64,000 bases of DNA, taken from an uncultured delta proteobacterium. GTDB taxonomy: Bacteria > Myxococcota_A > UBA9160 > JAFDET01. Shown in pieces: positions 1 to 64,000 of the stretch; the first letter of the stretch is position 1; each line of letters opens with the position of its first letter. The notes under the pieces were generated by a model that worked only from the letters and a program-made list of their open reading frames with translations, searched no databases and was not told the origin of the DNA. The stretch is taken from positions 62,001 to 126,000 of the forward strand of contig CAMYLJ010000004.1 of NCBI GenBank assembly GCA_947259215.1, read 5' to 3'. The position numbers and the translations under genes are program-made.

Positions 1-561
1 ATGCACGGCGTCGTGGCCTCGCCCCTCTCGCGCTACCACGATCTCAACATCCGGGTCTGCCGCCCCCACAACCTGAAGCCCGGCGACCTGAAGCAGATCC
101 TGGACGAAGCGATCCGGACGCTCGGCTGGCGCTACGACCTGCGCAACGTGATGGACCTGATGCGCTACCTGCTGCCGGTTCACGTGGTGCCGGATCGGTT
201 CCGCCGTACGGCGCTCCACTTCGGAAGCGGGCAGCCCACCGAGGTCATCTGCTCCAGCCACATCGGCCAGCTCTTCCAGCAGGTGGGCTTCCCGATCGCG
301 CCGCACATCGAGTTTCCCGACAGCTTCGACGCGCCGCTGCCGCGGCACCGGGGCCTGCTGCGACTGGTCTTCGGGTACGAGAGCGGCAGCTACACGGGGC
401 TCTTCCGCAAGCGCCACCCGAGCCTGTTGACGCCCCGGGACTTCGACCTTTCCCCCTACTTCGAGATCGTGAAGTTCAACGTCATCGCGGAGCGGAACTT
501 CGACTACGCCCGCATCCGCTGGGCCGAAGAGGCGGCAGAGATCGGCGAGCCGGAGCTCTAG
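1..561 (+). CDS. Permuted papain-like amidase (YiiX/C92 type), 3' part
   Basis: The last 186 codons of a reading frame that runs in from the left edge. The region around VICSSHIGQLFQ (about residues 79-90 of the visible part) looks like the nucleophile-Cys segment of the YiiX/YaeF permuted NlpC/P60 family. PLSRYHDLNIRVCRP and the RYDLRNVMDL stretch match the middle of those proteins. The family's conserved His and GD segment lie N-terminal to this part, so the gene is cut by the window and the ATG at position 1 is most likely an internal Met. Such enzymes are thought to act on lipids or peptides at the cell envelope; the substrate is unknown. The family call is fairly secure, the function is not. 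Confidence 0.7.
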   Translation: MHGVVASPLSRYHDLNIRVCRPHNLKPGDLKQILDEAIRTLGWRYDLRNVMDLMRYLLPVHVVPDRFRRTALHFGSGQPTEVICSSHIGQLFQQVGFPIAPHIEFPDSFDAPLPRHRGLLRLVFGYESGSYTGLFRKRHPSLLTPRDFDLSPYFEIVKFNVIAERNFDYARIRWAEEAAEIGEPEL

Positions 562-637
562 CGGCCGTCCTCGGGGTGATCGGGGAGTGCGCCGCGGCGG
601 CTTCGGTGTAAGCTCCAGCCTCCGTCGGAGGAGGCGC

Positions 638-1069
638 GTGCCGAACATCCGCTGGCTGCTGGCGCTGATCACCGTCGTTCACCGCTTCGTGTATCGGGCG
701 AGCGGCGGGCGGATCGGCCACCACCTGGGCTCCCGCAAGACCCTGCTGCTCGAGACCGTCGGGCGCAAGAGCGGCAAGGAGCGCGTGTTGCCGCTGCTCT
801 ACGTGGAAGACGAGGCCGGCCTGGTCGTGGTCGCATCGAACGCCGGCGACGACCGGACACCCGCGTGGTGGCTGAACCTGAAGGCCCGGCCCGAGGCATG
901 GGTGCAGGTGGGGACGCGGCGGTACGCCGTGCGGGCGCGGGAAGCCGTCGACGGCGAGCGGGCGCAATTGTGGTCGAAGCTCGTGGCGTCGTACGCTCCC
1001 TACGCGGAGTACGAGCGCCGCACTTTCCGCCCGATTCCGATCGTGGTGCTGGAGCCGGCAGCCGACTAG
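638..1069 (+). CDS. Ddn-family nitroreductase/F420H2-dependent oxidoreductase
   Basis: A 143-residue protein with the split beta-barrel pattern of deazaflavin (F420)-dependent Ddn proteins: GSRKTLLLETVGRKSGKER followed by PLLYVED, ASNAGDDRTPAWWLNLKARP and a Tyr-rich C-terminus. Members reduce quinones, nitro compounds or other electrophiles with F420H2. The start is a GTG preceded by GGAGGAGG about four bases upstream; frames open farther upstream lack a better site. Its stop codon shares a CTAG with the convergent kinase gene. Together with the LLM oxidoreductase at 12.0-13.0 kb it suggests that the organism makes F420. The physiological substrate cannot be told from sequence. Confidence 0.82.
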   Translation: MPNIRWLLALITVVHRFVYRASGGRIGHHLGSRKTLLLETVGRKSGKERVLPLLYVEDEAGLVVVASNAGDDRTPAWWLNLKARPEAWVQVGTRRYAVRAREAVDGERAQLWSKLVASYAPYAEYERRTFRPIPIVVLEPAAD

Positions 1070-2097
1070 GCGCGGGCCAGCCCGTCGGGATCAGCCGGCG
1101 GCTCGCGCGTCCAGCGCTCGCCTGCGTCCAGCACGCGAAGCGCCGCGTCGGCGGCCTCCACCGCAGACAGGCGCGCGGCGCCGAGGGTCCGCCGCAGCAG
1201 CTCGAAGCCCGCGTAGCGCGCGACCTCCTCGAAACGCAGCGTCTGCCCGTTCCCGCCGGCGTACGCCTCCCAAACGGCCCGGACGGACGCGAGGCCCTGG
1301 CCGGGCTCGCCGCGGGCCAGGGCCGGCAGCAACAGGTGGGCGACCAGGGTGCCCACGTCGAACGCCGGGTCGCCCACGTGGGCGATCTCCGCGTCGAGGA
1401 GCTTCGGCCCGGTGGGCGGGAGCAGCACGTTGCCGGCCTGCACGTCGCCGTGGACGAGCGCGCCCCGGGGCTCCAGGTATCGCTCGTAGGCCGCGGCTGC
1501 GAGCTGCCGGAACTCCGGGGTCTGAAGCCGGGCGGCGCGGCGGGCGACCTCGGGATCGAGGGGAAAGGCGCCCTCCTGGTAGGGCAGGCTGAAGATGTGA
1601 TCTCCATGGAGCCGACGCATGGCGTCGTTCCCGAATTCGGCAGCCAGCTCGGGCTCGCGGCTGGCCTCGTGGACGGCCGCCAGGAAGCGGCCCAGGGCCG
1701 CGGCCACCGCCGAGGCATCCCCCGCCTTCGTCAGCCTGGCGTCGAGGCGTTCGGCCTCGCCCAGATCCTCTAGTATGAGAACGCGTTCGCCTTCGTCGAA
1801 GTGCAGGATTTGCGGGCAGATTCCTTCCCGGTCCCAAGGCCGGGTCCGGGCGTAGTAGCGGGCCTCGAAGACGATCCGCTCGGTCGTGACCTCGTACTCC
1901 GGGAAGCGCTCCAGAGCTGGGCGGGCCTGTTTCACCACCCAGGAGCGGTCGTCGCCGGCCACCCGGGCGCGGCGCACCCAGTTGATGTTGCCGTCGCCCG
2001 CCTTCTCCACCGCCACGCTCTCATCGGGGCCGCAGAATCCGAGCTTTCGCAGATAGTCCGGGAGGTTGGAGTCGGTGAGGCGAAGCTGCGTGCTCAT
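1066..2097 (-). CDS. Phosphotransferase resembling S-methyl-5-thioribose kinase
   Basis: 343 residues with an aminoglycoside-phosphotransferase/choline-kinase fold. The P-loop-like GDGNINWV near the N-terminus matches the GDGNLNFV of MtnK. The Brenner segment LVHGDVQAGNVLL and the metal segment LLDAEIAHVGDPAFDVG are present. The overall length is somewhat below MtnK (about 400). In MtnK the reaction is phosphorylation of methylthioribose in methionine salvage; no other mtn gene is nearby, so the substrate stays open. ATG at 2097 was preferred over an upstream TTG because family similarity begins soon after it. It ends on a CTAG shared with the Ddn gene. Confidence 0.65.
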   Translation of the reverse strand: MSTQLRLTDSNLPDYLRKLGFCGPDESVAVEKAGDGNINWVRRARVAGDDRSWVVKQARPALERFPEYEVTTERIVFEARYYARTRPWDREGICPQILHFDEGERVLILEDLGEAERLDARLTKAGDASAVAAALGRFLAAVHEASREPELAAEFGNDAMRRLHGDHIFSLPYQEGAFPLDPEVARRAARLQTPEFRQLAAAAYERYLEPRGALVHGDVQAGNVLLPPTGPKLLDAEIAHVGDPAFDVGTLVAHLLLPALARGEPGQGLASVRAVWEAYAGGNGQTLRFEEVARYAGFELLRRTLGAARLSAVEAADAALRVLDAGERWTREPPADPDGLARA

Positions 2098-2340
2098 GGG
2101 GCGGAACCCGGCCGGCAAAAAGTGCTCAAGCTTGCCCTTTCGAGGCCGAAAGATGGAATCAGTTTCCGAGCTGAACCACGGGGGGGGTGAGGCTCGGACG
2201 GAGCGCCCCGGCGGCCGCGAGGTCCCGGGGCGTTTCTGTATTGATCGTGACTTCGCTCGGCTTCGCCTCGCTGCGCGCGCCGCCCAGGGCGGCGGCGCTT
2301 GCCGCGTCGGCCTCCGTCGGCGCTTTTGGATCGGGTAGCG
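2098..2340. other. Intergenic spacer between mtnK-like gene and thiC
   Basis: A gap of 243 bases behind thiC and in front of the kinase gene. It holds a six-base-pair hairpin (CTTTCG/CGAAAG, 2137-2152) in the kinase leader and one copy of a dispersed repeat described separately. No open frame with coding character was seen. Confidence 0.5.
2245..2306 (-). repeat. Dispersed intergenic repeat, copy 1
   Basis: Two blocks found again at 19526-19654: CGTGACTTCGCTCG, and a GC-rich block around GCTGCGCGCGCCGCC with the returning arm GGCGGCGGCGCTTGC, which can fold into a hairpin. Both copies lie just 3' of a minus-strand gene (thiC here, the Hsp70-like gene there) in the same orientation. This copy lacks the roughly 65-base insert of copy 2. 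It may act as a transcript 3' end structure or be a small repeat family; only two copies are visible. Confidence 0.5.
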
Positions 2341-4074
2341 CTAGAGGCCCCGCTCGAGGAACTCGTCCACCGGGATCTTGTCGCGTTGCAGGCGCTGGGC
2401 GTCTTCGTCGTCCTGGAGATCGCTGTGGCAGGCGGCCTTGTGGCCTTCTTCGGCGCCCATCGTCTTCCGGGTCTTGCTGGCGAGGCGGTGGAGTTCTTCG
2501 GGGGCGAGCACCCCGCGCTGGCGCAGGATGGTCTGCTGCTCTTCGGAGAGGGCGGCCGAGACGCTCGGCTTGTCCCAGGCGTAGCTCTCGTCCTTGCCCG
2601 AGACGAACTGCACGATCTCCTTGCTGATGCGGACGCTGCACCAGTCGTGTCCGCACATGGCGCAGAAGTCCGTGTCCACGTCGAGGTCCTCGTCGTGGTA
2701 CGCGCGGGCCAGGTCCGGGTCGAAGGAGAGCTCGAAGTGCTTCTCCCAGTTGAGGGCGGCCCGGGCCTTGGTGAGCTCGTCGTCGCGGTCCCGGCTGCCG
2801 GGGATGCCGAGTGCCACGTCGGCGGCGTGGGCGGCGATCTTGTAGGCGACGCAGCCCTGCTTGACGTCGTCGCGCTTCGGGAGCCCCAGGTGCTCCTTCG
2901 GAGTCACGTAGCAGAGCATGGACGCGCCGTGGTACGCGGCCGCCGTGGCCCCGATGCAGGACGTGATGTGGTCGTAGCCCGGGAAGACGTCGGTCACCAG
3001 CGGGCCGAGCACGTAGAAGGGAGCTCCGTGGCAGAGGCTCCGCTGGAGCTTCATGTTGTACTCGATCTGGTCGAAGGGCACGTGTCCCGGGCCCTCCACC
3101 ATCACCTGCACGCCGTGGCTCCAGGCGCGCTCCGTTAGCTCGCCCAGGGTCTCGAGCTCCGCGAGCTGAGCGGCGTCGCTGGCGTCGGCCAGCCCGCCCG
3201 GACGCAAGCCGTCGCCGATGGAGAAGGTGACGTCGTAGCGGCGCAGGATCTCGCAGATGTCGTCCCACAGGCTGTACATGGGATTCTGCTTGCCGTGGTG
3301 GATCATCCACTTGGCGAGCAGCGAGCCTCCCCGCGACACGATCCCGATCAGGCGCTTCTCGACCAGCGGCAGGTGCTCGCGGAGCACGCCCGCGTGGATG
3401 GTCATGTAGTCCACGCCCTGACGCGCCTGGTGCTCGATCCCCTCCAAGATGGCGCGCTCGTCCAGGTCCTCGATGCGGCGGCCGAGGATCATCGAGTAGA
3501 TGGGCACGGTGCCGATGGGCACGCTCGAGGCGCGAATGATGGCGTCGCGCGTGGCGTCGAGGTCTCCCCCCGTCGAGAGGTCCATCACCGTGTCCGCCTG
3601 CCAGCGCTCGGCCCAGCGCAGCTTCTCCACCTCCTCGTCGGTGGAGCTCGAGACCGGGGACGCACCCATGTTGGCGTTCACCTTGGTGCGGCTGGCGCGC
3701 CCGATGCACATCGGGTCGAGGGCGTAGCCGAGGTGCACGCGGTTGGCGGGAATCACCATGCGGCCGGCCGCCACCTCGTCGCGCACCTGCTCGGCGGTCA
3801 GGTGGGGCTCGCGCTCCGCGACCCGCTGCATCTCCGGCGTGAGCGTGCCGCGCCGCGCGTGTTCGAGCTGGGTGACGGGCTCCGGCGCGCGCGTGGGCTG
3901 GAAGTCCCAGGCGCTCTTCGCCGACGGGGCGGGCATGCCGGGCGTGTCCGGCGAGCTGAACGTGAGCGGCCCGCCCACCTGCGGCCGGTTGGCGAAGCTT
4001 CCCGGCGTCGTGCCCTGGCGCGTGCTGGACGGGTCGCCTCCGACGGGAGGCAGGCGATGGCTCGGGTTGGACAT
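2341..4074 (-). CDS. thiC: Phosphomethylpyrimidine synthase ThiC
   Basis: 577 residues, normal length for bacterial ThiC without the plant extension. This radical SAM enzyme converts aminoimidazole ribotide into hydroxymethylpyrimidine phosphate for thiamine synthesis in the cytosol. Conserved stretches include MEGPGHVP, the GTVPIYSM segment, and the C-terminal cluster motif CAMCGHDWC (CX2CX4C), which binds the 4Fe-4S cluster. The ATG has a GAGGAGCG ribosome site at normal spacing, and that site is controlled by the upstream TPP riboswitch. No other thi gene is adjacent, although a thiamine-binding protein is encoded at 57.6 kb. Confidence 0.98.
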
Positions 4075-4076
4075 GG

Positions 4077-4108
4077 GGCGCTCCTCGGGTGGTTCGAACG
4101 GGAGCGCC
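4077..4108 (-). promoter_or_regulatory. Hairpin sequestering the thiC ribosome binding site
   Basis: Read on the minus strand, GGCGCTCC (4108-4101) is perfectly complementary to GGAGCGCC (4084-4077), which contains the thiC Shine-Dalgarno and ends two bases before the ATG. The loop is 16 bases. This fits an expression platform acting on translation start: the hairpin would close when TPP stabilises the aptamer immediately upstream. The complementarity is seen directly; the switching mechanism is inferred. Confidence 0.65.
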
Positions 4109-4117
4109 GGGGGTGGC

Positions 4118-4195
4118 GAGCCTTCCCTACGCTCGTCTGAACGAGTTCAGGTTCCAAGGGTTTCTTCTCAGGCCCGTCGGGCCACCCCTAGGCTC
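4118..4195 (-). promoter_or_regulatory. TPP riboswitch (THI element) upstream of thiC
   Basis: The minus strand carries the core conserved elements of the thiamine pyrophosphate aptamer in order: P1 arm GAGCCT, GGGGTGGC, CCTGAGA, ACCCTTGGAACCTGA, the variable P4 hairpin around CTCGTTCAGACGAG, GCGTAGGGAAGG and the closing P1 arm AGGCTC. It lies about 45 bases before the thiC ATG, its usual target. Rising TPP should repress thiC. Confidence 0.95.
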
Positions 4196-4242
4196 CGCCA
4201 GCGAACCTACCACGGGGGCGCCGGTGATACCATGCGCGATCC

Positions 4243-5412
4243 ATGACGAGCTGGGACGTCCTCCTCCAGCGCCTGGCCGAGACCCCGCGCGAGAACGGCA
4301 CGCCCGCGCTGCACCAGACGGCGACCTGGCTGCACGAGACCCTCGCCGCCAGCGGACTCGCGACCGAGAGCGTCGGCTTCACCTCCCATCCCTATGCGTT
4401 GCGGCTCGCCGGCGTGGTCGCGCTGGTCGCGGCGGCTTCGTATCTGCGGGCGGTCCTCGCTGGACGCGCCTGGGCGGCCCTGGCCGTCGCACTGGTCGCC
4501 CCCGCCGTGTTGCTGGCCAACCTCGAGTGGTACGTCCCGGTCTTCGGTTGGATCGGGGCGGAGCGCGCGCATCACGTGCGGGCCGTCGTGCCGCCCTCGG
4601 GGGAGCCGGAGCAGCGCCTGATCCTCGCGGCCCACTACGACACCAAGACCGACCTGCTGGACCACTCGCAGCGCCGGCTGGTTCAGGCGCTGGCCGGTCC
4701 GGTGATGGGGGTGATGCTGGTGGCGGCTGCGCTCCTGCTCGCCCTGCCGCGCCGGCGCTTCGCGCGCCGGCTTGCCCGCGGGGCGGGCTGGCTCGCCCTG
4801 TTGTGGGCCGCCGCGTTCTTCGTGGCGATCTCGGCCGGCGTCTTCGCGCGCGCCCGCAGCCCCGGCGCCCTCGACGACGGGGGCGCGTGTGCCGCCCTGG
4901 TGCGGCTGGCCGAGGGGCTGGCGGCGGCGCCGCCGCTGGCGCGGACCGAGCTGGAGATCCTGCTCCTGGCCGCCGAGGAGGTGGGGGTTCGGGGCTCGTG
5001 GCTGTACGCCGCCGGGCGCTTTGCCGAGCCGCCTGCGGTCCCGACCTTCGTCGTCAACCTGGAGGGAATCGGCGCGTCGATGGCGCTCGGGGTGGTGGGC
5101 GCGGAGCGTTTCAGCCTGCGCGCCTTCCCTCCGGACCCGCGGCTCGTGGATCTCCTGGACGGCGTCCTGCGCGCACGCGAGGGGCGGGAGCTCGAGCGGG
5201 CGCCGCGTGGCGCAGCGACGGACGCGCGCTCCTTCCTGGCGCACGGGATCCCGGCGCTGACCCTGTTCTCCCGGGAGCCCGGGGTGCGGGAGGCTCGCGG
5301 ACTCCACTCGAGCGCCGATTCCCGGGAGCGGCTCGACCCGCAGGCGCTGGAGGCGAGCGTCGCCTACCTCGAGGCCGTGGTACGCGCCGCCGACGCCGAG
5401 CCCTTGCGCTAA
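4243..5412 (+). CDS. Membrane-embedded M28-family metallopeptidase
   Basis: 389 residues. The zinc-peptidase residues of family M28 are visible in order: AHYDTKTD, ALDDGGACAAL, AAEEVGVRGS, VNLEGIG and LHSSAD, giving the expected His, bridging Asp, catalytic Glu-Glu and final His. Unlike soluble aminopeptidases, it has a hydrophobic pair at about residues 48-90 before the catalytic core and two more spanning segments (about 147-165 and 178-203) inserted between the first zinc ligand and the bridging Asp. The active site is therefore probably held at a membrane. It is divergent from thiC. The substrate is unknown. Confidence 0.85.
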   Translation: MTSWDVLLQRLAETPRENGTPALHQTATWLHETLAASGLATESVGFTSHPYALRLAGVVALVAAASYLRAVLAGRAWAALAVALVAPAVLLANLEWYVPVFGWIGAERAHHVRAVVPPSGEPEQRLILAAHYDTKTDLLDHSQRRLVQALAGPVMGVMLVAAALLLALPRRRFARRLARGAGWLALLWAAAFFVAISAGVFARARSPGALDDGGACAALVRLAEGLAAAPPLARTELEILLLAAEEVGVRGSWLYAAGRFAEPPAVPTFVVNLEGIGASMALGVVGAERFSLRAFPPDPRLVDLLDGVLRAREGRELERAPRGAATDARSFLAHGIPALTLFSREPGVREARGLHSSADSRERLDPQALEASVAYLEAVVRAADAEPLR

Positions 5413-5423
5413 GTTCCGGCGCC

Positions 5424-5972
5424 ATGCCGCGGGTCTTCGTCGCCGCTCTGGCCGGCGCGCTCCTGCTGGCGACCGCCTGCGATCGCCGCGTGGAGCCCTA
5501 CGTGCCGGGCGAGGAGCCCGAAATCCCGGACCTCTCGCGCATCTTCCCGCCGGAGCCCGTTGTGGAGTCCCCGCTGGAGGCTGGCCCGGCGGAGCCGCCT
5601 CCGCCTCCGGGGGCGCAGCGCGCCGCCCCCTCCGGCCCGCCCGTGCGCGGGAGTGTGGTGCTGCCGCCCGAGCTGGCCGCCACTGCGCCCGCGAGCGGGG
5701 TGCTCTTCGTGGTGGCGCGCTCTCCGGGAGGTGGCCCTCCGCTGGCGGTGAAGCGTATCCAGGCGCCGCGCTTCCCGGTCGACTTCGAGCTGGGCCCGGA
5801 CGACCGCATGATCCAGACCCTGCCCTTTCGCGGTCCGCTGATCCTGACCGCCCGCCTCGACGCCGACGGCAACGCCAGCAGTCGCTCGCCGGGGGACGTC
5901 CAGGGTTCGGTTCCGGCCCCGGTGAATCCCGGCGACACGGGCGTGCGCATCGTCCTGGACGAGCCGCTCTAG
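5424..5972 (+). CDS. Lipoprotein with CcmI C-terminal-like domain
   Basis: 182 residues. It begins with a lipoprotein signal ending in the lipobox LLLATAC (Cys about residue 17), then an acidic, proline-rich linker to about residue 75. The C-terminal 105 residues (RGSVVLPPELAA, VLFVVARSP, PLAVKRI, SRSPGDVQG, VNPGDTGVRIVLD) resemble the C-terminal periplasmic domain of the cytochrome c maturation factor CcmI/CcmH, which presents apocytochrome c. Here that domain stands alone without the TPR part, and no ccm genes are next to it. It follows the M28 gene by 11 bases, so the two may be co-transcribed. Involvement in cytochrome maturation is inference. Confidence 0.6.
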   Translation: MPRVFVAALAGALLLATACDRRVEPYVPGEEPEIPDLSRIFPPEPVVESPLEAGPAEPPPPPGAQRAAPSGPPVRGSVVLPPELAATAPASGVLFVVARSPGGGPPLAVKRIQAPRFPVDFELGPDDRMIQTLPFRGPLILTARLDADGNASSRSPGDVQGSVPAPVNPGDTGVRIVLDEPL

Positions 5973-5983
5973 GCTGGACGCGG

Positions 5984-8065
5984 CTAGAGGTGCAGCAGGG
6001 CGTCGACGGCGTCCTTCGGGCCGGCGACGATGAGCGCGTCTCCCTCGCGCACGCGATCGGTGGACGACGGCACCCGCACGCGGCGCGAGGGGTCGGGCTC
6101 GAGCGGGCTTCGGATCAGCACCACCTGCACGCCGTGGCGAACGCGCACGTCGAGCTCCCGCAGGCTGCGTCCGTGGAAGCGCAGCGGCGCGTCGAGCTGC
6201 TGCACCACGTAGCCGCCGCCGAGCTCCACTTGTCGGATGCGGCCAGTCACGCCCACCGTGCTGGAGATGCCACCGGCGAGATCGCGCCGCAGCACCTCCG
6301 CGTTGTAGGAGTCGATGGCGTGCTGGGTCGTGACCGTCCCGATCGGCCGGCGGGGGTTCTCGGCGTCCATCACCGCGATCTCCTCCAGGTCCGCATGGCC
6401 CAGGATCTGCATCACCGTGTCCAGGTCGTCGTCCTCCGTCACCGTCGGCCGGCCGCCTTCGACGAGGTCCGTCGCCACCAGCACGTTGCGCAGCGCATCC
6501 TGGTCCAGCAGCAGGCGCCGGATCTCCGCCAGCGAGATCGCGCCCAGCATCTCGCCCGCGTCGTCCACCACGAAGAATTCGGAGTGGGGGCTCTGCACCA
6601 CCAGGGTGAGGATCTCCTCGAAGCGCGCGTTGGCCGGCACGGTGGCCACGTCCCGTTCCATCACGTCTCGGACCCGCAGGCTCTTCAGGACGTTCGGGTC
6701 CTCCTGCTTGCGCACGTCCACGCCGCGGCGCGCGAGCTTCAACGAGTAGATGGACTCCCGGCGCAGGAAGCTCGACACCAGCGTGCTCACCACGCAGGCC
6801 GCCATCAGCGGCGGGATGATGTGGATGGTCTGGGTCATCTCGAAGATCATGATGATGGCGGTGATCGGCGCGTGGGTGGTGGCGGCGACCACCGCGCCCA
6901 TGGCCACCAGGGCGTAGGCGCCGGAGCTCGCGGTCGCGTCCGGGAACCACTGGTGAATGAAGCTCCCCAGGAACCCGCCCGTCATGGCGCCGAGGAAGAG
7001 GGAGGGAGCGAAGACACCCCCCGACCCGCCGGACCCGACGGTGATGGACGTGGCCGCGATCTTCGCCAGCAGCAGCGCGCCGAGGACGGCGGGCGCCAGG
7101 TTTCCGCGCAGCGCCTCGTTGATGCTGCTGTAGCCGACCCCGAAGACGTTCGGCAGGAAGACCCCGATGCAGCCGACCGCCAGGCCCCCGATGGCGGGCT
7201 TGGACCAGGCGGGGATCGGGATGCGATCGAACGCGTCCTCGGAGGCGTAGATCGAGAGCGTGAACGCCAGCCCGACCAGGCCCGCGAGCACGCCCACGAT
7301 CATGTACGGCATCAGCTCGAAGGGCGCGACCAGCTCGTACTGGGGGACCATGAAGGCGGGGAAGTCGCCCAGGAAGTAGCGGGAGATCACCGTCGCCACC
7401 ACGGACGAGATCACGATGGGGCTGAACTGCGCCACCGCGAAGTCGCCGACGATCACCTCCACCGCGAAGAGCGCTCCCGCGATGGGCGCGTTGAAGGTGG
7501 CGGAGATGCCGGCCGCGGCGCCGCAGCCGACGATCGTGCGCAGCTGCCGCGGCGTGACCCGCAGCAGCTGCCCGATCCCCGAGCCGACCGCGGAGGCGAT
7601 CTGCACGATCGGACCCTCGCGGCCCACCGAGCCGCCCGATCCGATGGTGATGGCGGAGGCCAGGGTCTTCACGGCCACGACGCGACCGCGGATGACCCCG
7701 CCGCGCAGGGCCACGGCCTCCATCACCTCGGGCACCCCGTGTCCCTTGGCCTCGCGCGCGAAGAACCAGACCAGCGGGCCGACGATGAGACCGCCGAGCG
7801 CCGGGATCGTCGCCTTCCACCACCAGGGAAGCAGGCGCGCGATCTCGAGGGGGTCTTCCGCCTCCGCCAGCCAGCCCTGCTCGATCACGTCCACCACACC
7901 TTCGCCGCCGGCGAAGAAGAGCCCGGTGAACAGGCGGATCAAGCTGCGGAAGACGATGGCTGCCGCGGCTCCCGCCAGCCCGCAGGCTACCGCGACGCCG
8001 ACCATGAAGAGCTGGCTCTGGGAGCGCAGCCGTCGATAGGTCTGGGGATCGATGGGGGTCGCCAC
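5984..8065 (-). CDS. ClC-family chloride channel/antiporter with CBS and RCK-C-like domains
   Basis: 693 residues. The ClC core (about 20-440) has GHGVPEVMEA, GSGGSVGREGP with the gating Glu near residue 150, and the late GSGGSGGVFAPSLFLGA segment. It is followed by two CBS repeats (about 465-590; RDVMERDVATVP begins the first) and a C-terminal domain of about 85 residues with a TrkA-C/RCK-C-like pattern (LRELDVRVRHGVQVVLIRS, VREGDALIVAG). The extra domain suggests gating by a nucleotide or other ligand. The gating Glu is typical of Cl-/H+ exchangers, though channel function is not excluded. It is convergent with the lipoprotein gene. Confidence 0.93.
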   Translation of the reverse strand: MATPIDPQTYRRLRSQSQLFMVGVAVACGLAGAAAAIVFRSLIRLFTGLFFAGGEGVVDVIEQGWLAEAEDPLEIARLLPWWWKATIPALGGLIVGPLVWFFAREAKGHGVPEVMEAVALRGGVIRGRVVAVKTLASAITIGSGGSVGREGPIVQIASAVGSGIGQLLRVTPRQLRTIVGCGAAAGISATFNAPIAGALFAVEVIVGDFAVAQFSPIVISSVVATVISRYFLGDFPAFMVPQYELVAPFELMPYMIVGVLAGLVGLAFTLSIYASEDAFDRIPIPAWSKPAIGGLAVGCIGVFLPNVFGVGYSSINEALRGNLAPAVLGALLLAKIAATSITVGSGGSGGVFAPSLFLGAMTGGFLGSFIHQWFPDATASSGAYALVAMGAVVAATTHAPITAIIMIFEMTQTIHIIPPLMAACVVSTLVSSFLRRESIYSLKLARRGVDVRKQEDPNVLKSLRVRDVMERDVATVPANARFEEILTLVVQSPHSEFFVVDDAGEMLGAISLAEIRRLLLDQDALRNVLVATDLVEGGRPTVTEDDDLDTVMQILGHADLEEIAVMDAENPRRPIGTVTTQHAIDSYNAEVLRRDLAGGISSTVGVTGRIRQVELGGGYVVQQLDAPLRFHGRSLRELDVRVRHGVQVVLIRSPLEPDPSRRVRVPSSTDRVREGDALIVAGPKDAVDALLHL

Positions 8066-8123
8066 GCCGCGCCCATGCTAGCGCCCGACAGGACGGCGTG
8101 CGCCCCGTGCTAGGCTCGCCGCG

Positions 8124-8693
8124 ATGCCGCGCACGCCGAAGCGCTGGACGGCGGTCCGCGACGAGCCCCTGCAGGACTGCCGCGTGTTTCGGGTGAGCCG
8201 CAGCTTCGCCCGTTCGCCCCACACCGGCGAGGTGCATCCCTTCTACACCATCGACGCCGAGGCCTGGGTGAACGTCGTGCCCCTCACCCACGAGGGCGAC
8301 GTCGTGCTGGTGCGGCAGTACCGCCACGGGACGCGCGACCTGACCCTCGAGATCCCCGGCGGCCTGGTGGATCCGGGCGAGTCGCCCGCCGAGGCCGCCG
8401 GCCGCGAGCTGCTGGAGGAGACGGGCTACCGCGCCGAGGAGCTGGTGCCCATGGGCGACCTGAATCCCAACCCCGCCCTGTTCGGGAACCGCGTCCACAC
8501 CTTCGTGGCCCGCGGCTGCCGCCGCATCGCCGAGGTGGCCAACGAGGGCCTGGAGGAGACGGCGGTCGAGCTTCTGCGCCGCGACGACCTGCGCGCGGCA
8601 GTGCGCCGGGGCGACATCGACCACGCGCTGGTGGTGGCGGCCTTCTACTGGCTCGAGCTGGTGGAGGATGGGGGCGGCGCGGTCCGGCGATGA
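8124..8693 (+). CDS. Nudix hydrolase, ADP-ribose pyrophosphatase type
   Basis: 189 residues with a complete Nudix box, GGLVDPGESPAEAAGRELLEETGY, in two parts here: GGLVDPGE then REL-EETG. The preceding segment VVLVRQYRHGTRDLTLEIPGG is typical of ADP-ribose/NDP-sugar pyrophosphatases (NudF type), which cleave ADP-ribose to AMP and ribose 5-phosphate. A Met at 8124 gives the expected N-terminus. It overlaps the following exchanger gene as ATGA, so these genes are translated together. Confidence 0.88.
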   Translation: MPRTPKRWTAVRDEPLQDCRVFRVSRSFARSPHTGEVHPFYTIDAEAWVNVVPLTHEGDVVLVRQYRHGTRDLTLEIPGGLVDPGESPAEAAGRELLEETGYRAEELVPMGDLNPNPALFGNRVHTFVARGCRRIAEVANEGLEETAVELLRRDDLRAAVRRGDIDHALVVAAFYWLELVEDGGGAVRR

Positions 8694-9706
8694 ACGAGGT
8701 CCTCACCGCCTGGGCGCAGTTCGCCGCAGCCCTCGTGCTGATCGGCTACGCGGGCACGGTCCTCTCGCGCTACGGCGACGTGATCGCCCAGAAGACCGGC
8801 CTCGGAGGCACCTGGATCGGTGTGGCGCTGGTGGCGGTGGTGACCTCGTTCCCGGAGCTCGTCACCGGCATCAGCGCCGTGTCCCTGGCCGACGACGCCG
8901 ACATCGCGGTCGGCACGGTGCTCGGAAGCTGCGTCTTCAACATGGGAATCCTGGTGGTGCTCGACTTCCTGTCGCGGGGCCGCTCGGTCTTCCAGCTCGC
9001 CGGTCAGGAGCACATCCTGTCCGCCGGGCTCGGCGTGCTCCTGATCGGCGTGGTCGGGTTCAACGTGCTGCTCTCGACCCGGGACGGCTCGTCCGCTCCG
9101 GCACTGGGGATGATCGGCGTCTATACGCCCATCATCCTGCTGCTCTACGTCGTGTCGGTGCGGGTGGTCTTCCGTTACGAGCGTGGGAACCCGCCCGACG
9201 AGCCTACGAACGCGTTTGCGCGGGAGACGCGCCTGTCGAGCGCCGTGGCGGCGTTCTCCGCTTCGGCCGTGGTGGTGATCGCGGTCTCCGTCTCGCTGCC
9301 CTTCGTGGCCCAGAACCTGGCCGCGGCCATGGACTGGCACCGCACCTTCGTGGGCACGCTCTTCGTGGCGGCCGTGACCTCGCTGCCCGAGGTGGTGGTG
9401 ACGGTCGCCGCCCTGCGCATCGGCGCCGTGGATCTGGCGGTGGGCAATCTCTTTGGAAGCAACATGTTCAACATCGTCGTGATTGCCATCGATGACTTCT
9501 TCTATTTGGACGGTCCGATCCTCTCCGCCGTGGATCCGGTGCACGTGCTGTCGGCGTTCTCGGCCATCATGATGACAGGCGTGGCCATCGTGGGTCTGCT
9601 CTACCGGCCGCGCGGCCGCATCTTCGGCGGCATCGGCTGGGCCAGCCTGATCCTGGTGACGATCTACCTGCTCAACTCGTACGTCCTGTACCTCTTCGGC
9701 GGATGA
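8690..9706 (+). CDS. Sodium/calcium exchanger family (CaCA) membrane protein
   Basis: 338 residues, almost entirely hydrophobic, with the two inverted alpha repeats of the CaCA superfamily: GTWIGVALVAVVTSFPELVTG with GTVLGSCVFNMGIL, and FVGTLFVAAVTSLPEVVVT with GNLFGSNMFNIVVI. The acidic residue in each SxPE motif coordinates the cation. About ten membrane segments are expected, with a hydrophilic loop near residues 160-180. It probably exports Ca2+ or a similar cation across the inner membrane. Coupled by ATGA overlaps to the Nudix gene before it and to mtgA after it. Confidence 0.9.
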   Translation: MNEVLTAWAQFAAALVLIGYAGTVLSRYGDVIAQKTGLGGTWIGVALVAVVTSFPELVTGISAVSLADDADIAVGTVLGSCVFNMGILVVLDFLSRGRSVFQLAGQEHILSAGLGVLLIGVVGFNVLLSTRDGSSAPALGMIGVYTPIILLLYVVSVRVVFRYERGNPPDEPTNAFARETRLSSAVAAFSASAVVVIAVSVSLPFVAQNLAAAMDWHRTFVGTLFVAAVTSLPEVVVTVAALRIGAVDLAVGNLFGSNMFNIVVIAIDDFFYLDGPILSAVDPVHVLSAFSAIMMTGVAIVGLLYRPRGRIFGGIGWASLILVTIYLLNSYVLYLFGG

Positions 9707-10434
9707 GTCGCCGGCGTCGTGGCGGTCGGGTGCGCAGGGCGATCCGCTGGACCCTGCTCGCGCTGCTGATCTCGGCGACGGGCTTCGTGGGCGCCACGGC
9801 GCTGGCGGTCCGCTACCTCCGGGACAGGCCGCCTCCGACCTCGGCGTTCATGCTGCGGGCGCGCCGGGCGGACCCGGCGACCGGCCTCGCGTGTCCCGGG
9901 CTGGAGTGGCAGTGGGTGGATCGCGCGCAGATCGCCGACTCGCTGCCCCGTGCCGTGGTGCTGGCCGAGGACCAGCGCTTCCTGCTGCACCGGGGCTTCG
10001 ACATGCGACAGATTCGCAAGGCGGTCGAGGACGCCGGCAGCGGCGAGCGCCTGCGTGGCGCCAGCACCATCACCCAGCAGCTGGCCAAGAATCTCTTCCT
10101 CTGGCCGGGGGGAGGGTTCCTGCGCAAGGGCCTGGAGGCGTGGCTCGTGCTCTGGATCGAGCGCAGCTGGTCCAAGGGCCGCATCCTCGAGGTCTATCTG
10201 AACGTGGCCCAGTTCGGCCCCTGCGTGTTCGGCGCCGAGGCCGCGTCCCGACGCTACTTCGAGCGCCCCGCCGCCGAGCTCGAGCCCGACCAGGCGGCCT
10301 TGCTCGCGACGGTGCTGCCCAACCCGGCCCGGCTGCGCGCCTGGAACCCCGGCCCCTATGCGCAGGAGCGCCGCGCGGAGATCCTCGAGCTGATGGAGAC
10401 CCATCGGCACTCGCGCCACGTGCGCGGACTGTGA
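9703..10434 (+). CDS. mtgA: Monofunctional peptidoglycan transglycosylase MtgA
   Basis: 243 residues, normal for MtgA. One N-terminal membrane anchor (about 12-35) is followed by the GT51 domain with its conserved blocks: AEDQRFLLHRGFD (catalytic Glu), GASTITQQLAKNLFL, KGRILEVYLN (second Glu), and FGAEAASRRYF. It polymerises lipid II into glycan strands in the periplasm and has no transpeptidase domain. It is the third gene of a coupled run. Downstream lies a short dyad shared with the convergent chelatase gene. Confidence 0.95.
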   Translation: MSRRRRGGRVRRAIRWTLLALLISATGFVGATALAVRYLRDRPPPTSAFMLRARRADPATGLACPGLEWQWVDRAQIADSLPRAVVLAEDQRFLLHRGFDMRQIRKAVEDAGSGERLRGASTITQQLAKNLFLWPGGGFLRKGLEAWLVLWIERSWSKGRILEVYLNVAQFGPCVFGAEAASRRYFERPAAELEPDQAALLATVLPNPARLRAWNPGPYAQERRAEILELMETHRHSRHVRGL

Positions 10435-10473
10435 GCGCAGCCTCCCCTACCCGCCGCGCAACCGCGGGAACGG

Positions 10474-10489
10474 CGCAACCGTGGTTGCG
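10474..10489. terminator. Dyad between convergent mtgA and cbiX-like genes
   Basis: CGCAACC and GGTTGCG are exact complements two bases apart, so a six-pair hairpin with a four-base loop can form. A partial direct repeat (GCGCAACCGCGG at 10456, GCGCAACCGTGG at 10473) precedes it. No T-run follows, so terminator function is tentative. Confidence 0.4.
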
Positions 10490-10495
10490 TCTCGG

Positions 10496-10855
10496 CTAGG
10501 AGTCGGCGCGCTCGAGCACCAGGCGGGCGAGCGTCGGATCGGGGCCGAGGGGCGAGGCGATGCGCACCGAGACGCCGGAGTGCTCCGCCGCGGCGTCGCG
10601 CGCCATTTGCGGGATGTCCCGGGTGCTGTGACTTCCGGGCGCGAGGAAGTAGGGGACGACGACGATCTCGCGGGCGCCCTCCGCCACGCAGGCGGCGATC
10701 GCGTCGGCCAGGCTCGGCGGGGCCAGCTCCATGTGGGCCACGTGCACGGGCCTCTCCGGCGAGCCCTCGCGCACCCAGGCGGCGACGCGCTCCAGGCTCT
10801 GGTTGGCCTCGTCGCGGCGGCTGCCGTGGTCGACGAGGACGATCGCCGGCTTCAT
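10496..10855 (-). CDS. CbiX-like sirohydrochlorin chelatase
   Basis: 119 residues, the size of the short single-domain CbiX (CbiXS/SirB-half) chelatases that insert Co2+ or Fe2+ into sirohydrochlorin. VLVDHGSRRDEAN carries the first conserved His, and VVVPYFLAPGSHSTRDIP the second active-site His. The ATG overlaps the stop of the cystathionine enzyme gene (ATGA), so it is the last gene of a coupled set. Siroheme is the cofactor of sulfite reductase, which would fit a sulfur-assimilation role alongside the upstream PLP enzyme and the distant cysH. The choice of metal cannot be read from sequence. Confidence 0.82.
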   Translation of the reverse strand: MKPAIVLVDHGSRRDEANQSLERVAAWVREGSPERPVHVAHMELAPPSLADAIAACVAEGAREIVVVPYFLAPGSHSTRDIPQMARDAAAEHSGVSVRIASPLGPDPTLARLVLERADS

Positions 10856-12021
10856 CGACCGGCGCGGTCCAGGGCCTGGCCCAGGTCGGCGCACAGGTCG
10901 TCGGCGTCCTCGATCCCGACCGACAGGCGCACGCTGCCCTCGCTGATGCCCTTGCGGAGCTTCTCCTCGGGCGGGAATGCCGCGTGGCTCATGGTCCACG
11001 GGTAGCCGATCAGCGATTCCACGCCGCCCAGGCTCTCGCCCAAGCTGAAGAGCCGCGTGCTCTCGCACAGGGCGCGCGCGGCGGGCTCGCCTCCGACCAG
11101 GTCCACGGTCAGCATGCCGCCGAAGCCTCGCATCTGGCGCGCGGCCAGCTCGTGGCCCGGGTGATCCGGGAGCCCGGGGTAGTGCACCGCGGCCACCTCG
11201 CTGCGGGTGCCCAGGAACTCGGCCACCCGCTGGGCGTTCTCCTGGTGCTGGCGCATGCGCAGGCTCAGGGTCTTCAGACCGCGCAAGGTGAGCCAGGCGT
11301 CCCACGGCCCGGGGATGCCGCCGGTGGCGTTGCGCGTGAAGCGGAGCGTCTCCGCACTGTCCTCGTCGTCCACGACGACGGCCCCGCCGATCACGTCCGA
11401 GTGGCCGCCGATGTACTTGGTGGTGGAGTGCACGGCCACGTGCGCGCCGAGGGCCAGCGGATTCTGGAGGTACGGGGTGGCGAAGGTGTTGTCGACCACG
11501 CAGAGTGCGCCGGCCTTGCGCGCGATCTCCGCGCAGGCGGCCACGTCCACCAGTCGCAGCATGGGATTGGTGGGCGTCTCGATCCACACCATCTTCGTCG
11601 CGGGCTCCACGGCCTTGGCCACCTCCTCGGGCCGCGTGGCGTCCACGTAGCTGAAGCGAACGCCGTAGTGGGGGAGCACCCGGGTGAAGAGCCGGTAGCT
11701 CCCGCCGTAGAGATCGTCCGCCACCACCACGTGGTCGCCGGCGTGCACGAGCTGCATGGTGCCGGCGATGGCGGCCATGCCCGAGCCGTAGGCGACGCCG
11801 AAGCGGCCGCCCTCCAGCGAGGCCAACGCCTCCTCCAGGGCGCGGCGGGTCGGGTTGTCGGTCCGCGAGTACTCGAAGCCGCGGTTCTCGCCCAGCGCGT
11901 CCTGGGTGTAGGTCACGGTCTGGTAGACCGGCGTGATGGTGGCTCCGGTCGCGGGGTCGGCGGCCTGGCCCTCGTGGATCGCGCGGGTGGCGAAGCCGTC
12001 CTGCTGCTTGCGCTCGGCCAC
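10852..12021 (-). CDS. Cystathionine gamma-synthase/lyase family PLP enzyme
   Basis: 389 residues, typical for the Cys/Met metabolism PLP family. Seen: RAIHEGQ near the N-terminus, YSRTDNPTRRALE, YGSGMAAIAG, DDLYGGSYRLF, and VHSTTKYIGGHSDVIGG with the Schiff-base Lys. The enzyme interconverts homoserine esters or cystathionine with cysteine/homocysteine. Synthase and lyase cannot be separated by eye. GTG at 12021 has GAGGAGG at good spacing and was chosen over the long open frame upstream. It lies five bases behind the LLM oxidoreductase gene and overlaps the chelatase gene. Confidence 0.9.
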   Translation of the reverse strand: MAERKQQDGFATRAIHEGQAADPATGATITPVYQTVTYTQDALGENRGFEYSRTDNPTRRALEEALASLEGGRFGVAYGSGMAAIAGTMQLVHAGDHVVVADDLYGGSYRLFTRVLPHYGVRFSYVDATRPEEVAKAVEPATKMVWIETPTNPMLRLVDVAACAEIARKAGALCVVDNTFATPYLQNPLALGAHVAVHSTTKYIGGHSDVIGGAVVVDDEDSAETLRFTRNATGGIPGPWDAWLTLRGLKTLSLRMRQHQENAQRVAEFLGTRSEVAAVHYPGLPDHPGHELAARQMRGFGGMLTVDLVGGEPAARALCESTRLFSLGESLGGVESLIGYPWTMSHAAFPPEEKLRKGISEGSVRLSVGIEDADDLCADLGQALDRAGR

Positions 12022-12026
12022 GGCCG

Positions 12027-12953
12027 CTACCTCCTCGCCAGCTCGGCCAGCAGCTGGTGCAGCCGGGCCAGGTTGGCCTTCGGCTCGGTTCCCACCGGAA
12101 AGGGCTGGGGCACGAGGTCCGTGACCCCCGCTTCGGCCAGCTCGCCGAGCGCCGACTCGATGGCGGTCTCGTCTCCGATCACGGCCACGTCGCTCGGCCG
12201 CGACGCGCCGCCCAGGTCGAGCACGGCCTTGTAGGAGGGCAGCTGCGGGTAGATGGCGAGGGCCTCGTCGATGACGGAGCGCGCCGCGTCCCGGTCCGCG
12301 GTCAGTGCCACGGGGATCGATGCCACGATACGCGGTGCGGGCCGGCCCGCCCCCACGGCCGCCGCGTTGATGTCGGGAATCAGGGTGTCCCGCAGGGCGG
12401 CGGTGCCGGCCATCCAGGTGATGGTGCCGTCGGCGATGGTGCCGGCGATCTTGCGCATGCGCGCGCCGAGTGCGCCGATCAGGATGGGGAAGGGCTTCGC
12501 GCCCTTCACCGCCACCTGGCCCTGCACCCGGTACAGCTCGCCCTGGTACGAGACCTTCCCTTCCTCGGCCAGGGCCCGCACGATCTCCACGTACTCCTGC
12601 ACGTGCCGCGCCGGGCGCGCGTAGGAGAGCCCGAGCATGTTCTCGATCACCAGCTTGTGGCTCGGTCCCAGGCCGAGCAGCAGCCGGCCGTCGCAAGCGG
12701 CCTGGGTGGTGAGCGCCTGCTGCGCCATGTAGAGGGGGTGGCGTGAATGCGTCGGTACCACCGCGGTGCCGAGCTCGATCCGCCCGGTCGAACTGCCGGC
12801 CAGGGCCAGCAGGGTGAGCGCGTCATTCGAGAAGATCTGTGCGAGCCAGGCGGAGGAGAAGCCCGCCTCCTCCGCCCGCACCACCGCCGCGACCACGTCC
12901 GACGGCCCCGCGTTGGCGTTGACCCCGATCCCGATGCGCATGCCCTTGAGCAT
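12027..12953 (-). CDS. F420-dependent LLM-class oxidoreductase
   Basis: 308 residues with a luciferase-like monooxygenase TIM barrel: VVRAEEAGFSSAWLAQIFSND, RIELGTAVVPTHSRHPLYMAQQ, and GRLLLGLGPSHK. This matches the F420-dependent branch (the MSMEG_4879-like group) rather than FMN luciferases. The reaction is probably hydride transfer between F420H2 and an organic substrate. Two nearby starts are possible (12953, or 12941 giving MRIGIGV). It follows the ferredoxin gene by nine bases and precedes the cystathionine enzyme by five, so the three form one operon. The substrate is unknown. Confidence 0.85.
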   Translation of the reverse strand: MLKGMRIGIGVNANAGPSDVVAAVVRAEEAGFSSAWLAQIFSNDALTLLALAGSSTGRIELGTAVVPTHSRHPLYMAQQALTTQAACDGRLLLGLGPSHKLVIENMLGLSYARPARHVQEYVEIVRALAEEGKVSYQGELYRVQGQVAVKGAKPFPILIGALGARMRKIAGTIADGTITWMAGTAALRDTLIPDINAAAVGAGRPAPRIVASIPVALTADRDAARSVIDEALAIYPQLPSYKAVLDLGGASRPSDVAVIGDETAIESALGELAEAGVTDLVPQPFPVGTEPKANLARLHQLLAELARR

Positions 12954-12962
12954 CGTTCCGCC

Positions 12963-13262
12963 CTACCAGTAGGAGGCCGTGACCTCGAGGTCCCGGCGTG
13001 CGGCCACACGGCACGCGAGCCGCAGCCCCGAGGCGACCCGGTTGCGTCGCCGGACGTCGGACTCCGCTTGCGATTCCGCGAGCCCGTCGCCCCCGTCGAG
13101 GATCCGCACGCCGCAGCGGCCACAGGTTCCGTCGGCGCCGCACGCACTGGCCACGGGCAGCCCCGCCTGGCGGATGGCTGCGAGAAGGTTGGTGCCCTCG
13201 GGAACGCGCACGCGGCGTCCGGACGGGCTGAAGCGGATCTCCACGTCCACGCGCGGGAGCAT
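12963..13262 (-). CDS. Plant-type [2Fe-2S] ferredoxin
   Basis: 99 residues with a beta-grasp ferredoxin pattern and all four cluster ligands in the plant-type arrangement: Cys41, Cys47 and Cys50 in CGADGTCGRC, and Cys84 in RLACRV. The N-terminal EIRFSPSGRRVRVPEGTNLL is typical of adrenodoxin/phenol-hydroxylase type ferredoxins. It is a one-electron carrier in the cytosol. As first gene of the operon with the F420-type oxidoreductase it could serve as partner or oxidant, but this is inferred from position only. Confidence 0.9.
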   Translation of the reverse strand: MLPRVDVEIRFSPSGRRVRVPEGTNLLAAIRQAGLPVASACGADGTCGRCGVRILDGGDGLAESQAESDVRRRNRVASGLRLACRVAARRDLEVTASYW

Positions 13263-13302
13263 ACCATTCGCCCCCTATCGTGCCCTCCGGTACCCTCTCG
13301 CG

Positions 13303-14028
13303 ATGCCCAGCGCCGGCATCATCGTGATCGGAAACGAGATCCTCTCCGGCAAAGTGCAGGACACGAACTCCCCGTACCTGTGTCGCGAGCTTCGGATTCT
13401 CGGCGTCGACGTGGAGCGGATCGAGGTGATCCCCGACGACGTGGAGACGATCGCCCGGGACGTGCGGCGTATGAGCCAGGCCTACGACTTCGTGTTCACG
13501 TCCGGCGGCATCGGTCCCACCCACGACGACCTCACCATGGACGGGGTGGCACGGGCCTTCTCGACGCCCATCGAGCGCAGCGAGAGCATCGTGGGTCGCC
13601 TGCAGCGGGCCGTGGCCGGGGATCTCAATGACAGCCAGCTCAAGATGGCGGACGTGCCGAAGGGGGCATCGCTCGTCGACGTGGGCGATCTGTGGTTTCC
13701 CGTGGTGATCTTCGAGAACGTCCACATCTTTCCGGGTATTCCCGAGCTGCTGCGCAAGAAGTTCGAGTCCATCCGAACGCGCTTCCGCGGCGTGCCCATC
13801 CTGTTGAAGCGCGTCTTCGTGAAGCGTCGCGAGAGCGACATCGCGGAGTCGCTGAACGAGCTGCTCGCCGAGTTCCCCGAGCTGATGTTGGGCTCGTATC
13901 CCCGGGTGGGCGAGGAGGCCTTCCACGTGATCCTCACCCTGGAATCTCGCGACGCGGGCTACCTCCAGGGCGCGCTCGACTCGCTGATCCGGCGTCTGCC
14001 GCCGGAGTCGGTGCACAAGGTCGAGTAG
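13303..14028 (+). CDS. CinA-like molybdopterin-binding-fold protein
   Basis: 241 residues matching the N-terminal (MoaB/Mog-fold) domain of CinA: GIIVIGNEILSGKVQDTN at the start, TSGGIGPTHDDLTMDG, and VHIFPGIPELLRKKF. The C-terminal nicotinamide-nucleotide amidase domain of full CinA is absent. In full-length relatives this domain has ADP-ribose pyrophosphatase activity; in the short form the role is unclear. It is divergent from the ferredoxin operon. Its TAG stop is directly followed, in the same frame, by the DUF4079-like gene. Confidence 0.85.
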   Translation: MPSAGIIVIGNEILSGKVQDTNSPYLCRELRILGVDVERIEVIPDDVETIARDVRRMSQAYDFVFTSGGIGPTHDDLTMDGVARAFSTPIERSESIVGRLQRAVAGDLNDSQLKMADVPKGASLVDVGDLWFPVVIFENVHIFPGIPELLRKKFESIRTRFRGVPILLKRVFVKRRESDIAESLNELLAEFPELMLGSYPRVGEEAFHVILTLESRDAGYLQGALDSLIRRLPPESVHKVE

Positions 14029-14469
14029 CTGGATCCCGCCACCCGCGAGCCCCTCGTCCGCTGGCTGGCCTACGCGCACCCCGCGCTGATGGGGACGGCC
14101 CTGCTGCTGGCGGTGCTCGCGCTGCGCGCGGGGCTGGCGCTGCGGCGGGCGCGGGTGCTCGGGGGACAGCGCCCGCTGGACCTGCGGCCGCGCCACCTGC
14201 GTCTCGCCAAGCCGGCGCTGGCGCTGGTGGTCGTGGGCTTCGTGGGGGGGCCGCTCAGCATGGCGCTGCTCCGGGGCCAGGAGCCCTTCGGCACGCTCCA
14301 CGCGTGGCTCGGCCTCGCGACCGCTGCGCTCTTCGTCGCGGCGGCCGCGCTGGGACGTCGCATCGAGACCGGTGTCAGCCGAAGCCTCGATCTCCACGCG
14401 TCGCTGGGCCTGTTGGCCGTGCTGCTGGGCGCCGTGGCGGCCGTCGCCGGCTTCGTGATCCTGCCGTGA
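14029..14469 (+). CDS. DUF4079-like membrane protein with unusual start
   Basis: About 146 residues with four membrane segments. The pattern AHPALMG, RPRHLRLAKPAL, RGQEPFGTLHAWLG and LDLHASLGLL, with a His in or near several helices, resembles DUF4079 proteins, which look like cytochrome-b561-type haem proteins. The frame is the same as that of the CinA-like gene and starts right after its TAG. No ATG, GTG or TTG lies before the conserved His-Pro; the only early candidate is CTG at 14029, otherwise ATG at 14089 would lose part of the first helix. A CTG start, stop-codon readthrough or a base error are all possible. Confidence 0.6.
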   Translation: MDPATREPLVRWLAYAHPALMGTALLLAVLALRAGLALRRARVLGGQRPLDLRPRHLRLAKPALALVVVGFVGGPLSMALLRGQEPFGTLHAWLGLATAALFVAAAALGRRIETGVSRSLDLHASLGLLAVLLGAVAAVAGFVILP

Positions 14470-14487
14470 TCCGGCCCGGCTGACGCG

Positions 14488-15579
14488 CTAGCGCGGCAGG
14501 ACGTCGGTGCTCTGCTGGCGCAGCCAGTGGTCGGCGAGCACCAGGCAGACCATGGCCTCGACCATGGGCACCGCGCGGGGCAGGACGCAGGGATCGTGGC
14601 GGCCCTGGGCCTCCAGGGTCACCGCCTGGCCCTCGCGATCGACGGTCTGCTGGGCCTGGGAGATGGTGGCGGTGGGCTTGAAGCCGACGCGCACCACCAC
14701 CGGCTCGCCGTTGCTGATCCCGCCCTGGACGCCGCCGGAGCGATTCGACGCGGTGCGCGGCCGCCCGTCCTCGCCGGGCACGAACGGGTCGTTGTGCTCG
14801 ATCCCGGTCATGCGGGTTCCCGCGAAGCCGCTGCCGATCTCGAAGCCCTTGGAGGCGGGCAGCGACATCAGCGCCCGGGCCAGGTCCGCCTCGAGCTTGT
14901 CGAAGACCGGCTCGCCGAGCCCGGCCGGCACGCCGCGGGCCACGCACTCCACCACCCCGCCCAGCGAATCGCCCCGCCCGCGCGCCTCGTCGATGGCCGC
15001 GACCATGCGCTCGGCCGCCGCCGGGTCCGGGCAGCGCACGTCGTTCGCCTCGACGGCCGCGAGGGTCACGTCGGCCGGGTCGACCTTGGCCTCGATCTCG
15101 TGTACGCGGGAGACCCACGCCACGACCTCGACCCCCGCCGCCTCGCGCAGCAGCTTGCGCGCGATCGCGCCCGCCGCCACGCGGCCGACGGTCTCTCGTG
15201 CGCTGGCGCGCCCGCCGCCTTGCCAGTTGCGCACGCCGTACTTGGCTTCGGTGGTGAAGTCGGCGTGGGAAGGCCGGTAGACGTCCTTCATGTGCTCGTA
15301 GGCGCTGGGCCGCGCGTCCTTGTTGCGCACGAGGATCGCGATCGGAGTGCCCAGGCTCAGGCCTTCGAAGACGCCCGAGAGGATCTCCGCCTGGTCCGGC
15401 TCCTGGCGCGGCGTGGTGAGCCGGCTCTGCCCCGGCCGGCGTCGATCGAGGTCGCGCTGGATCTCCTCGACCGCGATCGGCAGGCGCGGCGGACAGCCGT
15501 CCACCACCACGCCGACTCCACCGCCGTGGGACTCGCCGAAGCTGGCGATCCGGAAGAGCTGTCCCGTGCTGCTGCCCAC
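14488..15579 (-). CDS. aroC: Chorismate synthase AroC
   Basis: 363 residues, standard length. It converts EPSP to chorismate with reduced FMN, the last step of the shikimate pathway. Family signatures are present: [14 protein letters not shown] near residue 15, the [14 protein letters not shown] segment with [10 protein letters not shown] around residues 103-132, and [14 protein letters not shown] near residue 275. It is convergent with the DUF4079-like gene and not linked to other aromatic-amino-acid genes. Confidence 0.97.
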
Positions 15580-15601
15580 GCGGGGAGGATAGCGCTAGCT
15601 G

Positions 15602-15652
15602 ACGGAGCCCGATGGGCTCCGTTTGCGACGCAAGCCGACCCAAAGGGTCGGC
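15602..15652. terminator. Tandem perfect hairpins between mutY and aroC
   Basis: Two adjacent perfect hairpins: ACGGAGCCC/GGGCTCCGT (15602-15622, three-base loop) and GCCGACCC/GGGTCGGC (15634-15652, three-base loop). They lie 3' of mutY and just upstream of aroC, both minus-strand genes. They are likely to separate the mutY transcript from aroC, although there is no strong T-run on either side. Confidence 0.55.
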
Positions 15653-15655
15653 CCG

Positions 15656-16717
15656 CTAGCCGAGCAGCGCGAGGGCCTTGCGGGTCAGGACGGACTGGGG
15701 GAGCGCGGCCAGGCCGTCGGGGGCGAGCCAACGGTGGGCGTCCGGTCCCCGGCGCCGCACCCGGCCGGGCGGCGCCTGGCAGCGGTACACGTGGAGGCGT
15801 AGCCGTCGGTGGGAGAGGACGTGCTCCACCTCGCCGGCCCGTCGCAGGCCCTCCAGCTCGAGCCCCAGGCGCTCGCGCAGCGCACGGCGAACGCCCCGGG
15901 CCGGCGCTTCGCCGCCGGTCAGGTCTCCGCCGGGAAGCTCCCACAGCCCCGCCCACAGGCCCTGCGGCGGGCGCCGCACCGCCAGGGCGCGGCCGTCGCG
16001 AAGCACCAGGGCCGCCGTGGCCTGCACCCGGGGCACGGGTCCGCGGGGTCGCTTCACGGGCAGGGCCTCCGGGTCGCCGGCGCGCCGGGCCGCGCAGCGA
16101 CGCCGCCACGGGCACACCGCGCAGCCGGGGGCCCGGGGCGTGCAGATCGTGGCCCCGAGCTCCATCAGGGCCTGGTTGAGGTCGCCCGGGCGCGGGCCGT
16201 CGGCCAGGCGCGCCGACTCGTTCCAGAGCCGCTCGGCCACCTGCCTGCGCCCCACGTCCTCGCGCACGTCGAGGAGCCGGGCGAGGACGCGCTTCACGTT
16301 GCCGTCCAGCACCGGCTCCGGCTGGTCGAACGCGATCGAGGCCAGGGCGCCGGCGGTGTAGCGTCCGACGCCGGGCAGCGCGCGCAGGGCGTCGGGCTCG
16401 TCGGGGATCCGGCCGGCGTGCCGATCCACCACCTGGCGGGCGGCCGCCCGCAGGTTCTTCGCCCGCGAGTAGTAGCCGAGCCCCGACCAGACCGAGAGCA
16501 CGTCGTCCAGGTCGGCGCTGGCCAGCGCCTGCACGTCGGGGAACCGCTCGAGGAAGCGCGCGTAGTAGGGGATCACCGTCTCGACGCGCGTCTGCTGCAG
16601 CATCGCCTCGGAGATCCAGATGGCGTAGGGGTCACGGGTGCGTCGCCAGGGCAGGTCGCGGCGGTGCCGGTCGTACCAGCGCAGGAGGGCGGTTCGCGCC
16701 CCGGCGGTGTCCCTCAT
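15656..16717 (-). CDS. mutY: A/G-specific adenine glycosylase MutY
   Basis: 353 residues. It removes adenine mispaired with 8-oxoguanine. Visible: the N-terminal PWRRTRDPYAIWISEAMLQQTRVETV segment (in parts: DPYAIWISE, LQQTRV), the helix-hairpin-helix LPGVGRYTAGALAS with the catalytic Asp in VLDGNVKRVLAR, the 4Fe-4S motif CX6CX2CX5C (CTPRAPGCAVCPWRRRC), and the C-terminal Nudix-like 8-oxoG recognition domain (about 225-353). ATG at 16717 overlaps the sfsA stop (ATGA), so it is translated as part of the M23 peptidase-sfsA-mutY run. Confidence 0.95.
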   Translation of the reverse strand: MRDTAGARTALLRWYDRHRRDLPWRRTRDPYAIWISEAMLQQTRVETVIPYYARFLERFPDVQALASADLDDVLSVWSGLGYYSRAKNLRAAARQVVDRHAGRIPDEPDALRALPGVGRYTAGALASIAFDQPEPVLDGNVKRVLARLLDVREDVGRRQVAERLWNESARLADGPRPGDLNQALMELGATICTPRAPGCAVCPWRRRCAARRAGDPEALPVKRPRGPVPRVQATAALVLRDGRALAVRRPPQGLWAGLWELPGGDLTGGEAPARGVRRALRERLGLELEGLRRAGEVEHVLSHRRLRLHVYRCQAPPGRVRRRGPDAHRWLAPDGLAALPQSVLTRKALALLG

Positions 16718-17415
16718 AGCGTGACCGGAAGCGGGCCGTCCAGGACGATGGCGCGCGGCCCCACGCGCGCGCGCAGGGCGTGCACCTCGACGCCGCTGCG
16801 ATGGGCGGCGCGCAACGCCTCGGCGTAGGCCGGGTCGACGTCGACCGCCGGCTCGACCCGCTCGCAGTCCGCGCGTTGCACCACGAAGAGCACCGCAGCG
16901 CGCGCCCCGCCCGCGCGCAGGCGCGCCAGGGTTTCCATGTGGCGGCGTCCCCGGATCGTGACCGCGTCGGGGAAGCGCGCCACGCGGCCCTCGGCCAGGG
17001 TGACGCTCTTCACCTCGACCCAGGCCGGCTCGCGCCGGCCGCCGGCCAGCCGGAAGTCGAGGCGCGAGCCGGGCTCGGCGGTGACCTCGCGCCGGAGCTC
17101 CGGGTAGCCGGCGAGTCCCGCGACGACGCCCTCCGCGAGGGCGCGCTCGGCCAGGGCGTTGGCGCGTCCGGTGTGGAGCCCCACCCAGGTGCGACCGACC
17201 CGGATCATCTCCAGGGTGTGGCGCAGCTTGCGCCGCGGGTCGTCGCTGCTGGAGCAGCGCACCGGGGCGCCCGTCCGGTCGCAGCCCGTCATGGCGCCCG
17301 GGTTGGGGCAGTGCACGGTGACGACGCGGCCGTCCTCGAGCTCCACGTCCGCCAGGAAGCGCTTGTAGCGCCGCACCAGCCGGCCGCGCAGGTCGGCGGC
17401 CAGCGGGAGCGTCAC
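16714..17415 (-). CDS. sfsA: SfsA family protein (putative nuclease fold)
   Basis: 233 residues, normal for SfsA. Characteristic blocks: RYKRFLADVELEDG, VHCPNPGAMTG, VEVKSVTLAEG and RFPDAVTIRGRRHMETL. E. coli SfsA was described as affecting maltose gene expression and has a restriction-nuclease-like core; its biochemical role is unsettled. The GTG start overlaps the M23 peptidase stop (GTGA), and its own stop overlaps mutY. This coupling to DNA repair hints at nucleic acid work, but that is inference. Confidence 0.92.
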   Translation of the reverse strand: MTLPLAADLRGRLVRRYKRFLADVELEDGRVVTVHCPNPGAMTGCDRTGAPVRCSSSDDPRRKLRHTLEMIRVGRTWVGLHTGRANALAERALAEGVVAGLAGYPELRREVTAEPGSRLDFRLAGGRREPAWVEVKSVTLAEGRVARFPDAVTIRGRRHMETLARLRAGGARAAVLFVVQRADCERVEPAVDVDPAYAEALRAAHRSGVEVHALRARVGPRAIVLDGPLPVTL

Positions 17416-18779
17416 CGGCCCATGCCGGCGTCGACGCGTTCGCGCACCCATTTCGGATCCCACCACTCCTTCGGGTCGACGTAGGTGCCGCCCACCAGCA
17501 CGGCGAAGTGCAGGTGGTCGCCGCCCGCCAGCCCGGTGGCGCCGCTGCGTCCGAGCACGGCGCCCTGCTCCACCGAATCGCCCTCGCCCACGTCGAGGCT
17601 CGAGAGATGCCCGTAAAGCGACACGAGCCCCATGCCGTGATCCAGCAGCACCGTGTCGCCGTAGATCCCGAGCGGTCCCGCGTGCAGCACGCGGCCGGCG
17701 CCCGACGCGGTGATGGGCGCCCGCGCGGTCGAGGCCAGGTCGTAGCCGTAATGGGTGGCCCGCGAGACCACCCGGCCTTCGACCAGGTACTCGCGTCGCT
17801 CGGCAAACAGACTGGTCACCTGGGAGTTGGCCAGCTGCTGGAATACGCCCCGCCACAGCGGCTGCTCCTGGGACCCGGCCACCAGCTCCTGGATGCGCGC
17901 CTCGTCGCGGGCCCGCACGCGGGTGTTGATCTCGTGGAAGGCGGCCACCGGATCGCTGGCGTCGATCTGCCAGGCGTCCGCCAGCAGGCGCACCTTGCCA
18001 TCGAGGAAGCGGTTCGAGAGCCGGATGGGCTCGCGCGGGATCTCGCGGGGCTGGATCCGCAGCGCCCAGTCCGCTGCGGCGCGGTTGCCCGCGCGGTCCT
18101 CCGCCACCACGCGCACCTCGAGGTCCTCGGGAGCGTCGAAGGGAATGGCGAAGAGCGCCACCCGGCAGCCCGAGCCCTGAGCCCCGAGGTCGGCGCAGCC
18201 CGCACCGGCGCGCGGCCAGGGGATCCCGGGATACAGGCGCTCGCCGACGCGAACGCCGTCCTGGCCCGAAGCCTCGGACAGCCGATACGCCACCAGTCCC
18301 GCGCCGCCGCGCCGCACGTAGGTCAGGCCCGAGTCCACCGCGACCTGCGGCGGGCGCGTGTCCACCTCCAGCGGAATCTCCACGCGCGTGAGGTTGCCCG
18401 TCAGCGGGCCGCGCCAGGACCAGTCGCGCGCCTCGATCCGCAGCTGCGCGCTGCCGTCGCGCAGGCCGAGCGCCTGGGCGTCGAGGGAGAGCTCGATCTC
18501 CGCGCTCTCGGGGCCGCCTCCGGCGACGAGGCTGCCGGCCAGGGTCCGCTCCACGACGGGGGCCTCGCCGTCGGCGTGGACCACGAACACCCGCAGGCTT
18601 CGCAGGCCCGAGCCGGCGTCTGTGGCCCGCAGCAGGAGTGCGCGGGGCTCGCGGCCCACGAAGAGCTCGTCGGGCGCCTCCAGGAAGGGCGCGTCGCCCT
18701 CGGCGCGCCACAACACGATTCCGCCCGCGGCGACGGCCAGCGCCAGGAACGCCGCCAGGAGCCAGGCACTTCGAGTCAC
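17412..18779 (-). CDS. M23-family (LytM) peptidase with N-terminal anchor
   Basis: 455 residues. An N-terminal membrane anchor or signal (about 5-25) is followed by some 290 residues of beta-rich, Ig-like sequence, including a cadherin-like segment near DAGSGLRSLRV and AEDRAGNRAA. The C-terminal M23 domain has ATHYGYDLAS (first His and Asp) and GGDHLHFAV (HxH), so all zinc ligands are kept. It is expected to act as a peptidoglycan endopeptidase, or a scaffold, in the periplasm. It is first of a coupled run with sfsA and mutY. Confidence 0.9.
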   Translation of the reverse strand: MTRSAWLLAAFLALAVAAGGIVLWRAEGDAPFLEAPDELFVGREPRALLLRATDAGSGLRSLRVFVVHADGEAPVVERTLAGSLVAGGGPESAEIELSLDAQALGLRDGSAQLRIEARDWSWRGPLTGNLTRVEIPLEVDTRPPQVAVDSGLTYVRRGGAGLVAYRLSEASGQDGVRVGERLYPGIPWPRAGAGCADLGAQGSGCRVALFAIPFDAPEDLEVRVVAEDRAGNRAAADWALRIQPREIPREPIRLSNRFLDGKVRLLADAWQIDASDPVAAFHEINTRVRARDEARIQELVAGSQEQPLWRGVFQQLANSQVTSLFAERREYLVEGRVVSRATHYGYDLASTARAPITASGAGRVLHAGPLGIYGDTVLLDHGMGLVSLYGHLSSLDVGEGDSVEQGAVLGRSGATGLAGGDHLHFAVLVGGTYVDPKEWWDPKWVRERVDAGMGR

Positions 18780-18859
18780 GCGGATTCCCCCCGCGGCGAG
18801 TCTATCAGAGCCGGATCGGCGTTGACGGGAGGCCAGCCGTCACCGATCCTCGTCGCGCC

Positions 18860-19462
18860 ATGAGCCTCCTGCGTCGCATCGTCCTCGTGCGCCACGGCGA
18901 GACCGAAGGCCAGTCGAGCGTCCGCTTCCACGGCGCGACCGACGTCGCCCTCGACGCCGTCGGGCGCGAGCAGATCCGCGCCACGGCGCGTCGGCTCGAC
19001 CCCGAGCGCTTCGACGTCGTCGCGTCGAGCCCGCTCCGCCGCGCCTGGCAGTCGGCGCGGATCCTGGCGGACGGAGCGCCCATCGCCCTGGAGAGCGACT
19101 TCCGCGAGGTGGACTTCGGGCGCTGGGAGGGGCTCACGGCCCGCGAGATCGAGCAGTCGGACCCGGTGCTGTACGCCGACTGGCAGGCGGGCGGCGAGAG
19201 CTTCGAGTACCCGGGCGGCGAGAGCCGCGCGGACTTCAAGGGCCGGGTGGAGCGGGGCCTCGGCCGGCTGCTGGCCTCCGGCGCGCACTCGGCGCTGGTG
19301 GTGGCGCACAAGGGCGTCGTGCGCGCGATCAGCCTGGCGCTGGCCGGCGACCCGTTGGATCGCGAGCGACCTCCGCTCGGCGGTGTGGTCGAGCTGACGC
19401 GAGACGGCGACTCCTGGCTCGTCGGCCGCCGCAGCAGCAATCCGCCCGCTCTCGAGTCCTAG
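18860..19462 (+). CDS. Histidine phosphatase (phosphoglycerate-mutase-like)
   Basis: 200 residues. LVRHGETEGQ holds the RHG catalytic motif, DVVASSPLRRAWQSAR the second Arg, EVDFGRWEGL the acid, and VVAHKGVVRAI the second His. CobC-type alpha-ribazole phosphatases and other small phosphatases share this layout, and the substrate cannot be decided. It is divergent from the M23 gene with an 80-base spacer. Confidence 0.88.
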   Translation: MSLLRRIVLVRHGETEGQSSVRFHGATDVALDAVGREQIRATARRLDPERFDVVASSPLRRAWQSARILADGAPIALESDFREVDFGRWEGLTAREIEQSDPVLYADWQAGGESFEYPGGESRADFKGRVERGLGRLLASGAHSALVVAHKGVVRAISLALAGDPLDRERPPLGGVVELTRDGDSWLVGRRSSNPPALES

Positions 19463-19525
19463 CCTTCGCGGGGCTTGGGCCCCGGGGCGTGGGTGCGTTC
19501 GGCCGGCTCGGGTGGCTCTTCAATT

Positions 19526-19654
19526 GTCGTGACTTCGCTCGCCTCCGGGAAGAGAAGGAATCGGAAGTCGGCTAGAGCCGACTTCCCAGCTTGCTTGGCG
19601 CTGTCGCTGAGACCGCTGCGCGCGCCGCCCCGAGCGGCGGCGCTTGCGGGCACT
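19526..19654 (-). repeat. Dispersed intergenic repeat, copy 2 with inserted hairpin
   Basis: Shares CGTGACTTCGCTCG and the GC-rich hairpin block (GCTGCGCGCGCCGCC ... GCGGCGGCGCTTGC) with the copy at 2245-2306. Between these blocks it has an extra stretch of about 65 bases that contains a perfect ten-pair hairpin, GGAAGTCGGC/GCCGACTTCC with loop TAGA (19563-19586). It lies 3' of the Hsp70-like gene and fills most of the 247-base gap between convergent genes, where no gene is seen. Confidence 0.55.
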
Positions 19655-19709
19655 CACCTCTGGCGGCCCGCGCGAGGCGCGGGAGGCTCTTCCTTTCCCT
19701 GCGTCGCCC

Positions 19710-20975
19710 TCAGCTCGCGGCGGCCAGGCCGAGGCCGCGCGCGACCGAGGTGAACTCGCTGCCGGTGGCGATGCGGGCGTCCCCGAAACGCTCCTCGAAC
19801 AGGCGCCGGACCGCGGGCACGAGCGAGCTTCCGCCGGTGAGGAAGACCCGGTCCACGTCGGCCGGCGCGACGCCGGTGCGCGCCAGCAGGCCGTCCACGC
19901 AGCGCGCGACCGCCTCGAGCTCGTCTCCGATCCAGGCCTCGAAGTCGCGGCGCGCCACCGGCACGTCGATCACCAGGGGACCGTCGCGGAAGTGGAAGCG
20001 GGCTTCGTCGCTGGTGGAGAGGGCCTCCTTGGTGACCTGCACCGCGCGGTACAGCTCGAAGCCCAGGTCGTTCTCCACCAGGTGGAGGAACGCGGCCAGC
20101 GGACCCGGATCGACCGCGTCGCGCTGGAGGTCGTAGAGGATGCCCAGGGTGTCGCGGGAGCGCAGGAAGGAGACGTGGTTCCAGCGTTCCAGGTGTCCGT
20201 AGAGCCAGGTGGGGACGGGCAGCACCTTGCCGAAGGGCGAGCGGAAGGTGTCGCCGCGGCCGAGGCGCGGGGCCACCAGGTGGCGCACGAGCTTGCCGTC
20301 GAAGGCGTCGCCCGCGAGCGCCACGCCGTCGCTCCCCAGGATGCTCTCGCTGCGCCGGCGCCGCGCGCGTTCGCCGGGACCCACGCGCGCCAGGCTGAAG
20401 TCGCTGGTGCCGCCGCCGAAGTCCCCGATCAAGACCAGCGCGTCCGCGTCGAGGGCGTGCTCGAAGTGCCAGGCCGCGGCCACCGGCTCGTACTCGAAGC
20501 GCACCTCCCGGAAGCCGGCCTCGGAGAAGGCGCGGGTCAGCCGGCGCAGCGCCAGGTCCTCGTCGGCGCGCGCCGCGGCTCCGGCGAAGCTCACGGGTCG
20601 GCCCACCACGGCGCGGTCGGGGATCGCGCCGAAGCGGGCCTCGGCCCGCACCCGCAGGGCGCGCAGGATGTAGCCGACGAACGTCTCCAGCGAGAACGTG
20701 GTGCCGAAGACGTTGGTGGAGAGGAAGAGCTTGCTGGCCAGGAAGCTCTTGGCCGACTGGATCAGGCGGCCGTCGGCCCGGATGTCGAGCCAGGCCTCCA
20801 CCGCGTCCGGGCCGACGGCGGGGATCAGGCGCCCGCTCGGCTCCCGACGCTCCGGATCGAACTGGACGATCGAGCGCAGCGGTCCCTCGAGCTGCGGCTC
20901 GCCCTGCGCGTCGACGATCGCCAGCGCGCTGTTGGTGGTTCCGAAGTCGATCCCGACGGACAGCTCGTCGGACAC
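19710..20975 (-). CDS. Hsp70-like ATPase (YegD type)
   Basis: 421 residues covering an actin-like ATPase core only: GIDFGTTNSALAI (phosphate 1), GDFGGGTSDFSLAR (phosphate 2) and VFLTGGSSLVPAVRRLF (adenosine). The substrate-binding and lid domains of DnaK are missing, as in E. coli YegD, whose role is poorly known. GTG at 20975 was chosen because it has AGGAGG nine bases upstream; the ATG at 21014 lies before that site. It stands alone behind acetyl-CoA synthetase with hairpins between them. Confidence 0.87.
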   Translation of the reverse strand: MSDELSVGIDFGTTNSALAIVDAQGEPQLEGPLRSIVQFDPERREPSGRLIPAVGPDAVEAWLDIRADGRLIQSAKSFLASKLFLSTNVFGTTFSLETFVGYILRALRVRAEARFGAIPDRAVVGRPVSFAGAAARADEDLALRRLTRAFSEAGFREVRFEYEPVAAAWHFEHALDADALVLIGDFGGGTSDFSLARVGPGERARRRRSESILGSDGVALAGDAFDGKLVRHLVAPRLGRGDTFRSPFGKVLPVPTWLYGHLERWNHVSFLRSRDTLGILYDLQRDAVDPGPLAAFLHLVENDLGFELYRAVQVTKEALSTSDEARFHFRDGPLVIDVPVARRDFEAWIGDELEAVARCVDGLLARTGVAPADVDRVFLTGGSSLVPAVRRLFEERFGDARIATGSEFTSVARGLGLAAAS

Positions 20976-21018
20976 GTCCCGCTTCCTCCTCGCGAACAGC
21001 GCGCACGAATGCACGACG

Positions 21019-21073
21019 CCCCGCCCCCGCCAGCTGGGGGTGGGGTGTCTTGTTCGGGACCGCAGCCGGTCCC
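21019..21073 (-). terminator. Paired hairpins downstream of acsA
   Basis: CCCCGCCCCC pairs with GGGGGTGGGG (21019-21045, one G-T pair), and GGGACCG with CGGTCCC (21056-21073). Both lie 3' of acsA and upstream of the Hsp70-like gene on the same strand. They are likely to end or attenuate the acsA transcript; no T-run was seen on the minus strand. Confidence 0.45.
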
Positions 21074-21126
21074 CGCAAGCCCCCGGCCTCGGCCGGGACG
21101 CTTCCGGGCACCGCCCGGGCTGTGGC

Positions 21127-23082
21127 TCAGGCCTCCTCCGACTCCCGCAGCTTCGCGAGCACGCTGTAGTCTTCGAGGGTCGAGGTGTCGCCCACCGTCT
21201 CCTTGCCCGAGGCGATGTCGCGCAGGAGGCGGCGCATGATCTTGCCGGAGCGCGTCTTCGGCAGCGCGTCGGTGAAGCGGATGTCCGCCGGCCGCGCGAT
21301 GGCGCCGATCTCCCGGGTCACGTGGCGGCGCAGCTCGTCGGCGAAGGCCCCTCCGGCGGCCGTCCCGGCCCGGGGCGTCACGAACGCGGCCAGCGCGGTG
21401 CCGGTGATGTCGTCGGGGCGCCCGACGACCGCCGCCTCGGCGACCTGCTCGTGCGAGACCAGGGCGCTCTCCACCTCCATGGTGCCGATGCGGTGGCCCG
21501 AGACGTTCATCACGTCGTCGATCCGGCCCATGATCCAGAAGTAGCCGCGCTTGTCGCGGTGCGCGCCGTCGCCCGCGAAGTAGATGTTCGGATACTGGCT
21601 CCAGTACTGCTCGCGGAATCGCGCCGGGTCGCCCCAGATCCCGCGCAGCATGCCGGGCCAGGGCTTGCGCAGCACCAGGAAGCCGCCGTCGGGCGGCTTC
21701 GCCGGCTTCCCTTCTTGGGTGAAGACCTCGGCGTCGACGCCCGGGAAGGGCCGCGTGGCCGAGCCCGGCACGGTCTCGGTCTCGCCCGGGAGGGGCGTGA
21801 TCATCACGCCGCCGGTCTCGGTCTGCCACCAGGTGTCCACGATCGGGCAGCGTTTGCCCCCGATCAGCCGGTGATACCAGATCCACGCCTCCGGATTGAT
21901 GGGCTCGCCCACCGTCCCCAGGAGCCGCAGCGAGGAAAGGTCGTGCTTCTTCGGGTGCTCGTCGCCCAGGCGGACGAAGGTGCGGATCGCGGTCGGCGCC
22001 GTGTAGAAGATCGTGATCCGGTGGCGCTCGATGATGTCCCAGAAGCGGTCGGGTCCCGGCGTGGTCGGCGCGCCCTCGTACATGAACGTGGTCGCCCCGT
22101 TGGCGAGGATGCCGTAGACGACGTAGGAGTGGCCCGTCACCCAGCCGATGTCTGCCGTGCACCAGTAGGTGTCGTCGTCCTTCAGGTCGAAGATCGCCTT
22201 CGCGGTGGTCGTGGCATGGGTCAGGTAGCCGCCGGTCGTGTGCAGGATGCCCTTGGGCTTCCCCGTGGTGCCGCTGGTGTAGAGGATGAAGAGCGGGTGC
22301 TCCGAGTCGAGCTTCGCCGCCTGGTGGTTCGGGCTCGCGGCGTCCATCAGCTCGTGCCACCAGTGGTCGCGACCCTCCTGCATCGTGACGGGATTCTCGC
22401 AGCGGCGCGCCACCACTACGTGCTTCACGGAGTCGGCGCCCTTCAGCGCCTCGTCTACGGCGAGCTTGAGGGGCAGGGGCTTCCCACGGCGGAAGCCGCC
22501 GTCGGCGGTGACGACCGCCACGGCGCCGGCGTCGTTGATGCGATCCCGCAGCGCCTCGGCCGAGAAGCCGCCGAAGACGATGCTGTGGGGGGCGCCGATG
22601 CGCGCACAGGCGAGCATGGCGATCGCGAGCTCCGGGATCATCGGCATGTAGAGGGCGACCCGGTCGCCCTTCTTGACCCCGAGGCCCTTCAGCACATTGG
22701 CGAACTTGCAGACCTCCCGGTGGAGCTGGCCGTAGGTGAGCACGCGCTGGTCGCCGGGCTCGCCCTCCCAGATGATGGCCGCCTTGTTGCGGCGCCAGGC
22801 GTGCTCGCCCTCCAGGTGCCGGTCCAGGCAGTTGTAGGCGACGTTGAGCTTGCCGCCGACGAACCACCTGGCGAAGGGCGGCTCCCAGTCGAGCACCTTC
22901 TTCCAGCGCGTGAACCAGCTGACGTTCTCACGCGCCATCTTGGCCCAGAATTGCTGGGGACTCCTGGCGGCGAGCTTGCGGTACTCCGCCACCGTGCGCG
23001 AGTTCCAGTTGGCCTGCTTCGCGAACTCCGCGCTCGGCTTGAAGCGCCGCTTTTCCTTCAGCAGGGACTCGATGTCGGCCAT
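21127..23082 (-). CDS. acsA: Acetyl-coenzyme A synthetase
   Basis: 651 residues, the usual length. It makes acetyl-CoA from acetate, ATP and CoA through acetyl-AMP. Seen: the phosphate loop [20 protein letters not shown], and the C-terminal [11 protein letters not shown], where Lys614 is the conserved catalytic lysine that is acetylated in many bacteria. The N-terminus with [13 protein letters not shown] and [15 protein letters not shown] is typical. It starts 15 bases... upstream neighbour is the Xaa-Pro peptidase gene on the other side of its start, in the same direction. No acetyltransferase or deacetylase partner is adjacent. Confidence 0.97.
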
Positions 23083-23097
23083 GTCCTCTCCGTCGCG

Positions 23098-24393
23098 CTA
23101 GGCGTCGCGCACCCAGGCTTCCAGGTCGTCGGGATGCTTGGGGATCGACTCCGTCAGCACTTCGCAGCCCTCGTTCGTCAGGACGACGTCGTCCTCGATC
23201 CGGATCCCGATGCCCCGGAAGTGCGCCTCGACACCCTCGCGATCGGGGGCGACGTAGAGCCCGGGCTCGACCGTGAACGCCATGCCCGGCTCGAGCGGAC
23301 GGGGCTCGCCGGCGACCGCATAGTTGCCCACGTCGTGGACGTCGAGGCCCAGCCAGTGGCTGGTCTGGTGCATGTAGAAGTCGCGGTAGAGCTCCTTCTC
23401 CACGGCTTCGTCGGGGGTGGCGTCGACGATGCCCAGCTCCACCAGGTTCGCGGTCAGCCGCTGCACGGCCGTCTGGTGCAGCGCCACCAGGGTGGCGCCC
23501 GGGCGGGCCTCGGCCAGCGCCGCCTGCTGGGCGTCGAGCACGGCGTCGTAGAGGGCGCGGGCCGGACCCTCGAAGCGGCCGCCCACCGGGTAGGTGCGGG
23601 TCACGTCCGAGGCATAGCCCTCGAGCTCGCAGCCCGCGTCGATCAGCACCAGCTGCCCGTTCTCGAGCTTCTGGTCGTTGGCGACGTAGTGCAGGATGCA
23701 GGCGTTGGCGCCGCCGCCGACGATCGAATGGTAGGCCGGCCCCGTCGCCCCGCGGCGCCGGAACGTGTAGTCGAGCACCGCCTCCAGCTCGTACTCGTAG
23801 TGCCCGCCGTGGGCCAGGCGCGCGGCCTCGCGGTGCCCCTCGGCACTGATCGCCGCGGCGCGGCGCATGATCTCGATCTCGCCGCGCTCCTTTCGCAGGC
23901 GCATCTCGTGCACGATGCCGCGGGGATCCACGATCTCTGCCGGCGGCACCTTGCCCTGGCGCGAGCGCAGGCGCATCTCCTCGAGCGCGGCGACGAGCCG
24001 GCGGTCGAGGTCCGCATCGCGCCCGATCACCGTGTAGACGCGATGCCGGTTCTCCACCAGGCCGGCCAGGTCGTCGAGCAGCTGCCCGGTCGGGTGGGCG
24101 GCGTCGGCGCCGTACTCGCGGACGGCGCCCTCCGTGCCGGGGCGGTAGCCGTTCCAGATCTCGGCTTCGCGCTCGCGCGGCTCCACGTAGAGGGTGAAGG
24201 CCGGCTCGCCGTCGGTTCGCAGCACCGCCGCCGCGTTCGGGTGGTCGAAGCCCGTCAGATAGTGGAAGTCGCTGTCCTGGCGGAACGGAAAATGGGTGTC
24301 GGCAGACCGGGGCGCCAGCCGGGCGCCCAGGAGGATCGCCACCGAGTCGGGTTCCATCGCCTCGAGCAGGCGTCGCCGGCGCTCTGCGAACAC
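23098..24393 (-). CDS. Xaa-Pro aminopeptidase (M24B)
   Basis: 431 residues, in the size range of PepP. The N-terminal domain carries FPFRQDSDFHYLTGFDHPNA. The pita-bread catalytic domain has the metal ligands in LIDAGCELEGYASDVTRTYP (two Asp), HQTSHWLGLDVHDVG (His), VEPGLYV (Glu) and GIRIEDDVVLT (Glu). It releases N-terminal residues preceding proline, in the cytosol. The GTG at 24393 was chosen because it places the N-terminus as in PepP and avoids overlap with the lipoprotein gene ending at 24405. It precedes acsA by 15 bases, so co-transcription is likely. Confidence 0.92.
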   Translation of the reverse strand: MFAERRRRLLEAMEPDSVAILLGARLAPRSADTHFPFRQDSDFHYLTGFDHPNAAAVLRTDGEPAFTLYVEPREREAEIWNGYRPGTEGAVREYGADAAHPTGQLLDDLAGLVENRHRVYTVIGRDADLDRRLVAALEEMRLRSRQGKVPPAEIVDPRGIVHEMRLRKERGEIEIMRRAAAISAEGHREAARLAHGGHYEYELEAVLDYTFRRRGATGPAYHSIVGGGANACILHYVANDQKLENGQLVLIDAGCELEGYASDVTRTYPVGGRFEGPARALYDAVLDAQQAALAEARPGATLVALHQTAVQRLTANLVELGIVDATPDEAVEKELYRDFYMHQTSHWLGLDVHDVGNYAVAGEPRPLEPGMAFTVEPGLYVAPDREGVEAHFRGIGIRIEDDVVLTNEGCEVLTESIPKHPDDLEAWVRDA

Positions 24394-24404
24394 GGCGCCG
24401 GAGT

Positions 24405-25550
24405 CTACCGCATCGGGCGCTGGGGCAGCGCCCCGTCGCTGCAGACCACGTCGACGTCGGCGCAGCGGGTCGCGCACAGGCGCGCTCCGCGCAGCACGCC
24501 GGTATAGTAGAGGCCGTCGGCGGGGCGGGGCAGCGCGAGCGTGTCGGGCACGGGGCGCCTCGGATCCAGCACGTGGAGCCGCCCGCTCCAACGGGTGACG
24601 ACGGCCCGGCCGTCGGGCGCGAACTGGATGTCCTGGGCGAAGTCGTGATCGCCCTGGAAGTCGCGCTCCACCAGCACCCGCTCGCCGCGGAACGGCAGCT
24701 GGCCCTCGTCCTCTGGACGCAGCACGCGCAGCCAGAGCCCGGCCACGTCCGCTTCCGCCGCCACCCCGTACCCGTCGGGGCGGAACGCCATGAACTGGAT
24801 CTCGGGCTCCTCCAGCCGCAGCCGCTGGCGCCCGTGGCGATCGAGGACCCGCAGGTCGTTGCGGACCCCGCTGCCGTCGTGGGCGAGGAGGTCGGTGTTG
24901 ACCCAGATCTCCTCGCGAACCGGGTCCCATGCCAGGCTCTTCGCGACCACCTGGTAGCCAGGCACGGAATCCAGGCGATGCTCGCGCAGCAGGCTGCCGT
25001 CGGGGGCCAGCACCACCACGCTCCCGTCGCCGTCGCCTCCGTCGGGCGATCCGTAGCGGGTCACGAGCAGCGTGGCGTCGGGACCGAGGACGATCTCGTT
25101 CAGGCCCGGCCCGGCGTGGGCGTAGTGGGCCACGTGCCCCGTGTCCGGATCCAGCGAGCCCGCGGCGTCGAAGAAGGTCGTGTAGTAGATGCGCCCGTTC
25201 GGATGGGCCACGACGTCCCAGACTCCGGAGGTGGCGCCCGGCTCGGACACGTCGAGCGGAGGCAGCATGCGGCTGGCTTCCAGGTCGAAGCGACCGACGA
25301 GCTGGGGCCCGGGGATGCGCCGGTCCGCCTCGGGGTCGCCCCCAGTCTTCCGGAAGCCCGACCAGAAGGCGGCCTGGCCGAAGTAGAGCATCCGGTCGCG
25401 GGCGTGGCCGAACCAGGCGCAGTAGCGCTCGTCCACGCTCGGGGAATCCTGACTGTGGACCCGGGGCCGCGAGGCGCCGCCGAGCCAGTGGGCGCAGGCG
25501 CCGCTCAGGAGGAGGGCAATCGCGAGCGGCACCGCAATCTTCGGATGCAT
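24405..25550 (-). CDS. Lipoprotein with predicted beta-propeller
   Basis: 381 residues. A lipoprotein signal peptide ends in LLLSGAC (Cys about residue 19). The rest has repeated short units that read like blades of an NHL/SMP-30-like propeller: TSGVWDVVAHPNGRIYYTTF, LNEIVLGPDATLLVTRYG, KSLAWDPVREEIWVNTD and AQDIQFAPDGRAVVTRWSG. No catalytic motif is recognised. It is predicted to be tethered at the periplasmic or outer surface. ATG at 25550 gives the cleanest signal peptide; an in-frame ATG at 25582 is possible. The function is unknown. Confidence 0.7.
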   Translation of the reverse strand: MHPKIAVPLAIALLLSGACAHWLGGASRPRVHSQDSPSVDERYCAWFGHARDRMLYFGQAAFWSGFRKTGGDPEADRRIPGPQLVGRFDLEASRMLPPLDVSEPGATSGVWDVVAHPNGRIYYTTFFDAAGSLDPDTGHVAHYAHAGPGLNEIVLGPDATLLVTRYGSPDGGDGDGSVVVLAPDGSLLREHRLDSVPGYQVVAKSLAWDPVREEIWVNTDLLAHDGSGVRNDLRVLDRHGRQRLRLEEPEIQFMAFRPDGYGVAAEADVAGLWLRVLRPEDEGQLPFRGERVLVERDFQGDHDFAQDIQFAPDGRAVVTRWSGRLHVLDPRRPVPDTLALPRPADGLYYTGVLRGARLCATRCADVDVVCSDGALPQRPMR

Positions 25551-25968
25551 CTGGTGAAGCCCATGGAAAGAAAAGGGATTCATCCCGGGCGAGACGATCG
25601 GCGGGAGTCTGTCCAGCGTCCGATGCCTCCGAAAGAGGCATCCAGGCCTCGGGTCTCGATCTCCGAAAACTCTTTTTTTCCAGAGGGTTGAACCGCGAAG
25701 CAGCCGCCTTGGGGATTCGGCACGTTTCCTGCTGTTACTCTGGGAAACAAGGCGATCTGGACGGGATCTGCCGATCGAACGTGGGCGCGCACGATCGAAG
25801 GATCCCAAGCCTCGGAGGCCTCGGGAGCTTTCAACAGCAAGGCGCTTTCCCCCAAATGGCACCCCGCCTGAGACTCCCAGCCTTCGAGGCGCCAGACCAA
25901 ACCAGATCCCCCGGCCGAACAACCCCGGCCGGGGGGTCGTGCTTTGGGGCGCGGGTTCCCAGCGCTCG
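25551..25968. other. Long intergenic spacer of lower GC
   Basis: A 418-base gap between the lipoprotein gene and rnd, visibly poorer in GC than its surroundings. It holds an eight-pair hairpin (GATGCCTC/GAGGCATC, 25622-25642), a run of seven T (25673-25679), a spaced inverted repeat GTTTCC/GGAAAC (25724-25748), and the rnd terminator-like hairpin. No convincing coding frame was found. It could contain the lipoprotein promoter and leader, or an unannotated small RNA. Confidence 0.5.
25908..25935 (-). terminator. Hairpin downstream of rnd
   Basis: CCCCCGGCC and GGCCGGGGG are exact complements separated by ten bases, 34 bases past the RNase D stop on the minus strand. It is followed by a weak T-containing stretch, so it is a plausible intrinsic or Rho-assisted terminator. 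Confidence 0.55.
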
Positions 25969-27180
25969 CTAGCCGCGGCTCGGAGGGTCTTCGGGCGGTG
26001 TCGCCATCACGGCCTGCACGACCTCGGGCCCGAACTCGCGCGCGAACCAGCCCTTGAGCTCCGTCACCTCGAGCAGGTCTTCGAGCGCGCTCGGGTTGCG
26101 CCAGGCGATGGCCTCGAGGGCCGAGTTGGGACACAGCACGCCCGGGTCCATCTCGAGCTCGCCAGCGAGCTTCGTGCGCCAGCGCTTCAGCTGACCGACC
26201 CGCCGCTCGGTGCGCCGGTCCATGCGGCGTCGGCCGTTGCCGGCGGTGCTCTTGGGGAGGGGGCCGTGGGCCTTGCGCGCACCGCGCTCGACCGCGCCCA
26301 TCAGCTCGCGGCCCATGCGGCGCAGGATGAGATCGGTCACGCCCTTGATGCGACGCAGCGCCTCCGGCGAGTCGGGCACGTTTCCCGCGATCTCGAAGAG
26401 CGTGCGGTTCCCGAGCACCTTGAAGGGCGGCCGGTCGATCTCGCGGGCGCGCTTGTCGCGCAGCAGATAGAGCTCGCGCAGCACCGACAGCTGGGTCGGA
26501 TCGAGCTTGCGGGCGCCCTTGATCTTCATGTAGCCGAGCTTGTCGAACTCGCGGTCCGGCCAGGCGCGCCGCGTCAGGGCGGCGAACTCCTCGTGGGCCC
26601 AGTCGAGGCGCTTCTTGCGCTTGAGCTCCCGCTCCAGACGCTCCGCCATGCGGATCAGGAACTTCACGTCGGCGGCAGCGTAGTCGAGCTGGGTCTCGGA
26701 GAGGGGCCGCGTGGACCAGTCCGAGCGCTGCTCGTCCTTCGGCAGGGTCTTCTGGAAGTGCCGCTCGACCAGCGCCGACAGGCCGATGGCGGGGTAGCCG
26801 AGAAGCTGCGCGCTGATCATGGTGTCGAACAGGTTCGCGAACTCGAAGCCGCAGTCCCGCTTCAGGACGTAGATATCGTACTCGGCCGCGTGGAAGACCT
26901 TCCTCACGTCCGGCGACGCCATCACGGGCCCCAGGGGGGCGAGCTCCGCGGGCCCGCCCATGGCCAGCGGGTCGATCAGGTAGCTCTGCTTGCGCGTCGC
27001 CACCTGCACCAGGCAGGTCTTGTCGAAGTAGTGGTAGAAGCTGTCCGCCTCCGTATCGAAGGCCAGAACCGGCTCCTGCAACAAAGCCCGGGCCAGCTCT
27101 TCCAGCTCCTGGCGCTGCTCGATGCGAACGTAGTCCGCCAAGAATTCCTCGGTTCGACGCGCCCAGAGCGCGCGCCACAT
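25969..27180 (-). CDS. rnd: Ribonuclease D
   Basis: 403 residues. The DEDD exonuclease domain has AFDTEADSFYHYFDKTCLVQ (Asp-Glu), VFHAAEYDIYVLKRD (Asp) and LDYAAADVKFLIRM (Tyr and last Asp). The HRDC domain follows (about 210-300; IDRPPFKVLGNRTLFEIA), and a longer C-terminal region with a second HRDC-like stretch ends the protein. It trims 3' ends of stable RNA such as tRNA precursors. It is transcribed away from the IclR-type gene. Confidence 0.93.
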   Translation of the reverse strand: MWRALWARRTEEFLADYVRIEQRQELEELARALLQEPVLAFDTEADSFYHYFDKTCLVQVATRKQSYLIDPLAMGGPAELAPLGPVMASPDVRKVFHAAEYDIYVLKRDCGFEFANLFDTMISAQLLGYPAIGLSALVERHFQKTLPKDEQRSDWSTRPLSETQLDYAAADVKFLIRMAERLERELKRKKRLDWAHEEFAALTRRAWPDREFDKLGYMKIKGARKLDPTQLSVLRELYLLRDKRAREIDRPPFKVLGNRTLFEIAGNVPDSPEALRRIKGVTDLILRRMGRELMGAVERGARKAHGPLPKSTAGNGRRRMDRRTERRVGQLKRWRTKLAGELEMDPGVLCPNSALEAIAWRNPSALEDLLEVTELKGWFAREFGPEVVQAVMATPPEDPPSRG

Positions 27181-27300
27181 GAAAACCTGGGGAGGTGAAG
27201 GTCAGCCGCCGCCGGGGGGCGGGGTGCAGGTGGAGCCAGCGCTGGAAGCGTAGCCGACCCGAGCTGGCGCTGCGCCCCCCGCGGCGGCTTGAAGGTTCCA

Positions 27301-27319
27301 TTTAATGGGATACTGTCCC
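27301..27319 (+). promoter_or_regulatory. AT-rich promoter/operator candidate before iclR-type gene
   Basis: An AT-rich patch (TTTAATGGGATACT) inside very GC-rich sequence, just before the ATG at 27325. It includes GGGA-N5-TCCC (27307-27319), a small dyad where an IclR protein could bind its own promoter. The -10-like GATACT lacks a well-placed -35 box, so this is tentative. Confidence 0.3.
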
Positions 27320-27324
27320 GAGAT

Positions 27325-28071
27325 ATGGACCATGCGGCGGGCACCGTGGAGAAGGCCGTGGACGTGCTGTTCCACCTGCACGGGGAGCCGGAGCCCCAGG
27401 GCGCGACCGCCGTCGGGCGGGCCCTGGGCCTGCCCAAGTCGAGCGCCCATCGCCTGCTGCGGGCGCTGGGCCGGCGGGGCCTGGTGGAGCGGGACGCCCA
27501 GGGTCGTTACCGGCCGGGGATCGGGCTGGTGGCGCTGGGGGTCGGAATCCTGGAGGGCGAGCCCGTGGTCGAGGCCGCACGTCCGGTCCTCGAGCGGGAG
27601 TCCGCGGCCCAGGGCGAGACGTTCTTTCTCGCCGCCGCCCGCGCCGGCCGCATCCACGTGCTGGCCAAGGCCGAGGGTCCGGCCTTCCTGCGCGCCGCTC
27701 CCCAGGTGGGGTCCACCGTCCCGGCCCACGCCACGGCGGTCGGCAAGCTCTACCTGGCTCACGCCCCCGACGAGGTGGAGAGCGCGGACACGCTGCCGGA
27801 GCGCTTCACCCCCCGGACCCTGCGCGGGCGCGCGCTGGCGCGGGCGGTGCTGGAGGCGCGCGAGCGCGGCTGGGCCGAGAACCGCGACGAGTGGACCCCG
27901 GGGCTGGTGGCGCTGGCGGCGCCCGTCTTCCTGGGCGCGCGCCTCGTGGCCGCGGTCGCGTTGGCGGCGCCGTCGGCGCGGCTCGATCCAGGCCGGATCG
28001 CAGCCGTCGCCGCCCGCGTGGTGGCGGCGGCCGACGAGGTCGCGGGGCGACTCGCCGGGCGCACGCCGTGA
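27325..28071 (+). CDS. IclR-family transcriptional regulator
   Basis: 248 residues. The N-terminal winged helix (about 8-65) contains VGRALGLPKSSAHRLLRALGRRGLVER. The C-terminal effector domain has VGSTVPAHATAVGKLYLAH and the late VALAAPVFLG segment typical of IclR. Family members sense small organic acids and related metabolites. The stop overlaps the GTG of ilvE (GTGA), so the regulator is made together with the aminotransferase; control of amino-acid metabolism is plausible but unproven. Confidence 0.9.
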   Translation: MDHAAGTVEKAVDVLFHLHGEPEPQGATAVGRALGLPKSSAHRLLRALGRRGLVERDAQGRYRPGIGLVALGVGILEGEPVVEAARPVLERESAAQGETFFLAAARAGRIHVLAKAEGPAFLRAAPQVGSTVPAHATAVGKLYLAHAPDEVESADTLPERFTPRTLRGRALARAVLEARERGWAENRDEWTPGLVALAAPVFLGARLVAAVALAAPSARLDPGRIAAVAARVVAAADEVAGRLAGRTP

Positions 28072-28934
28072 AGGTCTGGCTCGACGGAGCCATCGTGGAG
28101 GGCGCCGAGGCGCGGGTCCCGGTGCTCGACCACGGCTTCCTCTACGGCGACGGCGTCTTCGAGGGGATCCGGGTACGCGGGCGGCGCATCTACCGCCTCG
28201 ACGCGCACCTGGCGCGTCTCGCCACGTCGGCCAAGGCCGTCGGTCTCGAGATCCCCGGTGGCCTCGAGGGCGTGCGCGAGGTGATCTTCGCCACCCTGCG
28301 CGCCTTCGACCGGGACGAGGCCTACGTGCGGCTGCTGGTGACGCGCGGCGAGGGTGCGCTGGGGGTGGATCCCACGACCTGTCCCGCGCCTCGCGTCGTG
28401 TGCATCGTGGACGAGATCCGGCTGTATCCGCCGGAGGTCCTGGCGCGCGGGCTGGATCTCGTGACGGTGAGCCAGCGCCGGGCGCCGCCGGACGTGCTCG
28501 ACCCGGGCGTGAAGAGCATGAACTACCTGACGAGCGCCCTGGCCAAGCTCGAGGCGAGGCGCCGGGGTGCCGACGAGGCGCTGCTGCTCAACCGCGCCGG
28601 GCTGGTGGCGGAGGCCAGCGTGGCCAACGTCTTCGCGCTGCGCGCTGAGGAGCTCGCCACTCCGCCGCCGAGCGACGGGGCGCTGGCCGGCATCACCCGC
28701 GCCGGCGTTCTCGAGCTGGCGGGGGAGCTGGGGCTCGTCGCGCGGGAGCGCAGCCTCGGCCGGGTGGATCTCTTCGCTGCCGACGAGGTCTTCCTCACCG
28801 GCAGCGGCGCCGGGCTGGTGCCGGTGCGCAGCCTCGACGGCGCCGACATCGGTCCGGGTCGGCCCGGACCGGTGTTCGCGCGCCTGGCGGAGGCCTTCCC
28901 CGAGCACGCGCGCCGCTGCGGAACGCCCTTCTAG
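28068..28934 (+). CDS. ilvE: Class IV (branched-chain-type) aminotransferase
   Basis: 288 residues, a fold-type IV PLP enzyme. Seen: DHGFLYGDGVFEGIRV, the Schiff-base Lys in PGVKSMNYLTS, the carboxylate-binding AEASVANVFAL and the cofactor phosphate site TGSGAGLVPV. The best match is to branched-chain amino acid aminotransferases, though D-amino-acid or ADC-lyase-like activities use the same fold. The start is the GTG overlapping the regulator stop; ATG starts farther in would cut off the first strand. Confidence 0.85.
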   Translation: MKVWLDGAIVEGAEARVPVLDHGFLYGDGVFEGIRVRGRRIYRLDAHLARLATSAKAVGLEIPGGLEGVREVIFATLRAFDRDEAYVRLLVTRGEGALGVDPTTCPAPRVVCIVDEIRLYPPEVLARGLDLVTVSQRRAPPDVLDPGVKSMNYLTSALAKLEARRRGADEALLLNRAGLVAEASVANVFALRAEELATPPPSDGALAGITRAGVLELAGELGLVARERSLGRVDLFAADEVFLTGSGAGLVPVRSLDGADIGPGRPGPVFARLAEAFPEHARRCGTPF

Positions 28935-28965
28935 CGGTTAGTCTCGCGCCAGGAGGGAGAGCGCC

Positions 28966-30678
28966 TTGCGCTGGTCCACCGCCTTCATCCCGACGCTCCG
29001 CGACGACCCGGCCGACGCCGAGGCCGCCAGCCACAAGCTGCTGGTGCGCGGCGGCTTCATCCGCCAGCTGATGGCGGGCTCCTACTCGCTGCTGCCCCTG
29101 GGCCGCCGCGTCTGCCACAAGGTGGAGCGGATCGTACGCGAGGAGATGGAGCGGATCGGGGCCCAGGAGTTCGAGCTGCCGACCCTCCACCCCGGCGAGG
29201 TCTGGAGGCGCACCGGTCGCTGGGACGTGATCGGCGAGGAGATGTTCCGGCTGCGCGACCGGCGGGACGCCGACCTGTGCCTGGGCGTGACCCACGAGGA
29301 GATCTTCGCGCTGCTGGCCGCGGAGCTGCGGAGCTACCGCGCGCTGCCCCAGATCTGGTTCCAGATCCAGAGCAAGTTCCGGGACGAGCCGCGCCCGAAG
29401 TCGGGTCTCTTGCGGGTGCGCGAGTTCACCATGAAGGACTCGTACTCCTTCGACCTGGACGAGGAAGGCCTCGACCGCGCCTTCCAGCGCCACTTCGAGG
29501 CCTACCGCAAGATCTTCACGCGCATGGGGCTCGATACGATGGCAGTGGAGGCCTCGTCCGGCGCCATGGGGGGCAACGAGTCCGTCGAGTTCATGGTGCC
29601 GAGCGACGCCGGCGAGGACTGGATCGCCTCCTGCCCGCAGTGCGGCTACGCGGCCAACGTGGAGAAGGCCACGTCCAAGCTGCCGGCGGTCGAGGACCCG
29701 GCCTGCGGCGAGGCGCCGGAGGAGTTTCCGACGCCCGGCGTGCGCACCATCGAGGACCTGGTGAGCTTCGAGGGCGGTGCGCCCGCGGAGCGCCAGATCA
29801 AGACCCTGGTCTACGTGGTCGACGGGCAGACGCTGCTGGTGCTGCTGCGCGGCGACCACGACCTGGCGGAGCAGAAGCTGCTGGACGCGATCGCCGCGAA
29901 CGAGGTGCGTCCCGCCAGCGAGGCGGAGATCCGCGCGGCTCTCGGCGCCGGTGCGGGCAGCCTCGGTGCGGTGGGCGTCTCCGGCCCGAAGATCCTGGCC
30001 GACGAGGCGCTGCGGGGTCGCAGCGCCATGACGACAGGCGCCAATCGCGACGACCACCACCTGCGCCACGTGGACGTGGCGCGCGACATCGCCGTCGACC
30101 ACTGGCTCGACCTGCGCGAGGTCGGCGCGGGCGAGCCGTGTCCCCTGTGCGAGGCGCCCCTCGGCGTGCGCAAGTCCATCGAAGTCGGCCACATCTTCAA
30201 GCTCGGCACGAAGTACGCCGACGCGCTCGACGCCGCAGTGCTGGACGACGAGGGCGTGTCGCATCCGATCGTGATGGGCTCCTACGGGATCGGGATCGGC
30301 CGCGCCATGGCGGCGGTAGCCGAGGTGCACCACGACGAGAACGGCCTCATCTGGCCGGTCTCGGTGGCGCCCTACGAAGTGGTCGTGACCGTCGTGAACC
30401 CGAAGGACGTGGAGACCGGCGAGGCCGCCGCGCGCATCTACGAGGCGCTCCGGGAGGCGGGCGTCGAGGCGCTGCTCGACGATCGCGACGAGCGTCCCGG
30501 CGTGAAGTTCAAGGACGCGGACCTGGTGGGCATTCCGTACCGCATCACCGTGGGGCCCAAGGGGCTGAAGGACGGCAAGGTGGACTTCCAGCGCCGGCGC
30601 GACGGCGAGCGCCGCGACCTGGACGTCCACAAGGCCGCCGGCTGGGCCACCGAAACCATCCTCGAGGAACGCCGCTGA
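28966..30678 (+). CDS. proS: Proline--tRNA ligase (bacterial type)
   Basis: 570 residues, the length of bacterial ProS with the inserted editing domain. Class II motifs are visible: motif 1 around RREGFIRQLMAG-like LLVRGGFIRQLMAGSY and ERIGAQEFELPTLHP, motif 2 in KFRDEPRPKSGLLRVREFTMKDSYSF, and motif 3 in VMGSYGIGIGRAMAAV. The editing insert lies at about 225-400, and the anticodon-binding domain is C-terminal (VVVTVVNPKD onward). The TTG start has AGGAGG eight bases upstream and gives the standard MRWSTAFIPTLRDDP N-terminus. Confidence 0.97.
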   Translation: MRWSTAFIPTLRDDPADAEAASHKLLVRGGFIRQLMAGSYSLLPLGRRVCHKVERIVREEMERIGAQEFELPTLHPGEVWRRTGRWDVIGEEMFRLRDRRDADLCLGVTHEEIFALLAAELRSYRALPQIWFQIQSKFRDEPRPKSGLLRVREFTMKDSYSFDLDEEGLDRAFQRHFEAYRKIFTRMGLDTMAVEASSGAMGGNESVEFMVPSDAGEDWIASCPQCGYAANVEKATSKLPAVEDPACGEAPEEFPTPGVRTIEDLVSFEGGAPAERQIKTLVYVVDGQTLLVLLRGDHDLAEQKLLDAIAANEVRPASEAEIRAALGAGAGSLGAVGVSGPKILADEALRGRSAMTTGANRDDHHLRHVDVARDIAVDHWLDLREVGAGEPCPLCEAPLGVRKSIEVGHIFKLGTKYADALDAAVLDDEGVSHPIVMGSYGIGIGRAMAAVAEVHHDENGLIWPVSVAPYEVVVTVVNPKDVETGEAAARIYEALREAGVEALLDDRDERPGVKFKDADLVGIPYRITVGPKGLKDGKVDFQRRRDGERRDLDVHKAAGWATETILEERR

Positions 30679-30694
30679 ACCCTCGCGGCTGCCC

Positions 30695-31576
30695 ATGTCG
30701 ACGGTTCACCTGATCGATGGGCACGTCTGGATCTTCCGGGCCTACTTCTCGCTGCCGGCGATGCAGGCGCCGGACGGGACGCCGACCTTCGCGGCCTACG
30801 GGTTCACCAACACCCTGCTGAAGTACCTGGCCGATGCGGCTCCCGGGCACCTCGGGGTCTGCTTCGACTACGCGCTCACCAGCTTTCGGAACGACCTCGA
30901 CCCCGGCTACAAGGCGGATCGCAGCGACGCCCCGCCGGACCTGGAGCCGCAGTTCGACCTCTGCGTCGAGGCGGCCCAGGCCCTGGGCATCGCCACCTTC
31001 GAGGTGGAGGGGTACGAGGCGGACGACGTGATCGCGACCCTGACCCACCAGCTCGCGCCGCGGCGTGCCCGGGTGGTGGTGGTGAGCTCGGACAAGGATC
31101 TCTCCCAGCTCGTGCGCGAGGACGGGAGCGTCGTGCTCCACGACAACGCCCGGGGCACCACCCTCGACGCCGACGGTGTACGCGGGAAGTTCGGCGTGGA
31201 TCCGGCCCAGATCCCGGACTACCTGGGCCTCGTCGGCGACGCCGTCGACTGCCTGCCCGGGGTGCCGGGCGTGGGACCCAAGGGCGCCGCCGCCGTGCTC
31301 GGACGCTTCGGGCGCATCGACGCCGTGCCCGCCGACCCCGACGCCTGGGACGGCGTCGAGGTGCGGGGCGCGGGGCGGCTGGCGGCGCGCATCGCCGAGC
31401 ATCGGGAGCGGGCGCTCTTCACGCGGCAGCTGGCGACCGTGGTCCGCAGCGTGCCGGGCGTGAAGGCCCGGCTGCGCGACCTGCGTACGGGCCCCCCGGA
31501 TCCGGAGCGCGTGCACGCCCTCTGCTCGCGGCTGGGCTGGCAGGGAATCGAGGAGCGGATGCTGGGCTCGGGCTGA
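30695..31576 (+). CDS. 5'-3' exonuclease of the FEN/PolI N-terminal family
   Basis: 293 residues, a free-standing version of the DNA polymerase I 5' nuclease domain, like ExoIX/Xni. LIDGHVWIFRAYF gives the first metal Asp. YEADDVIATL and VVVSSDKDLSQLV give the acidic clusters. GDAVDCLPGVPGVGPKGAAAVLGRFG carries the third acidic site and the helix-hairpin-helix. It is expected to process flaps or RNA primers. It sits 16 bases after proS. Confidence 0.9.
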   Translation: MSTVHLIDGHVWIFRAYFSLPAMQAPDGTPTFAAYGFTNTLLKYLADAAPGHLGVCFDYALTSFRNDLDPGYKADRSDAPPDLEPQFDLCVEAAQALGIATFEVEGYEADDVIATLTHQLAPRRARVVVVSSDKDLSQLVREDGSVVLHDNARGTTLDADGVRGKFGVDPAQIPDYLGLVGDAVDCLPGVPGVGPKGAAAVLGRFGRIDAVPADPDAWDGVEVRGAGRLAARIAEHRERALFTRQLATVVRSVPGVKARLRDLRTGPPDPERVHALCSRLGWQGIEERMLGSG

Positions 31577-31695
31577 GTCGGAAATCCCCCGCACGAAGCC
31601 ACAAAAGACGGCGCTCCGGGTGCGGACGGCGATAGAATGTGGCCCGCGTCGAGCTCGGCCATGCAGCCCCGCCCGAGGCACCCGAGGAGGACGAG

Positions 31696-32397
31696 ATGGA
31701 CATCATCACCACCGCAGAGGGCTACGCCTTCCTGTTCCGCTGGCTCCACTTCCTGGCGGGCATCACCTGGATCGGCGTCCTCTACTACTTCAACTTCATC
31801 CAGACGCCCTTCTTCGGGAGCGAGCTCGGAGGCCAGGCCAAGGGCGTGATGACCCGCGGCCTGGTGCCGAACGCGCTGTGGTGGTTCCGCTGGGGCGCCA
31901 TGTTCACCCTCCTCTCGGGCCTGGGCATCATCGCGGTGCGGCTGCACCAGGGCATCGGCCTCGGCGATCCCTACATGACGAAGATCCTGACCGGCGCCCT
32001 GATGGGCACACTCATGTGGTTCAACGTCTGGTTCATCATCTGGCCGGCCCAGAAGATCGTGATCGCCAACGCCGAGACGGTGGCGGGCGGCGGCGAGGCG
32101 AACCCCGCGGCGGCGGGCGCCGGCGGACGTGCGGGCATGGCGTCGCGCACCAACACGCTCTTCTCCATCCCCATGCTGTTCTTCATGGCCGCGGCCAGCC
32201 ATCTCACCGGGTACGCGGACGGCAGCGATCCCCTCTACTGGGTCGTGGTTCTCGGTCTGGTCGGGCTGGTGGAGGTGAACGGGCTGATCGGTCCCGGCGC
32301 CAGCACCCAGAAGATGCTGACCACCGTGTCCGGCACGATCCACGCCGGCCTCGGCCTGACCGTCGTGCTCTACATCTGGGGCCAGATCGTCTTCTAG
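31696..32397 (+). CDS. Urate-oxidase-N (PuuD-type) membrane protein
   Basis: 233 residues and about seven membrane segments. FLFRWLHFLAGITWIGVLYYFNFIQ at the N-terminus, WFRWGAMFTLLSGLGI and MWFNVWFIIWPAQK match the membrane domain of the urate hydroxylase PuuD, which normally continues into a cytochrome c domain. Here that domain is missing, and a separate lipid-anchored cytochrome c is encoded convergently right behind. ATG at 31696 has GAGGACGAG in front. No purine-degradation genes are nearby, so urate as substrate is not established. Confidence 0.75.
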   Translation: MDIITTAEGYAFLFRWLHFLAGITWIGVLYYFNFIQTPFFGSELGGQAKGVMTRGLVPNALWWFRWGAMFTLLSGLGIIAVRLHQGIGLGDPYMTKILTGALMGTLMWFNVWFIIWPAQKIVIANAETVAGGGEANPAAAGAGGRAGMASRTNTLFSIPMLFFMAAASHLTGYADGSDPLYWVVVLGLVGLVEVNGLIGPGASTQKMLTTVSGTIHAGLGLTVVLYIWGQIVF

Positions 32398-32714
32398 CGC
32401 GCCACTTCTGCGAGGTACGCGTGCAGCGCGTCGAGGTCTCCCGCCAGGTGCGGGAGCGCGACCATCTGCCCCGACGTGCGCTTGGGCGTGTACCCGGGCG
32501 GGTACTCGGCGTGTAGCACCCGCGCCTCGAGCAGCTCCAGCGACGAGCCCGCCACCGCCGGTCCGAGGGCGCCGTCCAGGTTGGGATCCGCGGCGTGACA
32601 GGCTGCGCAGTTGGCGATGTAGACCGCCCTGCCCCGCTGCGCGGACTCCGAGAGCTCGGGGCCTCCCCCGCCGCACGCCAGCGCCAGCATCGCCGTCGAG
32701 AGCCACCGCTTCAT
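32394..32714 (-). CDS. Small lipid-anchored cytochrome c
   Basis: 106 residues. A short lipoprotein signal ends in ALAC (Cys14). Then come one haem site CAACH (36-40) and a probable axial Met84 in TSGQMVALPHL, followed by a terminal helix, the layout of class I cytochromes c. It would carry electrons on the periplasmic face. Its stop and that of the convergent urate-oxidase-N gene share one CTAG. That partner family usually has a fused cytochrome c. Confidence 0.88.
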   Translation of the reverse strand: MKRWLSTAMLALACGGGGPELSESAQRGRAVYIANCAACHAADPNLDGALGPAVAGSSLELLEARVLHAEYPPGYTPKRTSGQMVALPHLAGDLDALHAYLAEVAR

Positions 32715-32749
32715 CGCCTGCGAGCCTAGCTGGTATGGTGGAGGGCGCG

Positions 32750-33295
32750 ATGAGTGAGGCCCGCGCCAGCCGCTTGACCGCCGCCAACGCCGTGACCTCG
32801 ATCCGGCTGCTGGTGGCTCCGGCCCTGGGCGCCGCCGTCCTGTGCGGCGCCTCCGCCGTCGGCGGCGCGCTCTTCGCCCTGGCCGTGGCCAGCGACTTCG
32901 CCGACGGCGCGGTCGCCCGGCGTCGCGGCGAGTCGACGGCTTTCGGCGGCTTCCTCGACCACGCCAGCGACGCCCTCTTCTGCACCTGCGGCCTGGCCGC
33001 GTTGGCGGCCAGCGGCGTGCTGACGCCGCTTCTGCCCGTGCTCGTGGCGCTGGCCTTCGCGCAGTACGCCCTCGACTCGAATGTCGTCGACGGCCGCGTA
33101 TTGCGGGCCAGCGCGCTCGGGCGCTGGAACGGGATCGCCTACTACGTGATGCTCGGCGTGCCCGTCGTGCGCGACGCACTCCGCCTGGGCTGGCCCGGCC
33201 CCGGACTGGTGCGGCTGCTGGCTGCTGCGCTCGCGATCTCGACGGCGATCTCCATGGCCGACCGCGCCTGGGCCTGGTGGCGAAAGCGAGGCTAG
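32750..33295 (+). CDS. CDP-alcohol phosphatidyltransferase
   Basis: 181 residues, hydrophobic, with the diagnostic motif DGxxAR(x8)GxxxDxxxD in DFADGAVARRRGESTAFGG plus FLDHASDALF. It transfers a phospho-alcohol group from a CDP-activated donor at the inner membrane, as phosphatidylglycerol-phosphate synthase and related enzymes do; the acceptor cannot be told. ATG at 32750 has GGAGGG upstream and is preferred over the ATG at 32735. It ends on a CTAG shared with the convergent membrane protein gene. Confidence 0.85.
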   Translation: MSEARASRLTAANAVTSIRLLVAPALGAAVLCGASAVGGALFALAVASDFADGAVARRRGESTAFGGFLDHASDALFCTCGLAALAASGVLTPLLPVLVALAFAQYALDSNVVDGRVLRASALGRWNGIAYYVMLGVPVVRDALRLGWPGPGLVRLLAAALAISTAISMADRAWAWWRKRG

Positions 33296-34263
33296 GAGGG
33301 CGACTCGCTCAGCGAGCCGAAGAGCTCGCGGTTGGCGCGGCGCAGGAAGAGCAGGCCGATGGCCGCGTTGAAGAAGATGAAGAAGTTGTGCTGCACCAGC
33401 CCGAAGGCCGCCAGCTCGCCGGCCTTGTCGGGAAAGAGGGTCACCCACAAGGTGATGGCCACCGTGCGCATCGGGCCCGGGACCGCCGCTCCGAAGAAGA
33501 TCACGGGCAGGTAGCCCAGCATCTCCAGGAAGCCGACCTCGACTCCGAACAGGCCCAGCGCCGTGGAGTACACCACCACCGCGGCCAGCAGGGCCGGTGA
33601 ACGGATCAGGATCACGCCGAGGTAGTGGCCCAGGTTCGCCCGCCGGAAGGCGTGCAGGATGTCGCGGTCGCGCACCGTCGAGCCCGGCAGGATGACGCCG
33701 CGGAAGTAGAGCAGGTGCAGGGTGAAGGCCACGGCTACCCCGGCCGCCAGCCAGGGGATGGCGTGGAAGGCCTCGGGCAGGCGGTTCCAGCCGAGCGTCA
33801 CGCCCACCGTCGCCCACAGGGTCAGGTAGAGCAGCTCGCAGACCATGATGAAGAGCATGCTCGAGCCGACCTGCCAGCCCGGCACGCCGTCGCGCCGGTT
33901 CAGGTAGACGGCCATCGCGCCCTTGCCCATCTGCTCGTTCAGGATCGAGAGGATGTAGGTGCTGGCGCGCACGGGCAGGATGTCGGTGTAGGCGACGCGG
34001 GTGTTGAACCAGTTCACCACCCGCCAGACCACGGCCGAGTCGATCAGCATGAAGAAGAGCGAGTACGGGATCATCAGCGCCAGCCAGCGCGACCAGGAGA
34101 CCCGCTCGAACACGCCTGCCAGGTAGGGGACGAAGGAGCTGCCCTGGGCAACCGCGGCGGCGTCGATACGGAAGTAGAGGTAGGCGAAGCAGGCGGCGGC
34201 GATCACCCAGGGCAGGATGCGTCCCAGCGCAGACGTCCTGCGCGGCGGGGCGGCCTCGCTCAC
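33292..34263 (-). CDS. Polytopic membrane protein, possibly flippase-like
   Basis: 323 residues with about eight membrane spans. The stretch LNEQMGKGAMAVYLNRRDGVPGWQ followed by a hydrophobic VCELLYL segment faintly recalls the UPF0104/AglD/MprF-flippase family, where a GR/K-G motif precedes YL-LRR. The match is weak, so the family is not assigned. The GTG start overlaps the stop of the NAD(P)-binding gene (GTGA); the two are translated together. Confidence 0.65.
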   Translation of the reverse strand: MSEAAPPRRTSALGRILPWVIAAACFAYLYFRIDAAAVAQGSSFVPYLAGVFERVSWSRWLALMIPYSLFFMLIDSAVVWRVVNWFNTRVAYTDILPVRASTYILSILNEQMGKGAMAVYLNRRDGVPGWQVGSSMLFIMVCELLYLTLWATVGVTLGWNRLPEAFHAIPWLAAGVAVAFTLHLLYFRGVILPGSTVRDRDILHAFRRANLGHYLGVILIRSPALLAAVVVYSTALGLFGVEVGFLEMLGYLPVIFFGAAVPGPMRTVAITLWVTLFPDKAGELAAFGLVQHNFFIFFNAAIGLLFLRRANRELFGSLSESPS

Positions 34264-35192
34264 GAGCCCTCTTCCTTCGCGCCGAGGCAGTTGCGCAGGG
34301 TCTCCTCCAGCGGCGTGAGCTGGATTCCGAGCCGCGAAGCCGCCGGCTGCGGGTCGATGTCGTCGTCGTGTTCCAGGACGCCGAGCATGGCCGCGGTGAC
34401 GGGCGGGTTCGCGAGCAGTCGGCCCAGGATGCGCGCGAGCGTGCGCACCACGCCGTAGGGCACGGACACGATTCGCGGCGACCCGCCCACGAGCGCCGCG
34501 GCGCGCTGCACGAGCGCGCGGTGCGAGAGCGATTCGGGCCCCGCGAGGTCCAGGCGCTTGCCGGCGAGCTCCGGCCTGGCGAGGGAGGAAACGATCGCCT
34601 CGACGACGTCGTCGGCGAAGATCGGTTGCTCCTTCGTCGCACCTCCACGAACCAGCGGCAGTGTGCCCGCCCGGGCCTGGCGGCGCAGCGCCTCGCTGGC
34701 GATGTCGCCCGGACCGAGCACCATGGGGACGCGCAGCACCGTGGCCGGCACGGCGCCTTTCAGCAGGATGTCCTCGGCCCGGCCCTTCGAGCGCAGGCAG
34801 GCGTTGCGGCTCTCGGGGTCGGTGCCGAGGATGCTCAGGTAGACGATTCGCTCCAGGCCGGCGCTGGCCGCGGCGCGGCCCAGCGCGCTGGTGGTGGTCT
34901 CGTGGGCCTGGGTGTAGCGGGTGGCGGCGGTCTCCTTCAGGATGCCTACCAGGTGCACCAGGGATCGGCAGCCCTCGCAAGCGCGCGCCAGCGCGCGCGC
35001 GTCCGCGTAGTCGGCCACTACGATCTCGGGTCGCACCGCTTCGGGCAGCGCACGGAGCGTCTCGGCCGCGCCCTCGCGTCGCACCAGCGCGCGCACGGAG
35101 GTGGCGGGCGAGCCGCTCGCGAGCCGGGCGATGAGTCGCCGCCCGAGATGCCCGTTGGCGCCTGATATCAGAACCCGACCAAGATCGCCCAA
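34260..35192 (-). CDS. NAD(P)-binding protein, NDUFA9-like atypical SDR
   Basis: 310 residues. The Rossmann nucleotide motif VLISGANGHLGRRL opens the protein. Then come VRALVRREGA, VADYADARALARACEGC, LVHLVGIL and the conserved SKGRAEDILL (in place of the SDR YxxxK), as in the NDUFA9/YbjT group of non-catalytic or lipid-related SDRs. No ATG or GTG is available before the motif, and TTG at 35192 is the likely start. It is coupled to the membrane protein gene and divergent from the hydrolase at 35284. Confidence 0.8.
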   Translation of the reverse strand: MGDLGRVLISGANGHLGRRLIARLASGSPATSVRALVRREGAAETLRALPEAVRPEIVVADYADARALARACEGCRSLVHLVGILKETAATRYTQAHETTTSALGRAAASAGLERIVYLSILGTDPESRNACLRSKGRAEDILLKGAVPATVLRVPMVLGPGDIASEALRRQARAGTLPLVRGGATKEQPIFADDVVEAIVSSLARPELAGKRLDLAGPESLSHRALVQRAAALVGGSPRIVSVPYGVVRTLARILGRLLANPPVTAAMLGVLEHDDDIDPQPAASRLGIQLTPLEETLRNCLGAKEEGS

Positions 35193-35283
35193 CCGCCTAC
35201 CGCCCTCGGAACGCCCGACTCGGAATCGACCATAGCACCCACTGCCGCTTGACACGGAGGGGCGGGCTGTCTTTGATGGGGGC

Positions 35284-36840
35284 GTGACGAGCCTGCGTCG
35301 CGCCGTGCTGGTCGTCGCCCTGGTCGTCCACCTGGTGGCTGTGGCACGCCTCGCTCGGCTGGAGGCCGGCGGCCCCCCCCACGTGGACCTGGAACTGGAG
35401 GGCGGCGTGCCGGCCAGCCTCTTCCTGCCCGGGACCGAGGGGGCGCGGATCACCCGCCTGGCGCCTCCGGCGCCCGGCGAGCGGCCGCCCGGTGTGGTGC
35501 TGATGCACGGCATCTGCTCCGACCGGGCCATGATCAGCACCCAGGCCCGGCGTCTCGCCGCGAGCGGCTACGCGGTGCTGACCCTCGACTTCCGCGGTCA
35601 TGGGGCCAACCGCAACCCGTTCGCGAGCGGCCGCACCGATCACCTGGCCGGCGACGTGGAGGCCGCGGTCGAGTACCTGCGCGGGTCGCCGTTCGTGGAC
35701 GGAACGCGGATCGCGTTGATGGGCCACTCCATGGGTGCGGGCGCGGCCCACGACTACGCCAGCCGCGACTCCGGCCTGGACGCCGTCGTGCTGGTGTCTG
35801 GAGGGCGAGTACCCCTCGGTCCCTACCCGCCGCCGAACGTGCTCTTCCTCGTCGGCGAGGACGATCCCGAGCGCATCCACACGTTCACGCGCGAGCGCGC
35901 CGCCGCCGCCGCCGGCGTGGACGCCGTGGATCCCGGCACGACCTACGGCGACGCAACGCGCGGGGACGCGGTGCGCTGGGTGGAGATCGCGGGTGCGGAC
36001 CACACCCGGGTGATCTGGTCCGACGAGACCACCCGCGAAGCCGTGGCCTGGCTCGACGCCGCCTTCGAGCGCACGCGCAGCGGACCCGTAGACCTGTCGG
36101 CGACGCGCCTGCGCGTGGCCGGGGTGGCCTTCCTGGCCTTCGTGGTGCTGCTGGCGGGCGTGGGCGACCTGGCCGGGCGGCTCGCCACGCCGCGCGCTGC
36201 GGGCAGCCCGTCCGGCGCCTGGCTCGGCCTGGCGCTGGTGGTGGCGGTGTCGTTCGCCGCCATGCCGCTCACCGTCGTGGGGGCGCCCGGCCGCTTCCTG
36301 CCCATGAGCGTGACCCCGCCCCTGGTCTGGCTGCTCACGGTCTCCGGTCTCGCCCTGTGCGTCTTGCTGGCGACTCGTGGCCAGCTCGGGAGGGCCACAT
36401 TCGACGGTGCGCGTCGCAGCTTCGTCGCGGCGGGTGCGGCCCTGCTCGCGACCTACGCGCTGCTGGCTCCGCTCGGGAGCGTGGTGCACGAGCTCTCGCC
36501 GACTCCGCAACGCCTGGCGCTGGCGGTCGCGGTGACCGTGCTGGTCTTTCCATTCTTCCTGGCCGTCGAGCTGCTGCTGCGTCGGGGGGAGACGCTGCCC
36601 GCGTCGCTCGCCGCCGGCGTGGGACGCACGCTGCTGGTGGCGACCTTCCTCGTCGGGGCGTTGCTCGGGATCCTGTCGCGCCTGCTGCTGCTGGTCGTGC
36701 CGGGGCTCTTCGTCCTCTTCGCCCTCGCCGAGGTGAGCAACGTGTCGCTCTACCGGCGCTCCCGCGACCGTGTGGCGATCGCGGCGCTCTCGGCCGCCTG
36801 GTTCGGCTGGATCACCGCCATGCTCTCGCCAGTCTTCTAG
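35284..36840 (+). CDS. Alpha/beta hydrolase fused to a membrane domain
   Basis: 518 residues. One N-terminal anchor is followed by an alpha/beta hydrolase domain (about 60-265) with VVLMHGICSDRAM, LDFRGHGANR, nucleophile elbow GHSMGAG and a likely catalytic His in GADHTRV. The C-terminal half (about 275-518) has six or seven membrane spans without recognised motifs. The hydrolase probably faces the periplasm. GTG is the start. The membrane half makes this unlike ordinary soluble esterases. Confidence 0.8.
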   Translation: MTSLRRAVLVVALVVHLVAVARLARLEAGGPPHVDLELEGGVPASLFLPGTEGARITRLAPPAPGERPPGVVLMHGICSDRAMISTQARRLAASGYAVLTLDFRGHGANRNPFASGRTDHLAGDVEAAVEYLRGSPFVDGTRIALMGHSMGAGAAHDYASRDSGLDAVVLVSGGRVPLGPYPPPNVLFLVGEDDPERIHTFTRERAAAAAGVDAVDPGTTYGDATRGDAVRWVEIAGADHTRVIWSDETTREAVAWLDAAFERTRSGPVDLSATRLRVAGVAFLAFVVLLAGVGDLAGRLATPRAAGSPSGAWLGLALVVAVSFAAMPLTVVGAPGRFLPMSVTPPLVWLLTVSGLALCVLLATRGQLGRATFDGARRSFVAAGAALLATYALLAPLGSVVHELSPTPQRLALAVAVTVLVFPFFLAVELLLRRGETLPASLAAGVGRTLLVATFLVGALLGILSRLLLLVVPGLFVLFALAEVSNVSLYRRSRDRVAIAALSAAWFGWITAMLSPVF

Positions 36841-36897
36841 GGGCGTCGGGGGCCGCGGGGCGGGGAGGCTCTCCGGCACGCTCCGCGTCGGGCGTTC

Positions 36898-37713
36898 CTA
36901 GCCGGCGCCCGGCGGCGCGACCTCGTCCAGGAAGTCGCGGATGCGCGCGAAGTAGGGGGGGCCGCCGACCTCGACGGTGTCGTTGTGGCCGGCGCCCGTC
37001 AGGGTCTCGAAGGTCTTGGGCTCCGGGGCGCGCTCGTAGAGGCGGCGGCCCAGGGGGTAGGGGACGATCTCGTCGCGGTCGCCGTGGAAGAAGAGCAGAG
37101 GGGCGCGCACGCGCGGGATCTTCGACGCGGAGTCGAAGCGGCGTCCCGCCAGCAGCGCCAGCGGGCCGAGGACGCCGCGCGCCACGTCGGCCGCCGAGGT
37201 GAAGGTGCTCTCGAGGATCACGCCCGCGAGCTCGCGGTCGGCCGCCAGGTCCACCGCCACGGCACCGCCGAGCGAGCGTCCGAAGAGCACGATGCGGCGC
37301 TCGGGGATGCCGCGCTCCTCCACCACGTGACGCAGGGCGCTGCGCGCGTCGGCGTACACGCCGCGCTCGCTGGGCCGGCCCGAGGAGAGCCCGTAGCCGC
37401 GGTAGTCCGTGAGCAGGACGTTCGTGCCGAGGCCGACCAGCATTGCCGCGTTGGGAAGCCGGTGGGACGCGTTGCCCGCGTTGCCGTGCAGGAACAGGAT
37501 CGCGCGGTCGGCCCCCGCAGCGGGCAGCCAGAAGGCGTGCACCCGCACGCCCGGCTCGGGCTCGAGCTGCACGTCCTCGCCCTCGAGGCCCACGTCGGCA
37601 GGGCGCAGCGCGGCGCCCGGCTCCGGGACGAAGATCGCGCGTTCGACGAGGGACATGGGCAGGAGGGCGAGGCCGGCGGCCGCGAGGGCTGCCAGGAGCA
37701 GGCCCCGCCTCAC
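36898..37713 (-). CDS. BEM46-like alpha/beta hydrolase
   Basis: 271 residues. An N-terminal hydrophobic segment is followed by LFLHGNAGNASHR (oxyanion region), LLTDYRGYGLSSG, the nucleophile elbow FGRSLGGA, FHGDRDEIVP with the acid, and GAGHNDTV with the His. This is the layout of the BEM46/ABHD13-type serine hydrolases. The GTG start overlaps the DUF59 gene stop (GTGA), making it the last gene of the SUF transcript, although a link to Fe-S assembly is not known. Confidence 0.88.
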   Translation of the reverse strand: MRRGLLLAALAAAGLALLPMSLVERAIFVPEPGAALRPADVGLEGEDVQLEPEPGVRVHAFWLPAAGADRAILFLHGNAGNASHRLPNAAMLVGLGTNVLLTDYRGYGLSSGRPSERGVYADARSALRHVVEERGIPERRIVLFGRSLGGAVAVDLAADRELAGVILESTFTSAADVARGVLGPLALLAGRRFDSASKIPRVRAPLLFFHGDRDEIVPYPLGRRLYERAPEPKTFETLTGAGHNDTVEVGGPPYFARIRDFLDEVAPPGAG

Positions 37714-38018
37714 ATGTTGAGCTCGAGGCGCGCTGCCTCGGACATCATCTCGGGGTTCCAGGGCGGGTCCCAGGTGACTTCGACCTTGGCGTCGCTCACC
37801 TCGGGCAGGGCGCGCACCTTGGCCTCCACCTCGGGCGGCAGGGACTCCGCCACCGGGCACATGGGCGACGTCAGGGTCATGGTTACGTCGACCCGGGCGC
37901 CCTCGCCGACGGCGACTTCGTAGATCAGCCCGAGTTCGTAGATGTCCACGGGGATCTCGGGGTCGTAGCAGGTCTTGAGGGTCTCGATGACCTTGTCGCG
38001 CAGGCTCTCGTCGTCCAT
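37710..38018 (-). CDS. SufT-like DUF59 (MIP18-family) protein
   Basis: 102 residues, one DUF59 domain: CYDPEIPVDIYELGLIYEV, TLTSPMCPVAESL with the conserved Cys, and WDPPWNPEMMSEAARLELNM at the C-terminus. SufT and PaaD-like relatives assist Fe-S cluster maturation or carriage. It lies 20 bases after sufU in the SUF operon, its usual setting in many bacteria. Confidence 0.92.
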   Translation of the reverse strand: MDDESLRDKVIETLKTCYDPEIPVDIYELGLIYEVAVGEGARVDVTMTLTSPMCPVAESLPPEVEAKVRALPEVSDAKVEVTWDPPWNPEMMSEAARLELNM

Positions 38019-38038
38019 CGTTCCGCCCTCCCGGTTGT

Positions 38039-38488
38039 CTACTCGGTGGTGACGGTGTCGCCGCCGGCCAGCGCCGAGCGCAGGGTGTGCCAGGCCAGGG
38101 TGGCGCACTTCACGCGCATCGGGAACTCGCGCACGCCCTCGAAGACCGCCAGCTTGCCGAGCTCCGAGGCGTGGGTCTCGACGCCGTGGGGCGCCGTCAC
38201 CAGCTCGTGGTAGCGGTCGAAGAGCTTGACGAACTCCTCCACGCTCATGCCCTTCACCCGCTCGGTCATCAGCGAGGCGGCGGCCGTCGAGATGGCGCAG
38301 CCCGAGCCCTCGAACCCCACGTCGCGGATGGTGCCGTCTTCGACCGTGGCGTACAGCGTCACCTGGTCGCCGCAGAGCGGGTTGTCGCCGCGAGCCTCGC
38401 AGGTCGAATCTACCGGACGTCGGGCGTTCCGCGGGTTGCGGTTGTGGTCCAGGATGGTGGTCTGGTAGAGCTCGCGCAGGTCGCTCAT
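38039..38488 (-). CDS. sufU: SufU Fe-S assembly scaffold/sulfur acceptor
   Basis: 149 residues. It is of SufU type (not IscU), with Cys39, Asp41, Cys64 and Cys128 matching the zinc and sulfur-acceptor residues of Bacillus SufU; the stretch PLCGDQV, GSGCAIS and VKCATLAWH are seen. It takes persulfide sulfur from SufS. The ATG overlaps the sufS stop (ATGA). Confidence 0.96.
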   Translation of the reverse strand: MSDLRELYQTTILDHNRNPRNARRPVDSTCEARGDNPLCGDQVTLYATVEDGTIRDVGFEGSGCAISTAAASLMTERVKGMSVEEFVKLFDRYHELVTAPHGVETHASELGKLAVFEGVREFPMRVKCATLAWHTLRSALAGGDTVTTE

Positions 38489-39708
38489 GCGCCGAAGATC
38501 TCCCGGGCCGCGTGCAGGCCGGCCACCAGCGCGTCCACGTCCTCGCGGGTGTTGTAGAGGGCGAAGGAGGCCCGGACGGTGGCCGGGACCCCGTAGCGCT
38601 CCATCAGCGGCTGGGCGCAGTGGTGGCCGGCGCGCACCGCCACCCCCTCGCGGTCGAGGATGGTGCCGAGGTCGTGGGCGTGGATTCCGTCCATCACGAA
38701 GGAGAGCACGCTGGCGCGGTCCGCCGGCTCGCCGATCAGGCGCAGGCCCGGGATGGCGCGCAGCGCCGGCTCCGCGTACTCGACCAGCGCGCGCTCGTGG
38801 CGCTCCACGGCGCCGGGTCCCGCCGCCTCCAGATACTCGAGGGCTGCGGCCAGGCCGACGGCGCCGCCGGTGTTGGGCGAGCCGGCCTCGAAGCGCTCGG
38901 GCACCCCGGCCCAGGTGGTCTTCTCGAAGCTCACGCTGGCGATCATCCCGCCGCCGCCCTGCCAGGGGCCCAGCTCCTCCAGGATCTCGCGCCGCGCCCA
39001 CAGCGCGCCGATGCCCGTGGGCGCGAAGACCTTGTGGCCGGAGAAGGCGTAGAAGTCGCAGCCCAGCTCGCGCACGTCCACCGGCATGTGCGGGACGCCC
39101 TGGGCGCCGTCCACCAGCACCAGCGCTCCCGCCGCGTGAGCGCGCTCGACGATCTCGCGCACCGGGTTCAGCGTTCCCAGCACGTTGGACACGTGCGTCA
39201 CCGCCACGAGCCGGGTGCCCGCGCCGAGGATCGCATCCAGCTCCTCCAGCAGCAGCTCGCCGCGGTCGTTCACGGGAACGACCCGCAGGCGCGCGCCGAC
39301 GGCGTCGCAGAGCAGCTGCCAGGGTACGATGTTCGAGTGGTGCTCCATCTCGGTGATCACCAGCTCGTCGCCGCTGGCGACGCGGCTCCGGCCCCAGGCG
39401 GCCGCCACCAGGTTGATGGCCTCCGTGGTGCCGCGCACGAAGACCACCTCGCGGGGATCCGTCGCTCCCAGGGAGCGCGCCACGGTGGCCCGGGCGCCCT
39501 CGTAGGCCTCGGTCGAGCGCGCGCCGAGCGCGTGCACGGCCCGGTGCACCGCCCCGTTGTCGCGCTCGTAGAAGCGCGCCAGCGCGTCGATCACCTGGCG
39601 CGGCTTCTGGGCGGTGGCGGCGTTGTCCAGGTACGCCAGCGGCTTTCCGTGCACCTCCTGGTGCAGGATCGGGAAGTCCTCGCGGATCTGGGCGACGTCG
39701 AAGCTCAT
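38485..39708 (-). CDS. sufS: Cysteine desulfurase SufS
   Basis: 407 residues, group II cysteine desulfurase. PLP-binding Lys226 lies in AFSGHKVFAPTG, EMEHHSNIVPWQ is conserved, and the catalytic Cys364 sits in RAGHHCAQPLM. It delivers sulfur from cysteine to SufU. It is coupled to sufD before it and to sufU after it by ATGA overlaps. Confidence 0.97.
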   Translation of the reverse strand: MSFDVAQIREDFPILHQEVHGKPLAYLDNAATAQKPRQVIDALARFYERDNGAVHRAVHALGARSTEAYEGARATVARSLGATDPREVVFVRGTTEAINLVAAAWGRSRVASGDELVITEMEHHSNIVPWQLLCDAVGARLRVVPVNDRGELLLEELDAILGAGTRLVAVTHVSNVLGTLNPVREIVERAHAAGALVLVDGAQGVPHMPVDVRELGCDFYAFSGHKVFAPTGIGALWARREILEELGPWQGGGGMIASVSFEKTTWAGVPERFEAGSPNTGGAVGLAAALEYLEAAGPGAVERHERALVEYAEPALRAIPGLRLIGEPADRASVLSFVMDGIHAHDLGTILDREGVAVRAGHHCAQPLMERYGVPATVRASFALYNTREDVDALVAGLHAAREIFGA

Positions 39709-40951
39709 TCCGACTCCAGGATCTCGAGCAGCTGGTCCTGCACCCGCTGGCGCAGGACGTCCGAGCGGATGGCATCGGTCACCTCCGACGCGAAGGCGCG
39801 GGTCAGGAGCGCGCGGGCCTGCTCCTCTTCGATGCCGCGGGAGCGCAGGTAGAAGAGCGCGTCCTCGTCGAGCTGTCCGATGGTCGACCCGTGGCTGCAC
39901 TTCACGTCGTCGGCGTGGATCTCGAGCTGGGGCTTGGTGTCGATCTCGGCGCCGGAGGAGAGCAGCAGGTTCTTGCTCGACTGGCGGGCGTCCGTCTTCT
40001 GGGCGTCGGGGCGCACGATCACGCGCCCGTGGAAGATGCCCCGGGAGCGGCCGCCCAGGATCCCCTTGTAGAGCTCCTGACTCGTGGTGTGGGGGACGGC
40101 GTGGTCGAGGGTGGTGTGGTTGTCCACCAGCCGGCGACCCGTGCCGAGGAAGAGCCCGTAGAGGTCGGCGTGGGCACCCTCGCCGACGAGGGTGGCCTCC
40201 ACGTCGTTGCGGGCCAGGGTCGCGCCGAGGGAGATCGAGTGGGCCGCCAGCCGGCTGTCGCGCTCCTGTCGCACGTGCAGCGACGAAACGTGGTAGCCGC
40301 GGGCCGATTCCCGTTGGAAGCGCACGTGCTCCAGGTCCGCGTTCGGCTCCAGGAAGATCTCCGTCACCGCGTTGGTGAAGAACTCCCCCTCTCCGAAGGT
40401 CACGTAGTCCTCGATGAGGGTGGCGCGGCTCCCGCTCTCCGCCACCACCAGCACGCGCGGGTGGGAATCCGTCGGGGCGGCGCCGGGCTTCGACAGGAAG
40501 ACCAGGTGGATCGGCTGCTCGATCTCGACGCCCGCCGGGATGCGCACGACGGCGCCGTCCTCGAAGCAGGCGAGGTTCTGGGCCGCGAAGGCGCGACGCT
40601 TGCTGTCGGCCAGGCCGCCCAGGCGCCCGCGCAGCCCTTCCGGGTCGTCGCGCAGCGCGTCGCTCAGGGTCGTCACCTCCACGCCGCCGGCGAGCGCCCG
40701 CGGCGAGGAGAGGTCACCGGCGAAGTGGCCGTTCACGAACACGAAGAGCGAGCAGGCGAAGACCGGGAAGGTGAGGTGCTCCAGATCCGCGGGGGTCACG
40801 TCGTCGTGACGCCCTTCGCCGGATACCCAGTCCGTCTTCGCGAGCGCCCCGACGTTGGTGTAGCGCCAGTCCTCCAGGCGCGTGGTCGGGTAGCCCAGCT
40901 CCTCGAAGCGGGCGGCCGCCTCCCGGCGCAGCTCCTGCAGCCAGGCAGCGC

Positions 40952-40955
<4 letters not shown>
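39705..40955 (-). CDS. sufD: Fe-S assembly protein SufD
   Basis: 416 residues. The SufB/D beta-helix core is visible from about residue 130 to 380. The C-terminal block KCSHGSTIGQLDEDALFYLRSRGI with the conserved His is diagnostic, as are the NHTTLDHAVPHTTSQELYKGI and VRPDAQKTDARQSSKNLLLS stretches. It forms the SufBC2D scaffold. It is coupled to sufC and sufS by four-base overlaps. Confidence 0.96.
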
Positions 40956-41701
<746 letters not shown>

Positions 41702-41722
41702 CGATCGTCCCTTTCGGAATTC

Positions 41723-43174
41723 CTAGCCGACGGCGCCTTCGAGGCTCACACCCAGGAGCTTCTGGGCCTCGACGGCGAACTCCATGGGCAGCTCGCGCAG
41801 GACCTCCTTGCAGAAGCCGTTCACGATCATGGAGACGGCGTCCTCTTCGGAGATGCCGCGCTGGCGGCAGTAGAAGAGCTGGTCCTCACCGATCTTCGAG
41901 GTGGTGGCCTCGTGCTCGACGGTGGCCGAGGAATTCTTCACCTCGAGGTACGGGAACGTGTGGGCGCCGCAGCGGTCGCCGAGCAGCAGAGAGTCGCACT
42001 GCGAATAGTTGCGCGCGCCCTCCGCCTTGGGCTGCACCCGCACCAGGCCGCGATAGGTGTTCTGTCCGAACCCCGCGGAGATGCCCTTGGAGAGGATGGT
42101 GCTCTTCGTGTTCTTGCCCAGGTGGATCATCTTGGTGCCGGTGTCCGCCTGCTGGTGGTTGGCGGTGAGCGCCACCGAGTAGAACTCGCCCACCGAGTCG
42201 TCGCCCTGGAGGATGCAGCTCGGGTACTTCCAGGTGATGGCCGAGCCGGTCTCCACCTGGGTCCAGGAGATCTTGGAGCGCTTGCCCCGGCAGGCGCCGC
42301 GCTTGGTCACGAAGTTGTAGATCCCGCCCTTGCCGTCCTTGTCGCCGGGGTACCAGTTCTGGACGGTGGAGTACTTGATCTCGGCGTCGTCGAGGGCCAC
42401 CAGCTCGACCACCGCGGCGTGGAGCTGGTTCTCGTCACGCATGGGAGCCGTGCAGCCCTCCAGGTAGGACACGTAGGCGCCCTCGTCCGCCACCAGCAGG
42501 GTGCGCTCGAACTGGCCCGTGTTGGCCGCGTTGATGCGGAAGTAGGTGGAGAGCTCCATGGGGCAGCGCACGCCCTTCGGGATGTAGGCGAAGGACCCGT
42601 CGCTGAAGACCGCGGAGTTCAGGCAGGCGAAGAAGTTGTCGCTGTAGGGAACCACCGAGCCCAGGTACTGGCGGATCAGGTCGGGCCAGCGCTGAACCGC
42701 ATCCGAGAAGGAGCAGAAGAGGATGCCCTGCTTCTCCAGCTCCGCCTTGAAGGTGGTGCCCACGGAGACGCTGTCGAAGACCGCGTCCACCGCCACGCCG
42801 GCCAGCCGCTTCTGCTCCTCCAGGGGGATCCCGAGCTTCTCGTAGGTGCTCAGCAGCTCGGGGTCCACGTCGTCGAGGCTCTCGACCAGCTGCTGCTTGG
42901 GCGCCGCCCAGTAGGAGATCGCCTGGTAGTCGATCTTCGGGTAGTGGACCATGGCCCAGGTCGGCTCGGTCTCCCTCTCCTCCAGCTCCAGGAAGCGGCG
43001 CAGGGCCTTGAGGCGCCACTCGAGCAGCCACTCGGGCTCGTCCTTCTGGGCGGAGATGAAGCGTACCGTGCTCTCGTCGAGTCCCGGCGGAAGCGTCTCC
43101 TGCTCGACGTCGGTGGTGAAGCCGTACTCGTACTCGCGCTCGGCCAGGCTCTCGGGGCTGTGGGACTCTGCCAT
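41723..43174 (-). CDS. sufB: Fe-S assembly protein SufB
   Basis: 483 residues, standard for SufB. Typical segments: [18 protein letters not shown], the [21 protein letters not shown] block, [25 protein letters not shown], and the C-terminal [21 protein letters not shown] with conserved His/Cys. It is the site of cluster assembly in the SufBC2D complex. It follows the Rrf2 regulator by ten bases. Confidence 0.97.
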
Positions 43175-43184
43175 GGGTCGCGTC

Positions 43185-43625
43185 CTATCGGATCCCGAGA
43201 TCCTCGAAGGGGATCCGGTCGGAGGGGTTGGCCAGGTCGGCCAGGGTCACGCGATCGAGCGTCTGCGCGATCGCGCGGTTGATCTTCTCCCAGGGCGAGC
43301 GCACGTCGCAGCTGGGCTCGTGTTCGCAGCGGCCCGGGGCCAGCCCGCACTCGGTGAGGGCCACGGGTCCCTCGAGCGCCGCGATGATCTTGGCCACCGA
43401 GATCTCCTGGGGAGGCCGGGCCAGGGCGTAGCCGCCGCGGGCGCCGCGGTGGGAGTCCAGCAGGCCCTCCCGGGCCAGGGTCTTCAAGACCTTGCCCACC
43501 ACCGGGAACGGCAGCCCGGTGTCGGCGGAGAGCTCCCGGGCGTTGTGGGTGGCGCCGGCGGGGTCCCGCGCCAGCCGGGCCATCAGCACGATGCCGTAGT
43601 CGGTAATCTTGGAGAGGCGCAGCAT
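43185..43625 (-). CDS. Rrf2-family Fe-S-type regulator of the SUF operon
   Basis: 146 residues. An N-terminal winged helix ([39 protein letters not shown]; wing [13 protein letters not shown]) is followed by three cysteines, Cys93, Cys100 and Cys106, spaced like the 2Fe-2S ligands of IscR. It probably senses Fe-S status and represses the operon it heads (it precedes sufB by ten bases). Candidate operator dyads overlap its promoter. Confidence 0.93.
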
Positions 43626-43677
43626 GCAGGACCTCGCAGGGCCCCAAGGATAGGAGACCGAACTGGTCCTGTAAATA

Positions 43678-43715
43678 CCGGACGGAAAAGGTCCGGATTA
43701 TAGAAAGATCTTTCT
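43678..43715 (-). promoter_or_regulatory. Candidate SUF promoter and Rrf2 operators
   Basis: On the minus strand a perfect TATAAT (43702-43697) lies 72 bases before the Rrf2 start. Directly upstream is a 14-base perfect palindrome AGAAAGATCTTTCT (43702-43715). Directly downstream is the inverted repeat CCGGAC-N7-GTCCGG (43678-43696). The -35 region is poor, as in many activated or Rrf2-controlled promoters. The two dyads flanking the -10 box are natural candidates for the regulator's binding site. Confidence 0.6.
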
Positions 43716-43720
43716 TTCCA

Positions 43721-45283
43721 CTAGCTTGCGATTCTAGCGGAGCCGTCTGCCGACATCTTCTCGATGGCCACGTCGAGGTTGCGGGCCAGGGTGTCCATGT
43801 ACTCGGAGAGCGCCTTGTGGGTCACCGCGAAGGAGCAGGCCTCCTTGAAGGCCCGGGGTCGGCGGGCCAGGGTCTCGAGCATCAGGCGCAGGGTGAAGCG
43901 TGCCCGGGCGGGCGACGCCCGGAACACGGTCTGCACCAGCACCCGCCACAAGAGGCGCAGGTCGCTGGCGGTGATGTCGCGGCCGCCGTTGGCCTGGTCG
44001 CCGCGATGGAGCAGGAACTCCATGGTGCGCCGGCGGTAGTTCCCGAAGTCGTACAGATCGCCGATCAGGTCCCGGTAGCCGCGGTAGAGATCGATGCGGC
44101 TCATGCTCTTCGGCACGATGTTCGAGAACACGAACTGGTCGCCGGTGCTCTCGGCCACGAGTCGCCCCTCGTTCTTGACGCGGTCGTAGAGCGGCGTCTT
44201 CGGCATGGCCTGGAGCATGCCCGTCATCGACACGGGAATGCGCGCCTCCTGGATGAAGCGCAGCTGCTCCTCGAAGATGCTGGGATCGTCGGCGTCGAAG
44301 CCCACGATCATGCCGGCCTGCACCTGCATCCCGTGGTCGTGGATCTTGCGGATGTCCGCGATCATGTCGCCGCGCGTGTTCTGGTGCTTCTGCGTCTCTT
44401 GGAGCGACTCCAGGCGCGGGCTCTCGATGCCGATGAAGATCGTCGTGAAGTTGGCGTCCTGCATCAGCTTCAGGAGTTCGTCGTCCTGCGCCACGTTCAG
44501 CGAGACTTCGGTCTGGAAGCTGATGGGGTGGCCGTGCTCGCGCCCCCAGACGCCGAGCTCGCGCAGGAGATCCTTGGCGACGTTCTTGTTGCCGATGAAG
44601 TTGTCATCCACCAGGAAGACCTGACGCGCGCCGAGGGCGTGGAGCGCCTTTACCTCCTCCATCACCTGGTCGACGCTCTTCACGCGCGGCCGACGGCCGT
44701 AGATCACGATGATGTCGCAGAACTCGCAGCGGAAGGGGCAGCCGCGCGCGAACTGGATCGTCATGGCGTGGTAGTCTTCCACCTTCATGAGGTCGAAGCG
44801 CGGCTTCGGCGAGAGCGTCATGTCCGGCTTCTCCGCCGGCCGGTACTCCGCCTTCCACTCGCCCTTTTCGAAGTCGCGCAGGAACTCGGGCCAGGTCTCC
44901 TCGGCCTCGTCCACGAAGAGCACGTCGCAGTGTCCGCGAAGCTCTTCCGGGCAGAGCGACGCGTAGGGCCCACCGACGATCACGAAGCGCCCGCGCCGGC
45001 GGAACTCGGCGATCATCTCGAGCATGCGCTCCTTGTGGATGATGTAGCCCGTGATGCCGACGATGTCGGCCTCCACGTCGTAGTCCACCTCTTCGACGTT
45101 CTCGTCGCAGAGGGTCACGTCGTGCCAGGGGGGCGTCAGGCCCGCAACGGTGGGCATCGAGAGGTTGGGGAAGACGCACTTCTTCTGGATCAGGGGCAGG
45201 ATGCGATCGTAGGTCCAGAAGCTCTCGGGATTGCGCGGCGTGACGAGGTGGATACGCATGCGACCGATTGTCGCATCACGCAT
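43721..45283 (-). CDS. B12-binding-type radical SAM protein (HpnP-related)
   Basis: 520 residues (512 if the second ATG, 45259, is used). An N-terminal Rossmann-like B12 domain (about 10-150; VIVGGPYASLCPEEL) lacks the usual DxHxxG lower-ligand motif. The radical SAM core has the cluster motif FARGCPFRCEFCDI (CX3CX2C) and VFLVDDNFIGNK, and IFIGIESPRLESLQETQK. The C-terminus fits the DUF4070 extension shared with the hopanoid C-2 methylase HpnP. It may methylate an unactivated carbon or act on a lipid. It lies 46 bases after the LuxC-like gene on the same strand, with an AT-rich patch between that could hold its own promoter. Confidence 0.8.
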   Translation of the reverse strand: MRDATIGRMRIHLVTPRNPESFWTYDRILPLIQKKCVFPNLSMPTVAGLTPPWHDVTLCDENVEEVDYDVEADIVGITGYIIHKERMLEMIAEFRRRGRFVIVGGPYASLCPEELRGHCDVLFVDEAEETWPEFLRDFEKGEWKAEYRPAEKPDMTLSPKPRFDLMKVEDYHAMTIQFARGCPFRCEFCDIIVIYGRRPRVKSVDQVMEEVKALHALGARQVFLVDDNFIGNKNVAKDLLRELGVWGREHGHPISFQTEVSLNVAQDDELLKLMQDANFTTIFIGIESPRLESLQETQKHQNTRGDMIADIRKIHDHGMQVQAGMIVGFDADDPSIFEEQLRFIQEARIPVSMTGMLQAMPKTPLYDRVKNEGRLVAESTGDQFVFSNIVPKSMSRIDLYRGYRDLIGDLYDFGNYRRRTMEFLLHRGDQANGGRDITASDLRLLWRVLVQTVFRASPARARFTLRLMLETLARRPRAFKEACSFAVTHKALSEYMDTLARNLDVAIEKMSADGSARIAS

Positions 45284-45329
45284 CCCCAGATCTGTGAAAA
45301 TTGCGTAAAGAGCCCTTCGGCGCGCTGCG

Positions 45330-46559
45330 TCATGCGCCCGGCAGGAGGCGGCGGAGGACGGGCAGCCCGTCCCGGTGCCAGGCCAGGGGAGGCGCCTGGA
45401 GCGATCCCGGCGCGCAGGTGCGCGTGGCGCCGGCCCCCCGGAGCGCCGCCTCCAGCCGCAGCGTGTCAGCGGCGAAGCCCGCGAGGGCGACGCCTGCCAG
45501 CTTCGCGCCCAGGGGCCGGATCCCCTCGATCAGGGCCGCCGCGTCGGTCACGGGGTGGATGCGCAGGAAGCGGTGGAGCGGCGCCGGACGCGGCTGGGCG
45601 TCCGGCTCGACCACGACGCTCCAGCGCGCCCCGGGATCCGCGAGCAGCTCGGCGCCTCGCATCTCGGCCAGCGCGCGTTCGTGGGCCGCCGCCGCCTCGG
45701 CTTCGGGAGAGGCGGTGCCGCGCGGCCAACGCGCTTCGGCGTCGGCCAGGGCGTCGGCCAGCGCATGGGCGGCACGCCCGGCGGCCGCCGTCGGTCCCGC
45801 GACGTAGACCGCGACCGGCGAGCAGCATCCGAGCTGGTCCCAGAGCGCCGTGTCGAGGGCCAGGCCGCGGGCCGCCTCCGCCAGCGACGCCTCCTCCAGC
45901 GCGGCGGGCCCGAGGGCGGCCAGCGAGATGCGGTGCCCGTGCGCCACCAGCCTCCGCGGCGGCAGCACCCGCGCCGCGAGCGAGGAGACCGCTGTGTCGG
46001 AGCCGGTGACCACCACGCAGTCGGCCTGGCAGAGGGCGTCCATACACGCCTCGTCGTCGTGGCGGAAGTCCGCCAGCGCGACGCACTGCCCGAGCGCGGG
46101 ATCGAGCTCGGCGAGCGCGCCGGCGACGGCGGGCGCGGTGACGGGATCGTGGGCCGAGGGCTTCGCCAGCACGGGCGAGCGCACGCACAGCGCCGCCACG
46201 ACCTCGAGCAGTGCGGGCATGGGGATGGCGCCGGCCAGGATCGCCGCGGTCGTCGGGGCGCCGTGGAAGGCCTCGGCGTCGCCGAGCTCCACGTCGACCA
46301 GCGCGCGCAGCGCGGCTCCGGTCCAGCTGGCGAGCCCGCGCGCGAGGCCCTCGCGCACGATCTCGGGGGAGAAGCCGGCCGCGGCCGGCAGCTCTGTCTC
46401 GATCCGCCGCCGCGCCGGATCCGTCGGGTCGCGCAGGCGCTCGAGCAGCGCGCCCAGCACATCCAGCACTTCGCGCGCCGGCCGCTTGCGGAGCGCGTCG
46501 CCAGCCGCGTGCAGGCGCCGGAGCGACGCGCGCACGGCGTCCGGCGACGCCGTGCTCAC
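45330..46559 (-). CDS. LuxC-like acyl-CoA/acyl-enzyme reductase
   Basis: 409 residues. It fits the LuxC family (aldehyde-dehydrogenase fold, NADPH-dependent reduction of an acyl thioester to aldehyde). The nucleophile segment WDQLGCCSPVAVYV places the catalytic Cys at 245; VVVTGSDTAVSSLAARV and RLVAHGHRISLA fit the nucleotide-binding part. It is about 70 residues shorter than luminous LuxC. The GTG start overlaps the stop of the LuxE-like gene (GTGA). No LuxA, LuxB or LuxD is present, so the aldehyde is not for light emission. Confidence 0.82.
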   Translation of the reverse strand: MSTASPDAVRASLRRLHAAGDALRKRPAREVLDVLGALLERLRDPTDPARRRIETELPAAAGFSPEIVREGLARGLASWTGAALRALVDVELGDAEAFHGAPTTAAILAGAIPMPALLEVVAALCVRSPVLAKPSAHDPVTAPAVAGALAELDPALGQCVALADFRHDDEACMDALCQADCVVVTGSDTAVSSLAARVLPPRRLVAHGHRISLAALGPAALEEASLAEAARGLALDTALWDQLGCCSPVAVYVAGPTAAAGRAAHALADALADAEARWPRGTASPEAEAAAAHERALAEMRGAELLADPGARWSVVVEPDAQPRPAPLHRFLRIHPVTDAAALIEGIRPLGAKLAGVALAGFAADTLRLEAALRGAGATRTCAPGSLQAPPLAWHRDGLPVLRRLLPGA

Positions 46560-47650
46560 GCCGCGTCGCCCGCCAGCATCTCGTCGGCGGCCAGCGAGCA
46601 GCCGCGGGCCTCGGCGCCGGACTCGCGCCCGAGCACCTCGAAGCCGTCGGCCAGGCGCCGTCCCAGATCCGCGGTCTGCACGGCCAGCACGCTTCCCGTG
46701 TTGGCGAGGTCCAGGATCTGGAGGATGCCCAGCTCGCCGTCGGGCACGTCGGCCCCGCCGTCGCGCGCGACGCAGCGCACCCGGGCCCAGGGGGGCGAGA
46801 GCTTCCGCCGCGGCTCGTCCGGGTGCAGCAGCACCGAGTCGTAGAATTGGCTTGCGAGCTCGGTCATCCCGTACTGGTTCACCACGCGCTCCGGCGGCAC
46901 GCCCAGGCGTTCGGCGATCCCGGCGTAGAGTGCGTCGCGGGTCACCTCGCGGCTGCGTCCCTTGAAGCCGCCGGTCTCCATCACGCGGCTCCCCGCCGGC
47001 AGCGCCAGCCGGGTGCCCCGCGTGGCCAGCTGATCCAGCAGGTGCACGAAGGCGAAGGCCGTCCCGCACAGGCACAGGGGCTCGCCGGCGTCGGCCAGTC
47101 CCCGTGCCGCAGCCTCGGGATCCGGCTCGAAGGCGCTGCCCGCCGCACCCCGCGCGTGCACCACCCGATCGAACATGTGGGCGAGGGACGAGTCCGGTGC
47201 CTGCTGCGCGTTCGGGCCGAGGACCAGGAAGGTCATGCGCGCGTCCGGCGCCAGATCCGGCAGCAGGTGGCGCTCGAAGCTCGGGAGCAGCGACGCCTCG
47301 TAGACGGCGAGCGTGTCCAGGTGCAGCTCGCCGCGGGCGCCTGCCGCCGTACCGCTGGTGCGGAATGTGTGGTGGGTGCGCTCGCAGGGAAACGAACGCA
47401 GCGCCATCTCCTTGAAGGCCCCTGTCGGCACCGCCGGAATCTCGCGCCACGAGCCCAGGCTCGCGGGCGCGACGCCGCGCCGCTGGCAGAGCCGGCGGTA
47501 GGGCACGCAGCGGGCGTACTGGAACGCGAAGAGGTCGCGGGCCAGCGCATCGAAGCGCACGTCGTCCGCGGCGCCGTCGCCGGCGCGTGCTTCCTGCGCC
47601 CACGCGATCAGACGCCGGTCGAGGGCGCGTCGCTCCCGGTCTCCCGTCAC
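46556..47650 (-). CDS. LuxE-like acyl-protein synthetase
   Basis: 364 residues of the LuxE/PaaK branch of adenylating enzymes. The phosphate loop is TSGTAAGARG (98-107), and VNQYGMTELASQFYD follows near residue 260. In luminous LuxE a cysteine close to the C-terminus carries the acyl group; here Cys351, 14 residues from the end in RGCSLAADEML, is in the matching place. It would activate a carboxylic acid as acyl-AMP, hold it as a thioester and hand it to LuxC. GTG start and stop overlap the neighbouring genes on both sides (GTGA). Confidence 0.82.
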   Translation of the reverse strand: MTGDRERRALDRRLIAWAQEARAGDGAADDVRFDALARDLFAFQYARCVPYRRLCQRRGVAPASLGSWREIPAVPTGAFKEMALRSFPCERTHHTFRTSGTAAGARGELHLDTLAVYEASLLPSFERHLLPDLAPDARMTFLVLGPNAQQAPDSSLAHMFDRVVHARGAAGSAFEPDPEAAARGLADAGEPLCLCGTAFAFVHLLDQLATRGTRLALPAGSRVMETGGFKGRSREVTRDALYAGIAERLGVPPERVVNQYGMTELASQFYDSVLLHPDEPRRKLSPPWARVRCVARDGGADVPDGELGILQILDLANTGSVLAVQTADLGRRLADGFEVLGRESGAEARGCSLAADEMLAGDAA

Positions 47651-48924
47651 GCTGCGCACTCCGCCACGACGTCGATGGCGGCCCGCAATGCGTCTTCGTC
47701 GATGACCAGGGGCGGCGTCAACGAGAGCACCTCGCCGTCGTCGCCGGAGGGGATCGTGATCACGCCTCGGCGCAGCGCTGCGGCGCAGGTCTCGCCGCAG
47801 GCGTCCGGATCGGAGAACTCCACCGCCAGCAGCAGGCCGAGGCCGCGCACGTCCACGACGCCCTCCCGCGCCTCGAAACGCCCGCGCAGGTGCGCCAGTG
47901 CGCGGTCGCCGACTTCCGCGGAGCGCTCCACCAGCTTCCCGTCCTCCAGCACCGCCAGCGACGCCAGCGCCGCGGCACAGCCGGGCGGGTGGCCCAGGAA
48001 GGTCTGGGTGTGCAGCGCCTCGCCGGCCGACGGGGGCCAGCGGTCCATGATCTCGGCACGACCGAGGCAGGCGGAGATCGGCATGCCCGAGGAGAGGCCC
48101 TTGCCGACGCACAGCAGGTCGGGCACCACCTGGTCGTGCTCGCAGGCGAACCAGCGCCCGGTGCGGCCGAATCCCGTGTAGACCTCGTCGGCCACCAGCA
48201 GCCAGCCCTCTTCGTCGCACAGCTCGCGCAGGGCGCCGAGGAAGCCGCGGGGAGCAATGCGCTCCCCGCCGCGGCCCTGGACGGGCTCCACCAGCAGCGC
48301 GCCCACCGGCTCGGGGCAGCTGTGCGCCGAGCGCATCACGTCCTCCAGGTCGCCGAAGCGCGCGAAGACCGTGGCGCCGGGGAGCCGCGCCAGGAAGGGC
48401 TCGCGGAAGGTCGGGCGCCAGCTGACCTCGAGGGCGCCGAAGGTGAGCCCGTGGTAGGCCCCGGCGAAGGCTACGACGCCCGCGTGACCCGTCGCGAGCT
48501 GCGCGGTCTTGAGGGCGATCTCCACGGCGTCGGAGCCCGACGACCCGAGCACCGCCTTGGCGGGGCCGCCGCCGGGGAAGCGCGCCGCCAGGTGCTCCAG
48601 CAGCTCCACCTTGACCGCGGCCGGGTGGACGTCGCCCATGGCGTGCAGCAGCTCCCCCGACTGCTCCCGCACCGCATCCACCACACGCGGGTGCGCGTGC
48701 CCGGCGTTGGCCACGCCGAAGCCGGCGGAAAGATCCACGAAGCGGTTGCCGTCCACGTCCCAGACGTTCGCGCCCGCGGCGCGCTGCCAGAAGATCGGAG
48801 GCGCAGGCTGGCTGCAGGTGACGTTGCGGCTCTCGACCCGCGCCAGGCGCTCGGCCAGGGCCGTCGAGCGCGGGCCCGGCACCGCGGTGACGAGCTCGGG
48901 GGGCAGCGTCCGGGGAGCCGACAC
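47647..48924 (-). CDS. Class III (omega-type) aminotransferase
   Basis: 425 residues, fold-type I PLP enzyme. DLSAGFGVANAGHAHPRVVDAV, SSGSDAVEIALKTAQ, FAGAYHGLTFGAL, ADEVYTGFGRTGRWF (Asp246) and the Schiff-base Lys275 in VGKGLSSGMPIS are all in place. Class III enzymes move amino groups to or from terminal aldehydes. As first gene of a coupled set with LuxE- and LuxC-like enzymes it could aminate the aldehyde they form, or work in reverse. The start is a GTG with only a weak ribosome site. Confidence 0.9.
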   Translation of the reverse strand: MSAPRTLPPELVTAVPGPRSTALAERLARVESRNVTCSQPAPPIFWQRAAGANVWDVDGNRFVDLSAGFGVANAGHAHPRVVDAVREQSGELLHAMGDVHPAAVKVELLEHLAARFPGGGPAKAVLGSSGSDAVEIALKTAQLATGHAGVVAFAGAYHGLTFGALEVSWRPTFREPFLARLPGATVFARFGDLEDVMRSAHSCPEPVGALLVEPVQGRGGERIAPRGFLGALRELCDEEGWLLVADEVYTGFGRTGRWFACEHDQVVPDLLCVGKGLSSGMPISACLGRAEIMDRWPPSAGEALHTQTFLGHPPGCAAALASLAVLEDGKLVERSAEVGDRALAHLRGRFEAREGVVDVRGLGLLLAVEFSDPDACGETCAAALRRGVITIPSGDDGEVLSLTPPLVIDEDALRAAIDVVAECAA

Positions 48925-48980
48925 ACGCTCAGTCTAGTCGACCTCGCGCGAGGGGACACGATGCCAGGGGACCGTTCCCG

Positions 48981-49709
48981 CTACTCGCCGAGGAGGCGTC
49001 CGCGTCGAACCGTGACGGCCGAGCCCTCCGCGAGGAACGCCGAGCTCGGGGGGCCGGAGAAGTACGGCGCGAACTCCGCTCCGTACAGGGCGGCGATGTC
49101 GCAGTCGAGCTCCGCCTGTCGGGCGCGCCAGACCCTCCAGCGAGGATGCTCCACCCGGTACTCGAGCGTGGTTCCATTGCGCTGACGGGCGTAGCCCCAG
49201 TAGTGCTCGCTGATGAAGGACTCCTCGCTCGTCTCATCCGGAAGGTAGGGAGAGCCGCCGACCCGGACTGCGAGATGATGGGACCGGCCTGCGTGACTCC
49301 AGCGGTACGCGACGCGCGGCTCGGCAGCGTGGCCGACCTCGTCCTCGTGGTCCATGGGCAAGGCGACGTAGTTCTCGTTGTAGATGCGACGTGCGACCCA
49401 GGCGATGGCAGCGCGAGGAACGATCTCCTTGACGAAGACGACGCCTCGCCGGATTCCATCGGAAGCGCTGTGGCGGACGTAGAAACGAAGGTTCACCTCG
49501 TCGAAGTTCCGATGGAACGGGATGGGCAACCCGAGCACGCGCGTGTCCAGGAACTGGAAGCCCACCATGCTGACGAACGTGCCCCCTGCGAAGCTGTCCA
49601 GGTCGGTTCCCGGCGGGACCCGCTCCTCCAGGAGCGAAGGATCGACCTCGTAGTTGAGCATCGCGAGGTGGACCCAGCGCGCGGTCAGAAACGGACGCGG
49701 CTCGGCCAT
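48981..49709 (-). CDS. DUF2071 (YqjF-like) protein
   Basis: 242 residues. The N-terminal FLTARWVHLAMLNYEVDPSLL and PPGTDLDSFAGGTFVSMVGF, with NEVNLRFYVRH-like sequence (EVNLRFYVRHSA), match the DUF2071/YqjF family of uncharacterised proteins with an acetoacetate-decarboxylase-like fold. ATG at 49709 has GGGTGG upstream; 49721 is an alternative. It ends 56 bases before the aminotransferase on the same strand. No function is known. Confidence 0.82.
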   Translation of the reverse strand: MAEPRPFLTARWVHLAMLNYEVDPSLLEERVPPGTDLDSFAGGTFVSMVGFQFLDTRVLGLPIPFHRNFDEVNLRFYVRHSASDGIRRGVVFVKEIVPRAAIAWVARRIYNENYVALPMDHEDEVGHAAEPRVAYRWSHAGRSHHLAVRVGGSPYLPDETSEESFISEHYWGYARQRNGTTLEYRVEHPRWRVWRARQAELDCDIAALYGAEFAPYFSGPPSSAFLAEGSAVTVRRGRLLGE

Positions 49710-49723
49710 CGTTCCACCCATCT

Positions 49724-50542
49724 CTAGGAGCCGTCCGAATGCAGGCGGAGCAGGGAGACCTCCGGCGGCACCAGGAAACGAATGGGAACGATGCTGGTGC
49801 CGACGCCGGAGCTCACGAAGAGGTGCCGCCCGTCTTCGACGATGTGACCGATGGCGAACCGCTCGCCGAACTGCGACGGCACCACGGGCCGGCCCACCCC
49901 GGGAAGGTAGACCTGGCCCCCGTGCGTGTGTCCGGCGATGGTCAATGAGACCCGGCGAGGGATCTGCGGGAAGACGTCGGGGTTGTGCGTGAAGAGGATG
50001 GCGGGCTCGCCGGCAGGAACTCCCGACAGCGCACGCTCGATATCGTGGGGCCCCTCCCAGAAATCGCTCAGCCCCGCGAGCCAGAAGCGACACGCTCCCA
50101 GCGCGATCGGGCGGGAGGCATCTTCCAGCACCGAAATCCCCACGCCCTCGAGGGCTTCGCGGACGCGTCCGGCGTCCAGCCACCAATCGTGGTTGCCGAG
50201 CACCGCGAAGACGCCCGCGGGAGCCTCCAGCCGTGCCAGCTGCCGCGCCGACTCCTCCGGCGAGACGAAGCTTCCACCGGGGACGCCGTGGATGACGTAG
50301 TCACCGGCCAGCAGCACGAGGTCCGGATTGGCGCGCTGGGCGAGCTCGACCACCCGGACGAGGTTCGCGATGCCATTGTGGGGCGAGCCGACGTGCAGGT
50401 CCGCCAGGATCGCCACGCTCAGGCCATCGCATTCGCGGGGCCAGGCAGGAAGCGTGACCTCGTGGTCTTCGTTGCGGAGGCTGGCGGGCTCGAACCAGAA
50501 GCCCCAGACGCCGAACGCCAACGGCGCCAGCGACAGCATCAC
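49724..50542 (-). CDS. Metallophosphoesterase (YkuE/YaeI-like)
   Basis: 272 residues. An N-terminal hydrophobic segment is followed by the dimetal motifs in order: ADLHVGSPHNG, LAGDYVI, LGNHDWW, FTHNPDVF and AGHTHGGQVYLPG. This set matches the YkuE/YaeI type, which removes phosphate from UDP-2,3-diacylglucosamine or other lipids at the membrane. GTG at 50542 or ATG at 50539 could be the start. Confidence 0.9.
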   Translation of the reverse strand: MMLSLAPLAFGVWGFWFEPASLRNEDHEVTLPAWPRECDGLSVAILADLHVGSPHNGIANLVRVVELAQRANPDLVLLAGDYVIHGVPGGSFVSPEESARQLARLEAPAGVFAVLGNHDWWLDAGRVREALEGVGISVLEDASRPIALGACRFWLAGLSDFWEGPHDIERALSGVPAGEPAILFTHNPDVFPQIPRRVSLTIAGHTHGGQVYLPGVGRPVVPSQFGERFAIGHIVEDGRHLFVSSGVGTSIVPIRFLVPPEVSLLRLHSDGS

Positions 50543-50588
50543 GGCGAGATTCAGTGCGCGTTTCAGCGGACGTTCCGCCTGTTCGTGG

Positions 50589-50879
50589 CTACGCCAGGCC
50601 GTTCACGACGATCAGCGAGCCGGGCATCGACTCGAGCCGAAGCGGGAGGATCTCCTGGTAGCCGGCCGAGTCGTACCAGGCGCGGAAGGCGTCGTGGGAT
50701 TCGAACTCGAGGATCACGGTCCGCGGGTACGGGACCTCCCCCTCGACCACCTCGGGCGACTCGTCGAAACCCAGCACCCGGCCCCCGGCGGACCGGATCG
50801 TCGGAAGGGCCTTCGCGATGTACTGGTTCAGCATTTCGCGATCTTCGATTCGCCCCTGTGCGACGACGTAGACGGGCAT
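50589..50879 (-). CDS. DUF1330 protein
   Basis: 96 residues. PVYVVAQGRIEDREMLNQYIAKA, GGRVLGFDESPEV, VILEFESHDAFRAWYDSAGYQEI match the DUF1330 family, a ferredoxin-like dimeric alpha-beta barrel fold of unknown function. It sits between the membrane methyltransferase-like gene and the phosphoesterase in the same direction. Confidence 0.9.
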   Translation of the reverse strand: MPVYVVAQGRIEDREMLNQYIAKALPTIRSAGGRVLGFDESPEVVEGEVPYPRTVILEFESHDAFRAWYDSAGYQEILPLRLESMPGSLIVVNGLA

Positions 50880-50967
50880 CTCTCTCCTCCCGGTAGCGGC
50901 GAGATGCCGCCCAGAATACCATCGACCGCGCCACGGAGCCGCGGAGCCCGGAGGAGAGCGTCGGCAG

Positions 50968-51510
50968 CTACAGCCAGCGTCGCACCCGGCGCTTGTAGTC
51001 CAGGTAGGCATCGCCGAACTTGCGCTCGAGGTAGGCTTCCTCGGGCACGATCGCGAACGTCTGGAGCACCCACGTGCCGAGCGGCGTGAGCGCCAGGGTC
51101 CAGACGTCCCAACGCATGACCGCGACTCCGATGCACACGAGCAACATCTGGAGGTACATCGGGTTCCGGGTCGCCCGGAACGGTCCCCGCTCCACGATCC
51201 GGGGAGTCGGCTTCCACGGGTTCTCGTTCTGGCCGCTACGGCGGAACAGCAGGACGGGCCAGAGTCCCAGGCCGAGGATGGCGAGCGCCACGATCCCGCC
51301 GCCGATCCAATGGCGTCCGGGCGCCGCGAGCTCGAACCCCGGGTCGATCGGCCACAGATGGCTGAGGCCGATTCCGGCCAGAATGACCGCGAGGGGGACA
51401 CCCGGTGGGAACACCCGCACCGCCGCGCGGTCCTGCTGCCGATCGTCGCTGGTCACGACCGGCACTCTGACGGAGGTGAGGTCGGACGGCAAGGTGTCGG
51501 GGACGCGCAT
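50968..51510 (-). CDS. Isoprenylcysteine/phospholipid methyltransferase-like membrane protein
   Basis: 180 residues with four or five membrane spans. The C-terminal GPFRATRNPMYLQM and EEAYLERKFGDAYLDYKRRVRRWL match the SAM-binding end of the ICMT/PEMT family (first part RNPMYL, second part EEAYLERKFG). It likely methylates a lipid or small hydrophobic molecule in the membrane. It is divergent from the SDR gene with a 39-base spacer. Confidence 0.85.
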   Translation of the reverse strand: MRVPDTLPSDLTSVRVPVVTSDDRQQDRAAVRVFPPGVPLAVILAGIGLSHLWPIDPGFELAAPGRHWIGGGIVALAILGLGLWPVLLFRRSGQNENPWKPTPRIVERGPFRATRNPMYLQMLLVCIGVAVMRWDVWTLALTPLGTWVLQTFAIVPEEAYLERKFGDAYLDYKRRVRRWL

Positions 51511-51549
51511 GCTTGACCGCTGGTTTTCCCAAGGCGTAGGATCGTCGGC

Positions 51550-52593
51550 ATGAAGGTCATCGTCACCGGGGCTACGGGATTCATCGGGTCGCACTCCGTC
51601 GCGGCGCTGCACCGCGCGGGTCACGAGGTCCGCGCTCTGGTCCGGTCGCGGAGCAGGCTCGAGCACGCGCTCGAGATGCAGGGCCTGGCGGCCGGCGACG
51701 TCGAGGGGGTCGAAGGCGACATCACCGATCCCGGCGCCGTGAAGCACGCCCTCGACGGCTGCGACGCGGTCCTGCACGTGGCCGCGGTCTTCAGCCTGGA
51801 CCCGAATCGCGAAGCGGAGATGGCGAGGGTCAACCCGGAGAGCACGGATCTCATCCTTCGCAGCGGGCGCGGGCTGGGGCTCGATCCGCTGGTCTACGTA
51901 TCGACCGCGGGGGTCTTCGTGCCACCCCCGACCGTGACGGTCGCGGGGGACGGTCCGGTCTCCACCGGCTGCGGACCGTACACCCGCAGCAAGGTGGCGG
52001 CGGAGCACGTGGCGCGGCGCCATGCCGAAGAAGGCGCGCCGGTCGTCACGATCTACCCGGGCGCCGTGGTGGGCCCGCGCGATCCCAACGAGGCGCTCAG
52101 CGACTCCATGGTGATGACGCGGGACATCATCCAGGGACGCGTCCCCGCGCTCCCGCGGCCGTGTCCGCTTCCGATCGTGGATGTGCGCGACGTGGCCGCG
52201 CTGGCGGCGGGCGTGATGACCCCGGGGCTCGGCGAGCGCCACTATCTCCTGACCGGCCACCTCGTGGACGTGCGCGACGTGGTTGCCGAGGTGAACCGAC
52301 TGACGGGACGCAATCTCCCCACCTGGCCTGCGCCCCGCGCGCTGCTGCGAGCGAGCGGAAAGCTGTTCGACTGGCTCGCCCTGCGCACCGGAAAGCCCAT
52401 GCCCCTGGCCAGCGAGTCGGTCAACATGATGCTCGAGGCGGCGGACCGGCCGGAGGTGTCCTTCGACCAGGGCCCGGCCGACACGGACTTCGGCCTGCCC
52501 GCGACGCCGCTCAAAGTCAGCCTTCGCGACACGCTCGAGTGGTTCCACGAGGTGGGCCAGATCTCGTCGGCCCAGGCGGGGAAGCTCGCTTGA
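51550..52593 (+). CDS. Extended SDR (epimerase/dehydratase family)
   Basis: 347 residues. The NAD(P) motif VTGATGFIGSH, GDITDPGAVKHAL, the catalytic Ser in VSTAGVF and YTRSK (YxxxK) are present. The layout matches the dihydroflavonol-4-reductase/3-beta-HSD-like group of extended SDRs acting on hydroxyl-keto pairs. It stands alone between a divergent and a convergent gene, and the substrate is unknown. Confidence 0.9.
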   Translation: MKVIVTGATGFIGSHSVAALHRAGHEVRALVRSRSRLEHALEMQGLAAGDVEGVEGDITDPGAVKHALDGCDAVLHVAAVFSLDPNREAEMARVNPESTDLILRSGRGLGLDPLVYVSTAGVFVPPPTVTVAGDGPVSTGCGPYTRSKVAAEHVARRHAEEGAPVVTIYPGAVVGPRDPNEALSDSMVMTRDIIQGRVPALPRPCPLPIVDVRDVAALAAGVMTPGLGERHYLLTGHLVDVRDVVAEVNRLTGRNLPTWPAPRALLRASGKLFDWLALRTGKPMPLASESVNMMLEAADRPEVSFDQGPADTDFGLPATPLKVSLRDTLEWFHEVGQISSAQAGKLA

Positions 52594-52611
52594 GCCGAGG
52601 GGTCTGGCCGT

Positions 52612-53214
52612 TCAGGCGTCGCCGCCCGACTTCCGGATGACCGCGTTGCGCAGGAAGTGCATGCGGTCCTGGCCCCAATAGAGCTTTCCGGCGCAGACGA
52701 AGCTCGGAACCCCGAAGATCCCGTCGCGCTCGCGGCCTCGCTTCCAACCTTCGGACGCCTCGGCGCGAAGCTCGTCGGAGTGGGCCGCAGCCAGGATGGT
52801 CTCGGGGTCGAGGCCGGCCTGGCGGGCGGTGTCGGCGATGACGTCGTCCTTGCCGAGGTCGAGGCCCTCGCCGAACCGCTTGCGGAAAGCCTCCAGCATG
52901 AAGCGGTGGCCGGCGCCCTGCCGCTGTGCGCCCAGGAAGGCCGCGTGCGAGAGCGACCAGTCGGGATCCAGCCCGGAAGGGAAGCGGACCGTCAGCCCCC
53001 GCTCCCGCGCCAGACGCCGGACGTCCTGCACCAGGTAGGCGACCTTCTCCGGCATCGCGGCGGGATCGTTCGGAAAGAGCTCGGGAGTCGGGTAGATCGG
53101 GATCCGCTCGATCGGCACCCCGAGGTCCCCCAGCTCCGCCTCGAGGCGCTCGGCGGCGAACCAGGCGTAGGGGCTGCGGAAGCTGAAGTAGAACCGGATC
53201 GAGGCGTCGCCCAT
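52612..53214 (-). CDS. DsbA-like 2-hydroxychromene-2-carboxylate isomerase family protein
   Basis: 200 residues with a thioredoxin fold of the kappa-GST/HCCA isomerase group: RFYFSFRSPYAWFAAERL at the start (Ser in place of the DsbA cysteine), and DGIFGVPSFVCAGKLYWGQDR at the end with the cis-Pro. Relatives isomerise aromatic-degradation intermediates using glutathione or serve as uncharacterised oxidoreductases. No aromatic-degradation genes are near. Confidence 0.85.
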   Translation of the reverse strand: MGDASIRFYFSFRSPYAWFAAERLEAELGDLGVPIERIPIYPTPELFPNDPAAMPEKVAYLVQDVRRLARERGLTVRFPSGLDPDWSLSHAAFLGAQRQGAGHRFMLEAFRKRFGEGLDLGKDDVIADTARQAGLDPETILAAAHSDELRAEASEGWKRGRERDGIFGVPSFVCAGKLYWGQDRMHFLRNAVIRKSGGDA

Positions 53215-53266
53215 CACCCGACGGTACCGCGCTCGCGGAGGAATGCAGCGACCCGCTCCCGCGGTC

Positions 53267-53686
53267 CTAACACGACTGGAGGGCTCGGAGGAGGACAAGC
53301 AGCGCGGCCACGACGCCCGCTGCAACGTACGACGACGCGTGTCCCGGAAGGTCGCGGGCGGTGCTAGCTCGCGTTTTCGAGATGAGGCCGTCGCCCGGCG
53401 GGTGCGAGTCGTTTGGCGGATCCGCGCCCAACGCCAGGGATTCGAGCTCTTCTTCCGACGGAACGCTTGCTGCGATGGCGCGGAGACACTCGGTTGCCTG
53501 CCCGGTTGGGCAGAGGATGCGGGCGCCGCCCACGCCACCAAGGATTCCGGGAGCGCCGGATCCGGAAGAGGACTCGACAACGACCCGGAATCCGTCCGTC
53601 CTGAGGGTAGCCGCCACGCTCTCGGCGAGTTCGACACTGGGGTAGGTCGCGACCTCTACCATCTCGCGCTGTTGCGATTCTGTCAT
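53267..53686 (-). CDS. DUF2007-like protein with C-terminal membrane helix
   Basis: 139 residues. The N-terminal 65 residues (VEVATYPSVELAESVAATLRTDGFRVVVES) resemble the DUF2007 signal-transducing fold. A polar linker and one C-terminal hydrophobic helix (about 120-135) ending LQSC follow. It is probably a tail-anchored inner-membrane protein. Its spacer to the divergent transporter (205 bases) holds no other gene. Support is moderate. Confidence 0.6.
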   Translation of the reverse strand: MTESQQREMVEVATYPSVELAESVAATLRTDGFRVVVESSSGSGAPGILGGVGGARILCPTGQATECLRAIAASVPSEEELESLALGADPPNDSHPPGDGLISKTRASTARDLPGHASSYVAAGVVAALLVLLRALQSC

Positions 53687-53891
53687 GGCTGCCTGCTCAT
53701 GGTGGCTTGCGCGCCGCAGGCGTCAACCGCTGTGGTGGCCTCCAGCGGACTCCCAGCCCCGAAGTGTACCAACGCCGGGTTCGAGTCCGGATCCGGCGGC
53801 TTGACGGCAGCTTCGCCCGTGCGGCGCGGAGTGACGCAATGCTGCCGAGCTTTCGGAGGAAGAGTGGGCAGCAGTCCAGTAGACTGCCGCC

Positions 53892-54908
53892 ATGCCCGCC
53901 GACGTCGCCGTCCGCATCCGCGCTGGATGGCTGGCCCTCGTGCTCGGGGCGGCGATCTGCGCCGGGAAGTTCGGGGCCTACGGGCTCACCGGCTCGAGCG
54001 CCGTCTTCTCGGACGCGATGGAGTCGGTGGTGAACGTGCTGGCCGGCGTGCTGCTGGTCTACAGCCTGCTGGTGGCGGCGCGTCCCGCGGACCGGGACCA
54101 CCCCTACGGCCACGGCAAGGTGGAGTACTTCTCGGCGGGGGTGGAGGGCACGCTGATCGCGGTGGCCGCGCTGCTGATCTTCGTCCAGGCGGGGCGCGAG
54201 CTGGTGCGGGGACCCGAGCTGCGCAACCTGGACCGCGGCATGGCGGCGGTGGGCGCGCTGGCGGCGGTGAACGGGTTCCTGGGGCTGCATCTCATTCGGA
54301 CGGGACGCCGCACGCGATCGCTGGCGCTCGAAGCGGACGGCCGGCACCTGTTGACCGACGTCGCCACCAGCGCGGGCGTCGTGGTGGGACTGGTGGCGGT
54401 GCGCCTCACGGGCTGGCTGGTGCTCGATCCGCTGGTGGCCATCGCGGTGGCGGCGAACATCCTGCGCGAGGGCTGGCGGCTCGTGCGCCGCGCGGTGGGC
54501 GGGCTGATGGACGAGGCGGATCGGGCCATGCTGGCGCAGGCGGTGGCGGCGCTGGAGCACGATCGCCCCGCCTGGTGCATCGACGTGCACGGGCTGCGCG
54601 CGTGGCGCTCCGGCGCCACGGAGCACGCGGACCTGCACATGTCGATCCCCCGCTTCTACGACGCGGACCGCCTGCACGAGATGGATTCGGAGATCCGCGC
54701 TCGCATCCTGGCAGGGCTCGGTGCGAGCGGCGACGTGCTGGTGCACTTCGATCCGTGTCGCCCGCGCCAGTGCGCGGGCTGTGCGCTCGAAGCCTGCGCC
54801 GTGCGCGCCGCCGCCTTCACGCAGCGCGCGCCCCTGAACCTGGCCTTGGCCACCCGCGGCGAGGAGGAGCTCGAGACGGGCCAGCCCGTGCGGGAGTTCG
54901 CGTCGTGA
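53892..54908 (+). CDS. Cation diffusion facilitator transporter with Cys-rich tail motif
   Basis: 338 residues. Six membrane spans carry the CDF signature: GSSAVFSDAMESVVNVLAG in helix 2, DHPYGHGKVEYFSAG after helix 2, and ADGRHLLTDVATSAGV in helix 5 with the His/Asp metal site. The cytoplasmic domain ends with four cysteines, Cys289-X4-Cys294-X2-Cys297-X4-Cys302, which could bind a metal. It exports Zn2+, Fe2+ or similar from the cytosol. It is the first gene of a coupled run and overlaps the hydrolase as GTGA. Confidence 0.92.
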   Translation: MPADVAVRIRAGWLALVLGAAICAGKFGAYGLTGSSAVFSDAMESVVNVLAGVLLVYSLLVAARPADRDHPYGHGKVEYFSAGVEGTLIAVAALLIFVQAGRELVRGPELRNLDRGMAAVGALAAVNGFLGLHLIRTGRRTRSLALEADGRHLLTDVATSAGVVVGLVAVRLTGWLVLDPLVAIAVAANILREGWRLVRRAVGGLMDEADRAMLAQAVAALEHDRPAWCIDVHGLRAWRSGATEHADLHMSIPRFYDADRLHEMDSEIRARILAGLGASGDVLVHFDPCRPRQCAGCALEACAVRAAAFTQRAPLNLALATRGEEELETGQPVREFAS

Positions 54909-55825
54909 GCGCGGCCCCGGCGCTGCGAGCCGACGCCTACGCGCTGGAGTACGCCGATCCGCGCGGCTTCCGGCAGGCGTACACGCGCGAGGGCGCCGGC
55001 GGTGTACCGCTGCTGCTGCTCCACGGCTGGCCCGAGACCCGGCGCATCTGGTGGCGCAACGTCGGCCCGCTGGCGGAGGCCGGCTTCGACGTGATCGCGC
55101 CGGACCTGCGCGGCTTCGGCGACTCGCAGCTCGGCCCCGATGGGATCCACGACACCGTGGCCAGCAGCCTGGACCTGCACGCCCTGGTCCGCGACCGCCT
55201 GGGCCACGATTCCGTGGTGGTGGCGGCGGGCGATTTCGGCGGCACGATCGCCCAGGATCTCTCCCTGCGCTTTCCCGGTTTCGTCGAGCGCATGCTCCTC
55301 TTCAACTGCCCCCTGCGCTACCTCAAGGGGAAGATGGACGGGCTCCGCACGCGTCCGCCGCTGGAGACGGCGGACTACTTCCTGCGCCAGGGCCAGGACG
55401 CCGACGGCCTGGCCGCGGAGCTCGACACTGCGGACCGCCGCCGCCGCTACATCGCCACCTTCTACACTTCGCGCCTCTGGGCCCACCCGGGCGGCTTCAC
55501 GGCCGAGGACGTGGCGTTCCACAGCGAGCCCTTCGCGGACGGCGCGAAGCTGCGCGCGGGCTTCGGCGCCTACGAGTCCGCCTTCTCGGAGAAGGCGCGC
55601 GCGGGCCCGGCGCTCCTGGGGGAGAACCCGACCCACACCCTGATCCTGTTCGGGACCTCGGACCACGTGATCCATCCGGACTTCGATCGCATGGCGGCGG
55701 TCAGCTTCCACGATCACGTGGGCCCGTTCCTGGTCCGGGACGCGGGCCACTTCCTGCAGTGGGAGGCGGCGGAGCTGCTGAACGGAGCGCTGCGCGCCTT
55801 CTGCCGGGATCGGCTGGCCGGATGA
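54905..55825 (+). CDS. Alpha/beta hydrolase, epoxide hydrolase/dehalogenase type
   Basis: 306 residues. LLLLHGWPETRRIWW (HGWP oxyanion motif), DLRGFGDSQ, and an Asp nucleophile at 110 in AAGDFGGTIAQ. The acid lies near FGTSDHVIHP and the His in RDAGHFLQWE. Asp instead of Ser points to epoxide hydrolases, haloalkane or fluoroacetate dehalogenases, so it should form an ester on Asp and hydrolyse it. It is coupled to the CDF gene (GTGA) and the MFS gene (ATGA). Confidence 0.87.
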   Translation: MSAAPALRADAYALEYADPRGFRQAYTREGAGGVPLLLLHGWPETRRIWWRNVGPLAEAGFDVIAPDLRGFGDSQLGPDGIHDTVASSLDLHALVRDRLGHDSVVVAAGDFGGTIAQDLSLRFPGFVERMLLFNCPLRYLKGKMDGLRTRPPLETADYFLRQGQDADGLAAELDTADRRRRYIATFYTSRLWAHPGGFTAEDVAFHSEPFADGAKLRAGFGAYESAFSEKARAGPALLGENPTHTLILFGTSDHVIHPDFDRMAAVSFHDHVGPFLVRDAGHFLQWEAAELLNGALRAFCRDRLAG

Positions 55826-57543
55826 GCGACACGCGCTCGATGCAGCGCCTGATCCACGTCTACTTCGTCTTGAACCTGCTCCAGGGCTACCTGTGGGCCA
55901 TCAACGGTACGGCGTCGCCGTACCTGGCCGAGGAGTTCGGCCTCTCCGAGACGCGGCTGGCGTCGTACTTCGGGATCTTCGCCATCGGGGCGCTGGGGAC
56001 GCTGTCGCTCTCGCGCCTGGCCGATCGCATCGGACGGCGCCGGCTCATGCTGTTGGCCTGCGGCTCGACGCCGGTGCTGGCCCTGGGGAGCTTCTTCGCC
56101 CCCAACGCCTCCAGCTACGCCGCGATCCAGATCGGCATGACCGCGCTCCTGGGCACCCTGTTCGCCGTGGGCGTGGTGGTGATCACCGAGGAGCTGCCCC
56201 TCGAGTGGCGCGCCAAGGGGCAGGGGACCGTCGGCCTCGGCAGCGGGCTCGGCGCCGGCCTGGCGCTGGTCCTGATCGGCGTGGCGACCGGCGTGTTCGG
56301 CTCCTGGCGCTGGCTGTGGGTGCCGGTGGTTCCGGGGATCCTGCTCTTGCCGCTGCTGCGTCGCCTGCTGCCCGAGACCGACCGCTTCCGACTGGCCGAG
56401 GATCTGGGCGAGACCCACGACTCCCAGATGCGCGAGCTCATGCGCTCGCGCTTCCGCCCGCGCGCCCTGGCGGTGCTGTCCGCCGCCTTCCTGGGCAACG
56501 CGGCCAACGTGGCCGCCATGACCTGGGGCATGTACCACCTGATCCACGACCTGGAGCTGGGTCAGGCGACGGCCAGCGGCATCCTGATCATCGGTGGCGG
56601 GATCGCCATCGCGGGCTTCCCGATCGGCGCGCGCCTGTGCGACGCCCTGGGGCGGCGGCGGGTGGGGGCCTGGGGCAGCCTCATCTCCACCATCCTGGCG
56701 CTGGTCTTCTTCCTGGCGCCGCGCGAGACGCCCTACCTGATTCCGCTGCTCGCCCTGACTTTCGGCGTCGGCGGGATGGCGCGTACGGCCAAGATGGTGG
56801 CCTGGCGCGCGTCGGCGACGGAGCTCTTCCCCACCCGCCTGCGCGCGGCCGTGCAGGGCTGGGCGGCCGTGATGGGCGCGGCGTCGGGGATCTTCGCCCA
56901 GTTCAGCACGGCGGCGATGGTCCCGATCACCGGGAGCCTGGTGGAGGCGGCGTCGGTGGTGGTGCTACTCGGGCTGCCCGCGGCGCTGGTCTTCTTGATG
57001 GTGCCGGAGACCGCGGGGATCGAGCTGGAGAGCGCGTCGCTCGAAGAAGAGGCGGCGGTGACCTACGTGGCGCTGGGCTCCAACGTGGGCGACCGCGCCG
57101 CCCAGCTGGACTGGGCCCTGAACGCGCTGTCCGCGACGCCGGGAATCGCCGTCATGAAGACGAGCCCCCTCTACGAGACGGAGCCCATCGGCGGGCCGCC
57201 CCAGGGGTCCTATCTCAACTCCGTGGTGAAGCTGCGCACCACGCTCGCGCCTCGCGCGCTGCTGGAGTCCCTGCTGCGGATCGAGCGCGAGGCGGGGCGC
57301 ACGCGGTCCGACGTGCGCAACGCTCCGCGCAGCCTCGACCTGGACCTCCTGCTCTACGCCGATTGCTGCCTGGACGAGGAGGGGCTGGTCCTCCCCCACC
57401 CGCGCCTCCACGAGCGTCTCTTCGTGCTGGCCCCGCTGCGCGACGTGGCTCCCGGGCTGGTGCATCCGAAGCTCGGCGAGAGCGTCGAGGTGCTGGCGGG
57501 CCGCCTCGCCGGAATCGGCGGCGTGCGGCCCTTCGCCGGCTAG
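55822..57543 (+). CDS. MFS transporter fused in frame to HPPK (FolK)
   Basis: 573 residues in one open frame. Residues 1 to about 405 form a 12-span MFS transporter of the sugar-porter-like type: SRLADRIGRRRLML is the loop 2-3 motif, and VPETAGIELES the usual C-terminal tail. With no stop, the frame continues into a complete 6-hydroxymethyl-dihydropterin pyrophosphokinase: YVALGSNVGDRAAQL, PLYETEPIGG, SYLNSVVKL and RNAPRSLDLDLLLYAD. A GTG at 57058 after GAAGAGG could start HPPK separately (161 residues). It may be a real fusion or two products from one frame. HPPK feeds folate synthesis; no other fol gene is adjacent. Confidence 0.85.
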   Translation: MSDTRSMQRLIHVYFVLNLLQGYLWAINGTASPYLAEEFGLSETRLASYFGIFAIGALGTLSLSRLADRIGRRRLMLLACGSTPVLALGSFFAPNASSYAAIQIGMTALLGTLFAVGVVVITEELPLEWRAKGQGTVGLGSGLGAGLALVLIGVATGVFGSWRWLWVPVVPGILLLPLLRRLLPETDRFRLAEDLGETHDSQMRELMRSRFRPRALAVLSAAFLGNAANVAAMTWGMYHLIHDLELGQATASGILIIGGGIAIAGFPIGARLCDALGRRRVGAWGSLISTILALVFFLAPRETPYLIPLLALTFGVGGMARTAKMVAWRASATELFPTRLRAAVQGWAAVMGAASGIFAQFSTAAMVPITGSLVEAASVVVLLGLPAALVFLMVPETAGIELESASLEEEAAVTYVALGSNVGDRAAQLDWALNALSATPGIAVMKTSPLYETEPIGGPPQGSYLNSVVKLRTTLAPRALLESLLRIEREAGRTRSDVRNAPRSLDLDLLLYADCCLDEEGLVLPHPRLHERLFVLAPLRDVAPGLVHPKLGESVEVLAGRLAGIGGVRPFAG

Positions 57544-57560
57544 CGAGAGGAGGAGCTGCC

Positions 57561-57863
57561 ATGGCGATCGTCGCCGTCAGCATCGCTCCGATCGGTGAGG
57601 GGGCGAGCGTGGGCCGCTATGTGGCGGCGGCGCTCGAGGTCGTGCGCGCCCAGGACCGCGTGCGCCACCGGCTCGACCCCATGTTCACCACCCTGGAGGG
57701 CGAGCTGCCGGAGATCCTGGAGCTGGTGCAGCGGATGCAGGAGGCGGTCTTCGCCGCCGGCGCCGAGCGCGTCTCCACCGTGCTCAAGATCGACGAGCGC
57801 CGCGACAAGACGGTCCGCATGGAGGACAAGGTCCGCGCTGTCGAGGACGAGCTCGATCGCTAG
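57561..57863 (+). CDS. MTH1187/YkoF-family thiamine-binding protein
   Basis: 100 residues, a single ferredoxin-like domain of the DUF77/MTH1187 family: IVAVSIAPIGEGASVGRYVAAALEVV, LDPMFTTLEGELPEILELVQ and STVLKIDERRDK. Relatives bind thiamine or hydroxymethylpyrimidine. AGGAGG lies nine bases before the ATG. It follows the MFS-HPPK gene by 17 bases and may be co-transcribed. It could link to the riboswitch-controlled thiC elsewhere in the window. Confidence 0.88.
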   Translation: MAIVAVSIAPIGEGASVGRYVAAALEVVRAQDRVRHRLDPMFTTLEGELPEILELVQRMQEAVFAAGAERVSTVLKIDERRDKTVRMEDKVRAVEDELDR

Positions 57864-57869
57864 TGCAGC

Positions 57870-57960
57870 GGGGACGTTCCTCGGGATTTGCGTCTGGGGA
57901 CACTCCTGCTCCAGGCCCCCGGAGGTCTGGCACGCGACGGAACTTCCAAGGAACGTCCGC
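57870..57960. repeat. REP-like imperfect long hairpin
   Basis: GGACGTTCCT (57872-57881) and AGGAACGTCC (57949-57958) are perfect ten-base inverted arms, extended by further pairing. They enclose about 67 bases that include GGGGACACTCCTGCTCC and smaller complementary bits such as GTCTGG/CCAG and GCGT/ACGC. It fills the gap behind the thiamine-binding gene. The size and the GGGGAC-xxTCC units resemble REP elements moved by REP-associated Y1 transposases, but no transposase is in the window. A terminator role is also possible. Confidence 0.5.
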
Positions 57961-57971
57961 GGGGTTGCGCG

Positions 57972-58697
57972 CTAGGCCTCGGCGACGGGAATCAGGATGC
58001 GCACGCCGAGGCCGCCGTCGAGTCGGCGCGCGGCCAGGGCAGCGTCGCAGCGCGTCGCCACTCGCCGTACCGCCTCGAGGGCGAGCGCCTGGCCGGCGTT
58101 CAGCGCGGAAGCCGGGTCGAGCAAGGCGTCGGCCGCACCCGCGTCGACGTCGGTCGCGATCAGCTCGATCCCGACGGCGGCGGTGGCGGGCTTCAACCCC
58201 GGCTCGAGCGACAGCCGCAGGCGGCCGCCGCGCTGGCTCTGGTCCACGGCGCAGAGCAGCACGCACAGCAGCAGGAGCTCGATCCGCGCGGGATCGTGCT
58301 CCAGCGGAAAGAACTCGTCGACCAGCTCCACCTCCAGCTCGAAGCTCCGCGACAGGTTCGTGCGCAGGAGCGCCACGATCCCGCGCATCAGGCCCGAGAG
58401 CTCGCCCTCGTCCCGCTGCCCCAGCCGGATCGGGTGGTGGTCGGTCAGGCTCCGCGTGATCCGAATACAGCGATCGAGTTGACTGCGGAGGTCGCCTTCG
58501 CTCTCCGGAAAGGCTGCCAGGCCCGACGCCACGGTGAGTGCGTTGTTCAGGGCGTGGGTGGCGCCACGCGCGAGCCGCCACGAGCACCACAGGTGCGCCA
58601 GCTCCAGCAGCGCCTCTTCGTCCAGCTCCGGCATCCGCGCAGCGTCCCGCATGATTTCCGGGCTCATCGGCTGGACGCGCGGGGTGCCTGAGCGCAC
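57972..58697 (-). CDS. Degenerate histidine-kinase-like protein
   Basis: 241 residues (231 from the ATG at 58667). RGATHALNNALTVASGLA near residue 48 matches the phospho-acceptor H box of histidine kinases, and the segment to about 105 (LDRCIRITRSL) fits a short dimerisation helix pair. The C-terminal half has the outline of a HATPase domain but lacks clear N, G1 and G2 boxes, so ATP binding is doubtful. It has no sensor or membrane domain. It is divergent from the duplicated unknown protein with 58 bases between them. Confidence 0.65.
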   Translation of the reverse strand: MRSGTPRVQPMSPEIMRDAARMPELDEEALLELAHLWCSWRLARGATHALNNALTVASGLAAFPESEGDLRSQLDRCIRITRSLTDHHPIRLGQRDEGELSGLMRGIVALLRTNLSRSFELEVELVDEFFPLEHDPARIELLLLCVLLCAVDQSQRGGRLRLSLEPGLKPATAAVGIELIATDVDAGAADALLDPASALNAGQALALEAVRRVATRCDAALAARRLDGGLGVRILIPVAEA

Positions 58698-58755
58698 GGC
58701 GGGCAGGCGTTTCGCCGACGGAGTAGCATCGCCGCCTTCGGTCGTGGAGAGCCCG

Positions 58756-60057
58756 ATGGCGTCCGAATCCCTGCGTTCCTCCTATGCCGGCGACTTCGAC
58801 CCGGAGCTGCGCCTCGCCGACTTCTCGCGCCAGGCCCTCTGCCATCTGGGCCGCGAGTACCTGCTGATCGGGCATCTCCAGGACCGGGTCGGCCTGCCGC
58901 TCGCCGGCCAGAAGCTCGGCGCGGACGCGATGCTCCAGCTCTCCATCGAAGAGTGGATGGGCGCGAGCCCCATCTACTCCCTGCGCATGCAACGGCTGCT
59001 CGGGTTCGAAGGCGACGACGTCGCGACGGTCTTCAAGAACCTGCAGCTCGACATCGGGGCCCCGCCGCAGTTCATGGACTTCCAGTTCCGCCTCGACCAC
59101 CCCGGGTACGGGGAGTTCTGGCTGCCGCACTGTGGCGCCCTGCTCGACGTCGAGCCCTTCGGCGAGAAGCGCGTCAAGCAGATGTGCCACGACATCGAGG
59201 ATCCCACCTTCGATGCGACCGCGGCCGCGACGAACCCCCGCATGAAGATGCGGCCGATCCACCGCCCGCCGCGGAATCCCGCCGATCGCACCCCGCACTG
59301 TCGTTGGCGCGTCTTCATCGACGAGGAGAGTGCTCCCTACCCGCAGCACCCGAACCTCCCGATCCTGCGGGCGACGGAGCTCGCGAAGCGTGCGATCGAG
59401 CTGCCGGAAGCAGACCGCGAGCCGGGTGGCTGGCCCGACTACTCGGGCCCCTTCGATCCCGGCTTCCAGCTCGAGGACCTCTCCCACCGGGCGCTCGTCG
59501 CGGTCGGCCAGGAGGTGGCCGTCCAGACCCATCTGTTGGCACGGTCCTTCATGCACTGCATCGCACAGCGCGAGGGCGACGAGGTGGCGGCGGAGCTGGG
59601 CCGGCGCCAATGGACCGGAATCGCCGCCCTCGCCGCACACCGGCTCACCCGGGCGCTGGCGATCGAGGGGGACGGAATCGACGCGATCGCGAAGGTCTTC
59701 CAGGTCCACCCGCACTTCCAGCCCCGCAGCTACGTCGACCTGCGGGTCGAGGTGACCGGCTCCGACTCTGCCCGGATCTCGCTCGGCGACTGCCCGGCGC
59801 TGGCGGAGGGCGACGGCTACTCCTGGCTCGCGGGCCTCGGCGTCGCGCCCCACCCGGCCCTCGACGCGATCGCGGGAGCGGTGAACTCCCGCGCGCGCTG
59901 CCACCCCGTCGACGCCCGCGGGCCGGCTCGGCTCGCCTGGGACGTGATCCTCGACCGCGCCTCCGCTCCCCAGGACGAACCCCCGGAGCTCGCGCTGGCG
60001 CGCATCAGCCGTGGCGCCGCGTTCGAGCTCGAGCAGCGCCGCCCGCTGCGGTCCTAG
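58756..60057 (+). CDS. Internally duplicated protein of unknown family
   Basis: 433 residues, no recognised domain. Two halves repeat each other: YAGDFDPELRLADFSRQAL (from about residue 10) against YSGPFDPGFQLEDLSHRAL (from about 229), EEWMGASPIYSLRMQRLLGFEGDDVATVF against RQWTGIAALAAHRLTRALAIEGDGIDAIA, and RWRVFID against AWDVILD. The first half keeps His125-Cys126 and a later CHDIEDPTFD and HRPPR, possibly a metal or cofactor site, which the second half mostly lacks. GGAGAG precedes the ATG. It is soluble by appearance. Its stop shares CTAG with the aldo/keto reductase. Confidence 0.75.
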   Translation: MASESLRSSYAGDFDPELRLADFSRQALCHLGREYLLIGHLQDRVGLPLAGQKLGADAMLQLSIEEWMGASPIYSLRMQRLLGFEGDDVATVFKNLQLDIGAPPQFMDFQFRLDHPGYGEFWLPHCGALLDVEPFGEKRVKQMCHDIEDPTFDATAAATNPRMKMRPIHRPPRNPADRTPHCRWRVFIDEESAPYPQHPNLPILRATELAKRAIELPEADREPGGWPDYSGPFDPGFQLEDLSHRALVAVGQEVAVQTHLLARSFMHCIAQREGDEVAAELGRRQWTGIAALAAHRLTRALAIEGDGIDAIAKVFQVHPHFQPRSYVDLRVEVTGSDSARISLGDCPALAEGDGYSWLAGLGVAPHPALDAIAGAVNSRARCHPVDARGPARLAWDVILDRASAPQDEPPELALARISRGAAFELEQRRPLRS

Positions 60058-61070
60058 ACCCGGCTCGCCGGCCGGTAGAGGGCCGCCGGGCCCAGCCCGC
60101 GGACCGCGTGGGGCTGGTAGGGCGCCTCGAGACGCTCGATCTCCTCGCCGGAGAGCTCGACCTCCACCGCTGCGATCGCGTCGTCGAGATGGCCGAGCTT
60201 CGTGGCGCCGACGATCGGGGCAGCGACGCCCGGCTTCGACAGCAGCCAGGCGAGTGCGATCTGCGCCGGCGGGAGACCTCGCTCCTTGGCGACGGCCTGG
60301 ACCACCTCCACCACGTCCCAGTCGGAGTCCGAGTCGTACAGGAAGTCGGTGAGCCCGTCGGTCTCCTGGCGCGTCGAGCCTTCCTTCTTCCGGAGCGCCG
60401 GGCGCGAGCCGGCGAGGACGCCGCGTGCGAGCGGGGACCACGGGATCACGGCCATCTCCTCGGTCTCGCAGAGCGGCATCATTTCGCGCTCTTCTTCGCG
60501 GTAGACGAGGTTGTAGTGGTTTTGCATGCTCGCGAAGCGTTCCAGGCCGAGCCGATCGGAGATGCCGAGGGCCGTTGCCAGCTCCCAGGCGTAGGCGGAG
60601 CTCATGCCGATGTGCCGGACCTTGCCCTGCCGCACGAGGTCGTCCAGGGCGCGCAGGGTCTCCTCCATCGGGGTCTTGGGGTCGAGCCGATGCAGCTGGT
60701 ACAGGTCGATGGTCTCGACGCCGAGCCGGCGCAGGCTCGCCTCGCAGGCCTGCTGGACGTGCTTGCGCGAGAGGCCGCCCATGTTGGGTCGGTCGTTGGC
60801 GGGAAAGAACACCTTGGTGGCGATCACGCACTCGTCGAGGTCGCCGATCTCGCGCACGAGCTTTCCGGTCACCTCCTCGGAGACGCCGAGGGAGTACATG
60901 TCGGAGGTGTCGAAGAAGTTGATGCCGGCCTCGATGGCGCGCTCGAAGAAGGGCCGCGACTGCGCCTCGTCGAGGACCCAGGGGCGCCACTCGGGGGTCC
61001 CGTAGCTCATGCACCCGAGGCAGATCCGCGAAACCCGCATGCCCGTGCGGCCCAGGATCGTCGTCTTCAT
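60054..61070 (-). CDS. Aldo/keto reductase
   Basis: 338 residues, TIM barrel. The catalytic tetrad is visible: Asp and Tyr in FFDTSDMYSLGVSEE, Lys in VIATKVFF and His in LYQLHRLD. IPWSPLARGVLAG and the late PIVGATKLGHLDDAI fit the NADPH site. It is closest to the YajO/IolS-like group that reduces aldehydes. It lies downstream of the PadR gene in the same direction, with a strong hairpin between them. Confidence 0.93.
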   Translation of the reverse strand: MKTTILGRTGMRVSRICLGCMSYGTPEWRPWVLDEAQSRPFFERAIEAGINFFDTSDMYSLGVSEEVTGKLVREIGDLDECVIATKVFFPANDRPNMGGLSRKHVQQACEASLRRLGVETIDLYQLHRLDPKTPMEETLRALDDLVRQGKVRHIGMSSAYAWELATALGISDRLGLERFASMQNHYNLVYREEEREMMPLCETEEMAVIPWSPLARGVLAGSRPALRKKEGSTRQETDGLTDFLYDSDSDWDVVEVVQAVAKERGLPPAQIALAWLLSKPGVAAPIVGATKLGHLDDAIAAVEVELSGEEIERLEAPYQPHAVRGLGPAALYRPASRV

Positions 61071-61131
61071 GCCGGCATCTCCTGTCGATTCAGTTCCGAA
61101 GCTAGCCCAGGGTCACAGCCCGCAGATGAGA

Positions 61132-61162
61132 CGCGACCCCGAGCACCGTGCTCGGGGTCGCG
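61132..61162 (-). terminator. Strong hairpin between padR-type gene and aldo/keto reductase
   Basis: A perfect 14-pair stem (CGCGACCCCGAGCA with TGCTCGGGGTCGCG) around a three-base loop, 44 bases past the PadR stop. It is the most stable simple hairpin in the window. The flanking T content is low, so the ending may depend on Rho or the element may act on mRNA stability. Confidence 0.65.
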
Positions 61163-61205
61163 AAGGGGGCGATACCGGTGGCGGGTCGGTTCGTCGTCTC
61201 GCCCC

Positions 61206-61766
61206 CTAGACCGGGTCCTCCGCGTCGTCGTCGCGGTGGGCGATGCGCTGCTGGAGACGCGCGCGCAGCTCTTCCAGCAGCTCGATCCGCAGCTCCAGCT
61301 GGGCCACGCCCGACTCGCGCATGAAGCGCACGACGAACGTGGAGAAGGCCCTGGGGTTGGCGAGGTCCGCGCGCAGCTGGTCGAGCGAGGCGCGGCACTG
61401 CTCCAGCTCCTTGTCCACCCAGCCGGTGGCTTCGGGGAAGTCCTCGTCGGTGGCGAAGAGCAGCTTCAGGTAGAGCGGGTTCTTGACGCTGAAGCCGCCG
61501 TCGGGCGGCACGCGCCGCCAGTGCGCCAGCTCCTCCCGGCCGGGGTCGGTGATGGCGTAGACCTTGCGATCGGGCCGGCCCTCGCCGGTGGCTTCGCGCC
61601 GGTGCGCCACCAGGCCTTCCTCTTCCAGCTTGCGCAGGCTCGGATAGATGGCGGCCAGCTTGACCGGCCAGAAGCTGGAGATGCCCTCCTCGAGCACGCG
61701 CTTGAGCTGGTAGCCGTGCATCTCGCTGTGGTTCAGGATTCCGAGGATGGCGTGGCGCAGGGACAT
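61206..61766 (-). CDS. PadR-family transcriptional regulator
   Basis: 186 residues. The N-terminal winged helix SLRHAILGILNHSEMHGYQLKRVLEEG and AAIYPSLRKLEEEGLV, with KVYAITDPGREELAHW, is typical of PadR (subfamily with the VirR-like C-terminal helices). It senses small hydrophobic or phenolic compounds in known cases. It is divergent from cysH across a 93-base spacer with direct repeats and a TATAAT, and likely controls itself, cysH, or both. Confidence 0.92.
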   Translation of the reverse strand: MSLRHAILGILNHSEMHGYQLKRVLEEGISSFWPVKLAAIYPSLRKLEEEGLVAHRREATGEGRPDRKVYAITDPGREELAHWRRVPPDGGFSVKNPLYLKLLFATDEDFPEATGWVDKELEQCRASLDQLRADLANPRAFSTFVVRFMRESGVAQLELRIELLEELRARLQQRIAHRDDDAEDPV

Positions 61767-61778
61767 TCGAAGCTCGAC

Positions 61779-61803
61779 TATGAGCGTTTATAATATGAGC
61801 GTT
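61779..61803. promoter_or_regulatory. Direct-repeat operator candidate between padR and cysH
   Basis: TATGAGCGTT occurs twice, at 61779-61788 and 61794-61803, 15 bases apart, with TATAAT (61789-61794) between them on the plus strand and TATTAT on the minus strand. The AT-rich patch stands out in the GC-rich context and lies between divergent genes. It is a likely shared promoter with PadR binding sites. Confidence 0.55.
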
Positions 61804-61859
61804 CCCACCAGGTCAACCCGGCGCTGCGCTACGCTTCGGGGCTGCCAGGAGCCCGCGTC

Positions 61860-62630
61860 GTGAGCGCACCCCCGCAACGATCGGAAAATCCCATCGATTC
61901 CGATACCTTGGAAAGAATCTCGGGTGCGGGCTTCGAGGCCTTCGAGGCCGAGGCCATCCTGAAGTGGGCCCTCGACACCTTCCATCCCCGGATCGCGCTG
62001 TCGGCGTCCTTCGGCGGGCCCGAAGGCATGGTGATCCTGGACCTGATGCACCGGATCCGCCCCGACGCGCGGGTCTTCGTGCTGGACACCGGCCGGCTGC
62101 CCCAGGCGACCTACGACCTGATCGACCGGGTGCGCGACCGCTACGGCAAGGCGGTGGAGGTGGTGTTCCCGGAGCCCGCCGCCGTGCAGGAGATGGTGCG
62201 CAGGGACGGCATGAACCTCTTCTACGAGTCCGTGGCCAAGCGCCAGCTGTGCTGCCGGCTTCGCAAGGTCGAGCCCATGAACCGCGCGTTGGCGGAGCTC
62301 GACGCCTGGGTGTCCGGCCTGCGCCGCGAGCAGGGCGTGACCCGCGCGGGGACGCCGAAGGTGGAGGTCGACCGCGCCCACGGCGGGATCGTGAAGGTGA
62401 ACCCCCTGGCCGACTGGGACACCGATGAGGTGTGGCAGTACGTGCGCGACCACGACGTGCCGACGAACCGGCTGCACCGGGTGGGCTACCCGTCGGTGGG
62501 CTGCGACCCGTGCTCCCGCGCCGTGAAGGCGGGAGAGGACGAGCGCGCCGGTCGCTGGTGGTGGGAGCAGCCCGACACCCGGGAGTGCGGCATCCACGTG
62601 GACGAAGAAGAGGACGGATCGGGGATCTGA
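61860..62630 (+). CDS. cysH: APS/PAPS reductase CysH (Fe-S, APS-reductase type)
   Basis: 256 residues. Cys131-Cys132 (QLCCRLRK) and Cys215-X2-Cys218 (GCDPCSR) are the four ligands of the 4Fe-4S cluster that marks APS-using enzymes. The catalytic Cys243 lies in RECGIHVDEE. The substrate loop SASFGGPEGMVILDL and DTGRLPQATYDL are present. It reduces adenosine 5'-phosphosulfate to sulfite in the cytosol with thioredoxin. GTG start. Its stop overlaps the start of the next gene (TGATG). The adjacent PadR gene may regulate it. Confidence 0.95.
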   Translation: MSAPPQRSENPIDSDTLERISGAGFEAFEAEAILKWALDTFHPRIALSASFGGPEGMVILDLMHRIRPDARVFVLDTGRLPQATYDLIDRVRDRYGKAVEVVFPEPAAVQEMVRRDGMNLFYESVAKRQLCCRLRKVEPMNRALAELDAWVSGLRREQGVTRAGTPKVEVDRAHGGIVKVNPLADWDTDEVWQYVRDHDVPTNRLHRVGYPSVGCDPCSRAVKAGEDERAGRWWWEQPDTRECGIHVDEEEDGSGI

Positions 62631-63136
62631 TGCTGGCACGACGCACGTTTCTGGCGGGAGCCGCTGGGCTCGCGCTGCTTCCCTGGCTGCCCGGACGGGC
62701 GCGCGCGGCGCTGTCCGAGGACACCCGCAAGGCCCTCGCCTCGAGCGGCTTCGTCTACGTGTCGCCGCTCCGCTCCGACGGCAGCGAGAGCACCTGCCAC
62801 GGCGAGGTCTGGTTCTCGTGGCAGGACGACAAGGTTTTGCTGATCACGGCGTCCGACCGCTGGAAGGCCCGCTCCATGGAGCGCGGTCTCGATCGCGCGC
62901 GCATCTGGGTGGGTGACCACGGCCGCTGGAAGCGTGTGGGCCTGAAGAACGAGGATTTTCGCAAGGCGCCCTCCTTCGAGGCCCGCGCCGTCCGCATCCG
63001 GGACGAGGCGGTGCTGGATCGCATGCTGGCCGACTACGAGAAGAAGTACCCGAAGGAGATCGGGAGCTGGCGCGACAAGTTCCGCGCGGGATTCGCCTCG
63101 GGTGAGCGTGTCCTGATCGGCTACGAGCCCGTCTAG
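62630..63136 (+). CDS. Tat-exported split-barrel (PPOX-like) protein
   Basis: 168 residues. A twin-arginine signal opens it: ARRTFLAGAAGLALL with cleavage near GRARA-ALS. The mature part (FVYVSPLRSDGSESTCHGEVWFSW, LLITASDRWKARSME, RIWVGDHG) fits the pyridoxamine-phosphate-oxidase-like FMN-binding split barrel. Tat export suggests that it folds with a flavin or similar cofactor before crossing the membrane. It is coupled to cysH by a one-base stop/start overlap, so a periplasmic step linked to sulfur metabolism is possible, but there is no direct evidence. Confidence 0.72.
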   Translation: MLARRTFLAGAAGLALLPWLPGRARAALSEDTRKALASSGFVYVSPLRSDGSESTCHGEVWFSWQDDKVLLITASDRWKARSMERGLDRARIWVGDHGRWKRVGLKNEDFRKAPSFEARAVRIRDEAVLDRMLADYEKKYPKEIGSWRDKFRAGFASGERVLIGYEPV

Positions 63137-63147
63137 GAGCGCCGCCT

Positions 63148-63331
63148 ACGCGCGCGCTCGCCTTCGTCCTCGCGCTCATCCTCCTGCTTCCCGTGGGCCT
63201 CGTCGCAGGCCTGCTGGCCTACGGGGTGGGTCGCCAACTACACGAGCCCCCTGGACGGCCCGGACTGGCCCTGGATCGGCGGCCAGCTCGTTGGAACCGT
63301 GATCTACGGGGTCGAGCTCGAGCTCAGGTGA
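63148..63331 (+). pseudogene. Decayed or frameshifted small membrane protein gene
   Basis: Two frames join into one sensible protein: RALAFVLALILLLPVGLVAGLLAYG, a membrane helix, in one frame, then WVANYTSPLDGPDWPWIGG and QLVGTVIYGVELELR in the next, ending TGA at 63329. Removing one G from the GGGG at 63223-63226 restores the frame. An AGGAG lies eight bases before an ACG at 63148, where a start codon would be expected. Two lesions suggest decay; a sequencing error in the G run is the alternative. The intact form would be about 60 residues. Confidence 0.5.
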
Positions 63332-63884
63332 CGAGCTTGTGGATCGCCTTGAACTCCGGATGGCGGGCGTCGCGCAGCCACTCGAACAGGACGGACTCGC
63401 TCGAGGCCGGCACCGCGCCGGAGCCGACGAGCTTGCTCCAACCGGCTGCGTCCTCCAGCGGGAAGCGCGCGCCGATGGCGTCGCGCACGGCGTGCACCGC
63501 GAACCCCTCCGCCAGCAGGCCGTGGATCGTCTGGCCTACGCAGACGTGGGTCTCGATCCCCGCCACCACCACGTGCGTACGTCCCAGGGAGCCCAGGTGA
63601 TCCAGCAGGCCTTCGGCGCCCAGGGCCGAGAACGACGTCTTCTCGAAGCGCGCGGCTGCCGCTGGGATGCGGCAGGCGACTTCCTCGCGGGTGGCGCCGA
63701 GGCCCTTCGGGTACTGCTCGCTGACCAGCACCGGCACGCCCAGGATGCCGGCCGCCTCGAGCAGCCGACCGGTCGCCTGGACCAGGCGCTCCTCCCCGTG
63801 CAGCTTGCCCCGGTAGCCCTCCTGCACGTCGATCACCAGCAGCGCCGACCGCTCCAGGTCCAGGCTGCGCGCGTGCGCGCTCAT
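63324..63884 (-). CDS. Isochorismatase-family cysteine hydrolase
   Basis: 186 residues. The catalytic triad of the family is visible: Asp in ALLVIDVQEGYRG, Lys in FEKTSFSAL and Cys in VAGIETHVCVGQT, with the cis-peptide segment before Cys. Such enzymes hydrolyse amides or enol ethers (nicotinamide, isochorismate and others); this form resembles the YcaC/unknown hydrolase group. The ATG overlaps the end of the upstream gene (ATGA). Confidence 0.9.
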   Translation of the reverse strand: MSAHARSLDLERSALLVIDVQEGYRGKLHGEERLVQATGRLLEAAGILGVPVLVSEQYPKGLGATREEVACRIPAAAARFEKTSFSALGAEGLLDHLGSLGRTHVVVAGIETHVCVGQTIHGLLAEGFAVHAVRDAIGARFPLEDAAGWSKLVGSGAVPASSESVLFEWLRDARHPEFKAIHKLVT

Positions 63885-64000
63885 GCGTCTCGCCTCCCGG
63901 CCCGCGGCCCCACCACCGGGTTGCGCAGGCATCCGATCCGGTCGATCTCCACCTCGATCACGTCGCCGTCCCGCAGGTAGCGCGGCGGGTCCTTGGCCGC
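63881..64000 (-). CDS. Fumarylacetoacetate-hydrolase-family protein, C-terminal end
   Basis: Only the last 39 codons are inside the window. PPRYLRDGDVIEVEIDRIGCLRNPVVGP is the typical C-terminus of FAH-family enzymes (in parts: LRDGDVIEVEIDRIG, then LRNPVV), which cleave or decarboxylate acylpyruvates. The gene continues beyond the right edge and is coupled to the isochorismatase gene. Confidence 0.8.
   Translation of the reverse strand, partial: AAKDPPRYLRDGDVIEVEIDRIGCLRNPVVGPRAGRRDA

Follow-up and report, generated by a model that had tools for sequence, protein, structure and literature searches.

An aminotransferase–LuxE–LuxC gene unit conserved in Myxococcota as a probable preQ0-independent route to the queuosine precursor preQ1

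The queuosine precursor preQ1 is the aminomethyl compound that matches 7-carboxy-7-deazaguanine (CDG), the product of QueE; the sole difference between the two is CH2NH2 in place of COOH. In the known bacterial bridge, QueC converts CDG to preQ0, beginning with ATP activation of CDG, and QueF converts preQ0 to preQ1, which then serves Tgt and QueA. Queuosine is a widespread tRNA modification, its synthesis in bacteria is described as needing QueD, QueE, QueC and QueF (PMC11130926), and whether a genome has those genes determines the pathway profile assigned to it.

Three other described systems resemble the locus reported here. Luminous LuxE and LuxC carry out ATP activation, cysteine acylation and reductase steps on long-chain fatty acids, while ArgB–ArgC–ArgD and LysZ–LysY–LysJ combine carboxylate activation, reduction and class III transamination. 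In tambjamine YP1 biosynthesis, TamA and TamH take an adenylated acid through a thioester and an aldehyde generated by a Cys reductase to an amine formed by a class III aminotransferase (PMC9594044).

The window, the whole stretch of 64,000 nucleotides analysed here, comes from an uncultured delta proteobacterium and contains genes for a class III aminotransferase (AT), LuxE-like and LuxC-like proteins and a radical-SAM protein (Table 1). All four lie on the minus strand at the positions given in a first-pass annotation; the GTGA overlaps that it described at the AT/LuxE and LuxE/LuxC junctions and the 46-base gap between the LuxC-like gene and the radical-SAM open reading frame were likewise found. 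The Pfam domains of all four proteins exceed the curated cut-offs in a Pfam scan.

Table 1. Genes of the locus and the adjoining regulator gene, in window coordinates.
Feature	Position	Strand	Length	Domain or model
Class III PLP aminotransferase (AT)	48924-47647	(-)	425 aa	Pfam Aminotran_3
LuxE-like adenylating acyl-protein synthetase	47650-46556	(-)	364 aa	Pfam LuxE
LuxC-like acyl-thioester reductase	46559-45330	(-)	409 aa	Pfam LuxC
B12-binding radical-SAM DUF4070 protein	45283-43721	(-)	520 aa	Pfam Radical_SAM + B12-binding + DUF4070
Rrf2-type SUF regulator, suf operon gene 1	43185-43625	(-)		TIGR02944 over cut-off

The LuxE-like protein belongs to PF04443 (59.9 bits against a cut-off of 24.9) and carries a C-terminal cysteine, Cys351, that aligns with the C-terminal Cys of PDB entry 7xc6 chain E, in agreement with its earlier assignment to the acylated site; the residue is invariant in 118 of 118 homologs, and the motifs SG (99–100) and YGMTE (260–264) are kept. 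The LuxC-like protein belongs to PF05893 (141.6 against 21 bits), and its nucleophile Cys245, also recognized in the first-pass annotation, aligns with the Cys motif of luminous LuxC (7xc6 chain A) and is invariant (106/106 homologs). The luminous proteins and the unit have in common the families, the adenylation motifs, both cysteines and, for the unit as proposed, the conversion of acid to aldehyde. The unit differs from the luminous lux operon in lacking LuxD and LuxAB and in scoring far under the luminous equivalog cut-offs, with 52.8 against 550 bits for the fatty acid ligase LuxE (NF052244) and 56 against 750 bits for LuxC (NF052251). Unlike in the luminous system, the aldehyde would be passed to an aminotransferase, and the proposed substrate is a deazapurine. 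A plasmid-borne LuxE–LuxC(–SDR) pair of Pantoea and Azospirillum shares both families (LuxE identity about 40%), but has no adjacent aminotransferase and forms a separate clade with other motifs. No LuxE relatives were found in viral contigs.

TamA/TamH is similar to the unit in its adenylation, thioester reduction by a Cys reductase and class III transamination, but relies on fusion proteins that include an acyl carrier protein and an AAR-type reductase, acts on a C12 fatty acid and belongs to a natural-product cluster; the Pfam scan detected no carrier-protein or AAR domain in the three proteins of the unit, which are not of the TamA/TamH type. The arginine and lysine systems differ from it in using phosphorylation and another reductase family.

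The aminotransferase is a member of PF00202 (Aminotran_3, 322.5 bits) in which the PLP lysine and the aspartate are present, Lys275 being invariant in 124/124 and Asp246 in 123/123 distinct LuxE-linked homologs. We take the reference sites of GabT to be the gateway glutamate E211 and the carboxylate-binding arginine R398. The gateway position is occupied by Arg218 of an EPxxGRGG motif (121/121 distinct LuxE-linked homologs), and position 401, equivalent to Arg398, is never Arg in these homologs. The first-pass annotation had named placement inside a GABA or ornithine clade as evidence against its reading; no GABA, ornithine or acetylornithine aminotransferase equivalog was matched (best 310 bits against a cut-off of 552), and the gateway Glu and the Arg are both absent. 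The AlphaFold model (mean pLDDT 88) has GABA transaminases as its best structural matches, a result that does not discriminate the substrate. A role as replacement for ArgD, BioA or HemL was rejected because the genome already encodes each of these separately.

LuxE is present in 57 of 61 relatives, and an adjacent same-strand AT gene was found at 160 of 181 LuxE loci (some fetched twice), accompanied in 143 of the 160 by LuxC; with such frequencies the cluster is not due to chance. The unit is conserved across Myxococcota and also occurs in Verrucomicrobia and UBP4. LuxE was detected in 192 of 237 Myxococcota genomes at E ≤ 1e-20, a threshold that takes in some of the AT-less LuxE type (families f39 and f42, with Pantoea and Azospirillum). 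In Myxococcota families f18, f25, f36, f38, f47 and f48, LuxE/LuxC occur without an adjacent AT, and in three f18 genomes the surroundings of QueE, QueA and QueD contained no AT either. Beyond the three genes, no wider neighbourhood conserved across the phylum was apparent in those read.

The four-gene co-occurrence anticipated by the first-pass annotation thus holds for AT–LuxE–LuxC and fails for the radical-SAM gene, which adjoins the unit at only 6 of 40 relatives' loci. An ortholog is present in only about 14 of 61 relatives, and several of these carry it away from the unit. The radical-SAM protein is an occasional neighbour outside the conserved unit; it was rejected as a pathway step on account of this sparse linkage, and the suggested radical-SAM step on the same lipid is likewise not supported. 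The same distribution bears on a hopanoid-related role, in which the AT would be HpnO-like and the radical-SAM protein HpnP/HpnJ-like. The latter does combine B12-binding and DUF4070 domains and gives weak HpnJ and HpnR matches, but these are far below the cut-offs (59.7 against 577.6 and 52.1 against 650 bits, respectively) and the gene is missing or unlinked in most relatives. The squalene–hopene cyclase encoded elsewhere in the genome is all that this alternative retains, and it sits on another contig (C56) with no linkage to the unit; we regard such a role as extremely improbable.

Physical linkage to a queuosine gene is seen outside the window, in which the unit itself has none. In two Verrucomicrobia metagenome-assembled genomes (loci L176 and L178) the order is QueE, an open reading frame of 86–96 aa, AT, LuxE and LuxC, on one strand with tight spacing, and QueE of L178 exceeds the TIGR04349 cut-off (303.7 against 300). 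In one Myxococcota locus (L207) QueE lies 3 kb from the unit. Among the 237 Myxococcota genomes, 192 with and 45 without LuxE, true QueF occurs in 0/192 LuxE-positive against 24/45 LuxE-negative genomes (Fisher p about 8e-21) and true QueC in 3/192 against 26/45 (p about 2e-19); both values treat genomes as independent, and since genomes share ancestry the independent replacements are fewer than the p values suggest. QueC accompanies QueF in 23 of the 24 QueF genomes, and the three genomes in which LuxE and a QueC-family protein occur together are G120, G173 and G192. QueA is present in 183 of the 192 LuxE-positive genomes and a PTPS/QueD-family protein in 215 of all 237.

The 174 genomes with both QueE and QueA divide into 146 with LuxE and without QueC/QueF, 16 with QueC and without LuxE, three with both and nine with neither. 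In the 146, some other activity must fill the step between QueE and QueA. They comprise 112 of 150 unit-bearing genomes outside the window's order and 34 of 38 inside it, where QueE was counted by a divergent form for which QueE-type models are the best matches yet below cut-off (79.7 against 206 bits). The window's own genome has a QueE-like protein (contig C19) whose best matches are QueE models, at scores below cut-off, adjacent QueA and Tgt genes whose products both exceed their cut-offs (C27) and a PTPS protein (C10); no QueC (best E value 2.9e-4) or QueF was detected in it. PTPS proteins of this order are divergent, and the PTPS protein of this genome may not be a QueD.

The nucleobase acid CDG as substrate and preQ1 as the amine are suggested by the QueE operon and by the near-exclusion of QueC and QueF, leading us to propose that AT–LuxE–LuxC is probably an alternative route to preQ1 that replaces QueC and QueF. 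The proposal rests on the observed conservation of the unit, its catalytic residues, its co-occurrence with QueE and QueA, the exclusion of QueC and QueF and the Verrucomicrobia QueE operon. The LuxE-like protein is proposed to activate CDG, adenylating its carboxylate with ATP and then passing the acyl group to Cys351. The LuxC-like protein would accept the acyl group on Cys245 and, with NAD(P)H as reductant, convert the thioester to 7-formyl-7-deazaguanine, and the AT, as the proposed 7-formyl-7-deazaguanine aminotransferase, would place an amino group on the aldehyde to give preQ1, destined for Tgt and QueA. We infer the substrate, intermediates, direction, amino donor and cofactor of this scheme. 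Activation, reduction and transamination are established reactions of the three families, and the chemistry therefore counts in its favour. Points that weigh against it are the divergent QueE and PTPS proteins of the window's order, the families whose LuxE/LuxC genes have no AT beside them, the AT-less LuxE type included in the LuxE count, the three genomes that combine LuxE with a QueC-family protein and the lack of a preQ1 riboswitch at the loci tested. The proposed route and QueC plus QueF share start and end compounds and the slot after QueE and before Tgt/QueA, and in both ATP activation of the CDG carboxylate would come first. They have no protein family in common, and an aldehyde and transamination would take the place of a nitrile intermediate that is reduced by four electrons; QueC (CDG to preQ0) and QueF (preQ0 to preQ1) would both be bypassed and preQ0 never formed. 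It is also likely that a preQ0-independent route from CDG by way of 7-formyl-7-deazaguanine exists and is the main one in Myxococcota, occurring in Verrucomicrobia and UBP4 as well.

The acid–aldehyde–amine logic put forward in the first-pass annotation is borne out by the conserved unit and its intact catalytic residues; its choice of a lipid substrate and alkyl amine product is not. The acid-to-amine idea looks right, with a substrate that is probably not a lipid. A fatty amine made from a free fatty acid would be in keeping with the use of long-chain fatty acids by luminous LuxE/LuxC, a family trait to which the 7xc6 alignments connect these proteins, and with TamA/TamH, which turns a fatty acid into an amine by equal logic (PMC9594044). 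However, the scores far under the luminous equivalogs and the lack of a conserved lipid gene beside the unit in the neighbourhoods read argue against it, the queuosine-gene data point to CDG, and the QueE operon and the QueC/QueF exclusion would be left unexplained; we consider it very unlikely.

We give a similarly low probability to another small amine, such as a diamine or an amino-acid-derived amine, with the QueC/QueF exclusion reflecting clade ancestry only. The AT does have putrescine, GABA and ornithine aminotransferases among its relatives, and the QueC-positive genomes belong to relatively few families, which keeps the count of independent events small. This reading is opposed by the unfilled step in the 146 genomes, the occurrence of the QueE–AT–LuxE–LuxC operon in another phylum and the separate ArgD, BioA and HemL of this genome. 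A further reading is that unit-bearing genomes salvage preQ1 or preQ0 and that the unit is unrelated to queuosine. Salvage is common in bacteria without QueD, QueE, QueC and QueF (PMC11130926), but salvagers typically also lack QueD and QueE, whereas QueE is kept in most unit-bearing genomes, and salvage of preQ0 would additionally require QueF; this reading appears even less probable.

In the open-access literature, to which our search was confined (subscription papers and bioRxiv were outside its scope), no paper connects LuxE to queuosine or mentions a bypass of QueC/QueF. If the preQ1 route is correct, a phylum-wide hole in the queuosine pathway is filled by three enzymes, preQ0 is not an obligate intermediate and QueC/QueF have been replaced by an aminotransferase working with an acid reductase of the bioluminescence type. 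A large set of the LuxE/LuxC genes carried by bacteria that are not luminous would thereby gain a function, and the scoring of queuosine makers and users would be corrected, as surveys based on QueC/QueF would misread bacteria with the unit as salvagers.

No Rfam element, including the preQ1 riboswitch, was found at the unit loci tested. Downstream, the suf operon adjoins the unit as its usual neighbour in relatives' loci of the window's order, to which suf neighbours are restricted, and a promoter-like site (43675-43647) lies just upstream of the Rrf2-type SUF regulator gene.

The first-pass annotation described class III aminotransferase (AT), LuxE-like and LuxC-like genes with two GTGA overlaps and a 46-base gap before a radical-SAM gene, and this layout is present in the window. 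As a conserved cluster, the AT–LuxE–LuxC part stands and the radical-SAM gene drops out. LuxE was found in 57 of 61 relatives, and a larger-scale reading of 40 relatives' loci showed the AT–LuxE–LuxC order kept in nearly all, mostly with Rrf2–suf genes next; the radical-SAM gene lies between the two in only six. Its orthologs occur in about 14 of the 61 relatives, roughly one quarter of the order; some adjoin the three genes and several are unlinked, as in the relative G022, with LuxE mid-way on a 218-kb contig and the radical-SAM gene on a different one. No equivalog fits this B12/radical-SAM/DUF4070 protein. The suf operon (window 41723–43625) adjoins the unit in most members of the order, a neighbourhood that is apparently order-specific. 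Over all loci read, an AT is adjacent at 160 of 181 LuxE loci (some of them fetched twice), 143 of the 160 also having LuxC. The matching named contigs belong to MAGs that carry the label Myxococcota, Myxococcales or Deltaproteobacteria, with UBA9160 among them; all three genes also occur in Verrucomicrobia and UBP4, and LuxE–LuxC only in Gemmatimonadetes. Because the flanking genes outside the order vary between families, we regard AT–LuxE–LuxC as the unit. At locus L035 (contig shared with L104; 1104–3521), LuxE and LuxC share a single 806-aa open frame, possibly a natural fusion or a stop lost in a MAG.

Features of the AT–LuxE–LuxC analysis
Feature	Location	Strand	Remark
Class III aminotransferase (AT)	48924–47647	minus	GTGA overlap with LuxE-like gene
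LuxE-like protein	47650–46556	minus	GTGA overlaps on both sides (AT; LuxC-like)
LuxC-like protein	46559–45330	minus	GTGA overlap with LuxE-like gene
Radical-SAM protein, B12-binding and DUF4070 domains	45283–43721	minus	Starts 46 bases past LuxC-like gene
ORF of 86–96 aa between QueE and AT	L176:8399–8689; L178:8405–8665
Divergent QueE-like radical-SAM protein	L235:8556–9320; L281:8074–8832 (own genome)		Under all QueE cut-offs
Second LuxE–LuxC kind	L032 (Pantoea plasmid), L033 (Azospirillum plasmid), L199, L303

In alignments to the luminous proteins of PDB 7xc6, Cys351 at the LuxE C-terminus falls on the Cys motif of LuxE and Cys245 on that of LuxC; the two residues are present in 118/118 and 106/106 sequences, respectively, and the PLP lysine of the AT, Lys275, is invariant in 124 distinct LuxE-linked ATs. 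LuxE and LuxC score below the luminous equivalog cut-offs. The AT also scores below every known equivalog cut-off, at best 310 bits where 552 are required, and Arg218 occupies the gateway-Glu position of the GABA/ornithine aminotransferases in all 121 LuxE-linked ATs covering it. Arg is likewise absent throughout from their carboxylate-binding-Arg position, which is taken by Ser, Gln, Ala, Gly, Thr, Val or Cys. Both positions were placed by alignment to PuuE, with E211 and R398 of GabT as the gateway Glu and carboxylate-binding Arg; the window genome's ArgD keeps both usual residues.

A substrate is suggested by two verrucomicrobial loci, L176 and L178, in which QueE, an ORF of 86–96 aa, AT, LuxE and LuxC follow on one strand. 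The ORF has no Pfam match (nor, for the L178 copy, an NCBIfam match) and is possibly an extra pathway protein. At L207, QueE is 3 kb away from the unit, but opposite-strand genes intervene. QueE is the 7-carboxy-7-deazaguanine (CDG) synthase, and CDG and preQ1 carry COOH and CH2NH2, respectively, on the same carbon. In the known route QueC makes the nitrile preQ0, which QueF reduces to preQ1 (PMC11130926). Acid activation, reduction to the aldehyde and transamination would likewise lead from CDG to preQ1: CDG and ATP would give CDG-AMP and then a thioester on LuxE Cys351, the acyl group would pass to LuxC Cys245, reduction with NAD(P)H would yield 7-formyl-7-deazaguanine and transamination would form preQ1. 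Arg218 may grip the amino donor's carboxylate, standing in for the missing Arg. QueC costs two ATP and QueF two NADPH, and the proposed bypass would therefore be cheaper. The same chemical logic is borne out in nature with a fatty acid by TamA/TamH (PMC9594044), although there the first two steps are performed by other protein families.

Each gene was searched in turn in one even set of 237 Myxococcota genomes, of which 192 have LuxE, 225 QueA and 215 the PTPS/QueD family; true QueC (E<=1e-50) occurs in 29 and true QueF (E<=1e-20) in 24, these cut-offs having been chosen post hoc from the observed E-value gap. QueF is found in 0/192 LuxE-positive and 24/45 LuxE-negative genomes (Fisher p ~8e-21), with zero co-occurrence, and QueC in 3/192 and 26/45 (p ~2e-19); the tests treat genomes as independent despite shared ancestry, and the QueC genomes span about 14 families. 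Among 174 genomes with QueE and QueA, 146 have LuxE without QueC or QueF, 16 QueC without LuxE, three both and nine neither. Among the three exceptions is G173, whose LuxE belongs to the clade that lacks an AT. The LuxE-positive genome G120 carries a QueC-family gene pair at close range (contig 41, 84757–87909), possibly a non-queuosine QueC of defence or DNA modification.

The enzymatic logic originally proposed, acid to aldehyde to amine, is upheld by the retained catalytic residues and the conserved three-gene unit. The suggested alkyl amine or lipid substrate is probably wrong, as the QueE operon and the exclusion of QueC and QueF favour CDG; replacement of QueC and QueF in queuosine biosynthesis is, on this comparative evidence, very probably the best explanation of the unit. 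In the window's own genome (estimated 95.7% complete) QueC and QueF are absent, and QueA and Tgt are neighbours on contig 27, both above curated cut-offs. Weak points of the replacement reading are the divergent QueE and PTPS of the window's order, the families with LuxE–LuxC but no adjacent AT, the second LuxE–LuxC kind and the failure to find a preQ1 riboswitch, all taken up below. TIGR04349-type QueE is strong in most sampled genomes outside the order; inside it, a divergent QueE-like protein occurs in 57 of 61 relatives and is probably the order's QueE (own copy on contig 19: best match QueE, 79.7 bits vs a 206-bit cut-off). PTPS-family genes lie on contig 10. Two PTPS-family matches are seen there (L231, 2398–2787), one with a motif nearer pterin PTPS than canonical QueD, and tandem copies also occur in relatives. 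A preQ1 riboswitch was looked for at a set of loci and not found. Neither a LuxE–queuosine link nor a QueC/QueF bypass was found in the open-access literature, a coverage with subscription journals and preprints largely outside it, and an earlier description may therefore exist.

Myxococcota families f18, f25, f36, f38, f47 and f48 have LuxE–LuxC without a neighbouring AT; theirs may be located elsewhere, or a different aminotransferase may be used. In f36 a class I aminotransferase gene immediately precedes LuxE (L216:6548–7750), no class III AT being found adjacent. A second LuxE–LuxC kind without AT, in Pantoea, Azospirillum, f39 and f42, forms its own clade with its own motifs and has an SDR gene alongside in Pantoea; two f39 genomes additionally carry the full AT–LuxE–LuxC, and a third an AT–LuxE pair at a contig end. 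In f18 (L190, L194), LuxE–LuxC adjoin dnaN-like, recF-like and uracil-5-methyltransferase-like genes, with no AT.
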